The notes under the pieces are model-generated. The model was not told the origin of the DNA and made no database searches. It saw nothing but the letters and a program-made list of their open reading frames with translations. Both the position numbers and the translations under genes were made by a program. 64,000 nucleotides of DNA, taken from the NCBI GenBank assembly GCA_963989385.1, contig OZ022503.1, positions 51,024,858 to 51,088,857 on the forward strand. Direction: 5' to 3'. Shown here piece by piece: positions 1-64,000 of the stretch; the first letter of the stretch is position 1; the number at the start of each line of letters is the position of its first letter. This DNA comes from Ctena decussata. Lineage: Eukaryota; Mollusca; Bivalvia; Lucinida; Lucinidae.

Positions 1-907
1 ACTTGAAATTAGCTTAAACATTCATTTAGATGACCAGATCTCAAGAATTTGCTATGAAAAATTGCCTACAGGAGACTAAGGCGGCCTGACGCCGCGTGCA
101 CTAAAATGTTACTTTGGCGCTTTAAGTGACGTCATTAAAGTCGTAAGGACGTGCAAACATGCGTCACGTATTTTATGTCAAGCTGGCTACGATTTAATCA
201 ATTAACAAATAAATGAGACTTTTTCACAGTAATTCTTTTTTTGAAACAGTGAAATCAAGTGATAATTTCACAAGTGACATTATCAGCTTCGATTTCAGCG
301 AGAAATCTCTATAATCCATTGAAAAGTATAAAAAATCATGATAAACATTGCATCATCCAGCCGCACTTTTCTTCTGTTTTTTTGATGTTGATTTTCAGAA
401 TGAAACACTTATCATAAATTTGCTTCTAGTCTAATAAAAGAAAGTAATAAAAATATATAAAGTTATAATGTCTGATACGTTAAAACAGATATAACATGAG
501 CATTCGTTTTTGAGAGTATTTAAAATATAATGTGGAATACTCGTCTCGAGTACATTTGGCGACGGAGGCACGTGCTTGCGAGTACGTCTCCGCCATTTGA
601 CAGAGTGCCGAATATTTCACAATGAATCCAATAACCAGTATTATATACCTTTGATATTAATCCGCTAGTTTCATCAGTGCTGTCTTCACAAGAAATAAAA
701 AATAATAGCGGTAAATGAACCCACAAATAGCTCTAAATTTGAAATTACATAATGACATTTAGTGTATCAATACACGCTAAAACACCACGCAAACACGCGC
801 CAAAGTAAAAATGACGTTCCGATATCGGACATGACGTCAGTAAGAAAACGCTGTCATTTACAAGAACTGGGCGCCATTTTTCAGTCTTGCTCGCATCAGC
901 GCATAAT
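1..907. other. no recognised feature
   Basis: AT-rich sequence with only short, unsupported open frames. I see no exon, RNA gene or repeat boundary here. Confidence 0.5.
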
Positions 908-1075
908 TATTTCAGTGCGTCATTTGGTTCGACGAAAAGAGACAGCAAGAAATTAAAATTACAATTTTTCTATTTGTACATTTTACTATTTGATCGGTAA
1001 ATCAAACCAGTATATAAACAAGTAGAAACTTGATATAAATAAAAGTACAAGCCATAAAATAGGCCACCATTTTAA
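908..1075 (+). repeat. duplicated block A, copy 1
   Basis: This block, from the motif atttcagtgcgtcattt to the run ataaaataggccaccat, recurs at 1452-1626 with small differences. Together with block B (1207-1447 and 2152-2400) the order is A-B-A-B, so a composite unit appears to have been duplicated locally. No coding potential is visible. Confidence 0.75.
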
Positions 1076-1206
1076 CTGAATAAAATTCAGCGAGAATCAA
1101 CGATTAATGATGGTTGAAAATGGTCACATATTCCCGATGTATGAATATTAAATTGCGACGATTATTACCCATATATCGAGAGGCTGGGTGGGTAAAAAAA
1201 AATTCG

Positions 1207-1447
1207 AATGGCAATGTCGATATTGACTCGGCTGAGTCTTGTCGAAGAATAGAATGCGGCGGGCAAAATCTCGCGCGTTACAAAATCGCGCACATACCAT
1301 GCGCATAGTTATGCACCATGTGACATTCTCAACCAATGAAAATATGTTTCTTTGTTTAACTAGACCGAAGAACAGTACTTATATAATATTAGGGAAAGCC
1401 GCATTCCTTACTAAATAATTAAGTACTATTTTAAGCATAATATATAA
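1207..1447 (+). repeat. duplicated block B, copy 1 (CCAAT/TATA-like)
   Basis: About 240 bp repeated at 2152-2400. Both copies contain gcaatgtcgatattgactcg, a GC-rich stretch with a palindromic catgcgcat word (resembling an NRF-1 site), a CCAAT-like word near 1333, and tatataat about 50 bp further on. The order CCAAT then TATA resembles a Pol II core promoter, but no gene is recognised downstream, so a promoter role is only an inference. Confidence 0.65.
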
Positions 1448-1451
1448 ATTA

Positions 1452-1626
1452 TTTCAGTGCGTCATTTGCTTTGATGAAGAGAGACAACAAGAAATTAAAA
1501 TTACAATTTATTATTTGAGGATTTTCTATATGCACATTTTACTATTTGATCTGTAAATCAAACCAGTAAATATACAAGTAGAACCTTGATATAAATAAAA
1601 GTACAGGCCATAAAATAGGCCACCAA
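1452..1626 (+). repeat. duplicated block A, copy 2
   Basis: Second copy of the 908-1075 block, with the same order of words. It follows block B copy 1 almost directly. Confidence 0.75.
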
Positions 1627-2151
1627 ACTGAAGGTACCGCTAAACAAAGAGACGAATATTAAGCAAGTAAGAAATATTGCAAAATGAAAGACCGGGAAAT
1701 ATATATACCAATACTTATTGATCTAAAAATCTAAAAATGCGGCTTTGAAGCACATTAGTATGAAGCATAAATTAAAGTCCATGTAAGGATGACCCTTAAG
1801 TTTAAAAAGAAATCTGGGTGAGGAACATGAAAATAAAGTAACAAGGTTTCAAAGCAGTCGTTCCCGATGATTAATATCTTGAAAAATAAAACTGCATGCC
1901 CACATTATTTTTCAAGATAAGGCAACCTTGAAATAAAACATTCAAGTTCAGAAACAACGACTTAGAACCCAGTTAACTGAAGTCCATAAAACAATAAAGT
2001 AAATTCAATACTAAGAGTTTGTCCAGAAGGTGAGATAAAAATATTTACAAGTCTGTTCAGTACAGACGGCAGTTAGTATTATTTACAACACAATCTTGTA
2101 TGTGTCAATTACATGTGTGAACTTAAATTCACTGAACACTAACAAAAAAAT

Positions 2152-2400
2152 CGACTGACAATGTCGATATTGACTCGGCTGAGTCTTGCCGAAGAATGAA
2201 ATGCGGCGGGCAAAATCTCGCGCGCGCGTTGCAAAATCGCGCACATAGCATGCGCATAGTAATGCACCATGTGACATTCTCAACCAATGAAAATATGTTA
2301 CTTTGTTTAACTAGACCGAAGAACAGTACATATATAATGCTAGGGAGAGTCGCATTCCTTACTTAATAATTAAGTGTTATGTTAAGCATAATATCTATAA
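2152..2400 (+). repeat. duplicated block B, copy 2 (CCAAT/TATA-like)
   Basis: Second copy of 1207-1447, sharing the gcgggcaaaatctcgcgcg stretch, the catgcgcat word, the CCAAT-like word and a TATATAA box near 2330. Confidence 0.65.
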
Positions 2401-2955
2401 TACTAAATAAACGAAGTAACGCATAAAATGCAAAATTGGTGGCATTTTCAAGCGTAATTTCTATACTGGTTCTTTCGCATATTGCTATCATTGATAATTT
2501 CGGTTAGCGTGTGTTTTAGTTTCACGTAGATTTGAAGAATTTGGGAATTAAATTCGTCTTTCATTTTAAATTCTCCCAAGTATTTTTCTAGAAACTTCGA
2601 CTATTGTTTGTCAACAATGGGTGCGTTCGAGTGAAATTTTCGTGTACTCGAATACACGTTTTAAATTAATCCGGTCGTTTCGGTTCTGCGTCGTTATATC
2701 GGCGCGCTGCTTAGCAAGTCCAACTTTAACAGGTTCTAATGCAAAAATCCGACCCATGAACGTACGTCATTCCCCATAATTAACGATTTATTTTTGTATT
2801 TTTGCTCATATGTCTAAACGGATGAAGAACTAAATGGTCATAGTCCCGACGGCCCTGGCTCGAAACGACCCGTTTTCTTCCAGAACGATAGTCAATACGA
2901 GTAGCCAATCGAACTCGCCCATTGAAGAATAAAGCTCAACGCACATGGTCTTTCG
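2401..2955. other. no recognised feature
   Basis: AT-rich DNA without a supportable gene or repeat boundary. Confidence 0.4.
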
Positions 2956-2969
2956 AAAAGTTGGACGTA

Positions 2970-3055
2970 CACACGGCGCCAAGTGTGTGCGGCTATGGTT
3001 ACGTACCGCAGAGCCACTTGGGGAACGTCGTTAGGAGAATTCAAACTGAACTGAA
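2970..3055 (+). repeat. dispersed ~80-bp motif, copy 1
   Basis: Contains gcggctatg, then a cgcagagcc word, then gaacgtcgttaggagaatt. The closest relative is at 5175-5265; shorter matches occur at 11412-11490 and 17812-17885. The family is not recognised. Confidence 0.45.
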
Positions 3056-3325
3056 CTTTCGAAAAGACAAAAATTAAAAATGTCTAAGGTTAACACACAT
3101 GCGCCAGGTAAGAAAGGGCATTTTTTTCCAGCGAAGCAGACAAATCAATTTCAATGATTCAACGAAGCTAAATCAGCCTTTAGTCTTCAGAGGGCTTGAA
3201 TATTTTCCCCCAAAACGTTCCGGGACCCAATTTTTCCAGAAAAAAAATACCCAGGACAGGTCACATAACCAAGATGGCAAACATTTATTATGGTAAAAAA
3301 TTTCAAAAATCTTCTTCCCCAGAAC

Positions 3326-3600
3326 CACGCCGGGCCGCGTAGCGCAATCGGTAGGGCACCTGACTCACAAGTCAGAGGTCCTGGGTTCGAAACCCGGTCT
3401 GGCCACATACTTTCTTTTCTTCTTCCGCTGATTCAAGAAGGGCAGTAGTCAGTTACTGGCGAAAGTATGTGCACTTAGTACTGGTTAACCACTTAGGAGG
3501 TCTAAGGCTGCCCAGGAATAGTGTGGTTAGGTTAACTGACCGTCCCGACATGACCTTAGCTGTTTACCGTGGACGTTAAGCATCAAATCAACCAATTCTC
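3326..3600 (+). repeat. tRNA-derived SINE (family 1)
   Basis: The head at about 3332-3405 is tRNA-like. It has A box tagcgcaatcgg, B box ggttcgaaacc, a perfect 5-bp T stem and a mostly paired acceptor stem. The anticodon arm only pairs with a 6-nt loop, so this is a SINE head rather than a functional tRNA gene. The body (about 3425-3595) contains the conserved string gaagggcag followed by actggcgaaagtatgtgcac and ctggttaaccacttagg. The same body recurs at 16745-17050 (minus) and 17045-17215 (plus). A conserved central domain of the MetaSINE type is a plausible assignment that I could not verify. Confidence 0.75.
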
Positions 3601-3954
3601 CTCCAGAACCACAAATCCTATGATCTTGAAACTTAGCATGTTGCATCAAGGACTCAAAAGCTCAACAAAATTTATATAAATGATGACCCTGGGAGGACCT
3701 TGATCTGTTTTACGGCAAGGTCAACTTTTGAGTCACTTAGGTTTTTCTATAGGAAAAAGTGATAAAAGTTGATATTTTTTTAGAAACAATGCAGTCTGCT
3801 ACATGAAAGTTTGTAGATGCAGACAACTAATTAGGTAAATGAAGCTTTAGTGAGTATTCATGGTAAAGGTCATATCTTCACCTGGGCCTAAGGCCATTTA
3901 CATTGAAAAATTAAAACTCTTTTTTTTATATAAACTTGACCATCATGAAATATT

Positions 3955-3982
3955 CCCGCGCTTGCGCGGGCTCTTTTCTAGT
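3955..3982 (+). mobile_element. Helitron-type 3' terminus
   Basis: A GC-rich palindrome (cccgcgcttgcgcggg, 3955-3970) is followed 7 bases later by CTAG (3978-3981) and then T. Helitrons typically end in a short hairpin, a short spacer and CTRR, inserting before T. The upstream 350 bp, after the SINE, is presumably the element's interior. The 5' terminus (TC) could not be located, so element length is unknown. Confidence 0.6.
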
Positions 3983-6113
3983 ATACATAAAGATTAGAAC
4001 ATGTAAAAACGTGGCAAATTTAAAGTAAAATATAAATCATACTGAACATTCTTTACCGGTCCCTTGGCTTATCGATTTTGTTATCTCCCCTGTTTTCCAG
4101 TCTTACCTGTCCAATATCGGGTATTAAGTTTATATAGAAATGTATAGGGAATATTTATATTTATATGAATTTTTTATCTTTTTCAAAATATTTGAATCTT
4201 TTATAACCTATATTCTGAAAGTATAATGCAATACCTACACGATGGTGTTTTTATTTTTCGAAAAAAGTTAATGTTTACTTGCTTCCTTTGGCGTTTAAAT
4301 TACAGACCTATACTGACCATTATACTTAATGGCGAATACAGAAGAATTACGAAATTTTCCATTTTCAGAGCATTTTTCTGATAATTTGGAGCTTTTCTGA
4401 TATTTTTATAACCTTAATTCTGAAAGTCTATAGTCTAAGGATTAATATGATACTTTTATTTTCAAATTAACATTATGTCTTTATGCTTCCCCATGCGTTT
4501 AAAAACCGAAACTTTAAGAGTTTGGCGCTGGTAACTCAATCGCCTAAGTTTAATCATGCGCACTCCTGCATTACTCTTTTGGCTGCTTTATATGAATCGG
4601 ACTAACGAATCAAATTAACCATACTAGGATGAAAGGTAATGAAATAAATAAATAAATAAAGAATTTGATAAGAATTTAATCATTTTGATTCAATTTTTCT
4701 TGAGCACGAAGAATTTTGTTTTAAATTAAGTCCAGAAATTCAAAATCGAAAGTATCACGGTCAGTGTCTAAAAAAGGTAAATAAATAAAAGTAAAATAAA
4801 AGAAAAGAAACAAAAAGGGGAAAAAAAAACTTTGTAAACGTATAATAATTTATTGATTTGTTTGTTAAGTTATTTAAATTAATGTAAACACATTACTTGA
4901 CAGCTAGCGGTCCATTTGATCAGCGATGTAAACATACAATAATTGACAAATTGCTAATGGTGTCAGAGTTTCGGCGGCTACATAGAACGTAAGCAGTTAG
5001 GAAAGTCAAATCGAAAATATGTTGTTGGACAAACTTAATTGATTTCGGGAGATAATACCATTATCATTTTAATATGTTTGTATAGGATTATAGACACATC
5101 ATTAAAGCTCAAACAAGTGAAGCGGTCAGTTTTAGAATATAATTGACTTGATTTGCTCATCATGTCACTTAATGGACGGACGCTCGGCGCCCCGTTACTG
5201 CGGCTATGAACTCGTTCCGCTGAGGTGCGGGGGCAACGTCGATATGAGAATTGAAATACTACTACTCATCATGTCACAAATTAAATTTCTCCACTGATAC
5301 CATATGTTCGTCAACATGGCTTCATCTAAACGTGTTCGCAATAGTGTGGATTAAATAAAATTGCATTAGGGAGAAGTCCTTTCTAGAATCTGTTTGCAAA
5401 AAAGTGTTAAGCGTTCCATTTTTCCAAAGACGTACACAGTAGAGAGGATTATTGCCAGAATCTTCTTATTCTGGAATGGAATTTGCCTAATCTTGTTATT
5501 TTCTCTTTCTTGGCCGTTTTGACCGGAAGCAGAACTACGGTTTTGCATGTTTAAATGCCAATCAGGCGTAACAAGAAGAAAATCATTGTTTTGTATTGTG
5601 ATATGTGTGTATTTAGCATGCATTTATGAGAAAAAAATATGGAATGAATGACTAATTTGAATATTTTCATTACCTCAAAGAACGAAGTATGCGAAAACCT
5701 TTAATTTAGAGTAGGTATGGTCAGACTGGATTATCTCCCCATGTCTTTGGGTCTGAATCACAAATAATCTGATTTCATACGGCTTACATATTTGTGTAAG
5801 CTCTGCTAAGAAAAAAATGCACACTTTATACTTTTGAAAATTCGGACCTGTCGCGCAGGCCTAATGGGGAAAATTCTCGCCTTAATCATAGATGTCCTTT
5901 ATGACGCTGTGTCGCATTGATTCCCCACGTGTCGTCTATTCTCATGATAACCTGTTGGTGCTTCAGATTATCGCCGAAGATTCTTTGATCAGATAAAAAT
6001 GAGAAAATATTGTTTCATTCGACAACAGACTAAACAGTCTGATCAGTGTAAGTGCCTCAGATAAGAAGGGGTAGCAGGGATAATTTGGAAATAATTAACA
6101 AAGCATATGTTGT
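3983..6113. other. no gene recognised
   Basis: AT-rich DNA. The only structure seen is the dispersed motif near 5175-5265. Short frames have no recognisable similarity. Confidence 0.4.
5175..5265 (+). repeat. dispersed ~80-bp motif, copy 2
   Basis: Shares gcggctatgaa, cgttccgc and gcaacgtcgatatgagaatt with copy 1 at 2970-3055. Confidence 0.45.
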
Positions 6114-6160
6114 GACCCCTTATTAGAACCGTCTCACCGAGATGGTTCTAATGAGGGGTC
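6114..6160. repeat. 17-bp perfect hairpin
   Basis: The arms gaccccttattagaacc (6114-6130) and its near-complement (6144-6160) are separated by 13 nt. It could be a transposon end or MITE remnant. No target duplication was identified. Confidence 0.55.
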
Positions 6161-6285
6161 GCTATATATATTTTCATAGAAAAAAAAGGAAGTATCCCTG
6201 AATTATCCTTGAAGGAAAAATTAGTTGAATTACTGCAGAAACAATTGCTGAGTGAATGCCTCAGATTAAATCCATTTGTGGCGAG

Positions 6286-6927
6286 TTAACACTTTTGTGG
6301 ACAGGCCATAGTGAAAGTAAAAAGTATGCAAAGACCAGGAACTGAAACAATCAAAATCCAAATCCAGCCCTCAAACCATAGTTGGAAACAACTAAGATTA
6401 CAAATAATCAAGATACAGAGAACATATGGCCAACAGAGTGAGTAGCTTGTTCCCAAAAGGTGGCCACTCAGCAACCCAAACCGAACCAAAAATAATAAGA
6501 ACATACATAAGGTAAAACATCACAGAAACTCTGACACCAAAAACAGGGAACAGAGAACCACAACAGAACTACCGCCTTGGAACGGTCAGTAATGAATTAC
6601 TGGGGGGCTTAAATCGATTTTACAGGCCCAACCTCACCCTCGGTTTCTGAAGTGGTACAAAACATTTAGTTGGTTGTTCGGTTCGCATGATAACCCTCTA
6701 ACTCGTCAATGAATCATCACGGTAAACACATAAATCAAATTTCAACACCATGAAGAAGCAAAGACGAGGACTCAACAGATACAACGGGCCGTCTGACAGG
6801 TGGAGATCCCTGTCCTGCCAAACGACCCCACTGGAAATCTGAAGCAAAAGAAGGTCACCAGTTGAGCCCCGGTGGACCAAGCAACAGACAAAAAGGCTCC
6901 GGTCCCAACCAACTAAAATATATAGCT
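6286..6927 (-). mobile_element. Penelope-type element, 3' untranslated region
   Basis: Sense-strand sequence downstream of the broken RT frame. It contains the hallmark ctgaccgttccaaggcgg and a gctgagtggccacc block. This 3' UTR recurs at 23820-24110, 25030-26055 (minus), 42366-42720, 47790-48230 and 61550-61830, so it belongs to a multi-copy family that is usually 5'-truncated. Confidence 0.8.
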
Positions 6928-7377
6928 TTAGGTCGGGGCCATCATAGAGTCTGACGACCGATCCCCCGGTGTGCAATTAAAGAGTGCGGCAAAGTTATCA
7001 ACCGTGATTGGGTTAATCACTAAGCATGCAGACTGTCGCATAACATTTAAATTATAGCCAATACGTTTGTGACGTATTATTATTTTTCGGAATTGATCAG
7101 AAAAATCAGTCCTACCCTTAATCTTTTTGAATTTGTATACTAAGTCACCATAAAATTCTGGTTCCGATAGGCCTTGGTGTAAAAGAAATTTTAATCCGAC
7201 ATCAAATTTTGAAACCAATTCATGGTGTCTGCGATAGAATTTAGAAAAAGCCTTTCTAAGCTTATGATACCGATAGCCCTGTAGAAGAAGTTTAGCAGTT
7301 AAACATTTATTACGAGCATTAAAGTCATCTACATGACTACACACTCTAGCAAATCTTATAAGTTGAGAAATATACAC
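6928..7377 (-). pseudogene. Penelope-type polyprotein, C-terminal part
   Basis: This 149-codon frame continues in phase from the RT frame after one in-frame TGA at 7378-7380, so it is the C-terminal part of the same protein. It begins with the VYISQLIRFAR segment that normally follows the RT in this family and contains GYRYHKLRKAFSKFYRRH and EPEFYGDLVYKFKKI. No GIY-YIG endonuclease motif is visible. The same region is present in the truncated copy at 41996-42181. The stop codon that separates it from the RT frame makes this copy inactive unless read through. Confidence 0.75.
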
Positions 7378-8859
7378 TCAATAAGAGGGACGACGTGGAA
7401 CGTCACCATCCAAAAATGGAAAATTAACTATATCAAAGTCAAAGTCATCACGTTTATCATAAATTTTAGAAGATACAAAACCGTTAGAAATAGATAGATG
7501 TAAATCCAAAAAGGGGGCCTCGGTATCTGAAGTATTAGCTTTATTCAATTTAAGTTCAGGTGGGTAAATTTGGTTAACCATGCTTTCAAAATAAGGATTA
7601 TCAATATTCAGAAGATCGTCTAAATATCTAGAGGTTGAGTTAAATGCCTCAATGATATCAGCTTGATTATCAACCGAAAGAGAAGTCATGAAATCTCTTT
7701 CATAACAAAATAAAAACAAATCGGCCACAAGAGGAGCACAATTTGTACCCATCGGAATACCAACAATTTGTCTGTATAACTTATTACCAAATCTGATGTA
7801 AATATTATCTAAGAGATATGATAAGGCGTCACATACATTCTGACTTGACCAAAGACTATATCCTCTATATATTTTACGGTCAGTAGAAGTGAAAAACGCT
7901 TTCTTATCGTTACAGGCAATATAAAGGGTATCTTCATTTTTTGAGAACTTTTTGAAGGCCCTCTCAATCAAATCAACAAGTTTTTCCTTTATTAAATTAT
8001 GGGGTAATGTTGTATAAAGAGTAGAAAAATCATAAGTGGACAAACTAGTTGCACGGAACCCTCTTGACTTCAGTTTACTAAGTACCTCACCAGAATTTTT
8101 TATAGACCAAAACATATTTTTCCCTGACCTCTCATACACTGTCTCATAGTACCAAATGACACGAGATTTCACAGCAGTGAGGCAAGAAGTTAATAATTTA
8201 GATAATTCTGTAGTAGTACAAGAGCTAGAGTTGGCAATGAATCTAGCTTTATACGGTTTTTTGTGAAGCTTAGGTAACCAATACATCGTAGGAAGTTTGT
8301 CTTGGCGTTCCTTAACGTTTACAGCAAACTTTAAAGGCAAATTATTTGAGTGGCTATTAACGACAGTCTTCTCATCTGTAAAAGTCTCTTCGTAAGCCGT
8401 GGTGCCGTTAAGTTCCTGCTTCAAAGTGTTAATATAGTGCATCCGACAAACAACAACAATGTTGTTTGCGGCCTTGTCAGCAGGAACCAAAACATACTTC
8501 CTATGAAAATCCTGGATACCCTGCTTCAAATATCTAAAGGAAGATTTCGGCTTAGGAGGTAAAAGATTAGTATTGTGTGAATAAAACTTTATACGTTTAT
8601 CCACAATATTAAAGATACTTAGTTTCCATTTCTTTAAAGCGTTACTTTCAACACCCTCTCGTTTACACCAACGATTACCAAAATCATTTAATGCAGATGC
8701 AATTTCTTCCCTACATCTGTTGAAATCGATATGGGAAGGGAATCTATACTTAGGACCCTTAGAAACAATGTTACGAATTCTAGAATCCGGAATGATCTTC
8801 AAATTTCCAGTCACAACATGACCTGCTGATGGGTAAATAAATTTGGAATCTTTACAATC
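7378..8859 (-). pseudogene. Penelope-type reverse transcriptase (broken copy)
   Basis: Central RT part of a retroelement protein that would copy element RNA into DNA. Visible motifs in order are YWLPKLHKKPYKARFIANS (fingers), YDFSTLYTTLPH (motif A with its Asp), GIPMGTNCAPLVADLF (motif B), and SRYLDDLL (motif C, catalytic YLDD intact), then FLDLHLS. This motif set matches Penelope-like RTs rather than LINE or LTR RTs. The frame is bounded by in-frame TGA codons at 8860-8862 and 7378-7380, replacing residues that are ordinary sense codons in relatives. The RT core itself looks intact, so decay is recent. Family placement is from pattern recognition only. Confidence 0.8.
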
Positions 8860-9216
8860 TCATGAATCAGGAGTATTAGCATCGATGTCAAGATCAGACA
8901 CAAGTTTATTGAAATTAAATATAATACTTCTAATCGGTTTGTTATACTTATAACAAATAATAGGTGGTTCAGAATTTTGGAAATAATCAGGTATGGAAGA
9001 TGTAACAGATTTATCCTGAAATATACTAGGTAAATCTATAAAGTCAATACCTTTGTTAATGAAAGGGATTTTAATGAAATTTCTTTTATCTTTAATTTCT
9101 TTAAATCTGCAATTTAAATTTCCAAATATCGTAGACTGTTCATGCAAACAAGGATGACTCTGATTAGACTGTGCAAGCTTATCCGAGTCTTCTGTGTGCG
9201 AAAATGTAATATACAA
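8860..9216 (-). pseudogene. Penelope-type polyprotein, N-terminal part
   Basis: About 118 codons in the same phase as the RT frame, ending in TGA at 8860-8862. It contains KGIDFIDLPSIF, SSIPDYFQNSEPPIICYKYNKP and FNKLVSDLDIDANTPDS, the N-terminal region that precedes the RT in this family. The apparent first codon is TTG, so the true start is unknown and the 5' end is probably truncated or upstream. No promoter or terminal repeat was found upstream. Confidence 0.7.
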
Positions 9217-9829
9217 GAACCCATTTACATGGCCCTGTTATCCTCATCGCATGGTATAAAAAACAGAGATTCTGAGCAAAATAATGGTAACATTTTCAGT
9301 TAAACACAGTCTGGTCCAATTACATCCTGTTTATAACCATATTCCCTTTGCTATTGACATTGACAGTTGATTTCCCTCTATCTGGCCCCTACCTGGATTT
9401 CAGTCACAAGTCTTCTAGGCTGTCTTATCTCTGAGTAGCATGTTTCATAAAGGGGCATTAGGGTATTATGCAATCAGAAATGTGTCTTTGAGGCAAACTG
9501 TGCAGACCATTATCAGACGCCGCATTCGCGTCTGGTATGGGTCTTCACTGCTCGCCAGAGGCCCCTTGAGGAGATGCCAGGCATAAATGGGTTAAGCAAG
9601 CTTTCCGAAACTGAACATAGTGTATAAGGTGTCAACTAACAAAACATTTCAGCCGCGACACGACAGAATCAAAAAAGTGGCTTGTGCGCCCTGGGAAGAC
9701 TCAGATTAGCTTGGACAATAGCCATGAACGGGTTTAACCCATAGAGCGCCCAGCGAGGATGGATGCTCACTGATCTGAGTCTTCCCTGTGATCGAATGTC
9801 GTCTTGTAGCTTTTACTATGCTCGACCTT
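9217..9829. other. no gene recognised
   Basis: Contains no supportable frame. The stretch 9450-9600 has the texture of a dispersed repeat (a short inverted word pair around gacgccgcattcgcgtc), but I cannot assign a family. Confidence 0.35.
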
Positions 9830-10000
9830 ATTTCAAATGACTTGGCGATTTTACGTCCTTTTTCAACAGTGTTTCAATGAAAAGCTGTGTGCAATGGAAC
9901 CCCGTTTGCGGTTGGAAAGATTTTCGCCACAAGCGGGGCTCGAACCCGAGACCGCTAGATCAGTAGGCAAGCCCTTAATCTAATGAGCTACCGGGGCACG
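9830..10000 (-). repeat. tRNA-derived SINE (family 2), copy 1
   Basis: On the minus strand a tRNA-like head runs from about 10000 to 9927 with A-box-like ggtagctcattag and B-box-like ggttcgagccc. The tail ends near 9830 in a block (gattttacgtcctttttcaacag on the plus strand) that recurs at 21806-21860 and 61850-61880. The anticodon stem does not pair well, so it is not a tRNA gene. Confidence 0.65.
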
Positions 10001-10675
10001 CCTCATAAAGCCAGTATAAATTATTACTGGAAAAAAATAAATTTAAACCTGCTTATGCCAGTCTGAGTCTACTAATACATCGATTTCCATCTGGTATTTT
10101 TCAGTTTAATACATTTTACTCATCTTAAACAGTGTAGACCCGGATCTGCGGCGTCAGTTCTGGGCCAACACTGTTTGCCAGTGTCCCTTTATATCAGACA
10201 TTTGACATTAATGGATGTAGCTAATTTTAAAACTCGTCCGCCATAAATTGTGAGAAAAATGCTGAGCATAACACTGATCGCCGATAACTTGAGCTGCCAT
10301 AAAGTTATCCGATATACCACTTAGGTATGTTTATTCCACTAGCGCTTAGTAGGGACATCGATAATCCTCTAGATCGGTGTTAAGGGAAATAATCCAGTTG
10401 ACGATTACTCGTCCAAAACCCCGTAGAATGTTCAGCATGTTCTTGTCAATTTTGTAATTTATATAGGAAAACCGACACAAGTGTCATCTATTACTCGTTT
10501 GTCAATTGCCTTCGACGATAAAATGGCTGTCAAACTTTTCTTCAGTCAGAGAAAGTAGCTTTGGTGAACGTGACTCCTTAACTTTATGCAATATGCGCTT
10601 GACTATTTGCAAATATGTAGCAACATTGCACAGTAACTCCAATGTAAAAGTGAATGGGGATCGTTTTAAGTATAG
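10001..10675. other. no gene recognised
   Basis: Intergenic or intronic DNA without an identifiable element. Confidence 0.4.
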
Positions 10676-10957
10676 CATGGAATTAAATGACTTGAGAATA
10701 ATTATTTGCTTGAGAAAACCTGAAGTTTCTATTTAAAGAATTTCAGTATGTAATGTGATTGAAAAATGATGGAGCATAGCAAACACTATTGCCAAGCTGC
10801 AATGGTAACATATTTATGACGTCAGTGGTATCAGAGCTTGGCAAACAGTGTTTGCTATGCGCCATCAAGTTTTCAATGACATAACAAACTGAAATTCTAA
10901 ATAGAAACTTCAGAATATCTCAAACAAATAATTATTCTAAAGTCATTTAATTTCATG
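10676..10957. mobile_element. 282-bp imperfect palindrome (foldback MITE-like)
   Basis: The left arm starts catggaattaaatgactt and the right arm ends with its complement, agtcatttaatttcatg. The arms are about 120 bp with scattered mismatches and meet around ccaagct/agcttgg, with a ~40-nt loop containing tgacgtca. It has no coding capacity. Target duplications were not resolved. Confidence 0.7.
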
Positions 10958-13359
10958 TTGTATATAAAAATGTAAATTATACCATATTTTAATGATCTTT
11001 CGCTTTCTGCAACCAGCTTGTGCCCGGCTTATGTGGTCAGGCTGTAACTCTGTAACTAACCACGTAGCACAGCGCTAATTAGGAATCTACGACAATCCTT
11101 GCAAAAGTTTGAAATGTATTTCGTACCCGCGTCGGCAAAACAAGGAAGTCCCGGGAAAACACCTGACCTTCCTTAAGAAGAATGAAGGACAGACTTCGGG
11201 CACTGGGAGCGGACTGGTGCCAGTCCTTTTAATAAAACAAGATCATCGCTTAAAACTGAATACACATATCATACTTTACCACTACATTTCAAAAGATGTG
11301 GGATTTAATGACACGTATTTCAAGAATAGGCAAGTAATAAAACATCTGGGTGATAGAAGTGTACTGGTTATGTACCGTTCCATACCTAGAACCAGGACCT
11401 AAATACGTGGGCTGAATGCCAGGCTAACGCCGGGAGGTGCAGCCATGAATTTGTTCCGCAGAGCCCCTCCGTTACAACTTATTTAAACTAGACAATATTA
11501 TTACGTACTGCGGGTCTTTAGCTGACTGACAATCTGATTGATGACTGATAATCTCACTGATGGCTGATGACTACTGACTGATGACTAACAGTCAAGACGT
11601 CTTGTGATTATTATTCTTTGGTAGCGAACTGGTTTATTCCCAAGAATCTGGACTGATAGCTCTCGACTGGCGGTTCTCGACCGACACTTTCTGACTGTCA
11701 GTTCTAGCTGTCAGTTCTCGACCGACAGTTTCAACTGGCAGTTCTCGTCTGACAAATGGCAAGTCAGACAACGAATGGACGACTACCACACTAAGGTGAC
11801 AACAAAGTGACCAGGAAAATTCTACATGAATTCTACATTTAGAATGGACTTCACCAACTTAAGAAAAGGATTTGGAACAAATACCAAAGATTTAATAAAG
11901 TTCCAACAATTTAATAAACTTAACAAATAAAATATATGGATGGAATAATCAGTGTGATTGGCACAACTTATCTTCACTGCAAGGACATATTAAACATATA
12001 GCAAATACTGACATGATATAGCTCTGTTCATTAAATAAAAGCACTCAGGCAGGCAACCTATTTGGCTAAACAGTAATGGCAATCTTGACTGACTGTAAAA
12101 AAATACAACTTATGCCTATAGTATTTTACTCCGTATTCACACACAGAGTCAAGCCTAGAGTTTAGAAGAAAATTTAGTAAAGGATAAAAGAATGATTTCT
12201 TTCACAAATCAATAAAATTTCACCCAACAAATGCTAAAAGAAATAATTTTAGACATTATCACTATTTTTGAACCTAAATTATTTAAAGTAAACAAAAATT
12301 TCTTAAGAAAATAAAATTCTTAAGCACCTCAAAACCCAACTGATCTCAATGAAAAGAAAAGGTGAAGCTCCTAGAAGAATCTGTGGGACTCTTTAAATAC
12401 CTCCCACAAACCTACATTCCCATATATCCCTCATTTCCCACTTTTCCTGCAAATCAGACAGTCCCACGAATCCTGCATCAAAGTATAATGTGGGAAAAAA
12501 AACAAGATGAAAGCCTAAAGAAATCTACCCCTTTGGTCTTTGAACCGCAAAAACTCTGAATTTCTTAATGAAGTTTGTAAAATCCATTAAACAAAGAAAA
12601 TCTGTGATGAATAATCTTTCAAAATCTCCAAACAGCCTCAAAATTGATAAAGAATTAAAAATGAAAATAGGTTAGAACTGTAGAATTTAGCATAGTATCA
12701 GTGTTTCACTATTGATTCGTCTCCAAAAGAAGCTGCTGAGGCTATAATTAGAATGTCACCTAGCAACATGTACATACATCCGGGCTGATACACTAAATAA
12801 CACTGTCAACTGAGATACAGATCTGTAGCAAGTGCAAATTTAAAATAAAAAAAATATGGATTAAATTATGATGACAGCTGAGAAAACTGATGAATCTTGG
12901 TGCATATACAGCTAGTTCAAAAGTCTAGGTAGGTTTCCCTTGATGACAACAATCTAGACATGTAAAATTGGAAGATTTAGATGAGCACATGTTCCAGAAC
13001 TATTGTAAACAAATGACTGACATGACCCAGATAAAGAAAGACAACAACTCTAGACACAAGGAAGTCACCTCCTATACCTAGTAAAAGGACCAACCTACAG
13101 AACTTCATTAATAATTGCCTTGCAAAGGCAACCTCCAATGCTGCCCTATGGGAAAAGTACCATAAGAAAACAGAATATTAAGAATACTGACTGTCAAAAC
13201 TGGGTTATGGTTATTTAGGAAAACATACATATCTCGACCCACAAGTTGCTATGTAAAGTCATTAAAGATGAATGAAACCCTTGGGTTCCACAATACGTTG
13301 TAAAACACTATGCCCCCAACTACATGCCTGACCCTAACAAGGTCACTAAATACAGGCCT
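10958..13359. other. no gene recognised; short degenerate repeats
   Basis: Mostly AT-rich. At about 11521-11765 two simple degenerate repeats occur, one built on gactgatga/ctgataatc words and one on cagttctcgaccgaca. A copy of the dispersed motif (gccatgaatttgttccgcag) lies at 11412-11490. No exon is supported. Confidence 0.4.
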
Positions 13360-13867
13360 GCTATTTTTTATGTTCTACCCATTTACGAAATATCAAGGCC
13401 AAAGCAGTTACGATTCTTGAGTAAAAGATCAACCCTAAAATATTATGTACAGTCAAGAAAGGGACATAACTATGTCAACAATGAATGCATTATAACGTAG
13501 TCACCATTAGAATGATCTGCACATTAAAAATTATTAGTATACCAAAAAAGAAATGTCTATGTCAAACAGGTCAAAAGCTGGAAAAATGGCAAAGTCAACA
13601 AAGGGGCAAAATTCAGTCAAATAATTACGAAATTAAGCCAAAAAATTATCAAGTAATTTATACCTTAGGCTCTACCAGTACGCCAAATATGAACAACCTA
13701 CCTCAAATACTTTTTGCGAAAATTTTGCAACAAACTAAAGTTTACGTTTTCGAAAAAGGGGCATTATTATTAAACTATATGGCCGATTGAAAAAATAATA
13801 CGTGTCTGCTTACTTTTATGGTCTATCCACCTATGATTTATCAAGGCTGCAGCAGTTACAGTTCTTG
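13360..13867 (+). mobile_element. tandem-repeat element, left part (interrupted)
   Basis: One ~420-bp repeat unit of the same type as the two units at 18997-19905. Shared words include attagtataccaaaaa, ggtcaaaagctggaaaaatg, caaaggggca and ggctctaccagta. The sequence breaks at ttcttga and resumes at about 18997, showing that a 5.1-kb segment was inserted into this element. Confidence 0.7.
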
Positions 13868-15394
13868 ACTGGACTAGTACAACTAACGCTGCTATCGGCT
13901 ATTGACTAAAGACTAAAGACTAAACTCACCGTTTAGAATAGTGAACGGCTATATATCCATTGAAGCGTCCAATGTGACTGTAGATTTCGACGTTGCCAAA
14001 CCTGATAAATATTTACATCCTTTGCGTCGCATCAAATATATATCACATTAAATCGGGAAAATTGACTTGTATACTACAATGTAAACTTTAAATGATGGGG
14101 TATTCGCCCCGAGGTTCTTGAGCCGGCGTAACATTAGATTTTGACCCCTTGAAAACAGGACCCCACGCGTCAATTCTCAATGTTGAAACTTGACCCAGGT
14201 CAATTTTCAACATTGGAAAATGTTCTATGGGTCGATATTCAACATTGAAAAGTGGCCAGTGGGGTCATTTTTTCAATAGGTTCAAATTTTAATATCACAC
14301 CGGCAGAGGCCCAAGATGTAGTTATGTGGCTAAATTAAAACGAGGTCTACAGAGACAAGTGGAAGCCGGAACTTTTTGCAACAATACGAGACGCGTGGAA
14401 AGTTTGAACCTCAGTGTGAATTATGTCTAAAACTTGTACTCAACATTTCCTCAATCCTCAACAATACGTAAGAAAGGCTACAGGTCACCTGAAAAAAATA
14501 TTTAGGTGAAAGGGTGCAAGTCAATGTTTTTCCGCCATTTTTGGAAAGGGAAAACAACAATGTTAGTGACTTCCTATTTGCTTTCCTAGAAGATAAATCC
14601 CATTAAAATGGGGTCTACGCTTAACGGAAAGAACTTTTCTGCAAGGAGTGGGGGGAGGGGGCGGGGGGGGGGGGCAAGTTATTCTGTTTAACTTTGTTAA
14701 ACGTAAATTCTATCACTCCATCTTCAAAACGTTCAAGTGTAACGTCACGACATGACCGAGCCCAAAGCGATGACTGCTCTCTCTTTGGCTAGAGTTGTTG
14801 CCTGTATGACGTCAAAATGTGAGAGATAGATTATGCTATTTACGAGTGCTTTCGAAAAGCCGACGTCAACATTAACTTTCCACTGCACGGCGGTCCTGAA
14901 CGTTGAGTGACGGTAAATAATGAAAACCTAAAAAATGATTTGCTCGAAGCTATTACTTGAATCGGCATTTGGTTGGATGGTTTGTTGTTTGTTTTACTGA
15001 GTAATAATATTTGAGTTACGTCGAGCCGTCTCACAAAGCGATAGTAGAAAGGAAAGATAGGGTTGAGACAAAGACGAGGCAGAGAAAATTATAATCACAT
15101 AGGACCCCCAACCCCTCCGCCCTCCCCAACTCTCCGCGCCGATCTGTTGCAAGCATTTTAGTCTCGAAGATGTAGTTTTTTCCCAATTCGAAAGTTCATC
15201 ACACCAAACAGTGGCAGTCTGATCAAGGTCATTACTTAGCCAATGAGGAACCATTTTAAAAAGAAAAACTTGCTACCCCTGGACCATTTCAAAAGGCAAA
15301 TGGTCCCTAACTTTAAAAGTTGTCTTCTGCATCACTTAGACAAGACACGTGATTTTTTTTTTGATTTTTTTTTATTGTTTTTATTTTTTTATTT

Positions 15395-15610
15395 ATCTAG
15401 GGTTAGTCTAGAGTCGCAACTCGTTTTGTTTCCTTGAAACCAGTCAATACAGTCCAAACATATTTGTGATAGAATCTTGTATAATATTGTTTTCCTTGGG
15501 GGGGGGGGGGATTCGTCTAGGGTCAGTCTAGAGTTGCAACTCGCTATGTTTCCTTGAAACTAGTCAATACAGTCCAAACATATTTGTGATAGAATCTTGT
15601 ATAACATTCA
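15395..15610 (+). repeat. tandem duplication, 120-bp period
   Basis: Two ~96-bp copies (15395-15490 and 15515-15610) share tctagggt(t/c)agtctagag and ttgtgatagaatcttgtata. They are separated by a poly-G tract. Confidence 0.85.
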
Positions 15611-15649
15611 CGTATTGCGCATGTGCGACTAACTCTTACATCGGAATGA

Positions 15650-16500
15650 GGTCCTGTCCACACATCCACACATGGACAGTCCCATTAACACGTAGAGGAT
15701 CCGTTGAAAAATGCAAGTCCCGTTCCTAAATGGACATGTAGATCCCGTTCGCAGGCACAGCCGTGCAATTGTCGTTCACTTGTGCAGGTTCCGTTCACAG
15801 GAAGCGGTCCAATACACATGTGGAAGTCCGTTCACTCGTGGAGGTTCCATTTACAGGTGGCGGTCCCGTTCGCAAATGCAGTTCCCGATCACACATGGAG
15901 GGCCCGTTCACAAATGAGGGTACCTTTCTCACATGCGGATCCCGTTAACACGTGGCGGTCCCGTTTACACTTCACAGGCGCAGGGCCCGTTCAAACGTGG
16001 AGTGTCCGTTCACCTGTGGAGATCCCTTGCATACTTGGATAATCAGACTGCATGTCCCGTTTTACATGCTGGATCTTTGAAAAATACAGGACCCGCGAAG
16101 GTCTCCATCTAGCGTGCAGCACATTTTCACAGGTGGGTGTCCCGTTCATACGTACATATCTCGTTCACACGTCCCGTCCCGTTTATATGTGGGGATCTCG
16201 TCCACACCTGGAGAAGCCATTCTAACAAGCAAAAATGTTCATACATGGAGGTCCAGTCAGACGTAGACTACATGCTCACACGTGCAGGTCAAGTTTACAT
16301 CTTCTTGTTTGGTTCACCTATCACGGTTTCGTTCACACGTGGTGAATCCTTTCCAACCATACTCAGAGGACCCGTTCACTGGAGGAGATTCAATTCACAT
16401 TACCTGTCTTTTTTTTGTTGTTGTTGTTTTCATTGATGGTCCGCCCATTTACAAGCCAAGGTCCCGTTCACACATGGAGGACCAGTTCAGGCACGAAAGA
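15650..16500 (+). repeat. degenerate ~19-bp minisatellite
   Basis: The unit is approximately cccgttcacacgtggaggt, repeated some tens of times with drift. Open frames across it (for example 15704-16042) are only the repeat read in different phases and should not be annotated as proteins. Many units contain CACGTG or CACATG, E-box-like words. Confidence 0.8.
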
Positions 16501-16574
16501 CGTTACACATGGAGGTTCCAGAATTCATTTTTACCCTATACAGAGAGTTTGGTACCCTCAGAATTTGACATGTA

Positions 16575-16740
16575 TCCTACCGAGCCGTCTAGCGAAGTCG
16601 GCAGTACGTCGGTCTGCAGATCAAGCGGTCGCGAGTTTGATTCCCAGCCCGGCCCCTGAACAGTCGTGAAGATTGATCATGAAATATTTTCTAAGCTCAT
16701 TCTCTCCCTTCCGCTGAGTTAAGAAGGGCAGTTGTGAGTT
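16575..16740 (+). repeat. SINE family 1, truncated plus-strand copy
   Basis: The tRNA-like head (about 16580-16656) has gtctagcgaagtcggcag and gagtttgattcccag. It is followed by the start of the SINE body (cttccgctgagttaagaagg), where the next, oppositely oriented SINE begins. Confidence 0.65.
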
Positions 16741-17050
16741 TGCTTGTTTTGTTGAGCTTTCACGGCCCAGTAAACAGCAAAGGTCATGTCGAGCCGGTCA
16801 GTTAACCTACTCACACTGTTCCATTGCAGGCTTAGACCTCCTAAACGGTTAACCAGTACTAAGTGCATATGATTTCGCCAGTACTTTAACTGACAACTGC
16901 CCTTCTTGAATGAGCAGAAGGGAAAGAATGACCGTAGAAAGTATTTCATGATCAATCTCCACGAAAGTTATGTGGCCTGTCTGGGAATCGATCTCACGAC
17001 CTCTTGACCTGCAGTCTGACGCGCTGCCGACTGCGCTAGCGGGCCCGGCA
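16741..17050 (-). repeat. SINE family 1, near-complete minus-strand copy
   Basis: On the minus strand the tRNA-like head runs from about 17048 (gctagcgcagtcggcagcg, gtcgtgagatcgattccc). The body contains gaagggcagttgtcag, ctggcgaaatcatatgcac and ctggttaaccgtttagg, and ends in the aggttaactgaccgg block. It forms an inverted pair with the copy just upstream. Confidence 0.75.
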
Positions 17051-17215
17051 AGGGTAGTTGTCTGTTACTGGCGGAAGTATGTGCACTCAGTATTGGTTAA
17101 CCGCTTAGGTGTCACCGCTTAGTATGTCTAACCCTGCCCAAACACAGTGTGACGGTAGCTGAACTGACAGGCTTAGCATGACCACTGCTGTTTACCTTGA
17201 CCTGTACACAGAGCC
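17045..17215 (+). repeat. SINE family 1, headless plus-strand copy
   Basis: The body only: tagttgtctgttactggcgg, tatgtgcactcagt, ttggttaaccgcttagg and the aactgacaggcttagcatgacc tail. The head is missing at the junction with the preceding SINE. Confidence 0.7.
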
Positions 17216-17391
17216 CTTTGTAGCTTCTTACACATCGCTACGTCTTGGGTAAAGTAAAGCTCATTATCTTACTTCCAAATATCTGTTATAACATTCAGTG
17301 CTACTTTCCAGTGTCAGTGCTCTGGCTGGGAGGGGGTATTTGATGATATAATGAGTTTTTTTTTCTTGTTTCTCGAAGAAGACGTGGTGTG

Positions 17392-17430
17392 GTCCCTCAT
17401 CCAGCCTCGTTGAGGCTGTTCGGATGAGGG
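17392..17430. repeat. short nested hairpin
   Basis: Outer arms ccctcatcc/ggatgaggg enclose inner arms agcctc/gaggct. The function is unknown. Confidence 0.5.
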
Positions 17431-17811
17431 GTTTCTTTGCATATCTGACAAAAATTGTCACCCAGTGCTCTGCAACTTATTCTCCTAATGTCGTCATTCT
17501 ATTCTATTCTGTTTTCAAGCTTTCTTCGAAGTGTTTTTTATGCAATTATGTTGCATTTGGACCTATACCTCGGATAGGGGTGCTGGTCTTGAAAGTCTAC
17601 TGAGCCCTTTACAAAACTGCATTGCTTAGCCGTTCGTATCAGCGTTCTTGTCATATATTTCGACATTTCGCACTTCTCCTATTCCAGATAATAATTTAAA
17701 CCGTGGCCCCAATCAATTGATCGTTCTCAGGCAAGTTTTGGGGCGGCTAGGTCGGTACCGATCCCAAGAACAACGTGCACACTATCTTTGAATTTGGCAC
17801 AGACGACAGAC

Positions 17812-17885
17812 GGACTCGGGCACCCAGACGGTACTATTATGGATTCGTTCCGCGGAGCCGCTGGGAAGGACCCGTTTGGAGGCAC
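17812..17885 (+). repeat. dispersed motif, distant copy
   Basis: Contains atggattcgttccgcggagcc, related to the words at 2970-3055, 5175-5265 and 11412-11490. Confidence 0.3.
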
Positions 17886-18274
17886 TGGGTGCTAGGTCAC
17901 TATCGCAGTATTTTCATATACGCCCTACATTGTTAGGAGACTACCAGAATTGGAAAAATATCCGATTTGCCCCGTATGCTACGAAATTTTGCCAAACAAT
18001 GAGAAATATTGAAAGCTCTGGAATGAAACCATTTCATTGATAAATTCGTTTTTTTTTTTTTTTTTTTTTTTTTGGGGGGGGGGGGGCGAACAGAGAGAAG
18101 GAAAATAAAGAGCTGTAACGCGTTAAGATGTTTAAAAATATTCGCTTTCAGCCGGAGTCGAACACTGGCGGCCCATATACAGGTCCGACTCTCACACCAT
18201 TGCTCCAGGGTACTATATGTAGTTGTACGACTTTTTATTTCTTTGTTTACGACAAGGACAGCGGGAGTTAATTA

Positions 18275-18398
18275 GTTGTTTGGACGTTTAGGATTTAACG
18301 GCCCTCTGAGACAGTATTTCAGTCTATAACGAGCCGTCACCCTGAGAGTGCGGGCGAGAAAGGGGAAAGGACAGATGAGAGAAAAACGTCCAAACAAC
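18275..18398. mobile_element. 124-bp MITE-like hairpin
   Basis: Perfect 15-bp terminal inverted repeats gttgtttggacgttt (18275-18289) and aaacgtccaaacaac (18384-18398) bound a short GC-richer interior. It is too small to encode anything. Confidence 0.65.
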
Positions 18399-18996
18399 TC
18401 TTCCCGTATCTACTGCAAGATAGCAAGCACTGCAGGTCCTTGCCCCAGTATAATCCAAAGAAGTAGGACGCCCCAGTACTGAACGCTACCCATCACCATC
18501 GCCCGACCCGACCGCCCAATTAACCCACTAGAGGTAGAATACACTCCGAGGCTTTCTCGCCCTCGGAGGACTTTCCCACTCGAATGTACAGCCTACTCAT
18601 GTTTGTTCCACTGGCTTGTTCAACCATTTTTAACCTAAATATCAATCACACACATGAATAACAACAACTGATTTTAGTAAAGATGTACAACTATGCACAA
18701 CGGTGAAATACACGTCATTGGCAACGGTTGAATAAATAAAGAATGCGTGGCGGATCTAGCTCATTTTTCATTTTTGCTTTATTTAAAAAGAAGGAATTGT
18801 GATTTATTATTTTATTATTATTCAAGAAAGAAACTGGAAAACTTTGATCACGAACTTAGAGACCTTATATTTGCCACCAAAGGTTTCTGAAGTCGGGAAA
18901 TTTAATTTCACAAACTTGTCAGACAATCCGCCATCGTTAGTTTTTGGCATAGCGTTTAGTCTTTAGTCTTAGTCGCCTTAGTTGTGCTAGTCCAGT

Positions 18997-19995
18997 AATA
19001 GCTCATAACTACAATGTTTGTAGAAATACGAAAATGGGCATAACCCTGTCAATACTGAACTCAACGTAACGTCAACATAACTAGCACATCAAATACTCTT
19101 AGTATACCAAAAATCAGGTCTCTCGGTCAAATGGTTCAAAAGTTGGAAAAATGCCTAAGTTAACAAAGGGGCGTAATTCGGTCATTTTTTTTACAAAATT
19201 ATCCCAAAAGTTAATCAAGTGATCTACACCTTAAGCCCTACCAGGATGCCGAATATGAACAACCGGGCTCAAATACTTTTTCCAAAATTTTGCTAACAAA
19301 CTTAAATTTAATTTTTTGAAAAAGGGGCATAACTCTCAAAGTACAGGTCAGACGGAAAATAAAAAAAATATGGGTATGCTTATTCTTTATGGTCTATTTA
19401 TTTATGAATTTACTAGGCTCCAGCAGTTACAGCTCTTGAGAAATAGATCACACCTACAATGTTTTGTGCAAATAAGAAAAGGGGAAAAACTCAGTCAATA
19501 ATAAACTCAACATGATGTACTTATCATCAGAATATTTGACACATCAAATACTATTAGTGTACTAAAAATATCAGGTCTCTAGGTTTAACGGTTCAAAAGT
19601 TGGAAAAATGCCAAAGTTAACAAAGGGGCATAATTCAATCAAATTTTTACAAAATTAGCCCAAAAGTTAATCAGGTGATCTACACCTTAAGCCCTACCAG
19701 TATGTCTAATGTGATCAACCTAGCTTAAATACTTTTTCCAAAATTCTGCCTACAATCTTACATTTAATTTTTTGAAAAAGGGGCATAACTCTCAAAGTAC
19801 ATGGCCGACGGAAAACAAAAAAATTCAGGTAAACTATTTTTTTTATAGCCTATCCATCTATGAGATAACAAGACCCCAACGTTTACAGTTCCTAATTTAC
19901 AGAGCATACTTAAAATGTTACTGACGGACGAAATTACGGACGGACAAGCCCAAAGCAATATGCCCCCCTCAACTTCTTTGAAGTTCGGGGGCATA
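18997..19995 (+). mobile_element. tandem-repeat element, right part with terminal hairpin
   Basis: Two repeat units (about 18997-19425 and 19426-19905) are followed by a short acgg-type microsatellite (ctgacggacgaaattacggacgg). A terminal hairpin, tatgccccc ... gggggcata (19952-19993), and an A-rich end complete it. This architecture resembles pearl/HINE-type non-autonomous Helitron-related elements of bivalves; the assignment is by architecture only. Confidence 0.6.
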
Positions 19996-21134
19996 ATAAA
20001 AAGGAGTAAGCAGAATGTGGCTTCCTCACTTGTTTGCAAAGCGGTGAGCAACCTAATTTGAAGAGCCAGCACTCATATCCACTCGGATACACACGTGTTA
20101 TCCAGAGACAACGGACGCGACAGAAGACAACCAACGTGGTTCAACAGGTAAGGCGGAAAACAGGCGTGAGCAGCCGTATTTTCTTATTTTCTCCTTAATT
20201 AGACTGAATCGAAATTTCTGGTTTTCATGTGAACAAAGGGAGGAGGTTTTTTTACATGTCAGGGAGAAATCCAGGGTTCTAGCACAACCAACAAAGCGAC
20301 AAGAATCTTTGAAATGTCAGCGAAGAGGCAAAATGAAAAGAAATATTTCATTTCAGAGGGCCGTGAACGGTTTACCAAATGTACAAACTTGAGAATACCG
20401 ACAGTTTCAATGCTACCAGGGATTACAGAAAACATGCCAATTGTAATAAATCATCAATTACTTTTAGAATGAAATTATAAGCATTTGAAGTTAGGTACTG
20501 TCTTTTAGTCTGGCAACAACTTACCACGGTTTACATTTAGGTCGGGTTCAATCAACACGGTTCGCTAGAAACAACCAACGCGATTTTAAACCAAAGACAA
20601 TCTATACCCTACTGTCTCTTACCCATTCCATTCCTATTTTTTATTGTTGTAACTAACATATGTTGCATCATGGTTGCAGATAGGTACTACTCGATCCGTG
20701 TGGCATTACGTTTTGTCTCAATTGATGCACACATCTTGCTGTATCTGAACTGGTCTCTACATACATGCGTATCTATTAAGTGATTGAAATAACTCACCGA
20801 AACCACTTGTCTACTATTCCTGCACTTGCTATTTTATACAAATGAAAAATCAATGCAGCATACACATCAGACTAAGAAAAAGCATTAAGTTCTTTGCTAC
20901 ACACTGATGAAAGACTTTATGATACATCATGAATATCGTTGAAAGGCATTTAAACGTTACACTCACCAGCGTTCTCCAAGCTGAAGAAACAGTGAGCTCA
21001 TTCACCGGGCAATCACCTAGCAAAATAACAATATAAGGGTCACATGTTCGATCCATTCTTCTGTAAAATTTAGGAAACGACGTCCTATCTCAAAAGCATG
21101 ATTTTAAGTGGGTCTTAACCCCAAACTTACATAC

Positions 21135-21328
21135 ACTCACACCTGGTTAACTATATTTTCATGGATGTAACCAACGAAAAGGAGCTGTTACGAAACGAAA
21201 AAGAGTAACAGTTACCAAACGACCGGTCATCAGATCGTTTGGTAACTCCGACGTTTTTTTTGTTTCGTAACAGCTCTTTTTTCCGTTTCGTATATCCTTT
21301 GTATATACATAGTTAACCGGGGGTGACA
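21135..21328. mobile_element. ~190-bp nested hairpin (foldback element)
   Basis: Outer arms ctggttaactat/atagttaacc, middle arms gagctgttacgaaac/gtttcgtaacagctc and inner arms agttaccaaacga/tcgtttggtaact together make an almost complete hairpin. Confidence 0.75.
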
Positions 21329-21799
21329 CTTGCGAACGCTTTACTGTGCATGAACGTTTGAATGTCTATGCATAAACTTCACAAGGTTCTCCTTTGATGA
21401 AAATTACATGTAAGCCTTATTCCAAGACCGTTCACTTGAATTTCTGAGAAACCTTATAAACCAAAAAAACCAACCCCATCTTATCCAAACGGTCACACAA
21501 ACCAACGGCTCATATTGAAAACAAATGATCCGGTTCATGAGAAATGGTGTCTTCAGGAGTTCCGACCAGCGTAGACACAAGCCAGAATAGAGTTACTCTT
21601 GCTGGTTTGAGGCTAGCTATTTGGCATGACCCTTCTGGAGACTTTATTCTGTCCGTGCAGTGAGAAGTAAAGACGCTAAGACTGTGCGGATGCAAAGGCT
21701 AACTTGTGTCTTCGTTATTCGCATATGGCATAAAGCACGGGTTGTACTGTCACACCTGAAATATGGCATATACTAAGGCGCACGTGCAAAGTCCAGCAG

Positions 21800-21925
21800 T
21801 CAAGATGGATGGATGGATGATTTGCGATTTTTGTCCTTTTCAACAGTATTTCAGTCATATCAGCACGATGAAAAGGTGATAATGAAACGCTGTGTGAAAT
21901 GGAACCGCGTTTACTGCAGGAAGCA
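21800..21925 (-). repeat. SINE family 2, partial copy 2
   Basis: Shares the ggatggatggatgattt end and the ttgcgatttttgtccttttcaacag block with the copies at 9830-10000 and 61835-62030. The tRNA-like head is not recognisable. Confidence 0.5.
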
Positions 21926-22059
21926 GTGAAGAATGGCCATCATCGTTCGCATACAGGTCAAACAAGCCTACACTTAGTATAGAGCCAGCTCTCGTACAGT
22001 TTTAGCATATGTGCATCTGTATGAACAAAATTAAATAAGTTACAACCAGTTGGAAAACG

Positions 22060-22215
22060 TCGTAAGCTGTCTTTACATGGACAGAATACACCCGGTTGTG
22101 TATTTGCACCACGGTGCAAACTGGTACACCTGATTTTGCTTAAGACCTGTTTAGATGGACAAAGTACACCTCAAGATGACTGATTCTACCTTAAAACGCC
22201 GTTTACATGGACAAA
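22060..22215 (+). repeat. three diverged ~70-bp repeats
   Basis: The phrase ttta(c/g)atggacaaa(a/g)ta recurs near 22072, 22150 and 22203. Confidence 0.45.
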
Positions 22216-22964
22216 ATATACTTATACCAAAAGCCACTGACAGTCACTCAGTAGTTTATACCTGACAGAGGCGAGTTCAGCAGCCCCAGCGCTATCGGCC
22301 GCTCAGTTGAATAACTCTAATCATCAACAACCACTCGCACTGCTGAACTCGCATCTACCATTTAAAGGGTGTCTGTTAGGTGTGTGCTGGATATCACGAA
22401 TATCTGCATCGCAAATAATGCAGTTTTAAGGAAATTGTGAGTGGCTACATCGATTTTTTTCCAAGGACTATATATTTTACGAACTGCGTTCGTTGTTCCC
22501 GAAGTATGCTGACGAACCGCGTTCAGTTGTACCATGAACCGTGGTATGTTGTTTCCAGGAAGAAACTTAAGTGTTCACTCTTCCATGGATTTGAACAATC
22601 GACAATAAATTTTCAGGCGAATGCTTGCGATGAATTTGAGCCTAAGACAATATACTATATCTAGATAAGAAAAAAAAATGAAATAAGATGTCTTACATAG
22701 TCAAAAAACTACAGCCGAAAAAGAAAGGGGTAGTTGAAATTGAAGAAATGAAAAGTTATGAGAGTTATCTCTCATTTAAATGAACGAATCTCCGTGAAAC
22801 TCCATCGGTTGGTACCAATATTAGTCTGCTTCTACTCTGCCAAACAACTTTTAAAAGTATTCACGTTCAAGGTTAAAAATCGCTGTTTTAGTCCTATGAC
22901 GTCATCAAACCAAATCGCGTTGGTTGTCTTCTGTCGCGTCTGTTGTCTCTGGATAACCCGTGTG

Positions 22965-23735
22965 AGTTAGCTTCATGAAAAAATTGGCCGAAAGTTTATG
23001 TTTAGACTTTCATGTCATAGGGGCGTTATGAAGACCTTATTTAAGATTTATGAACATTTATCGGATGCTTGATGAAAATAAGCACAGTGATTACTAATAT
23101 ACAGAAATTTAGGTTTTAGGAAACTGTACATTTTCGAACTTAATGAGCTTTTTGTGTCCGATAAATCGATAAATAAGCCAACGAACACAATTATATACAA
23201 TCAACTAAAGTAAAGTAAACCTCAAAATTATTGAGAATTGCTTGTTGGCATTTAGTTGATAGCCGTATGTGTTCAACAACATTTTGAATTAGTAAAACAC
23301 GATAAATATACCTTATTTTTAAGTTTTATATACACTAGTGGCAATATGAGTCATTTTCTTGCATCTGCTAATGGCGAATATCTACATCTACATCTACATC
23401 TACCAAATAAGTGCATGGCCAATACTGGCATAGTCGCACTGTAATATGGGCTAGGGTTTACCCCTGTTAAACTATGTCCCTTGGTTTTGACTATGGTTTG
23501 CTGTACTACCTTTGCTGGAAATAGAATATTTCATTGGAAGTACTTTACTTTCTTCATTGTTCACCACCACCTACATAATTGATGGTGTCTTTAATATTTT
23601 GCATGGCTTAGTGTTACTAACTCCAGTATCTCAGACAGGGACTGGTAGCTAAGACATACATAAAATACTGAAGGAATGCAAAACAGGCAAAAAATCGATC
23701 TGCTAATAATTCGATTGAAATACTTTTCGAAGTAT
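22965..23735. other. no gene recognised
   Basis: AT-rich DNA with a short catcta microsatellite near 23382-23402. Confidence 0.4.
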
Positions 23736-23739
23736 GGCC

Positions 23740-24500
23740 CATGTTCTTTCTTCGAAGTATGGCCTATGTTACTTCCTTCTTTTGAATGTGTTCTCTGCTC
23801 TTGAAGGAACTTATACCGGTTAAGCCCCGCCCCCCCCCCCCCCTTCGGCCCATTAATTTCATCATTGACCCTCCCAAGGCGGCATTTCTGTTTTGGTTCT
23901 TCTTGGTTGTTTTATGTGTTGATAGTTGCTATGTCTGTTATTTATTTGTTGTCTGTGATGTTCATGCTAGCTCGTTGACCACCTACATGGGAAATGGCTG
24001 TTCACATGGCTGCCACTGGTGTTGTCTTTAGTGATAACTAATTTTATGTTGTCTCTTTCCCAGATGGTGTCTTGGTTTGGATCTGGGATTGAATTGTGTA
24101 AGTTCATGAGAATTTTCCTCCTTTACTTTCAGTGCAGCTCCTGTGGTGTCGTGTTGCAGCCGTAAAACGTTTGCGCGTATATTATGCAAAGTGCAGATTA
24201 GATTTTATTCGTGTCTTTTGAGATCAGAAGACATTTTCTGAGAAATCAGAAATTTGTGTTTGGTTTAGAGTCTAAATCAATATTAGCGCTTTTCAGTCAT
24301 TTGGACCATTTCTGGTACTAATCAGTCTTTGAATCGACGGCCGTATTAAAATTAAGAAATTACAGTATGCTTTCCTCTAGCTTTCATCAGCAGATCATGT
24401 CAGGGTCACTGATGAGGCTTTATCAGCCGAAACTACGAAGTATGGCCCATGTTCATTCTTTTGAATATGTTCACTGCTCTTGAAGGAACTCTTTAAGAGT
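23740..24500 (+). mobile_element. Penelope-derived unit with hammerhead and flanking direct repeats
   Basis: A direct repeat (gaagtatggcc(c/t)atgtt ... ctgctcttgaaggaac) occurs at about 23740-23822 and 24436-24500. Between the copies lies the family 3' UTR (gaccctcccaaggcgg at about 23865) and then a hammerhead motif at 24395-24452. The repeat begins just at the predicted ribozyme cleavage point, the arrangement expected of Penelope pLTR repeats. No RT frame is present, so this is a truncated or non-autonomous unit of about 680 bp. Confidence 0.7.
24395..24452 (+). ncRNA. type I hammerhead ribozyme, copy 1
   Basis: All core parts are present. CTGATGA (24409-24415) is followed by a 4-bp stem II, GGCT/AGCC (24416-24419 and 24425-24428) with loop TTATC. 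Then come GAAA (24429-24432) and a one-base-pair helix III, C24433-G24440. Cleavage is predicted after GTA (24440-24442). Helix I pairs GGGTCA (24403-24408) with TGGCCC (24443-24448), including one G-U pair. Very short helix III is the known form of Penelope-element hammerheads. Self-cleavage is inferred, not shown. Confidence 0.8.
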
Positions 24501-25029
24501 TTAATTTTTTTCTAGGTATAGTTTATCATATCAACACTTATGCCCCTAAAAGCAAAGGTTTACTAAGCCTTACTAAAACTATAAGTTGTTTGCAGCTTCC
24601 ATCGAGATGTATAAAATAGGAATGCATCAGAGCAACATACTCTCATCGAAATTGCAGTTTTTCCCAATTGTGTTCACTTTTTAGCAGTGAAGGGGTATGT
24701 TTGAAAGCCAGCAGCATCTACAGCTGACAGGCTCAAATCAAAATCATTTTTAGACTGACAGATATTTATCAGTAGCTGAAAATTATTTAGGGAACACTTG
24801 CTTTATTATTATCTGTTCTGTAACGAATGATTTTATTTGGTAACGGTACATAATTCTGAAGGCAGAAGAATTTCTGGGTGGAATAATTCAAGGGGAATAT
24901 CCCTTGTGAATCAAAGTTTTGAGTAATATAAATATGCTAAAATGTTTGCAAAGGTATGTTGTTAACCAATAAAACAAAGGTATAAAAAAGTATGTACTTG
25001 GTCTGTCAACTATTATTGCCTGATTTCTA

Positions 25030-26055
25030 CTATGCAGAAAATTCTCAATTATTTTGAGGAATACTATAAAAAGAAAGCAAATGGCCAGGAATCAATACAA
25101 TTAAACCCCACTTCCCACTCTAAAAACCAAGAGGGAAAGAAACACACACACACACACACACACACACTCAAAATCGACAAAAGTTCACGAAAAACATACA
25201 TGGTAAATCGAATGAGCATCTGTTTCCAAGACAGGTGGTCATTCAGCTACCCTAATTACAAACAGCAGCAACATCTATGTATACCTATTTTATATTTTAA
25301 ATTAGAACTCAAAAAGAATTGACAGATATTCACGTGACCAGACTTCTAGAGACCATAGACAAGCGGCGATAACAACATGTCACACAGAGGAACCCCAACA
25401 GAAGTATCGCCTTGGAACGGTCGGCAAAAAGAAAATGGGATGCTTTAACTAGTTTTACTGGATCCAAACTTCGCCCTCTGCTTCTGCGGTGGTTCGAAAC
25501 ATTAGGTCAGCTCTTTGGTCCGCTTGAAGATTTTCTACCCATCAATGAATCATCACAGAAAACAAACAAATCCCGGATAAGATCTGTGATGAATTAGAGA
25601 TGAGGAATGGACAGAAGCAGCGTATTGTGAACCTGGAGAGCCCTTGGGCGTTAAATAACACCACTGAAATACCCGAGCAAAAGAAGTAAAAAAGATAGGC
25701 AATGATCAGGAATTAATATAATTAAATCCCAAATTCCGCTCTCAAAACCATTAGGGAAAGAAGCACATACACACAGCAATTGACACAAGTTTATGAAAGA
25801 CACGAACAGTAAACCGAATGTACAGCTCTTTCCCAAACTGATGGTCATTCGACACCCCAATAACAGCATCAACATATATTTTTACTTATTTTTTATTTTA
25901 ATTACAAAGCAAAACAAAACAGGAGGCAGATTGGGCAGCAATACAGGTGACCAAACCATCAGTTGAACCCCGACTAACCAAGCAACAGACAAGGCAAGCT
26001 CCTTCCACAACCAACAAAACTTGATATATTCATGTCGAGCCATCATAAATTCCAC
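25030..26055 (-). mobile_element. Penelope-type 3' end, minus strand
   Basis: On the minus strand the sequence starts near the end of the coding part (tatgatggctcgac) and runs through ctgttgcttgg, the ccgttccaaggcg hallmark (about 25410) and a gctgaatgaccacc block. The gctgaatgacc/gaatgaccatc block is present twice (about 25240 and 25840), so part of the UTR is duplicated. A (CA)n tract lies at 25142-25168. Confidence 0.65.
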
Positions 26056-26336
26056 AATTCTTAAACCGCGCAAAATCTATGAGTATCGATAGGGTCAAGT
26101 CAGGTAAATTCGGACAGCACGTAAATTCGGACAGTGACATTGGTTTCTTTATATGCCAGTTTTTCAGAATTAAAACAAAATTAACTCAGCAAACAGTGAA
26201 GATCCTGATAAGACGGCTCATTATGAGACGTCTCATCTGGATTTTCACTGCTTGCAACGGTATGTCCGAATTTACCTGCAGTCCGAAGTTACAAGACTCG
26301 ACCCTACTGAAAAAAGTAATGTTAGAGGGAAAATGA

Positions 26337-27215
26337 GTTTTTTATGCCCCGCATCATATGATGCCGGGGGCATATATCAGTCCGGTTGTGCGTACGTGCG
26401 TACGTGTGTACGTTACTACGTACGTACATCTGTACGTACGTACGTCTGTCCGTCCGTACGTCCGTCCGTACGTACGTGATCCTGCTAGACTCAGGTTAAC
26501 ATTTTTGTAAGAGGTAGATTTCAGGGTTCCTATCATTGTAGCAACTTGAAATTTTGTATGAGGATTGATATCTATAAGTACAACAGGCTTTACAAGAATC
26601 AGTGTATGACGATCCATATGTAACGGTCCACTGACTTTGGACTTAGGCTAATTTTGCAAGGTTAAGATTTTTGTAAGAGGTAGATTTTAGGGTTTCTTTC
26701 ATTGTAGCAACCCGAAATTTTGTATGAGGATATATCTATAAGTACAACAGGAATTTACAAGCATATGGTCAGGAAGGTCCATATGTCACGGTCCACTGAC
26801 TTCGGACTTAGGCCAATTTAGCAAGGTTAAAATTTTTGTAAGAGGTAGATTTTAGGAATCCTATTATTATAGCAACTTGAAATTTAGTATGAGGATTGAT
26901 TTCTATAAGTACTACAGGCTTTACAAGAATCAGGTCATGATGATCCATATTTCACGATCCACTGACTTTGTTTCTAACCAGGTTCTTAAAAACACAATAT
27001 TTTCTATTTTGGCTGTACAGTGACTCTGAAACTGTATAAAGAGCTGCAGTTTGTGTCACATATCAAACATGGGGCAACACTTGGTGTTTTGCGTTTAATA
27101 TTATACAAGTCTGCCTCATTGAACCAAGTTATCCTACAAGTGTCAGTACCTTAGTCAAGGCCCCATGTTACGCAAGGCACTAGGCGGGGGCATCCGTGCA
27201 CTATGGACACTTATC
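26337..27215 (-). mobile_element. tandem-repeat element with terminal hairpin and ACGT microsatellite
   Basis: A terminal hairpin, tatgccccgcatcatatgat... (26343-26373), is followed by an ACGT/CCGT microsatellite (26388-26478). Three diverged ~160-bp units follow (about 26480-26970), each with taagaggtagattttaggg and cggtccactgactt. Read on the minus strand this is units, microsatellite, hairpin and A-run, the same layout as the elements ending at 19995 and 31952. Confidence 0.6.
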
Positions 27216-27421
27216 TAGTTTTATTCTGGCTGCACACTGTAATTGTAGTATAACCGTGGTATGCATTCATTTTCATGGAGGTAAGCATTTATTATTGTTA
27301 TGTTGTACTGGGAGTAATTGAACTATCATCCTCACAGATATTTGTGTCGTTAAAACTTTTTTCACATATATTTGGGCATTTGCAGTTGAATAATGCGATT
27401 ATGTTTTCAATTATGATACAG

Positions 27422-27598
27422 GAATCAATCTCAAGTCTTGGCCTGTGTACGGTATGTATCAGCCAGATGCAATAAAATTCATGACCATACGAGGTGTTGA
27501 TTATGTTGTTACAGCCAATGAAGGTGACGCCAAAGATGAAGGGTCATTCTTTAGTGAGGAACAAGAAGTCATAGATTTAAAGCTCTCCAGTATATTTG
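27422..27598 (+). CDS. MSP130-like exon (a)
   Basis: The acceptor is a pyrimidine-rich run ending in acag at 27421; the donor is GTAAGC at 27599. The 177-bp exon enters with two bases of a split codon and leaves with one (phase 1). It encodes INLKSWPVYGMYQPDAIKF, then an acidic VTANEGDAKDEGSFFSEEQEV segment and DLKLSSIF. The combination PDAI, then YVVTANEGD, then FSEE is the conserved core of MSP130 and bacterial choice-of-anchor I proteins, a beta-propeller-like extracellular domain. The identification is by recognised motif order. Paralogue identity within the MSP130 family cannot be decided. Confidence 0.8.
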
Positions 27599-27775
27599 GT
27601 AAGCGTGTCTTTGTTGTTTGCCTCAGACGTTTCAATTAAGAGTTTTTGTTGAAAAAGCTATAATTACTTAACTATGAAAAATGTTTATTGCCTTTTACCC
27701 ACCATTTCAATTAACAACATTGTAACTAAGTTATTATCAATTCTAACATTTTTTCTGTAACTGTTGTGACTTCAG

Positions 27776-27841
27776 CAACTGATCTTCGGTACTCAAAATC
27801 TTGCAGAACACTGACGACATTAACTGTCACAATGTATCAAG
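27776..27841 (+). CDS. possible 66-bp cassette exon
   Basis: Flanked by a good acceptor (gtgacttcag, 27775) and donor (GTAAGC from 27842). Its length is a multiple of three and it both enters and leaves in phase 1, so it can be included or skipped without changing frame. The encoded 22 residues (TDLRYSKSCRTLTTLTVTMY core) are not recognisable in the family, and joining exon (a) directly to the exon at 46605 gives a better family match. It could be an alternative exon or chance. Confidence 0.3.
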
Positions 27842-30345
27842 GTAAGCAGATAAAACATCTGTCGGTTAATTACGCAGACCGAACTACTTGTTTTCAGAAT
27901 TAGATTTGCGTCAAAAATTACTTTAAGGCTGCGCTTTAAAACTTCTCTGAGGATCTAATGAGAAAGAAGTTTTAAGGTAGATGGATACTGAATAAAAATA
28001 TTGGTGAGGCATTCATTTCATTATACCAGCTGAATAAACCAAAGGGTTATAAAACGTTTGGACAAGAAAAAAAAATCACCGTTTTGTTTTCCTAAAAAAC
28101 AATTTTTTTTTATTTCCATATACCTTTTAACACGTTTTCCATTTAAATTCATGTCTGTAACATATATATGCACTTTCATTTCTGCAAATCATATAACCTA
28201 TGATATAGGATATTGAAACAAACTGGTAAAAATAATTGCAGTTATCTTGATAATAAGTAACATTATAAGTATATATTTACATTTTAAAAAATGCAAGAAA
28301 ATTAAATTACATGAAAAACGTCATGAACATTTATATATTCAATCGATGGGACATGCTTATGCATATTATTTTAGTAAAACTTACATTGTATGATACAGAA
28401 TAAAACAGAAAAACAAACATTTCACCGTTTCGTTTCCTAGAAAAACAATGTTTCAGTTCAAACATATCCCCAAAACAGACTGCCCCAATTCTGCACCTGC
28501 TGCAAGCACAGCCGGACCTTGCCCTATTATTTATATTCCTGTTATTTCGGTTCTACCATAGAGTAATGCCTACAAAAAGTCGCAGATAGAATGGAAACTG
28601 TGAAGGCCTTGATCATTCTGGTTCATGATCTCGATTTCCACTGTCTGTGCAGACCTATCTGCCCGAAGACTTCGGATCTATACGGTTTACATTTTTAGTG
28701 TGTGTATATACTCCACAGATGATCGAGTTTAACATGAACAATAACTCTCCTTTGTTTTCACAAATAACAAACAGAGTCATTCACTATACAGCTATCTTAA
28801 AAGTAATGGTTTTGGCTGCACTGATAGAGAAAGTAAAGAGAAAACGCACAAAAACTGTAACTGTAACTGCACAAAAATGGCAATGCCGACTAATATATGA
28901 CAGTGGACCTTTTCTGTACATGATTTATCTTTTTTGATTTTAATAGATTTCAAACTCAATGCACTATTCGCTGGTGTCACAGATACTTTACATATTTATA
29001 GTATTAAACTCAAAACTGGTTTTTAGTGTTAGGAATGTTGTTGTGGTACTCTTTTGATTAATTAAATATATTTCATAAGTTGGAGAATTTTTGTGAAATG
29101 TACTTCTATTATGTAAAATTTTCATTCAAGTTTTAAATAATTTTTTTTAAAAAAAAATACAGTTTAAATGGTTTCTGTACCTTTGTTTAAAAGCAGTCAC
29201 TGTCTCGCTGTCAGTAATATCATAAATAGATTTAAAACTACTGCAGCCAGTTAGATCCACTGATAAAATTAATATTTAAAAGCTAGATAAATTAAAAAAA
29301 ATGTAATTTAAATTTATTTGCTTGTGCTGCTAGAATGATTTAATTTCTTAGTTTGTGCTGTTGTTATTAATATGCATCGTAACCAGTTGCTAGCATTTAT
29401 CTCTGTGGAATTCAAAACTAAATTTCTTAAGTATTTGAAACAGTTTAAAAATTCAGTGTTCACCTGTGATATCATAGGAGACCTAATGAAAATTAAGGAG
29501 GCACTTTGAACATTCTCCCAAGGGGTGAAATATAGACTTAACCATTCATACCTCTAAAATTGTTTGAGATAATTGATGCGTTTAATTGTTCAGGCTCTTA
29601 GAGCCAAGAGCTGTTACTTCCGTATTAAAATACTTTAGCACGTTCTATCAACCGAATGAGAAGAAAATAGTTATAAATATGTGTGTTGTTGGAAAGAATA
29701 TGTCTATTATCGAAAATGGGCTGTCTTTTAAATTTTCATACCATAAAGTTTTTAGAGCCGCTGTGCAGCTTTAAGCCAAATTTTATTTATAACCTCTAGA
29801 TGTGAAGGACACAAAAATGTGGTCTAAGGTTCCGGTCTGATTACTAAGATTGCCACCAAAGGTGATAACTCTTTTTCAGTCCAACTATTTTTCTCCAGAA
29901 TCAAGAAGATATTACAGCAGATATTTCCACGATATCTGATTAAAGCTTTGAAATAGTATTATAACAAATGATACATTAGACAGATACAATTTTCAGCTCT
30001 ACTGGATTATTAAGTACAGAGTAATGACCCTTTGTATTTACTGCAAAGAGCTTGCCAACATGCATCTTCATGAAAGTTTTCACAATTTTGATATGGACTA
30101 TACTTCAAAAAGGTTTGAACTTGACTTGGATATGATAATTAAGTTATGGCAGACTTCTTTAAAGCAGAGTTATGACGTGTCGAAATTACAATAAACTTGA
30201 GCCATTTGAACAATATAGACATGAGGCTCCAGAAAAAAAAAGAATTAGCTGTTGTTGTTGTTGTTTGTTTCTCGTTACGATGTTTCTAGTAGACTCATCG
30301 GAATGTAGCCATAGTTGCATCTGCTGAAAAAAAAATCTCTTCAAT
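27842..30345 (+). other. intronic AT-rich DNA
   Basis: Within the large MSP130-like intron. No exon, RNA gene or repeat family was recognised. Confidence 0.4.
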
Positions 30346-30349
30346 ACTT

Positions 30350-31952
30350 TTAGAGCAATGCTCTAGACATGCATACAACTGAGAAAAAATAAGAAGGGAA
30401 GTAACTCCAAAATAACTTGGGATACAGTTATGGTTCTTCGGCTCTGCACTTCTTGTCATTGCCTTCTATTATCAATATTTGAAGTTTCATTCATGTTCTC
30501 TTTAATATGTACAGAGATATACTCCGGACAAGCTGAATAACTAAAAAAAATAGGAAGGGAGCTACCTCCGTTATTACTTAAGATAGCGTTATAGTCTTAA
30601 GCTCTGCAATTCCTTTCATTTACCTCTATCAATGTGTGAAATTTCATTTAATATCCTTCAATACTTCATAAGATATGCATCCGTACAAGCAAAATAAAGC
30701 AATAATTAAGAAGCTAACTCTATAATTACTTATGACATGGTAATGGTTCTTGTGTTCAGCACTGTCAATCATTGCCCTCTATTAGTGTGTGAAGTTTCAT
30801 TAAATTCCCTGATATGCTCTGGACATGCAAAATACAGAAAAAAATAGGAAGGGAGCTAACTTTGTCAATATTTAAGACAATGTCATGGTTCTTGCGCTGT
30901 GCTCTTTCTGTTATTGCCCTCTTTTAATGTATGAAGTTTCATTAAGTTCCCTATAATATTTTTGGAGATATGTACCGGACAAGCTTAACATTGAAAAAAA
31001 CTAGAAAGGGAGCTAACTTCGTAAATTCTTGTGAAAGGGTTACGTTCTTGTGCACTGAACTTCCTCTATTTGTCCTCTATTAATGTGTGGAGTTTCATTT
31101 AGTTTTCCCTTATAGTTTCAGATATGCTCCGGACAAGCAAAACATTGTAAAAACTGGAAAGGGAGCTAATATCATAAATTCTTGTGACAGAGTCATGGTT
31201 CTTGTGCACTGCACTTCCTCTCATTGTTTTCTATCAATGTGTGAAGTTTTATTTATTTCCCCCTAATACTTTCAGGGATATGCTCCGGACAAGAAAAATA
31301 TTGAAAAAAACTGAAAAGGAGCTATTTTCGTAAATACTTGTAACAGGGTTACGGTTCTTGTGCACTGCACTTTCTCTCATTGTCCTCTATCAATATGCGA
31401 AGTTTCATTTAGTTCCCCTTATAAATATGCTCCGGACAAGAAAAATATTGAAAAAAAACTGGAAAGGGAGCTAACTTCGTTAAGACTTGTGATAGGGTTA
31501 CGGTTCTCGTGCACTGCACTTCCCCTTATTGTCCTCTATCAATGTGTGAAGTTTCATTTAGTTCCCCCTTCTACTTTCAGGAGAGGCGACGTAGTCGAGT
31601 AATTAGAGTAGCTTGGTTATTGTGCAGAAAGTCACCGGAAGGTCGTGAGTTCGCGGCTCGCCGTCGCCATCCGATGACTGGAAAACTCATTCTGTCAACC
31701 CGGCAGTAAATGGGTACCTTTTTCGAATTAGGGAAGGCTAAGGCAGCGAAAGGAGAGAGATGGGCTCCGCCTTTCAACAGCTGTGCCCAAGATACAGTGG
31801 GTCTCTTACCCCCACTGTCCCTACGGCAATTAGGCTATGGGAAACCTTTACCTTTTTATACTTTCAGAGATATGCTCCGGACAAAAGTGTGACGGGCGGA
31901 CGGACGGACGGACAAAGCGGCAACTATATGCTCACCCTTCGGGGAGCATAAA
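30350..31952 (+). mobile_element. pearl/HINE-like element with ~160-bp tandem array
   Basis: About eight units of roughly 160 bp run from about 30350 to 31580. Each has a version of gaagtttcattnagttccc, then agatatgctccggacaag, then gggagctaac. After an inserted SINE the last unit ends in a (acgg)n microsatellite (31893-31913). A terminal hairpin, tatgctc ... ggagcata (31927-31950), and an A-run follow. The unit length and layout resemble the bivalve pearl/BIV160 and HINE elements. No protein is encoded. Confidence 0.75.
31581..31858 (+). repeat. SINE (family 3) with 9-bp target duplication
   Basis: Inserted into the tandem array. tactttcag is present on both sides (31572-31580 and 31859-31867). 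The head (about 31585-31660) is tRNA-like, with an A-box-like gtagtcgagtaattagag and a B-box-like gagttcgcggctc. The ORFs overlapping it are not proteins. Confidence 0.75.
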
Positions 31953-34056
31953 AATGAATGAGAGCAAAATCAGACATTTCAGTTTGGAGTCTTAGCCTCT
32001 TTAAATTTGGCTGACTTGCAATCGGCAGAGGCTTACCCTGAGGCTGAAAGGTGCAGTTTCAATACATAATTTAAACTATATCAGTCTAAGATTGATTCCC
32101 ATAGCGTTATGGGTCTTTTTTATATCTCGAAAAGCCGGTGTAACAGTTTATCTAGCCCCCCCGGACAGCCTGCTCCCCTGGGGGGAGGGGGCAGGCTGTT
32201 CCGGGATGGGGGGGGGGGGGGGGCAAGCTGTCCCGGGATACCTTGCCACCCACCCTGGTTATCTTCACCCCGGGGTTCAACATATCCCGGCTGGTTTATC
32301 TTGCTCCCCCTGGGGTTGAAGATAAACCAGCTGAGATATCTGGTCCCACTTCCATGATTTGGGTGTGATATCTGTCAATGGATTTCGAAATTGCTGGCAA
32401 GTGCTTAAATAGTTATTGGAATTAAATATTTGCGTAATAACCGATCACTTGAAATTTTTAGGACCGGATACTGGGGGCAACCTATCCAAGCTGGTTTATC
32501 TACCCCCCACCCAAGAATTTGGAGCCACATCTGTCTTCAAGTATTGAAACTGCTTTATAGTGCCTTAATTGTTATTGCAATGAACTAACCACACATTCTA
32601 CATCGCTTATCTATTGAAATGCCTCGAATCAGTGGTGGTGGTGGTGGGATGGGGTTTGGGGTAACCTATCCAAGCTGGTTTATCTTACCCCCGACCAAGA
32701 TTTTGAACGACATCTATCCAGAGATTTTGAAATAGCTGTAAAGCGCTTCAATAGAAATTAGAATGTACTCATTTCACAATACAAATTGCTCGTGCTTGTT
32801 TACCAAAACTGATCTCTAGAAAAACCTCGAATCAGGGGAGGGGGCAACCTATCCCAGCTGGTTTATCTTACCTCCCCCCCCCCCACCCAAGAGTTTGGAG
32901 CAACATTTATCCAGGGACTTTGGGATAGCTGTCTAAATAGTTAGCATATTCAGCTAACTAAACAATCCACATGCCTTATGCTTGTTTACAACAAAGAATC
33001 TCAAGATATACCTCAGATCAAGGGTAGGGGGCAACCTATCCAAGCTGGTTTATCTTACTCCCCCCCCCCCCCCCCCCCCCCCACCCAAGATTCTGGAGCC
33101 ACATCTGTACACACGTATTGAAACTGCTTTCAAATGATTAAATAATTATTTGAATGACTTTACCATCCAATCCACATAGCTTATGATTGTTTACAACAAC
33201 CAATCTGTTGAAATACCTAGAATCAGGGGTGGGGGCAACCTATCCCAGCTGGTTTATCCCCCCCACTTAAGATTTTGGAGTGACATGTATCCATGGATTT
33301 TTAAATATCTGTAAAGTGCTTCAATAGTCATTAGAATGAACTCACAACACAATACACATGTCCCAGGCTTGTTTACAAACACCGATCTCTAGAAATACCT
33401 CGAATCAGGGGTTGGGGGCAACCTATCCCAGCTGGTTTATATACCCCTACCCAAGAATTTGGAGCTACATCTGTCTACAAGCTTTGAAACTGCTTTATAG
33501 TGCTTTAACGCCTATTGCAGTGAACTAACCACACAATCTACATCGCTTATCTCTTGCAATGCCTCGAATCAAGGATGGGGGCCAACCTGTACCAGCTGGT
33601 TTATCTAAACCACCCCCCATCAAAGAGTTTGGGGCTACATCTGCCTACAAGTATTGAAACTGCTTTAACGTTCTTTAATAGGTATTGCAATGAACTAACC
33701 ACAGAATCCACATTACTGACACTTGTTTGCGACAACCAATCTCTTGAAATACCTAGAATCAGGGGTTGGGGGGGGGGGGGGGGGGGCAACCTATCCCAGC
33801 TGGTTTATCTTACCCCCCCCCCCCTACCCAAGATTCTGGAGCTACATCTGTCCACAAGTATTGATACTACTTTCAAGTGTTTAAATAATTATTTGAATGA
33901 ACTAACCACACAATCCACATAGCTGATGCTTGTTTACAACAACCAATCTCTTGAAATACCTGGAATCAGGGCTGGGGGCAACCTATCCCAGCCGGTTTAT
34001 CTTACCACCCCCCACCCAAGATTTATGAGCGATATCTTTCTATGGATTTCAAAATA

Positions 34057-35623
34057 TACTGGACAAAAAAAGTTAGGGATCAAACATTAGACTGAAATTT
34101 TTATAGTGAAAAAAGTAATTTTCAAAAAATCGTTTTCTTCTGTTGAACACATCTAACAATGCTGCACAAGACTGCATGACACATATTGGAATCTGGTCAC
34201 GTGACACACCAGCAGAAATGAATAAACAGACATACCCTGAAAATCAAAGTGAAAACTGACATTAACGCAAGACTGAATGTCCATTGTTTTTGGCTTTATC
34301 CATGCAAAATCATTTTCGGTTCTCAGTGTGACCGCTAAGGGCCTGAATAACTGTATGAAAGCCACTCGGTATGCTTCTGGTAAATTACGAGAGGCCCATT
34401 TAGGGACTCGTTTGCCATTTTTCACGAAAGGCCTGCATGAGATCTCCTTGAAATTCAAGAAGTCTCTCGTGATCAGGATTGGCAGTGTAACATGTCCAAA
34501 GAATGCTCAATCGGATTTGAAACTTGTGCTCAGATTGCCATGTCAGTGCGGGCGACTGTTTCTGTCGCTAGGTACTGGTCCACCACATTTGCCCTGTGAT
34601 TCGATGATGTCATCGCCAAAAAGTTCAGCAAATGGTCTCGTAATTGGATAAAGCTTGTCATTCCTAGCTCGAACACCAATCAGAGCGCCTCTGTCTGGCA
34701 TTCGCAAGTCCACACAGCTTCAAATCCAGATGCCGCACCATACCATTACCCACCCTCCTCGAGACATGTCACATTCCGCAACAAGATTTAATTCTTAGGC
34801 TACTGGAAGTGTACCTGGAAGGCGTCACACTCTTCTCCCATCATCGGGGATCTCTACATACAAATCTGGACTCATCTGTGAAAAGAACATGGGTCCAGCG
34901 ACCCTGCTGCCAATTTGTGTCACTTTTGCCGACTTTCGCCACGCATTTCTATGGAATGGCATCTATCCTGACCTGATTACCAGCATGCAAGTGCGGAAAT
35001 TAGCTGTGTCAAGTCCGTTTCTAATCGTTTTCGCTGAAATTGGCCGACTAAAGAAATTTAATGGATAAACAATGCGCATCCTCACAGTGTTATTGTGATG
35101 AACCAATAGCTTGGGACAAAGACCATCGTCCGTATGGACAAGTCTAGGTAATCGCAAGTTTTAAATCTGATTTAAATGCTTGACAGATGTTACAAATCAC
35201 CAATTCTAATCCCCAAGAATCTTCAGGAAACTCCTGGAGGGCTAAATCGGACCTTTCATGAAAAATGGCAAAAAGTGCCCAAGTGAGCCTATAGCACTTT
35301 ACCAAAAGAACACCGAGTAGCTGTCATGCAGTAATTCAGACTCCCAGAGATATCGACGAGCACTGGCAATGGTTTTGCATGAATAAAGCCAAGAATCACG
35401 GACATTCAATTTTGTGGGGATGCCAATTTCACTTCAGTTTTAGGGGTATATCTGCTTATTTGTTTCTACTGGTGTGCCATGTGATCCGATTCCAATATTT
35501 TTCATGCAGTTCTGCGCCGCTTCGACAACTGTATTGAACAGAAGAAAATTATTTTTGGATAATTTATCATTCATGATTTAAGCTTCAGTCAAATATTTGA
35601 TCCCTAACTTTTTTTGTCCAGTA
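34057..35623 (-). mobile_element. Tc1/mariner-like element with long TIRs, copy 1
   Basis: Starts tactggacaaaaaaagttag and ends in the complement, flanked by TA on both sides (34055-34056 and 35624-35625). Sister satellite units show the uninterrupted site, so the insertion is certain. The terminal inverted repeats extend well beyond the tip: about 450 bp at the left end and about 450 bp at the right end are imperfect inverted copies. The interior carries a decayed minus-strand transposase. Length is 1567 bp. Confidence 0.85.
34535..34910 (-). pseudogene. Tc1-type transposase remnant
   Basis: The minus-strand translation shows WTHVLFTDESRF (around 34863-34899), the catalytic-Asp motif region of Tc1/mariner DDE transposases. 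After a stop codon and a frame change it shows a GGWVMVWCGIW segment that normally follows. Frames are interrupted, so this is not a functional gene. N-terminal DNA-binding helices and the final catalytic residue were not identified. Confidence 0.7.
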
Positions 35624-36686
35624 TAGCTGTGAAGTGCTTCAATAGTCATTAGAATGTAGATTGAACTTCCTAGTCAATATATATGTCTCATGCTTGTTTA
35701 CAAACACTGATCCCTAGAAATACCTCAAATCATTGGAGGGGAGCAACCAATCCCAGCTGGTTTATCTTAACCCCAACCCAACATTTCTGAACGACATCTT
35801 TCCAGGGATTTTGAGATAGCTGTTTAGTGCCTAAATAGTTATTAGAATGACTTCAATACACAATACCCATGTCTCATGTTTGTTTACAACAACCAATCTC
35901 GAGAAATATCTCAGATCAGGGGTGGGGCAAACTATCCAAGCTGGTTTATATTACCCCCTATCCAAGATTTTGGAGCTACATCTGTCTACAAGTATTTAAA
36001 CTGCTTTCAAGTGCTTCAAAAGTTATTGCTATGAACTAACCACACAGTCTACATCGCCTATCTCTTGTTATGCCTGGAATTAAGGGTGGGGTGCAACCCG
36101 CCCCAGCTGGTTAATCTTACCCCCATCCAAGATTTTGTAGCTCTATCTGCCTACAAGTATTGAAACTGCTTTATAGTGATTTAAAAGTTATTGCTTTGAA
36201 ATAATCACAGTATCCAGAACCTTACGCTTGTTTACAACAACCAATATCTTGCAGTACCTCGAACCTGCGGTGGGGGCAACCTATCCCAGCTGGTTTATCT
36301 TACCCCCCACCCAAGGTTTTGGAGCTACATCTGTTCACAAGTATTGATTCTGGTTTCAAGTGCTTAAATAATTATTTGAATGAACTAACCATTCAATCCA
36401 CATAGCTTGTGCTTGCTTACAACAGCCAATCTCTTGAAATACCTAGAATCAGGGTGGGGGGCAACCTATCCCAGCTGGTTTATCTTACCCGCACCCAAGA
36501 TTTTGGAGCGACTCTTATCAATGGAGTTTGAAAAAGCTGTAAAGTGCTTCAATAGTTATTTGAATGAACGCATTACACCTTACACATGTCTCATGCTTGT
36601 TTACAACAACCAATCTCTAGAAGTACCTCAAATCAGGGATGGGGGTAGCCTATCCCATCTGGTTATTCTTACTCCCCCCCTAGCCA

Positions 36687-36770
36687 AGAATGAACTCACT
36701 ACACAATAGACATGTTTCATGCTCGTAAACACAAGTATGAGACATGTGTATTGTGTAGTGAGTTCATTCT
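36687..36770. repeat. centre of the giant inverted repeat
   Basis: gaatgaactcactacacaat on the left is complementary to attgtgtagtgagttcattc on the right, leaving only a loop of about 15-20 nt. The arms therefore meet without a unique spacer. Confidence 0.85.
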
Positions 36771-39700
36771 AATAACTATTAAGGCACTTAACAGCTATCC
36801 AAAAGTCCCAGGATAGATGTGGCTCCAAAATCTTGGTTAGGGGGTAAGATACACCAGCTGGGATAGGTTACCCCCATCTCTCGTTCAAGGAATTTCAACT
36901 GATTAGTTGTTTTGCAAGTATTTAATTCCAATAACAAGCATGAAATAGGTGGAGTCTTAGTTCGCTCATTGGAATCACTATTAAAGCACTAAACAGGTGT
37001 CGCAAAATGTCACTCCAAAATCTTGGCTGGGGGGAGTGGGGGGGGGGAGGTAAGAATAACCAGATGGGATAGGCTACCCCCATCCCTAATTTGAGATATT
37101 TCTAGAGATTGGTTGTTGTTAAAAAGTATGAGACATGTGTATTGTGTAGTGAGTTCATTCTAATAACTATTGAAGCACTTTACAGCTATTTTAAAATTCA
37201 TGGATAAGTGTCGCTCCAAAATCTTGGATGGGGTAAGATAAACCAGCTGGGATAGGTTGCCCTCCACCCCTGATTCTAGGTATTTCAAGAGATTGGTGAT
37301 TGTAAACAAGCATAAGCTATGTGGACTGTGTGGTTAGTTCATTCAAATACATATCTAAGCACTTGAAACCAGTATCAATACTTGTGGACAGATGTTGCTC
37401 CAAAATCTTGGGTGGGGGTAAGATAAACCAGCTGGGATAGGTTGCCCCCCACCCCAGATTCAAGGTATTGCATAATATTGGTTTTTGTAAACAAGCGTAA
37501 GGGCTGTGGATACTGTGATTATTTCATTGCTATAACTATTAAAGCACTATACAGCAGTGTCAATACTTGTAGGCAGATATAGCTCCAAAATCTTTGGTGG
37601 AGGGTAGGATAAACCAGCTGGGATAGTTTCCCCGTATCCCTGATCTGAGGTATTTCTCAAGATCAGTTGTTGTAATTAAACATGAGACACGTGTATTGTG
37701 AATTGAGTCCATTCTAATAACTATTTAGGCGCTAAACAGCTATCTCAAAATCCCTGAATAGATGTGGCTCAGAAATCTTGGGTGGGGGACAAGATAAACC
37801 AGCTGGGATAGGTTGCCCCCCATCCCTAATTTGAGGTATTTCTAGGGATCAGTTTTTGTAAACAAGCATAAGATATAATTGTGTAGTAAGCTCATTCTAA
37901 TGACTACTGAAACACTTTACAGCAATTTTAAAATCCATGGATAGATGTCACTCAAAAATCTTGAGTGGGGGTTAAGATAAACCGGCTGGGATAGGTATTT
38001 CAAGAGATTGAATGTTGTAAACAAGTACTGGCTATGTGGACTTTGTGGTTAGTTCATTTAAATGATTATTTAAGCACTTGAAAGCAGTATCAATACTTGT
38101 GGACAGATGTAGCTCAAAAATCTTGGGTGGAGGGTAAGATAAACCAGCTCGGTTAGGTTGCCCCCACCCCTGATTTTAGGTATTTCAAGAGATTGGTTTT
38201 GGTAAACAAGCATAAGCTATGTGGATTGAATGGTTAGTTCATTCAAATAATTATTTAAGCACTGGATTGGTTGTTGCAAACAAGCGTGTGCAATGTGGAT
38301 TCTGTGGTTAGTTCATTGCAATTACTATTAAAGCAGTACAAAGCAGTTTCAATACTTGAAGGCAGATGTAGCTCCAAACTCTTGGATGGGAGGTAAGATA
38401 AACCAGCTGGGACAGGTTGCCCGCTACCCCTGATTCGAGGTATTTCAAGAGATAATTGTGTGGTTAGTTCAATTAAATAACTTTTGGAGCACTTGAAAGC
38501 AGTTTCAATACTTGTGCATAGATGTGGCTCGAAAAACCGCGGGTGGGGGGTAAGATAAACCAGCTGGGATTGGTGGCCCCCTACCCGTAAATCAACATAT
38601 TTCAAGAGATAGGTTAGTGTAAGCAGGCATAAGGTATGTGAATTGTGTGGTTAGTTTGTTCAAATAACTATTTAGGCACTTGAAAGCAGTTTCAATACTT
38701 ATGCACAGATGTGGCACCAAAATCTTGGATGGGGGCTAAGATAAACCAGCTGGGATAGGTTGCCCCCACCCCTGATTCTAGGCATTTCATGAGATAAGCG
38801 ATGTAGATTGTGTGTTTAGTTTATTGCAATAACAATTAAAGCACTATAAAGCAGTGTCAATACCTGAAGAAAAATATGGCTCCAAAATCTTGAGTAGGGG
38901 GTAGGATAAACCAGCTTGGACAGGTTGCCCCCCACCCCTGATCTGAGGTAGTTCTTGAGATCAGTTGTTGTAAACAAGCATTCATGAGACATGTGGATTG
39001 TGTAGTTAGCTCATTGTACTAACTATTTAGGCATTAAACAGGTATCTCTAAGTCTCTGGATAGATGTGGCTCCAAAGTTTTTTTGGTAGGGGGTAAGATG
39101 AACCAGCTGCGATAGGTTGCCCCCCCCTCCACACAAGATTTTTCAAGAGATTGGTTGTTGTTAAACTAGCATGAGACATGTGGATTGTGTGGTTAGTTGA
39201 TTCAAATAACTATTGAAGCACTTGAAAGCAGTTTCAATACTTGAGCACAGATGTGGCTCGAAAATCGCAGGGGGTCGGGGGAGGGCGGAGGGGTAAAATA
39301 AACCAGCTGGGATAGGTTCCCCCCACCCCTGAATCAACGTTTTTCAAGAGATAAGTTAGTGTGAGCAAGCAAACAATATGTTGATTATGTGGTTAGTTTG
39401 TACAAATTACTATTTAAGCACTTGAAAGAAGTTTCAATACTTGTGGACAGATGTTGCTACAAAATCTGGGTGGGGGGTAAGATAAACCAGCTGGGATAGA
39501 TTGTCCCCTACCCCTATTTCAAGAATTGTTTTTGTTATCAAGTATAAGCCATGTGGATTGTGTGGTTAGTCCATTGCACCCCTGATCCGAGGTACTTCTG
39601 GAGATAGCTTGTTGGTAACAAGCATGAGACATTTGGATTGTGTAGTTAGCTCATTGTAATTACTATTTAAGCACTAAACAGCTATCTCAAAATCCCTGGA

Positions 39701-41864
39701 TAGATGTCGCTCCAAAATCTCGGTTGGGGGTTCAGTTAAATCAGCTGGGATAGGTAGCCCCCCACCCCCATCCCTGATTCGAGATGTTTCTAGACGTTGA
39801 TTGTTGTAAACAAGCATGAGCCATGTTTATTGTCTAGTTAGTTAATTCTATAAACTAATAAAACACTTTACAGCTATTAAAAAATCGCTCCAAAATCTTC
39901 ATTTTGGGGTAAGATAAACCAGCTGGGATAGGTTGCCCCCACCCTGATTTGAGGTATCAAGAGACTGATTGTTGTAAACAACCATAAGCTGTGCGGGTTG
40001 TGTGGTTAGTGCATTCAAATAACTATTTAGGCCTTTTAAAGCAGTATCAATACTTGTGGACAGATGTTGCTCCAAAATCCTAAGTGGGGGTTAAGATAAA
40101 CTAGCTGGGATAAGTTGCCGGCCCGCCCCTGATTGAAGGTATTTCAAGAGATTGCTTGTTGTAAACAAGCAAAAAAGCAAAAACGATGTCGTAAGTTCAT
40201 TGCAATAACTGTTAATGGACTTTTAAGCAGTTTCAATTCTTATGTATAGATGTGGCTTCGAAATCTTGGATGGGGGTAAGATAAACCACCTGGGATAGGT
40301 TGCCCCCCCCCCCCACCCCTGATCTGAGGTATTTCCTTAGATTGGTTGTTGTAAACAAGCAGTCATGAGACATTGAGATTGTGTAGTTAGCTCATACTGA
40401 TAAATATTTAGGCATTAAACGGGTATCTCAAAATCCCTGGATAGATGTGGCTCCAAACGTTTGGGTGGGGGGTAAGATAAACCAGCTGGGATAGGTTCCC
40501 CCCGCCACCCATGATTAGAAATATTTCTAGAGATTGATATTTGTAAATTAGCATGAGGCATGTGTATTTTGTAGTGAATTCATTCTAACAACAATTCAAG
40601 CACTTAACAGCCACTTCAAAATCTTGGGTTGGGGGTAAGATAAACCAACTGGGAAAGGTTGCCCCCCACCCCTGATTCAAGATATTTCATGAGATTGCTT
40701 GTTGTTAAACAAGCATTATCTATGTGGACTATGTGGTTAGTTTATTCAAATAACTATTGAAGCACTTGAATCAGTTTCAATACGTGTGCACAGATGTGGC
40801 TCGAAAATCGCGGGTGGGGGTTACGATAAACCAGCTGGGATAGGTTGCCCCCCACCCCTGATTCAAGGTATTTCATGAGACTGATGTTAACAAGTATAAG
40901 CAATTTGGATTCTGTGGTTAGTTCAGTGAAATGAATATTAAAAAATTAAAGCAATTTCAATACTTGTAGACAGATGTACCTCCAAAATCTTAGGTGGGGG
41001 GTAAGGTAAACCAGCTGGGATAGGTTGCCCTCCAGCCCTGATTCGAGGCATTTCAAGAGATAAGCGATGTGGATTGTGTGTTTAGTTCATTGCTATAACT
41101 ATTAAAGCACTTACAAGCAGTTTCAATACTTGAAGACAGATGTGGCTCCAAACTCTTGGGTTGGGGTGTAACCAGATGGGATAGGTTGACCCCAGTCCCA
41201 GATTTGAGGAATTTCAAGTGATTGGTTATTACGCAAATATTAAATTCCAATAACTATTTAAGCGCTTGGCAGCATGTTCAAAATCCATTGACAGATATCA
41301 CTGCAAAATCCTGGAAGGAGGAGGGGGGGGGGGGGCAAGATATCAAAGTTGGTTTTATCTTCACCCCCGGGGACATGATAAACCAGCCTGGATATTTTGC
41401 CCCCGTTGGGGTTAAGATAACCAGGGTGGGGGGCAAGATATCCCGGGAATGCTTGCCCCCCGGGGTGCAAGCTGACCATGTTTGGCTTGCCCCCCCGGGG
41501 GTACGAGCTGTCCAGGGGGTAAGATAAATTGGGACGCCGGTCTGAATGATAGAAGATTCATTTATTAATCGAATTCATTGCAGCTTTTACTTACTTTTGC
41601 TATACATTTGTCTACCAATCTGTTTGATTTTGAGCAAGTCGGAAATTTTCAGTGCATGGATAAGGACCTTAGAAGTTTTTATTGTTTTATAATGATAAGA
41701 AGATTATAAAGAGGCTAAAAGTTTCGGTTCAATAAAAAGACAAGTCACTTGGTATTTCCATCGACTTACAATATGAAAAATCTGGTCCAAAGGCTGGAAG
41801 GTGCAGTTTTAATAGACATCTCATTGAAACATTTTAGTAATATTGAAACTTTTTAAGTGTTCGT

Positions 41865-42730
41865 ACAAGTATAAAGTTTAAACAAAGCTTCTGCATCTGA
41901 TACCGAAGCCCCATTTTATCTCAAACGGATTTTTTTCATCCAAAATTTGTGATAAACGTCATGACTTTGATTTTGACATAAAAATTTTTCTTTTTTTGGA
42001 TGGTTACGTTCCCCGTTCTACATCTTCTGGAGTTTACATTTCTCAACTTATTCAGTTTGCTGGATTGTCTAGTCATGTGACTTTTTTTTCTGCAGAACTT
42101 TTTCAACAGGGCTATCGGTATGATAAACTTCGAAAAGCTATTTCAAAATTCTATAACAGACACTATGAATTAGTTTCCTAATTCAAGGTCGGATTAAAAA
42201 CTCTTTTGCAACATGACATATCGGAACCAGAATATTTGGTGACTTAGTCTATTATTTCAAAAATAATGTAAGCAGGGCTGATTCTTCTGATTACTTCAGA
42301 AAAAAATGCCATATGTTACAGACGTATTGGATAAAACACAAATGTAATGCTGCAGTCTTTTTGTACCTCTTCAGAAACTGAGGGTGAGGTTGGGCCTGTA
42401 AAATCGATTTAAGCCCCCCTGTAATTCATTACTGACCGTTCCAAGGCGGTAGTTCTGTTGTGGTTCTCTGTTGCCTGTTTTTGGTGTCAGAGTTTCTGTG
42501 ATGTTTTACCTTATGTATGTTCTTATTATTTTTGGTTCGGTTTGGGTTGCTGAGTGGCCACCTTTTGGGAACAAGCTGCTCACTCGGTTGGCCATATGTT
42601 CTCTGTATCTTGATTATTTGTAATCTTAGTTGTTTCCAACTATGGTTTGAGGGCTGGATTTGGATTTTGATTGTTTCAGTTCCTGGTCTTTGCATACTTT
42701 TTACTTTTCGTATTATCCGGCTATCAAACG
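41865..42730 (+). mobile_element. 5'-truncated Penelope-type copy
   Basis: Starts inside the last part of the RT domain (LNKASASDTEAPF-type coding at about 41872). It then runs through a coding remnant around 41996-42181 (VYISQLIQFA, GYRYDKLRKAISKFY) with frameshifts, into the 3' UTR at about 42366 with ctgaccgttccaaggcggta. It is over 95% like the 6.3-9.2-kb copy in the UTR by eye. Typical of reverse transcription that stopped early. Confidence 0.8.
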
Positions 42731-42779
42731 GCTTTGTGTCACGCTTTCAGAAGGAATGAGAACAGTTTACTTACCTACT

Positions 42780-43560
42780 ACGATTCCGTACGTTTTACTA
42801 GGGACTACTAGGTAGTGTCCGGTATAACTGCCTAGTCAAAGTGAGGTTTGAGTAGTATCGGAAAACATACCAGATCGTAATAAAACGCAGAATAAACGTC
42901 ACAAAACGTACTAAGACGTGGGAAAAGCGTATATAATGCGTAGAAGGACGTAACGACCCTTCACGTATGGCTACGTATTTGAACGTATTTGTAACGTTTC
43001 AACTACGTTCATGTACGTTTAGACTACGTTTCAATACGTTTTTATTACGCATACAGTAAGTATTTCGAAATGCTACTTTTAAGTTGAATTTTCAATTCAA
43101 ACGTAGCTATGCCACGTATGTAGCTGTATATATCCGTATATAATACGTATTCACTACGTTTTTATGCGCATATTCCCGTTTTGGTACGTTTTGAATACGT
43201 AGAAAAACCTAGTCCTCAATACGTGACAGTGAGAGTGAGGATAAGACGACCCCTAGGTTATTCTTGTTACGTTTTGTAGGTATTTTATGCGTTTCGACTA
43301 CGTTTTAGTGCGTTTTGACCACGTTTAACTACGTGTTGCTACGTTTTACTAAGTATACGCTACGTATAACAAAATGCCATTTTTGAGTAAAGCATTCGAA
43401 ATAAAACGTAACAAGGCCACGTATTTAGCTACATTTGTATACGTATTCACTACGTTTTACAACGTTTACTGCCGCTTTGCCACGTTTTAAAACGTAGTTA
43501 AACCTAGCCCTCAAAACGTGACAGTGAGACTGTGGCTTTAGCGACACTGAAGAATTTAAG
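42780..43560 (+). repeat. ACGT-word-rich duplicated region
   Basis: Extremely rich in tacgttt/acgtatt words. Two diverged copies of about 290 bp are recognisable, each ending with acctag(t/c)cctcaa(t/a)acgtgacagtgaga (about 43207 and 43502). No coding frame of substance is present. Confidence 0.6.
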
Positions 43561-43745
43561 TACAGAAATCGGTACGGGTACGTTTATATACAATATCAAT
43601 CTGAGGAAACCTCAGACTTGCTTGAGCTAGAGTAAGACAAGACTATTCATTACAGTGTTATGTCCCCTTTCAACTTTCCATCCACTTACAAGAAAGGATG
43701 CTTGTCAGTATTCGAGAATGTTTGTTGAAACTTTGCAATGTTATA

Positions 43746-45309
43746 TACTGGACCAAAAAAGTTAGGGATCAAACATTTCTGTGAAATTATTATATCGAAA
43801 ATAATAATTTTCCAAAAATCATTTTCTTCTGTTGAATACAACTGTCAAGGCTGCACAAAACTGCATGACACATATTGGAATCTGATCATGTGACACACCA
43901 GCAGAAATGAATAAACAGGCATACCCCTAAAATCAAAGTGAAAATTAGCATTGCCACAAAACTTAATGTCCATTATTTTTGCCTTTATCCATGCAAAATG
44001 AGTTTTACTTCTCAGTGTGACCTCTGAGTGCCTGAGTAACTGCATGATAGCCACTCGGTATGCTTGTGCTAAATCCCCAAAGACCCATTTAGGGACTCGT
44101 TTGCCATTTTTCATGAAAGGACTGAATGAGCCCTCCATGAGTTTCAGTAAGCTTCTGGTGATTAGAATTGGCGGTGTAACATGTCTAAAAGCATGTTCGA
44201 TCAAATTTAAAACTTGTTATGGAATTGTCATGTCACTGCGGACGATTGTTTCTGTTGGAAGGTTCTGGTCCACTACATTTGCCCCGTGATTCGATGGTAC
44301 CATCGCCATAAACTTCAGCAAACGGTCTCGTAATTGGACAAAACATGTCAGTCTTAACTCGAACACCAATTGGGGCGCCTCTGTCTGGCATGCGCAAGTC
44401 TACGCAGCTGCCAATCCAGATGCTGGCCCATGCCGTCACCCACTCTCCTCAAGACATGTCATATTCAAGATGATTTGATTTATAGTCCACACGACGTGAG
44501 CCTGGCAGACATCATGCCCTTCTCATATCATCGTGGATATCTACACACAATCTGGATTCATCTATGAAAAGAACATGGGTCCAATGAACCAGTTGCAAAT
44601 TTGCGTCACCTGTTGCCAACTGTCTCCTCGTTTTTCTGTGGAATCGCGTCAAACCTGGCCTCATTACCAGCATGCAATGCACAATTTAGCTGTGTAAAGT
44701 CTGTTTGTAACCGTTTTGCTTACATCGCCGATTAAAACATTTAATGGACAAAAAAGCGCATCCTAAGAGTGTTATTGTGATGAACCAGTAGCTTTAGACA
44801 GACGAAAAATCGTCAGTATGGACAGGTCAAGTCGATTGCAAGTTTTAAATCAGATTGAGCATGCTTTACAGATGTTGCAACACACCAATTCTAGTCATCA
44901 AAGGCTTCAGAAACCTCCTGGAGAGCTAATTCAGACCCGTCATGAAAAATGGCAAACGAGTCCCCAAATGAACCTCTAGCGCGTTACTAAACGCATACCG
45001 AGTAGCTGCCTTGCAGTTATTCAGACCCCCAGAGATATCAATGAGCACTGGAAATGATTTTGCATGGACAAAGCCAAGAATCGTGGATATTCAATTTTGT
45101 GGTGGTGTCAATTTTCACTTCAATTTTAGGGGTATATCTGTTCATTCGTTTCTACTGGCGTGTCACGTGATCCGATTCCAATATTTTTCATGCAGCGCTG
45201 TGCCGCTTCAACAGATGTATTGAATGAAAGAAAATTATTCTTGAATAATTTATTTTTCAAGATTTAAGCTTCAGTCAAATGTTTGATCCCTAACTTTTTT
45301 TGTCCAGTA
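43746..45309 (-). mobile_element. Tc1/mariner-like element with long TIRs, copy 2
   Basis: The same family as 34057-35623: tip tactggaccaaaaaagttag, TA flanks at 43744-43745 and 45310-45311, 1564 bp, and ends that are ~450-bp imperfect inverted repeats. Minus-strand remnants include THVLFIDESRL (around 44551-44585) and CVDLRMPDRGAPIGVR (around 44345-44410). Stops and frameshifts make it inactive. Confidence 0.85.
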
Positions 45310-45357
45310 TATTATTTAGGCACTGAACAAATAGGAAAATTTGGTGTGAATATAGTT

Positions 45358-45730
45358 TAAGCCTCGGTCCCACAGAGCTTGCGACTGCGATGCGACCGCT
45401 TTGCGACTGATTTCGTCGGCGACTGACCTGCGACCTCTGCGACCATTGCAACTACTTTTCCTCTTCAAATGTAATTGCCGCTCAGTCACCTTACAGACGG
45501 CGACAGCTTTCGCATGTAGTCGGCGATCGATCGGCGACCTTACTGCAACTGGTCGCCGTAGGATGGGCGACAGGGTTGCAACTATATAGTTTAGGATAAT
45601 CGGCGACCAGTCAGCGACCTTTCTGCGATTCTTCGGCGACTGGTTACAGTTGAACGTCGACTGGTCGGAGACTGACTGACGACCGTTCTGCGATCAAACA
45701 AAAATTCAATGGATATTTCTTGACAAGAAT
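45358..45730 (+). mobile_element. GCGAC-rich end, probable PIF/Harbinger terminus
   Basis: Begins gcctcggtcccacagagctt after taa. It then contains many gcgac/gtcgc words in both orientations. PIF/Harbinger elements insert at TWA sites and often have such subterminal repeats. The adjacent coding fragment supports the call. The opposite terminus is not present, so the copy is truncated. Confidence 0.55.
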
Positions 45731-45810
45731 GAAATCATTGTCAAAATAACACAACTACAGATTCAGTCGCTTCGCTTGCAACGAAACAACCGGAAATCAA
45801 TGCACCTGTA

Positions 45811-45963
45811 ATGCCTTTGATGGTGTACAAGCGATTAAGACGGAGGAGGCGAACACAGTACTGGATAAGACCTTGGACTTCCAGAAGGCCGCAGTTTGTT
45901 GAGATTCCACCTTTGACTGTTGAGATTCCTCATCTAAAGCAGGCGTTCGAACTTCGGGAGTAA
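45811..45963 (+). pseudogene. HARBI1-like transposase, N-terminal fragment
   Basis: An ATG-started frame of 50 codons ending in TAA. It contains KRLRRRRRTQYWIRPWTSRRPQF, the basic, tryptophan-containing opening typical of PIF/Harbinger nucleases (HARBI1 family). The family protein is normally over 300 residues; only the start survives and the DDE domain is absent. Confidence 0.6.
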
Positions 45964-46604
45964 TTTCTGCTGTCTGTTTTGGCGCCGCTGATTTTTTTCC
46001 GGCTTCCTCTACGTACCATCATGCGAACACTTTGAACCCTGGTAATGAAATGATGCAAGGATGCGAAGACATCTTTTCGTTTTAAAGCTATCACTACTTA
46101 CCTTGATCTATCGGCGCACGCTGCAACCAAGTCTGGAACCAAGCGTGATTAATTTGACCAGCTAAAACTTGAAGCCGTTCCACCGATTGTCATTGTAACA
46201 ATATATACTGATAAAAAGAAAAAGCAATAAGAAAATCAAGCTATTTGAATAGATCCCGTTATTTTGGATTGCGGAGAATTTTTATACTACTAGACGACAT
46301 GAACAGCAGGTAAACAACTGTATCTTCTTTTTAAGTTCATTATGTCTTACTAAGGTCGGCGTTTCGCCACCACTGGCCATTTTCCTGTCGGAAACACTCA
46401 TGGTTTAGCAATAAAGAGAGACTAGGTTGCCTGTAGAATATAATGTGGTGCGTGGACAGACATTATATCAAAGGCATTTCGTTGAATGAAGTCATATTTC
46501 GAGATCCACCTTTTTAATGTAGCCTTCTTTTATTTCACAGGCTTTACTGTTGTTGTCTAAGGCATTCATTTTAACTCTGGTTGTATTCATATGTCGTATT
46601 TCAG

Positions 46605-46652
46605 AAGTCGACCCGCTCAAACGACGAGACCTGAAAACAGACCAGCAACTCG
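46605..46652 (+). CDS. MSP130-like exon (b)
   Basis: 48-bp exon with a pyrimidine-rich acceptor (cgtatttcag, AG at 46603-46604) and donor GTGAGG at 46653. It enters and leaves in phase 1, matching exon (a) and exon (c). It encodes VDPLKRRDLKTDQQL, which in the family links the FSEE/DL strand to the GRLEVS segment of the next exon. Small size makes it easy to miss; phase agreement on both sides is the main support. Confidence 0.7.
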
Positions 46653-47789
46653 GTGAGGCTTTGCTAGTGATTTCATTATTTTATTTACTAAACAAAAACA
46701 AAAACTTAGGAAGCACTATTTTTCATCCTGCCGTGGTCGGGAAAGGGTGACGCTTAAGAATCATTGTCATGTAGGAATACGTAATCATGACACATAAAAT
46801 TCAAGGTCCATCAGAAAAAGCAATCTTTATGTTATTCTGAATCTCACAGGGGCTATTTTTCTGCTTTCTATGCTCAATACAAAAAACTGCCGAATTTAAT
46901 TTAGTTCAAATACGCTTAATTCATAAACAAACTGTTGACAGTTCCTTTTCATTGTTAGTTTTAATTTGTATGGATGTATTAGCTATAACTATGCCAACAC
47001 ACGACTGGCCAACAGGCCGTAAGAACAAGAAGAAAAACCTGTTCGCCCTTCTTTTCTCAGTATTTTTAACATATTTTTCCAGAACTGTTTAAAGTCACTG
47101 ATTCATTTTTGATATACGGTTTTACAATCACTTTTATTATGGGGTAAAGTCTTTTCCTGCATATTCTTCCCGTTATTTGTTCACTTTGTTTCCTCATTGC
47201 ATTTAAGAATGCTATTTTCATGTAACAGATTTCACAGCAACCATTCAAGACACAAAGTTAATATTTGGTTAATGAATAGGCAAGGGCCAATTTTATCTTT
47301 GCACATGGACCTATTATTATGCTGCATTTTTTCAAGTACTTGTTATTTTTTTTCTATTCTCCATGCATTTGATGACTGATTTTTTTCTACAACTTTGCAA
47401 ACACCTTTCCAAAGTTGAGGGATTTTGTTTGGTTAATAATTAAACATTGACTTGTTCTGACATGGGAGACAGACCTAGCCTTCTTCTGCTTAATGTTTTC
47501 AGTGTTTGTTTATTTCTTTCTTTTTCCCATGCATTTAATATTGACAAGTTTCATAACAGACAACGAAACAGCTGTTCGAGACGGAAGGTTCATATAAGAG
47601 CATGAGTTTTCGATCATTCTGGCATTCTGATGTTTATTTTCCCAGTACCATCTTATTTTGCATTCAATTCGTTTTTTTGCATAACGAAAATCCTTGGCAA
47701 CGGTAGAATGTTCATTTTTGGTTACCGTCCGCAACTTTTAGGGGACCTCCATACGAACCGAACTACCAACTTATTGTGTGCACCGCAGC

Positions 47790-48230
47790 GGAGGGTTAGG
47801 GTGAAGGTTTGGGCCCAGTAAAACCGGTTTAAACCCCCCAGTAGTTATTACTGACCGTCCCAAGGCGGTACTTTTGTTGTGGTTGCATTTGTTTTATGTT
47901 CGGTGCTGTTTAATTTATAAAGTTCTCATTTTAACCCTTCTATAATAAAAATAGAAAATAGATAAAAATAATTGTTAAATGTTTTTCGTATAATTTGCTT
48001 AGTCTGTTGTAATTCTTCTGTTTGTCTAAATTATTTAGTTCAATAAAGATAGCTGAGTTGCCGCCTATTTGGGAAAGAGCTGCTGACTCGGCTTATCGCT
48101 TGTAATTTATTGTTTGTTGGGATGTCTTTGTCAATCTTTCCCTTTGATGTTGGGGATAGGGTTTGGGATCTGATTCAGTCAGTTCCTGAAGTGCAGTTAC
48201 TCTTTAAATTTTTCTATGCCACCTGGAGTA
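47790..48230 (+). mobile_element. Penelope-type 3' UTR fragment
   Basis: Contains aaccggtttaaacccc, ctgaccgtcccaaggcggta and gagttgccgcctatttggg, diverged from the other copies. The last part (about 48135-48210) recurs inverted at 63490-63562. Confidence 0.65.
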
Positions 48231-48849
48231 ATGTGTGAATTCTGTTGGATATTTACGGCCAGCATAGTAAATAAGGGTGCTGATCGAAAATGTAAAAATT
48301 GGCCGAACTGTTTTACTTCATATTTCAATAAAAATTGTATCAACGAAATGCTGAATAATAGTTTTTTCGGAATGAACTCGGAAAATGATCATTTTATGGA
48401 AAAAAGAGAAATATGCCGGCAAAAACTTGGATCAACGCAGTACAAAAGTCATGATTTACTATATATTCTACACATTTTGAGGGAAGTCAACTTAAGTAAA
48501 AAATGACCGCGGTATTTCTTATGCAATCTTTTAAAAAAGATATACCAGGCTGTTCGAAATTAAATGCGATATTCATAGTGAACACGAAAAAATGAATTTG
48601 AATATAAGGAAAAACAAAATTATAAGAAAAAGATGACTTGCCCTTAGCTCGTAGTGTAATTCATGACCTGTTCGATTCGCGTGAAGAGTTATCCATGTGA
48701 GTTGATAATGACTAGTTGTATTTTGGGGTTGGAACGGGCCTTCTCTCTTTTTTATTATTTTAATCAGGTATCTACGAACTTAAAATAACAAGATGAATCA
48801 TTTGCCACATTACTATTCTGAATTGACCATACATGTTATAATGTAACAG

Positions 48850-49088
48850 GAAGGCTGGAAGTGTCGAAAGAAAATGGCTTTAATTCAACGACTGAAGAAT
48901 ATGATGCACTCTATACTTTCGGCGCCAGGAGTTTCAGTATTTGGTTTGCAAACAACTTGTCTTTGGTTTATGACAGTGGTGACGATATTTCTACAAATAC
49001 CTCTGTGTTGTTTCCAGAGTTATTCAACTGCGATACTATATACCGCTCGACACCTACAGCAGGAAAGGATAAAACATCTGATAATAAG
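48850..49088 (+). CDS. MSP130-like exon (c)
   Basis: 239-bp exon with acceptor taacag (48849) and donor GTATGA (49089). It enters with two bases of a split Gly codon and ends in phase 0. The protein starts RLEVSKENGFNS, then EYDALYTFGARSFSIW, LVYDSGDDI, FPELFNCD and finally KDKTSDNK. RSFSIW, VYDSGD and the terminal DxRSDxKG-like ending are diagnostic of MSP130/choice-of-anchor I proteins. The downstream exon (expected to begin with a GPEPE-like segment) was not found in the window. Confidence 0.85.
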
Positions 49089-49599
49089 GTATGAAACGGT
49101 CAATTCCCGTTTAAAACATTTATTTTCAAGTTTTAATATCTTTGGTCTTGCTCGTCACGGTCCATATAGTGCTTTCTCCTGGCTGTGTCCTCAGCCTCTC
49201 CTCAGCACTGATTTCTGAAAATTCTAGGTACTTATACTATTATGTCTCAGCGACGAGAAAAGAACTTTGCATGCAGATCCACTTTGTAATTATCTTTGGA
49301 ACTGCGTGAATCGGAGGTGCGAGGTTGCGTGCATACACTCGATAGTCGTATAAGTGGTAAAAACTTCTAAATGCAAATCAGTATGATAAACGCTTCAACC
49401 TACACGTTTTGTGATAAAATATGGATTGATGTGAATATATTGATTTAGATACCTCGGAAAAAGTATAAGGAATATGTTTTTGAAACATGATAAATCTTCC
49501 CACAAAATACAGTTTTCCTTTTCTGGTCACTCCCCGTTGAGCGATGCAATATAAACAAAGGCCGAACAGAGAAATGTGACCTGACGCCTGGACAATTCG

Positions 49600-49975
49600 T
49601 TTTATTCGTTGTTTATGCCGTGTGGTGGCCGTAAAACGTCTACCCGTACATCATCCATCGTGCAGATTATATTCATTTTCGTCCTTTGAGATCAGAGGAT
49701 ATATTCTGAGAAATCTGATATTTTAGATTGGTTTAGACTTTTAGTCTAGATCATCGTCTTTTATATTAGTTGGAGCCTTCTTGATATTAATCACTCTTTG
49801 AATCGACTGCCCAATTAAAATTTAGAAATTACAGACGCGTCTCTCTGGTTTCGTCACCAGATATTGTCAGGGTCACTGATGAGGCTTTATTAGCCGAAAC
49901 TACGACGTCTGGCCCATGTTCTTTCTTCTGAATGTTTGTTCTCTGCTCTTAAAGGAACTCTTTAAGATTTTGATT
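49600..49975 (+). mobile_element. Penelope pLTR-type fragment with hammerhead
   Basis: About 350 bp collinear with 24160-24500 (ggccgtaaaacgt, tgagatcagaggat, ctttgaatcgactgcc, then the ribozyme and ctgctcttaaaggaactc). It is therefore a second copy of the ribozyme-bearing terminal region, without neighbouring RT. Confidence 0.7.
49862..49918 (+). ncRNA. type I hammerhead ribozyme, copy 2
   Basis: Core CTGATGA at 49876-49882, stem II GGCT/AGCC with loop TTATT, GAAA at 49896-49899, single-pair helix III C49900-G49907, and cleavage site GTC at 49907-49909. Helix I is GGGTCA (49870-49875) with TGGCCC (49910-49915). Changes relative to copy 1 fall in the stem II loop, the helix III loop and the allowed H position (A versus C). 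That pattern fits a functional RNA. Confidence 0.8.
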
Positions 49976-51309
49976 CGTTTATCACCGTCATTTACAATAA
50001 GATTTCCTGGTATTCAAAAGCTTTCATATTTTTGCATAAAAATATGTTGTTATTTTTCGTTTTTCTTGACGGTCTTTCATTGCTCACTTATCGTTGTACA
50101 TGCTTTTTTTACTGGCATACTAATATACTAAACCAACTTCTAACCGACCACTTTTTAGAACTAAATATTTTTATCATTTTTATCATTGCTTAAAACTTAA
50201 CTTCTTACATATTTTCAGTGTAAATACCATTACGTTTTACATTTTTACCCCTTAAAAAAAAGAAAAAATAGACAGAAGTCAAACAGTCAAACGCACAAGC
50301 CAAGAGTCAGGTGGTCGGTTAGATGTTGGTTTTAGTACATGTGGGCGCACGAACCATATGAACATATTTATCTTGGAATCTTACAAGATCATTTAACAAA
50401 TGAGGGGGGATTTTATACACCTACATGTGAACAGTGCAGACCCGGATCAGACTGCTCCATGTGCTTGCTTAGGTGGTTCTTCCAACTGTTTATAATAAAA
50501 AGCTAAGTCCTCGGGTGAAGCAAAGATGCTATGAACTTAAGGCACTGTGACATCATTGGTATGCCCTCCTGATGGGCCTTATGGTAAGGAAGAGCCTACT
50601 ACATTTGCAGTAGGTGCGGAGTGGGGACAAGTATTTTTCTCACTCTCATCTATCCAGTCTCTTTCTTCTTTTCTCCCTCTATCCGGGAGATATATGTTAC
50701 GAAATGGATCCGATCGTCGACTTTGTCGTCGAATTATTTTAATCCTTTCAATCAGTAGGGCTACAGTTTTTAGGGCAACTGTGGTAATAAAACATTTACG
50801 GAAATTGTGGCTACGTTATGCATGGGTTGTTGGTGAATACCTCTCGTGGACAGCGTATTGCATGATTTTAAGGTGAATACCTGCACGAGTCTTTTGATTG
50901 TGGACAGCGTGTTGCATGATTTTAATGTGAATACCTGCACGCTTATATTCGAGTCCCATGATTTAAATGTGAGACGCATACTATTTATACGCCTATCTTT
51001 TATTGAAAAGTTAGACGTGGCTGTTTAATTCTTATACTGAGGATGTTATATTGTTGTGTGCCCAGATTCTGTGTTAAGACCAGAACGGTAAGATTTTATT
51101 ATATTTATTTAGAATAGTTTGGCTAAGAATGAAAAATGTGACTTCTGATTGATATGGTATGATTATATGTGTCGACTGATTTGATTTTGTTGACAGTGAT
51201 CAGGCTGTGCATATGTCGACCAATTTTATTTATACTGACCATGCTGCGCATGGTATTTGTATATTAGGAAGTTTTGTAAATTACGGAAATAGTTTATATC
51301 ACTGATGTT

Positions 51310-51510
51310 GGTTGCAATGGTGTGCGTCTATTTGACGTCCAGTGACGTCAGTTGCATTCATGTTATTGCGACGTCAGCACTTTTTACATTAGTTTCACTG
51401 GTGTGCGTCTATTTGACGTCCAGTGACGTCAGTTGTATTCATGTTATTCATGTGACGTCAGTTGCATTCATGTTATTGCGACGTCAGCACTTTTTATATT
51501 AGTTTCACGT
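51310..51510 (+). promoter_or_regulatory. tandem CRE-like sites in the LTR
   Basis: A repeat unit (gtgcgtctatttgacgtcca, then gtgacgtcagtt, then gcgacgtcagcac) is present two to three times, giving at least six TGACGTCA-type cores within 200 bp. It is repeated identically in the 3' LTR at 59123-59323. ATF/CREB binding is established for this motif; use as an enhancer here is inferred. Confidence 0.55.
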
Positions 51511-51872
51511 ATACGTGGCCTATAGAAGTAGATTGATTTGTAATGGAACTAATTTATATACTCGTGACGTCAATTGACGCCATAGCATGCACCGCATTAA
51601 GGGTTTTTTCCATAAGTTTTAATGGTAACATTTGGTCATCATGCGTTTGATTTGCCTTCATTAGACGGCGTCATATGGTATAACATCATTGATGTCATGA
51701 TGTCAGATCAAACGTTATGATCCCAAATGTGTGAGAAACGCTTATTCAGCTATTATATTCTATGGCAAATGGTATTACGCTTAGTTTAAAGAAATGAATT
51801 AATACATATGCGAGTTAGATTTTGGTCAATCAATTTAATGTAAATAGGTCATTGTTTAGATTATTCATGTTT

Positions 51873-52795
51873 CACTGGTTGGGAGCGTACAGTACATGTG
51901 CACCGTTGTCCGATGTGTATAGTGGGCAAATCTTTGTCCGTTGTTATGACCTTCAGGGTGTGTTTGTGTGAAATGTGTTTTCTTTTATTGTTTGGATGTA
52001 AACCACTTGGTAAGAGTGTTTTCTCTATTTATGTTTTCCATTATGGTCATCTTTGGAGATGGCTAGATGTTGCTTTCTTTGCTCTAAATTCGTATTTTCA
52101 TCTGCAAATCACTGGTGTTTGTAATCAGATCACGTTACGTGTATCCAGAAAATCGGCCGAGTTAGCGTTTTAATTCGAAAAAAAATGTTAGTTAGTCCCT
52201 TTTTAAGATAGATTAATGATCTATTAAGAGATTTACCCATGATAAGTATCCTTTAAGTACGGGACAAATCCACAAGACAAGCAAAGCTGAGCATCCCCAA
52301 ATTTTTCTGACTGTATGGGATGTCTCACTGACAATCGGTTTTACGACCCACGATACAGAATAGTGTTTGACCCCTCTTTTGTTTTCTTTGAAAATAATTG
52401 CCCTTACCTAGCATGATATCTAACAAGATTAATTAATCCTGAACCTAAATACACCATAAAATATTTCTAAAGAAAACACGGTTGTTTCATATACAATTGA
52501 TGGCCAATTTTGAAGAAATGGTACCGGCGCAGATTTCGAAATCGAAAGTAGAGTAGTGATTTTCTCAAATTAAATGTGAAAATAAAGCATATAATAACAA
52601 TTTACAGAAAATTAAGGTGACATGTCGAAGAGATCTGTATTAAGGCTTGTCGAGCAAGCTGTTCTACCTACACTCAAAAATTTTAAAACACAAAAATAAA
52701 CAATTTTGAAACTTACCCGACATATTGGGACAAAGATGCGTCCACTATACAGATCAGGACAAACGGTCACTTGTACTGTACGCTCCCACCCAGTG
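51873..52795. mobile_element. 923-bp non-autonomous TIR element inside the 5' LTR
   Basis: Ends cactggttgggagcgtacag and its complement (one mismatch), extending to imperfect TIRs of about 67 bp (51873-51939 and 52728-52795). tgttt is duplicated on both sides (51868-51872 and 52796-52800). The 3' LTR has the intact empty site with a single tgttt. No transposase frame is present. CACTG termini with a 5-bp duplication are compatible with a Transib-like or related superfamily, but this is tentative. Confidence 0.85.
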
Positions 52796-53858
52796 TGTTT
52801 TATGTGGGATATGTCATGGTAATACCTGTTGACGTCAGTATACTTCTCGACAATGTTTGGCGTCAGATCCTTCGACGCACATGCGTGGTAGGATCTACGT
52901 TTCTTCATTGGCGGAAGTGGTAAGCACACTTTTAGCTTTACATCGTGAGCGCGAGTCGTGTCTAGTGACACGGCTGGCGTGTGCACGTTAAGCTCGGCAT
53001 TCGCCGAGGGCGTTGTATGGTATTTCCAAGACAGGCCCAAGTCTTACGTATTGTTATTATGTAGTTACAATGTATTAAGTGTAAGTTCGTTATTTTTAGG
53101 CACATCAAGTCCGGCAGTCAGCTGTTAGGGCTTAGAGCCACGTCTCACCTGGAGATTCGATATACGTCTCCAGGTTAATACCAACCCGGGTAGAGCAGTT
53201 ACAACGCCCTTGTGCATGTATTCCTAGCAGAGGCGGGAAGCACAAAATATTGGCAAAATCGATGTAATTACTGCAGAGGTGAAAGTGGGACAGTGTTCGT
53301 CCACTAAAGTGTGTCATATTAGACTGGTCTCTGGTACGATCCAGGGAGCGACCAGTATATAATCGTGCACGTGTTAATATAAGTTGGTGTTCCTCATGAT
53401 ATATGGACTGGCCCATGACATGATCCAGGGAACGACAAATTGAAGTCTACCAACATAAGGCCTTGTTTCTTTGTATGAGCTCAAACTAACGTTTTTTGTT
53501 ATTTGTGTTTTCCTTTAGTTCATGGCGCTGAGCCGAGTACGGTGTTGACGTCAGACGGTAATCTATTTGCGTATTGTACGCAAATCGATTGCAGATTTGA
53601 AACAAACACCTTACTTGGGCCAGCGACATGAACTGATATGTGTTGTATATTATTGTAATTGTGACAGTTGTAAATTGTATCGTTGTATATAGAATTTACA
53701 TTATATATAAACTTCAAAAATTCTAACGTTGTTAGAGTTTCCTTGTTAGTGTAATACACTGGTAGATAACCCTTTAACCGGAAATCACCCTCCGCCGTCC
53801 TGGCGACGCATAAGGCTCTACACCCGTGTCGACCGTGTGTAAAACCTTCTGCGTAACA

Positions 53859-53870
53859 TGGTGTCATGAA
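53859..53870 (+). other. primer-binding site (leucine-type tRNA)
   Basis: TGGTGTCATGAA follows the LTR directly. It is complementary to a tRNA 3' end ...GACACCA, as in many leucine tRNAs. Further downstream the match weakens, so the tRNA identity is tentative. Confidence 0.55.
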
Positions 53871-54803
53871 GTAACGGGATTTGATTTCCGGTTAATATCT
53901 GCCAGTGTAAGACATTGACAATATATACAGAATCTAGGCACAATTTTGTCAGACATTTTTTTTTATTATTATTAACTTTCTGATTGTTCTTTTCTAAGGT
54001 GACGTAAGGCTGTGAATTATAGGGGAGCAATTTCGCCACTAAATTCTTTGTAAATGTAACCTATACTCAATTAAGGTCAACTATCCTTATTCCCTGCGTG
54101 ATGAAGTGCGATAGCCCATGCATTAATTTGTGATAGAATGTAACAGGTTGCATATCTGAGTGGGGAAACTGAGGTATATAGACCTGAATTGTCTTGGCAC
54201 GGATGATACATATTTAGTTTTAAGGTCCGGTTGAGTACCTTGGCACTGCTGTTGCATGACAATCTGTTAGTTCATTAATTCAAACGTTTGTACGTAGTGT
54301 CGTAACCGTTACTGAGGTCCATTTTATGTCCTGATTTAGTAACGTAGGTCACTCGTAACGTTATATAATATCGTAACAATGAATTAAACCTAATAGCAGA
54401 ATCTTAAGTTTGATTTACCGTTGGTATCTTATAAGGTTTTGTAATGTAGAACGTACAGTTGTCGTGTCAGTGTTAATACGTTGCGTTACATACGTTACGT
54501 TTGTATATCCGATACGCTAGATCAAGTTGGGCGTAATTGTAATGTGGGTTATTTACGTCATCTAATTGTGTCATTTAATAGTGAAAAGTAATTCTCGGCA
54601 AAGTCAACGTCAGTTTATGACGTCATTTCCGGTCTGGTATGAACGTAACTTTAATGGCTACGTCCAGATCGCGAGTATACTAATTAATCAACGTTTTAGT
54701 TGGATTAGTTCGTTATTATTATTGTTAACGTTTTAGTTAACGTGTGTGACTATAAGTGAACGTCGGTTTCAGTTAAGTTAACGTGAGCATTACGTTTAGC
54801 GTC

Positions 54804-57398
54804 ATGGATCAGTTAGTTAAGACGGGAAGGGAGTTAGGATATGAAGGGCAGGCGTTGCAGGAATTTGTAAGGCAACAGCAAGAGACTGAAAGGGCAGAAA
54901 GGCACGCGGTAAGGGAACTTGATAAAGAGAAGATCGCGGCGGAGAAAGAGAAGATCGCGGCGGAGAAAGAAAAGATTGCGCAGGCCGAAAAAGACAGGGA
55001 AATTGAGTTAGCTAGGATCGCGCAGGCTGAAAAGGATAGGGAAGTAGAACTAGCTAAGATTGCAGCGGATAGGGAAATCGAGATGGCGCGGATTGAAAGT
55101 ATAGAGCGGCAAGCCGAGAAAGATAGGGAAGCTAGGTTGTCTCAAGTCGAAAGCGATAAGGAAGCAAAGTTGTCGAGCGAAGTTGAGTTAGAAAAGTTGA
55201 AGTACAGTTTTGAATTGCAGCAACGCGAGTTAAAGAATCAGATAGATTTGCAGAAGGTAACGTTTAGAGTTGAATTAGAAAAACAGAAGGCTGAAAAGTT
55301 AGCGCATGCGCGAGATCCCAAATTACCGTATTTTGATGAAAGTAAGGACAAAATGGATAGTTACTTATCAAGGTTTGAGAAATACGCGACGGCGAATAAA
55401 TGGGATAAAAACGTTTGGGCTGCATATTTAAGCGCATTACTTAAAGGTCGCGCGCTTGATGTCTATGATAGATTGTCTGTAGATGATGCAGCGGATTATG
55501 ACAAGTTGAAAGATGCGTTGTTAAAGAATTTTGATATGACTGAACGCGGATTTAGGAAGAAATTTCGCTATGATAGGCCTGAAAAGTCCGAAACGTTTAT
55601 TCAGTTTAGTAGTAGACTTAGGTCGTATCTTAATAAATGGTTGAAAATGGCGAAAGTAGACCAGTCTTACGAAGCTGTTTGCGATTTTTTCGCTAGAGAT
55701 CAGTTTTTAGAATCCTGTAGTAAAGAACTATATGTTCATTTGAAACCGAAAACATTCACAAATCTAGGTGAGATGGCTACGGAAGCAGATTTATTTGCAG
55801 AAGCACGTGGCGGTGTCTACGCTTGTGTTAATAAGGGGCAGCGTGATAGTAAGGGCGTAACTCAGAGTAGATCTGATAATAAGCCGAGTGCGAAGCCGGA
55901 GATAAAATGTAGTATTTGTGCTAAGGGACATTTAACATATAAATGTTTTAAGAATCCCGATAGGAAGCAAGCATATAGTGCGGAGGTAGGTGCAAGTGCA
56001 AGCGGGTATAGCGGAAGTAAGGGGAGTAGTTATGCACCGAAAGATGAGACACAAAGATCACAGAGTAAGAGCGATACTGTGCAGACGAAGGGTAGTAGTT
56101 CAGATCGTGGCCGTGGTCGGGGTTATTCCCGCGGACGTGGTCGGGGTGGCGGACATCAAATGAGCTTTTGTAAAACTACAATGAATAGGTCTCATGAAAT
56201 TGAAGGTCTCTATAAGAGTAAGGAAGAAAGTCCATTAATCAATGATAATGTGGATAGGGAAGGTGTCTGTTACTTTTTAAGGTCGCGAATACCAACAGCG
56301 CAGGGTACGGTTAATGGTAAAACAGTTGTAGTTTTAAGGGACACAGGTTGTACTGGGTGTGTCGTTCGTAGAAACTTGGTTTCTAATGATCAGTTACTTG
56401 GTAGAGAATCTGATGTAACTTTGATTGATGAATCTACCCAAAGGTATCCCTTAGCAATGGTTGACATAGATTGTCCATTTTTCACAGGAAAAACTGAGGC
56501 ATTGTGCATGGAAGATACATTGTATGACCTGGTTATTGGACATATTGACGGGTCAAAACTTCCCGATATGTCCCATTTTGCAATGGCGGCAGTGACTAGG
56601 TCACAAGCTAAGCAAGGTGAAGAGGTCTATAGGAAACTTAAAGTTCCTGATCAAATTATTGCTAGTGACAAGGAGGCATTGAAGCAGGCCCAAGTTGTTG
56701 ACCCTAAATTGAATGGCATAAGGCAAAGAGTGGAATCTGGGAATGTGACTTTTAGTCGTGGATTGAACCGAGGTGAAACTAAGTTTATCCGAAAGAAAGA
56801 TTTATTGTATAGGCAGTTTACTAAGGGAAACAAGGTCACTTTGCAACTTATTATCCCTGAAGGTTTTCGTGAAAAGGTGTTAAGATTGGCGCACGAAACC
56901 TTGATGTCAGGTCATTTGGGCATAAAGAAAACTATGGATAGAGTGTTAACTGAGTTCTTTTGGCCTGGAGTTTGTGGTGATGTGGCAAGGTTTTGTAAAT
57001 CTTGTGACATATGTCAAAGGACTATTCAAAAAGGTCCTGTCACTAAGGTACCTTTAGGAAAGTTGCCACAGATTGACACACCATTTAAACGAGTCGCTGT
57101 TGATATAGTTGGACCGATAGAACCTCGTTCTGACAGGAAATCCTGCTATATTTTAACAATGATATACTATGCGACGAGATATCCCGAGGCGGTAGCGTTA
57201 CCCGGCATTGAGACGGAACGCGTAGCCGAAGCGTTGGTTGAGATGTTCAGTAGATTAGGAATACCGAGTGAAATGCTAATCGAGCATGATAGTAAGATCA
57301 TGATTGACGTCATGAGAGAGGTTAGTAGGTTGTTGTCGCTTCAAGATCTGACAACTATTCCTTATCAATCTACTGGTAAAGGACCCGTGGAGAAATAG
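54804..57398 (+). CDS. Gag-protease-integrase polyprotein (N-terminal part)
   Basis: Chosen start is ATG at 54804; an in-frame GTG lies 21 bases upstream. From the ATG: a charged coiled coil (about residues 25-170, EKEKIA-type repeats), then a Gag core related to the SCAN/Gmr1 group (about 175-345). A zinc-knuckle-like CSICAKGHLTYKC follows at about 368, with an RG-rich tract at about 434-452. The aspartic-protease motif DTGC is at about 513. The H2C2 integrase zinc domain is at about 698-740, and the integrase core with VAVDIVGP (first Asp) at about 765. There is no RT between protease and integrase. The second catalytic Asp position reads IEHDS instead of the usual D-x-G, and the frame ends at TAG 57396-57398 just after the glutamate motif. 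The protein would package element RNA and insert DNA; enzymatic competence is doubtful. Confidence 0.85.
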   Translation: MDQLVKTGRELGYEGQALQEFVRQQQETERAERHAVRELDKEKIAAEKEKIAAEKEKIAQAEKDREIELARIAQAEKDREVELAKIAADREIEMARIESIERQAEKDREARLSQVESDKEAKLSSEVELEKLKYSFELQQRELKNQIDLQKVTFRVELEKQKAEKLAHARDPKLPYFDESKDKMDSYLSRFEKYATANKWDKNVWAAYLSALLKGRALDVYDRLSVDDAADYDKLKDALLKNFDMTERGFRKKFRYDRPEKSETFIQFSSRLRSYLNKWLKMAKVDQSYEAVCDFFARDQFLESCSKELYVHLKPKTFTNLGEMATEADLFAEARGGVYACVNKGQRDSKGVTQSRSDNKPSAKPEIKCSICAKGHLTYKCFKNPDRKQAYSAEVGASASGYSGSKGSSYAPKDETQRSQSKSDTVQTKGSSSDRGRGRGYSRGRGRGGGHQMSFCKTTMNRSHEIEGLYKSKEESPLINDNVDREGVCYFLRSRIPTAQGTVNGKTVVVLRDTGCTGCVVRRNLVSNDQLLGRESDVTLIDESTQRYPLAMVDIDCPFFTGKTEALCMEDTLYDLVIGHIDGSKLPDMSHFAMAAVTRSQAKQGEEVYRKLKVPDQIIASDKEALKQAQVVDPKLNGIRQRVESGNVTFSRGLNRGETKFIRKKDLLYRQFTKGNKVTLQLIIPEGFREKVLRLAHETLMSGHLGIKKTMDRVLTEFFWPGVCGDVARFCKSCDICQRTIQKGPVTKVPLGKLPQIDTPFKRVAVDIVGPIEPRSDRKSCYILTMIYYATRYPEAVALPGIETERVAEALVEMFSRLGIPSEMLIEHDSKIMIDVMREVSRLLSLQDLTTIPYQSTGKGPVEK

Positions 57399-58322
57399 CA
57401 TGATACATTGAAGCAGATATTACGTGAAATGTGCATAGAACGTCCGAATGACTGGGACAGGTATCTCCCAGCATTATTATTCGCAATAAGGGAAGTTCCA
57501 CAAGAGTCGTTAGGTTTTTCCCCGTTTGAACTGTTGTATGGACGTAATGTTAGGGGTCCTATGCAAATATTAAAGGAATTATGGTCTGTAGAGGAAACTG
57601 ACCAACGTGCGTTATTGACGTATCAGTACGTTATTGATTTAAAAGAACGTTTAGAGAGAACGTGTAAGTTAGCACAGGATATTGTCCGAAAAATGGACGT
57701 AAAGCAGAATGCTTATTATGATAAACGCGCGAGGTCGCGTAAGTTTGACGTCGGAGACAAAGTACTTTTGCTACTCCCGAACGAGTGCAATAAATTGTTA
57801 CTTCAATGGAACGGGCCATATGAAGTTGTCGAAGTAGTCAATGCAATGAACTACAAGATTAACGTCAAGGGCGTCGTGAATACTTATCCTGCTAACATGA
57901 TTAAGCAGTACGTTCAACGTCAAAAGAACGTGTCGTCTGCAGTTGTTAATGCACGTGACAATGTTGGATCAGAGGATCACAGTGATCCGAATGTCCAAAG
58001 AGTTAACATTTGTACGTCAGAGGACGTATCCCAATATGACTTCATACGTGAAAACGTAAAGCCCGACGACGTAACGTCGACTCAGAAAACGAATATGGAA
58101 GAACATGGTGGCGATAGTAGGTTGGAGGCAGAGGCAACGGATCCTGTGGGATCTGTCGTGCGAAGTAGGTGTAACGTCAAAGACAGCGTTAATTTTACGT
58201 CTGATACACTAAAAGGTGGCGATTTCCACCTAGTGTTCGATCAGACTTACCCATACTTCCCCATTCCATTTGAGGCACGACAGGTACGACACAGAGAATT
58301 GATTGACTTTGGGATTTGGTAA
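57399..58322 (+). pseudogene. integrase C-terminal part after in-frame TAG
   Basis: In phase with the preceding frame, separated only by the amber codon at 57396-57398. It contains DWDRYLPALLFAIREVPQES and LGFSPFELLYGRNVRGP, the block shared by Gmr1-like integrases. A chromo-like or linker segment (QWNGPYEVVEV) follows, then a tail without similarity to RT. Either the copy is disrupted or the stop is suppressed; nothing nearby resembles a known readthrough signal. Confidence 0.75.
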
Positions 58323-58494
58323 ATCTGTTGCCAAAATAATTTGGGGGCGGACTACCTTAGTAGATAGTTTGGCCACGTTATGCATCGCACCCTTGTTGTG
58401 TATATAGCTAGTTTTCCAGTTTTGACATAGCCTACGATTCGATCGAATTTCGTACTATTTCAGAAAAGAAACATTGTTATGTTTTTTTCTCCCT

Positions 58495-58503
58495 AAGGGG
58501 AAA
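58495..58503 (+). other. polypurine tract candidate
   Basis: aaggggaaa lies 4 nt before the 3' LTR, in the expected position for plus-strand priming. Confidence 0.55.
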
Positions 58504-58507
58504 CCTA

Positions 58508-60720
58508 TGTTACGAAATGGATCCGATCGTCGACTTTGTCGTCGAATTATTTTAATCCTTTCAATCAGTAGGGCTACAGTTTTTAGGGCAACTGTGGTAA
58601 TAAAACATTTACGGAAATTGTGGCTACGTTATGCATGGGTTGTTGGTGAATACCTCTCGTGGACAGCGTATTGCATGATTTTAAGGTGAATACCTGCACG
58701 AGTCTTTTGATTGTGGACAGCGTGTTGCATGATTTTAATGTGAATACCTGCACGCTTATATTCGAGTCCCATGATTTAAATGTGAGACGCATACTATTTA
58801 TACGCCTATCTTTTATTGAAAAGTTAGACGTGGCTGTTTAATTCTTATACTGAGGATGTTATATTGTTGTGTGCCCAGATTCTGTGTTAAGACCAGAACG
58901 GTAAGATTTTATTATATTTATTTAGAATAGTTTGGCTAAGAATGAAAAATGTGACTTCTGATTGATATGGTATGATTATATGTGTCGACTGATTTGATTT
59001 TGTTGACAGTGATCAGGCTGTGCATATGTCGACCAATTTTATTTATACTGACCATGCTGCGCATGGTATTTGTATATTAGGAAGTTTTGTAAATTACGGA
59101 AATAGTTTATATCACTGATGTTGGTTGCAATGGTGTGCGTCTATTTGACGTCCAGTGACGTCAGTTGCATTCATGTTATTGCGACGTCAGCACTTTTTAC
59201 ATTAGTTTCACTGGTGTGCGTCTATTTGACGTCCAGTGACGTCAGTTGTATTCATGTTATTCATGTGACGTCAGTTGCATTCATGTTATTGCGACGTCAG
59301 CACTTTTTATATTAGTTTCACGTATACGTGGCCTATAGAAGTAGATTGATTTGTAATGGAACTAATTTATATACTCGTGACGTCAATTGACGCCATAGCA
59401 TGCACCGCATTAAGGGTTTTTTCCATAAGTTTTAATGGTAACATTTGGTCATCATGCGTTTGATTTGCCTTCATTAGACGGCGTCATATGGTATAACATC
59501 ATTGATGTCATGATGTCAGATCAAACGTTATGATCCCAAATGTGTGAGAAACGCTTATTCAGCTATTATATTCTATGGCAAATGGTATTACGCTTAGTTT
59601 AAAGAAATGAATTAATACATATGCGAGTTAGATTTTGGTCAATCAATTTAATGTAAATAGGTCATTGTTTAGATTATTCATGTTTTATGTGGGATATGTC
59701 ATGGTAATACCTGTTGACGTCAGTATACTTCTCGACAATGTTTGGCGTCAGATCCTTCGACGCACATGTGTGGTAGGATCTACGTTTCTTCATTGGCGGA
59801 AGTGGTACGCACACTTTTAGCTTTACATCGTGAGCGCGAGTCGTGTCTAGTGCATTCGCCGAGGGCGTTGTATGGTATTTCCAAGACAGGCCCAAGTCTT
59901 ACGTATTGTTATTATGTAGTTACAATGTATTAAGTGTAAGTTCGTTATTTTTAGGCACATCAAGTCCGGCAGTCAGCTGTTAGGGCTTAGAGCCACGTCT
60001 CACCTGGAAATTTGATATACGTCTCCAGGTTAATACCAACCCGGGTAGAGGCAGTTACAACGCCCTTGTGCATGTATTCCTAGCAGAGGCGGGAAGCACA
60101 AAATATTGGCAAAATCGATGTAATTACTGCAGAGGTGAAAGTGGGACAGTGTTCGTCCACTAAAGTGTGTCATATTATATTTAGACTGGTCTCTGGTACG
60201 ATCCAGGGAGCGACCAGTATATAATCGTGCACGTGTTAATATAAGTTGGTGTTCCTCATGATATATGGACTGGCCCATGACATGATCCAGGGAACGACAA
60301 ATTGAAGTCTACCAACATAAGGCCTTGTTTCTTTGTATGAGCTCAAACTAACGTTTTTTGTTCTTTGTGTTTTCCTTTAGTTCATGGCGCTGAGCCGAGT
60401 ACGGTGTTGACGTCAGACGGTAATCTATTTGCGTATTGTAAGCAAATCGATTGCAGATTTGAAACAAACACCTTACTTGGGCCAGCGACATGAACTGATA
60501 TGTGTTGTATATTATTGTAATTGTGACAGTTGTAAATTGTATCGTTGTATATAGAATTTACATTATATCTAAACTTCAAAAATTCTAACGTTGTTAGAGT
60601 TTCCTTGTTAGTGTAATACACTGGTAGATAACCCTTTAACCGGAAATCACCCTCCGCCGTCCTGGCGACGCATAAGGCTCTACACCCGTGTCGACCGTGT
60701 GTAAAACCTTCTGCGTAACA
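58508..60720 (+). repeat. 3' LTR (2213 bp)
   Basis: TGTTACG...CGTAACA, near-identical to the 5' LTR. It lacks the 923-bp insertion and a 30-bp segment and has a 6-bp and a 1-bp addition. Confidence 0.9.
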
Positions 60721-60725
60721 ATATA

Positions 60726-61505
60726 CACTTGAATAATGTCTCAAATGGCCATAATACCCAATCAAGCAATCAATCAAACAATGTCAGTTTGTTAGACAAG
60801 GCAAAAACCATTTTAAGTTAATTACTAAAACGGATACGTGCTTAGTTAGCACCATTTAAGTATAAAAGTACTACCCTACCCAAAATGAACTAACAAAACA
60901 AATATTAAGATACCCTGATAATTCAGAAGCAGTTTTTCTTTTGAATGTGTATAGAACGTAGAAATGATTCTTCGTTATCTGATCATTTCTCGCTAAAATA
61001 AGAACATAACCGGAAGTGGATGAAAACTGACTGTTGTACAAAATAAAATGCACACTGGTTCATATTCTTTGACAAAATACATGTATAAAAATATATTCTA
61101 GTGCGAGAGCAAGAGATTACAACGTTTACCTTTCATACTCACAGAAATGATATAATGAAACATACGAAACTATTTATCAATGTATGGGGAAAAGCTAAAT
61201 GCATATTGTGTTTTAAGAAAGTATTTCAAGTCCAAACGACGCTGATATAGGAATAACATCCGATCAAAACTTTTTCATCACGGGCCTGTCACTTGCCTTT
61301 TCGTATCTCAAATTTCTATATGAAACTCTTTGAGAATCTGACAAACCCTTAAGGTTTATGCAAATATAGAAAATATGACCGGAACGTTACAGAGCTTACG
61401 AAAAATGATTTTGGCTGTAAAAAATACTGCACAGTCCCATTGTGCCAAGTTTTCCGAGCATCCTTCAATAGACACTTAGCTTATATTGGATAGAATAATC
61501 ACAAT
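60726..61505. other. no gene recognised
   Basis: AT-rich DNA between mobile elements, probably intronic or intergenic. Confidence 0.4.
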
Positions 61506-61549
61506 TTGTCATCTTTTTGGGCCACTATGACCGATTATGTTGACTTTGG

Positions 61550-61830
61550 AAACGGATTTAAAGCCCCCGCCCCATGTAATCTTTTGCTGACCGTTCTAAG
61601 GCGGTACGTCTGTTGTGGTTCCTTGATGCTACATTGTGCTAAGTCCACTTGTCTATGTTCTTTGGCAGTTTTGTCACCTGTTTTGCAACCCAATCTGCCT
61701 TTTGATTTATTATGTTTTGTAAGCTAAAAATAGATAAAAATAGATGTTGATACTTTTTATTATTTAGGTAGCTGAATGACCTTCTGTTTGGGAAAGAGCT
61801 GCTCATTCGGTTGAAGTTGATTTTGATATA
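61550..61830 (+). mobile_element. Penelope-type 3' UTR fragment
   Basis: Contains ttgctgaccgttctaaggcg, ctgttgtggtt and gtagctgaatgacc, like the minus-strand copy at 25030-25430. Confidence 0.65.
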
Positions 61831-61834
61831 CATG

Positions 61835-62030
61835 ATGGATGGATGGCTTGCAATTTTACAACCTTTTCGACAATAACTCAGTCATAGTTGGAGGGAGAAA
61901 TGAAAGGCTATGTACAGTGGAACCTCTTATACGATTGAAAAGATTTCCTTCTACAGCGGGAATTGAGACCGGGACTGTTAGATCAGCAGAACAGGGCTTA
62001 ACCCCTTGGGCCACCGCGGCTCCTTTTGAT
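61835..62030 (-). repeat. SINE family 2, copy 3
   Basis: Plus-strand gatggatggcttgcaatttt matches the tail of the other copies. The minus-strand tRNA-like head lies at about 62025-61950 (ggtggcccaaggggttaag). Confidence 0.6.
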
Positions 62031-62429
62031 ATGCAAAACAATGTTAATAGCAATATTAATATGTTACAGGATTGTCGTCAATACTTATCAGATGTTCCCT
62101 GTACTTGAGTAACTCCTTGGTTTAACCACTTTTTTTTTAGTTTTAAAGTTTAAGAAGTTTACCGCATCTGAAAATACATGCCAAAGTCTCCTACTGACTA
62201 TTAAACTGTATTCTATTTTTAGTCCACGCCATCTTAAGTATACACTTACTACGACAGTGTATTTACTATGGCGCTACGAAACTTTGGCGCTTTCGGAAAT
62301 ATTTTGACAATAGCATATCGTGGTCGTTACTTAATTCGCAACTTTAAAGTTACGATAGCTTCGAGTCAGTGGGCCCAGGTGAGTGTAGCAATTTGCCGTT
62401 TGGTATAAATTAACATAGCCGGTAACTTA

Positions 62430-62653
62430 TGTTACGGGCCAACTCTCCTATCTTCCAATATCTACAATAGTAGATTTGCGCATAGCTTCGTATATATTCA
62501 ATCTCTGACAACTGCGTTAGGGAGTTAACTCTTTGGCTCAGTGGTTAGAGCATTGGACTATCACCCGGGAGTTCCAGGTTCGAATCCCAGTAAACGACTG
62601 AAATTTTTTCAGCTATGCTTTGGTCCGTTTGTTGCGGCAGCAATGTCGTAAGA
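62430..62653 (+). repeat. TRIM 5' LTR
   Basis: 224 bp beginning TGTTACGGGCC and ending GTCGTAAGA. It contains a tRNA-like Pol III unit (see the entry at 62520-62609). Confidence 0.9.
62520..62609 (+). ncRNA. tRNA-like Pol III unit inside the LTR
   Basis: A box TGGCTCAGTGG (62534-62544) and B box GGTTCGAATCC (62577-62587) match the Pol III consensus at the spacing of a tRNA gene. A T6 run (62604-62609) would terminate transcription about 17 nt later. The stems are too poorly paired for a functional tRNA. The same unit recurs at 62826-62915 in the second LTR. This parallels plant Cassandra TRIMs, whose LTRs carry 5S rRNA promoters. Confidence 0.75.
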
Positions 62654-62671
62654 TGGGGGCTCGTCCGGGAT
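62654..62671 (+). other. primer-binding site (tRNA-Pro type)
   Basis: TGGGGGCTCGTCCGGGAT directly follows the 5' LTR. This is the well-known 18-nt complement of the proline tRNA 3' end. Confidence 0.9.
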
Positions 62672-62735
62672 AGGACATTATAAGCCGAAATGGCTTTCAG
62701 TCATCATAAATGATGAGTTCCTTGAAGTGGGGGAG

Positions 62736-62959
62736 TGTTACGGGCCAACTCTCCTATCTTCCAATATCTACAATAGTAGATTTGCGCATAGCTTCGTATA
62801 TATTCAATCTCTGACAACTGCGTTAGGGAGTTAACTCTTTGGCTCAGTGGTTAGAGCATTGGACTATCACCCGGGAGTTCCAGGTTCGAATCCCAGTAAA
62901 CGACTGAAATTTTTTCAGCTATGCTTTGGTCCGTTTGTTGCGGCAGCAATGTCGTAAGA
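62736..62959 (+). repeat. TRIM 3' LTR
   Basis: Identical by eye to 62430-62653; the A box is at 62840-62850, the B box at 62883-62893 and the T6 at 62910-62915. Confidence 0.9.
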
Positions 62960-63489
62960 CTTATTATTCTTATTGTATCAGAACAGTTTGTTATCGCATG
63001 ATATCGTTTTGTTGCGTTTCCGTTGTGTGGCGTCATGATATACACGTTGTATATATATTTGGTATTATAGTGCTTTTTCCTGGAATTACTGCTGGGTTGG
63101 TTGTTCGTACTTTATTTCTATTGTGCCTTTGGATCAACACGGGAACTACGTTACATTGTTACATTGGTTTGACGTTTTTTATCCATATGGGCTGCACTGT
63201 TCTATAAGATTTTATTTATCAGAGATTTATCACATCTGTGCTTGTTTTCAGGCAGATTCCGACTTTGGTATCCCGTGTCTGCGTGTATTGTTGACAAGTC
63301 AACAAGCGCCTGAGCTACATAGGGAACCCGTTTGAGCGCTACATCAAAAGTCTAATACCTCATAGTTATAAGTCCCCGTGTCTTATAGCTGTTCTAGGAG
63401 ACCATCACCTCCATTTGGGGATATTATTCTTTGATCCATCTAGAGTCGATTAAGGCCTGAGGACACGTTTTGTCTATATTTTTATTACT

Positions 63490-63562
63490 ACAAATTTAAA
63501 GAGTAACTACACTTCAGGAACTGACTGAATCAGATCCCAAACCCCATCCCCAACATCATAGG
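63490..63562 (-). mobile_element. Penelope-type 3' UTR fragment, minus strand
   Basis: Inverted match to 48135-48210 (gttggggat, gggatctgattcagtcagtt, cctgaagtg). Confidence 0.6.
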
Positions 63563-64000
63563 GGATTTACAGTGTCGCATTTGAAATTATTCGTTATAGT
63601 GTACTGGTAATAGTGGTTGTTGGTCATTCATCTGACCTCCGGGGGCATTGTGATGCCTGAGAGACCTTCCTATACAGGGAGTCCTTGTGTGACCGTAACG
63701 TGATCGTTGATGAGCGCCATTAGAGATCAAGATAAAGACATAGTGTCGTACTTGTATATCTTCAATGGAATTGAGCTTTAATTTCAGAAGTTTTGTTCAC
63801 TTAGATATATGTGAGCGTACGTCTGATTGTAAACTTGATCGCCACTATGATCTTAGTGTGAACAGTTACGTCGTATCATTTTGTGTCGTATGTTTTATGC
63901 TGTAAATATAGTATGAAAGATTAGATTCTAGTTGTGCCTGTGGGGATCAACTTATAGGAGGCCTTAGGATACCGAAAGTCATCCAGCTTTCCCGGCTGCG
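63563..64000. other. no recognised feature
   Basis: Nothing supportable to the window edge. Confidence 0.4.

Follow-up and report, generated by a model that had tools for sequence, protein, structure and literature searches.

The closest described systems are the Helenus elements (TRIMp3; Kojima 2024, PMC10886601), TRIMs whose two LTRs each contain a tRNA-like sequence and which have a primer-binding site (PBS) and a polypurine tract (PPT). In the parts of that paper available to us they are reported from six animal phyla, molluscs included, with bivalve families among them. The molluscan ones, 51 families, were assigned to Pteriomorphia. Their box A follows the pattern TRGCY...YGG and their box B contains GGTTC, and tRNA-derived SINEs are named as the likely ultimate source of the tRNA-like segment. 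Animal Helenus elements are flanked by 4-bp duplications, tRNA-Pro is among the primers of the bivalve families, and tandem arrays occur in one zebrafish family. The PBS is shared with Gypsy elements, and it is from this PBS similarity that the partner of the animal elements was inferred. The Pol III promoter is a proposal of the same paper, which in these parts offers no demonstration of Pol III transcription. Within an open-access library this was the one paper found to describe Helenus, and one other source, a 2026 meeting report, names it (PMC12859917, available to us in part).

Three further systems share single traits with the element described here; their sources, too, were available in part. 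The bivalve TRIM biv-TRIM (PMC6934838) has TDRs of 202-218 nt and an interior of 77-80 nt, and occurs in tandem arrays and as solo repeats; no clear PBS and no partner are reported in the accessible text. Cassandra (PMC7215508) is a plant TRIM with a 5S-type Pol III promoter in each LTR. In foamy viruses the LTRs carry Pol III A and B boxes in U3, from which miRNAs are made (PMC8674446).

The element lies in a window of 64,000 nt of DNA from the bivalve Ctena decussata (the whole stretch that was analysed; positions are counted from its first letter). A first-pass annotation had placed it at 62426..62963. Reading of the sequence recovered to the base every part that had been claimed, i. e. identical LTRs, PBS, purine tract, CTTA duplication, A box, B box and T6:

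62426-62429, no strand: left target site duplication CTTA, equal to 62960-62963
62430-62653, plus strand: 5' LTR of 224 nt, TGTTAC...GTAAGA, from pairwise comparison with the 3' LTR
62491-62498, plus strand: TATA-like stretch TATATATT, about 29 nt 5' of an assumed start near 62520, by reading; its role is putative
62534-62544, plus strand: A box TGGCTCAGTGG of the 5' LTR, by reading and from an Rfam tRNA match at 62534-62590
62577-62587, plus strand: B box GGTTCGAATCC of the 5' LTR, by reading
62604-62609, plus strand: T6 Pol III terminator of the 5' LTR, by reading
62654-62671, plus strand: PBS, 18 nt, exact, from a pattern search of the window
62654-62735, plus strand: internal region of 82 nt, non-coding, with the inverted repeat TCATCATAAATGATGA, by reading
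62725-62735, plus strand: PPT AAGTGGGGGAG, by reading; the TTCCTTGAAG context is common to the Gypsy partner treated below
62736-62959, plus strand: 3' LTR of 224 nt, identical to the 5' LTR, with the same TATA stretch
62840-62850, 62883-62893 and 62910-62915, plus strand: A box, B box and T6 of the 3' LTR, by reading, each 306 bases 3' of its counterpart in the 5' LTR
62960-62963, no strand: right target site duplication CTTA, by reading

The two LTRs are identical at 224/224 positions, 306 nt apart, and therefore the insertion is likely young. Inside each LTR 32 nt separate the A box from the B box and 16 nt the B box from T6. The PBS follows directly on the 5' LTR and the purine tract directly precedes the 3' LTR. 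The PBS, which we take to be the complement of the 3' end of tRNA-Pro, has no second match in the window, even with 3 mismatches allowed, and no match arose in 100 shuffles. The same 18-mer also matches, at one place in the genome (locus L012, 1443-1518, plus strand), the end of a tRNA-Thr-like gene with the anticodon GGT (ARAGORN). The 3' end of this gene, its encoded CCA included, is the exact complement of the PBS; an encoded CCA is odd for an animal nuclear tRNA.

Helenus elements are smaller than about 1.3 kb and have two LTRs and no coding capacity; the element measures 530 bp, with LTRs of 224 and an interior of 82. As in Helenus, a tRNA-derived box A and box B stand in each LTR (Rfam score of 19.2, below gathering), the PBS adjoins the 5' LTR and the PPT the 3' LTR, the target duplication has 4 bp (exact at 26 of 33 loci), and the PBS is common to an autonomous Gypsy family. 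By anatomy, as distinct from a sequence comparison with the named families, the element is a TRIM of the Helenus kind. The earlier statement that no such animal element had been described fails, because Helenus has been in print since 2024 (PMC10886601) and foamy-virus LTRs carry A and B boxes (PMC8674446). Whereas the animal partner of Helenus was, in the accessible text, deduced from PBS similarity, here the PPT, the LTR tips and hybrid copies also link one Gypsy family to the TRIM. What the present analysis adds is the likely autonomous partner of a Helenus-kind TRIM.

biv-TRIM is similar in size to the element and both form tandem arrays, but its conserved interior motif TGATCCCAAAGGAC is, by reading, absent from 62654-62735, and its PPT is GGGGAGA as opposed to GGGGGAGT here; unlike the element described here, it has no tRNA-like LTR segment mentioned in the available part of PMC6934838. 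Cassandra likewise combines a Pol III promoter in each LTR with short arrays of about three LTRs (PMC7215508, in part), but its promoter segment is derived from 5S rRNA; in 62400-63000, cmscan with a limit of E 1 listed a match to tRNA and none to 5S. In foamy viruses, A and B boxes likewise lie inside an animal LTR, but as miRNA cassettes in the U3 of a coding retrovirus (PMC8674446, in part).

The TRIM family and its likely Gypsy partner

The genome searched comprises 1.66 Gb in 245 contigs. A first search had 361 candidates, and the scoring of 40 of them gave 47 matches. A 24-mer across the LTR-PBS junction was found at 170 places with at most 2 mismatches, among which at least 3 are unusual TRIM-Gypsy joints and arrays are counted more than once; the backwards control gave 0. 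The exact PBS 18-mer occurs at 187 places. Copies of this non-coding element of 530 bases number well over a hundred. The 4-bp target duplication is exact at 26 of the 33 loci with complete ends, shifted by one base at 3 and lacking at 4. Outside this count stood 3 loci whose ends are incomplete and another ten, which were composite, read in part or second views of a place already fetched. Exactly two full LTRs were present at 32 loci, and at 12 of these, among them that of the window copy, the pair is identical. Other copies of the same structure, which the first-pass annotation had proposed to look for, are thus present as a dispersed family, and its judgement that the insertion is young remains likely.

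Variation within the LTR was analysed in 79 full-length LTRs from 38 loci, chosen for spanning positions 1 to at least 223; the best matches of the first search supplied 28 of the loci, and the other 10 were taken from among the 187 exact PBS places, of which the first 30 were used. Shorter hits of L011, L016, L036, L056 and L068 were left out of the LTR counts. Since the sample was drawn from the best matches and the first PBS places, it is biased to young copies like that of the window. Two of the loci, L013 and L014, lie about 7 kb from each other on contig C1 in opposite orientations and seem to be one TRIM insertion, i. e. a local inverted duplication.

The first 30 exact PBS places comprised 12 TRIM copies, 15 copies of another family, one hybrid (L018), one composite (L027) and the tRNA-like gene of L012. 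LTRs of the other family measure about 602 nt, and its interior about 5.1 kb. Fifteen regions were fetched for it (L039-L053); 10 of them have LTR pairs that are at least 99% identical, and in 9 of those 10 a 4-bp duplication was found by eye. It has the same exact 18-nt PBS, preceded by a 3-nt spacer, AAT. The purine-tract context is TTCCTTGAAGAGGGGAAG as against TTCCTTGAAGTGGGGGAG in the TRIM, with 16/18 bases alike. Both LTRs start with TGTTA, and they end in GGTCGTAACA (Gypsy) and TGTCGTAAGA (TRIM), with the common tip GTCGTAA-A. The LTR and interior of the TRIM gave no BLAST match to L039-L053 at E 1e-5; therefore nothing longer is common to the two.

In L053 a single frame of 1606 aa encodes a SCAN-like gag, an integrase (in 4224-5273) and then RT and RNase H (in 5514-6944). 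Integrase before RT is the Gmr1 order (PMC6238403, in part), and by this domain order the family is likened to Gmr1-type Gypsy elements. A pattern for its purine-tract-LTR junction, with up to 2 mismatches allowed, has 267 matches in the genome. A search with its RT in 5.8 billion proteins gave 5977 matches, and the 120 of them that were listed are mostly unnamed; among the matches listed, one of 76% stands in the record of a Lucinoma symbiont. This young Gypsy family with Gmr1 order is likely the autonomous partner of the TRIM. The search for such a partner, also proposed earlier, has thus yielded a strong candidate with the same PBS and similar LTR ends.

In the available parts of their sources, Helenus and Cassandra are known by anatomy, and who copies them is inferred at best (PMC10886601, PMC7215508); a partner was not found for biv-TRIM (PMC6934838) and is called unknown for Cassandra (PMC7215508). 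With a TRIM, a young candidate partner and hybrids of both in one genome, the entry of a Pol III RNA into a Gypsy particle, and the signal for it, become testable. The hybrids also suggest how arrays of the form LTR-interior-LTR-interior-LTR originate.

Arrays, hybrid copies and a possible life cycle

We consider it quite probable that the element is a full-length, young Helenus-kind TRIM with a tRNA-derived Pol III promoter in its LTRs, which is copied and inserted by one Gypsy family. Its RNA would start about 14 nt 5' of the A box in the 5' LTR. T6 should stop Pol III in the 5' LTR, and therefore a genomic RNA needs read-through or Pol II. Some transcripts would read past the first T6 and stop at the T6 of the 3' LTR, in which case the tRNA-like unit itself would be the repeated R end. 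The TRIM RNA may then enter a Gypsy particle, where priming by tRNA-Pro would take place at the 18-nt site common to both families. The cDNA would be integrated with the 4-bp duplication that is observed at the loci.

The same cycle could give rise to composite copies. After the PBS has been copied, the minus strand would end in the 3' sequence of tRNA-Pro and would therefore be able to prime on the PBS of another RNA. Such re-priming would yield TRIM arrays and TRIM-Gypsy hybrids: the LTR and interior of the second RNA would be copied, and plus-strand transfer would close the molecule with the LTRs of the first RNA outside. The product would have its outer LTRs from one parent, its middle LTR from the other and the Gypsy spacer in the middle alone, as found at the C1 locus described below. 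That the Gypsy RT strings co-packaged TRIM and Gypsy RNAs into one cDNA by this PBS relay is a tentative proposal, possible rather than probable. If true, one step would explain TRIM arrays, Gypsy arrays and hybrids joined at the PBS, and TRIMs with a Pol III promoter would be a vehicle for Gypsy genes between TRIM LTRs.

Alternatively, arrays and hybrids could stem from recombination of DNA, by unequal crossing-over or by a circular cDNA at the PBS, and not from re-priming. A one-LTR partner circle recombining at the PBS of a TRIM would give the same order as at the C1 locus, and the arrays of Cassandra have been ascribed to LTR recombination or template switching (PMC7215508, in part). We regard recombination as a conceivable but somewhat doubtful source.

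The arrays bear on this question. Alleles were compared in the four arrays with three full, differing LTRs (L060, L066, L070 and L080) against a reference of 94 LTRs; L068, L081, L082 and the fragments L055 and C9:37990 were left out. In three of the four, the outer LTRs share alleles which are absent from the middle LTR. In L060, LTR1 and LTR3 are identical (224/224) and LTR2 differs at 5 sites, all at 143-176. The alleles common to the outer LTRs and absent in the middle number 3 in L060 and 2 in L066 (nowhere else among the 94); L070 has one, present in 8/94 LTRs. L080 is contrary, as its LTR2 and LTR3 share one allele. The flanks match over 4 bp in L066, L070 and L080, and one base on in L060. 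From the sharing between outer LTRs together with the matching flanks, at least L060 and L066 therefore look inserted as arrays. Crossing-over within one insertion does not predict that outer LTRs share alleles absent from the middle one, and the matching flanks of all four arrays also speak against recombination. So does the length of the PBS, since 18 bp is short for homologous recombination. Together, the joints at the PBS and the sharing between outer LTRs suggest that the parts were reverse-transcribed jointly, with re-priming at the PBS as a possible way.

Among 100 listed places of the partner's purine-tract-LTR junction, at least 4 groups are spaced 5.76-5.92 kb apart on one strand, near the partner's own period (one group lies at C4:40764921-40776565). 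The partner may form arrays as well.

Nine joints between TRIM and Gypsy sequence are located within the PBS or within the seven bases, common to both families, that immediately precede it; seven were read and two were found by pattern only. The pattern partner LTR end-PBS-TRIM interior occurs at 15 places within 3 mismatches, 9 of which are variants of one parent. The 6 true joints (4 exact, one with 1 mismatch and one with 2) comprise four that were read (L018/L056, L083, L084 and L085) and the two on C18 (at 8733660 and 8751715) by pattern only. L018/L056, L083 and L085 continue into a TRIM LTR after the joint, and L084 breaks off 76 bases on into inverted Gypsy sequence. A further joint from partner LTR through PBS to TRIM interior, in L078, switches in the shared GTCGTAA just before the PBS. 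The converse pattern, TRIM LTR-PBS-Gypsy interior, occurs at 8 places within 3 mismatches: 2 direct joints (on C1 and C6, read in L077 and L078), 1 inverted TRIM tip at a Gypsy PBS (C2) and 5 variants.

The locus on C1 (L077 and L056) contains joints of both kinds. It begins with CTGA, a TRIM LTR, the PBS and Gypsy interior to its position 2713, and goes on with part of a diverged Gypsy LTR (its final 337 positions, 79% to L053), the PBS, TRIM interior, a TRIM LTR and CTGA. If the altered first five LTR bases are counted as flank, the direct repeat is 9 bp long (CTGATGTAG) instead of the usual 4 bp. The outer TRIM LTRs are identical at 198/224 positions, and each is closer to other copies. They have one common allele that is found in no other of the 94 LTRs, and two which are present in 8/94. 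The 5' LTR has 4 derived states in common with a broken LTR, L081_3, as against 3 with its own 3' LTR. At these hybrid loci the PBS relay and circle recombination at the PBS predict the same order.

Joints at other places or in inverted orientation are also present (L054, L055 and L084), and therefore some of the joining is not PBS-guided. In the composite L054 (3870-8267), 3.36 kb of inverted Gypsy sequence that starts exactly at its PBS lies between two TRIMs, with CTAT on both sides. The purine tract, the other shared stretch, served as a control. The pattern behind the 267 junctions was the exact TRIM tract followed by the partner LTR, from which the partner's own junction differs at 2 positions; it was found 0 times exactly and 2 times with one mismatch, and these two were read as partner variants. 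This control is partial because the homology there is 16/18 and it covers one pairing direction.

The tRNA-derived segment of the LTR

The stretch from A box to B box is found at two places in the window, and 100 shuffles gave no match. It matches the Rfam tRNA model at positions 8-63 with 19.2 bits, below the gathering score of 29. ARAGORN (bacterial code) found no tRNA in the element, and shuffles of 62520-62609 have predicted folds as good as that of the original (z 0.45). The segment is therefore tRNA-derived, and a functional tRNA was rejected. That each LTR holds a complete Pol III unit, as the first-pass annotation had put it, stands at the level of motifs (A box, B box and T6) and not beyond.

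A T run of at least 4 is kept at the terminator in 77 of the 79 full-length LTRs, and 73/79 have no other T4 run. The partner LTRs (n=8) have 13-16 T4 runs each, with no A or B box by pattern. A[AT]TAAA is present in 0/79 TRIM LTRs as opposed to 8/8 partner LTRs. For low variability across the 79 LTRs, the A box ranks 9 among 214 windows of 11 nt. The B box varies as much as the LTR does elsewhere (in a window that lay one base on), and one of its variable sites is a CpG. This pattern of terminator, T runs and A box fits a use by Pol III without proving it. In the 306-nt unit of the window copy, T6 is the only T run of at least 4, but 15% of shuffles likewise have no other; that absence is by itself not significant (P about 0.15) and was dropped as proof of Pol III use. 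Association between LTR sites, whose decay was meant to map R, did not map it; common polymorphisms crowd at 143-175, with four gametes even 2 bp apart.

A second explanation concerns transcription: the TRIM could be transcribed by Pol II from a TATA box, with the tRNA-like stretch as an inert SINE fossil. The TATA-like stretch stands about 29 nt before the assumed start, where it would probably set the same start for Pol II or Pol III, and both the sub-threshold Rfam score and the variability of the B box agree with a fossil. Yet no LTR in the sample contains A[AT]TAAA, nearly all keep the terminator, the A box is among the least variable windows, and the letters of both boxes fit those conserved across Helenus families (PMC10886601, in part). 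Transcription by Pol II with an inert segment is thus unlikely, and use of the tRNA-derived promoter by Pol III is the reading we prefer. The first-pass annotation had raised the possibility that the tRNA-like segment came from a SINE which inserted at a later time into the ordinary LTR of this copy. This was rejected as extremely improbable: tRNA-derived SINEs are the likely ultimate source of the segment (PMC10886601, in part), but 79/79 LTRs from 38 loci (picked for full span) have the segment at the same place and no shorter LTR match skips it either.

Three other features were noted in the window. At 3333-3405, plus strand, a tRNA match scores above the Rfam threshold (35.4 bits), with a CAC anticodon by reading; it may be a gene or the head of a SINE, and ARAGORN (bacterial code) did not report it. 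An open frame of 493 aa at 7378-8859, minus strand, looks RT-like by eye (YLDDL) and has no Pfam match at E 0.001. Finally, a remnant of another Gypsy element lies at 54777-58322, plus strand, where a stop near 57398 divides it into two frames; its match to a SCAN-like gag is below cut-off, and an integrase zinc domain precedes any RT.
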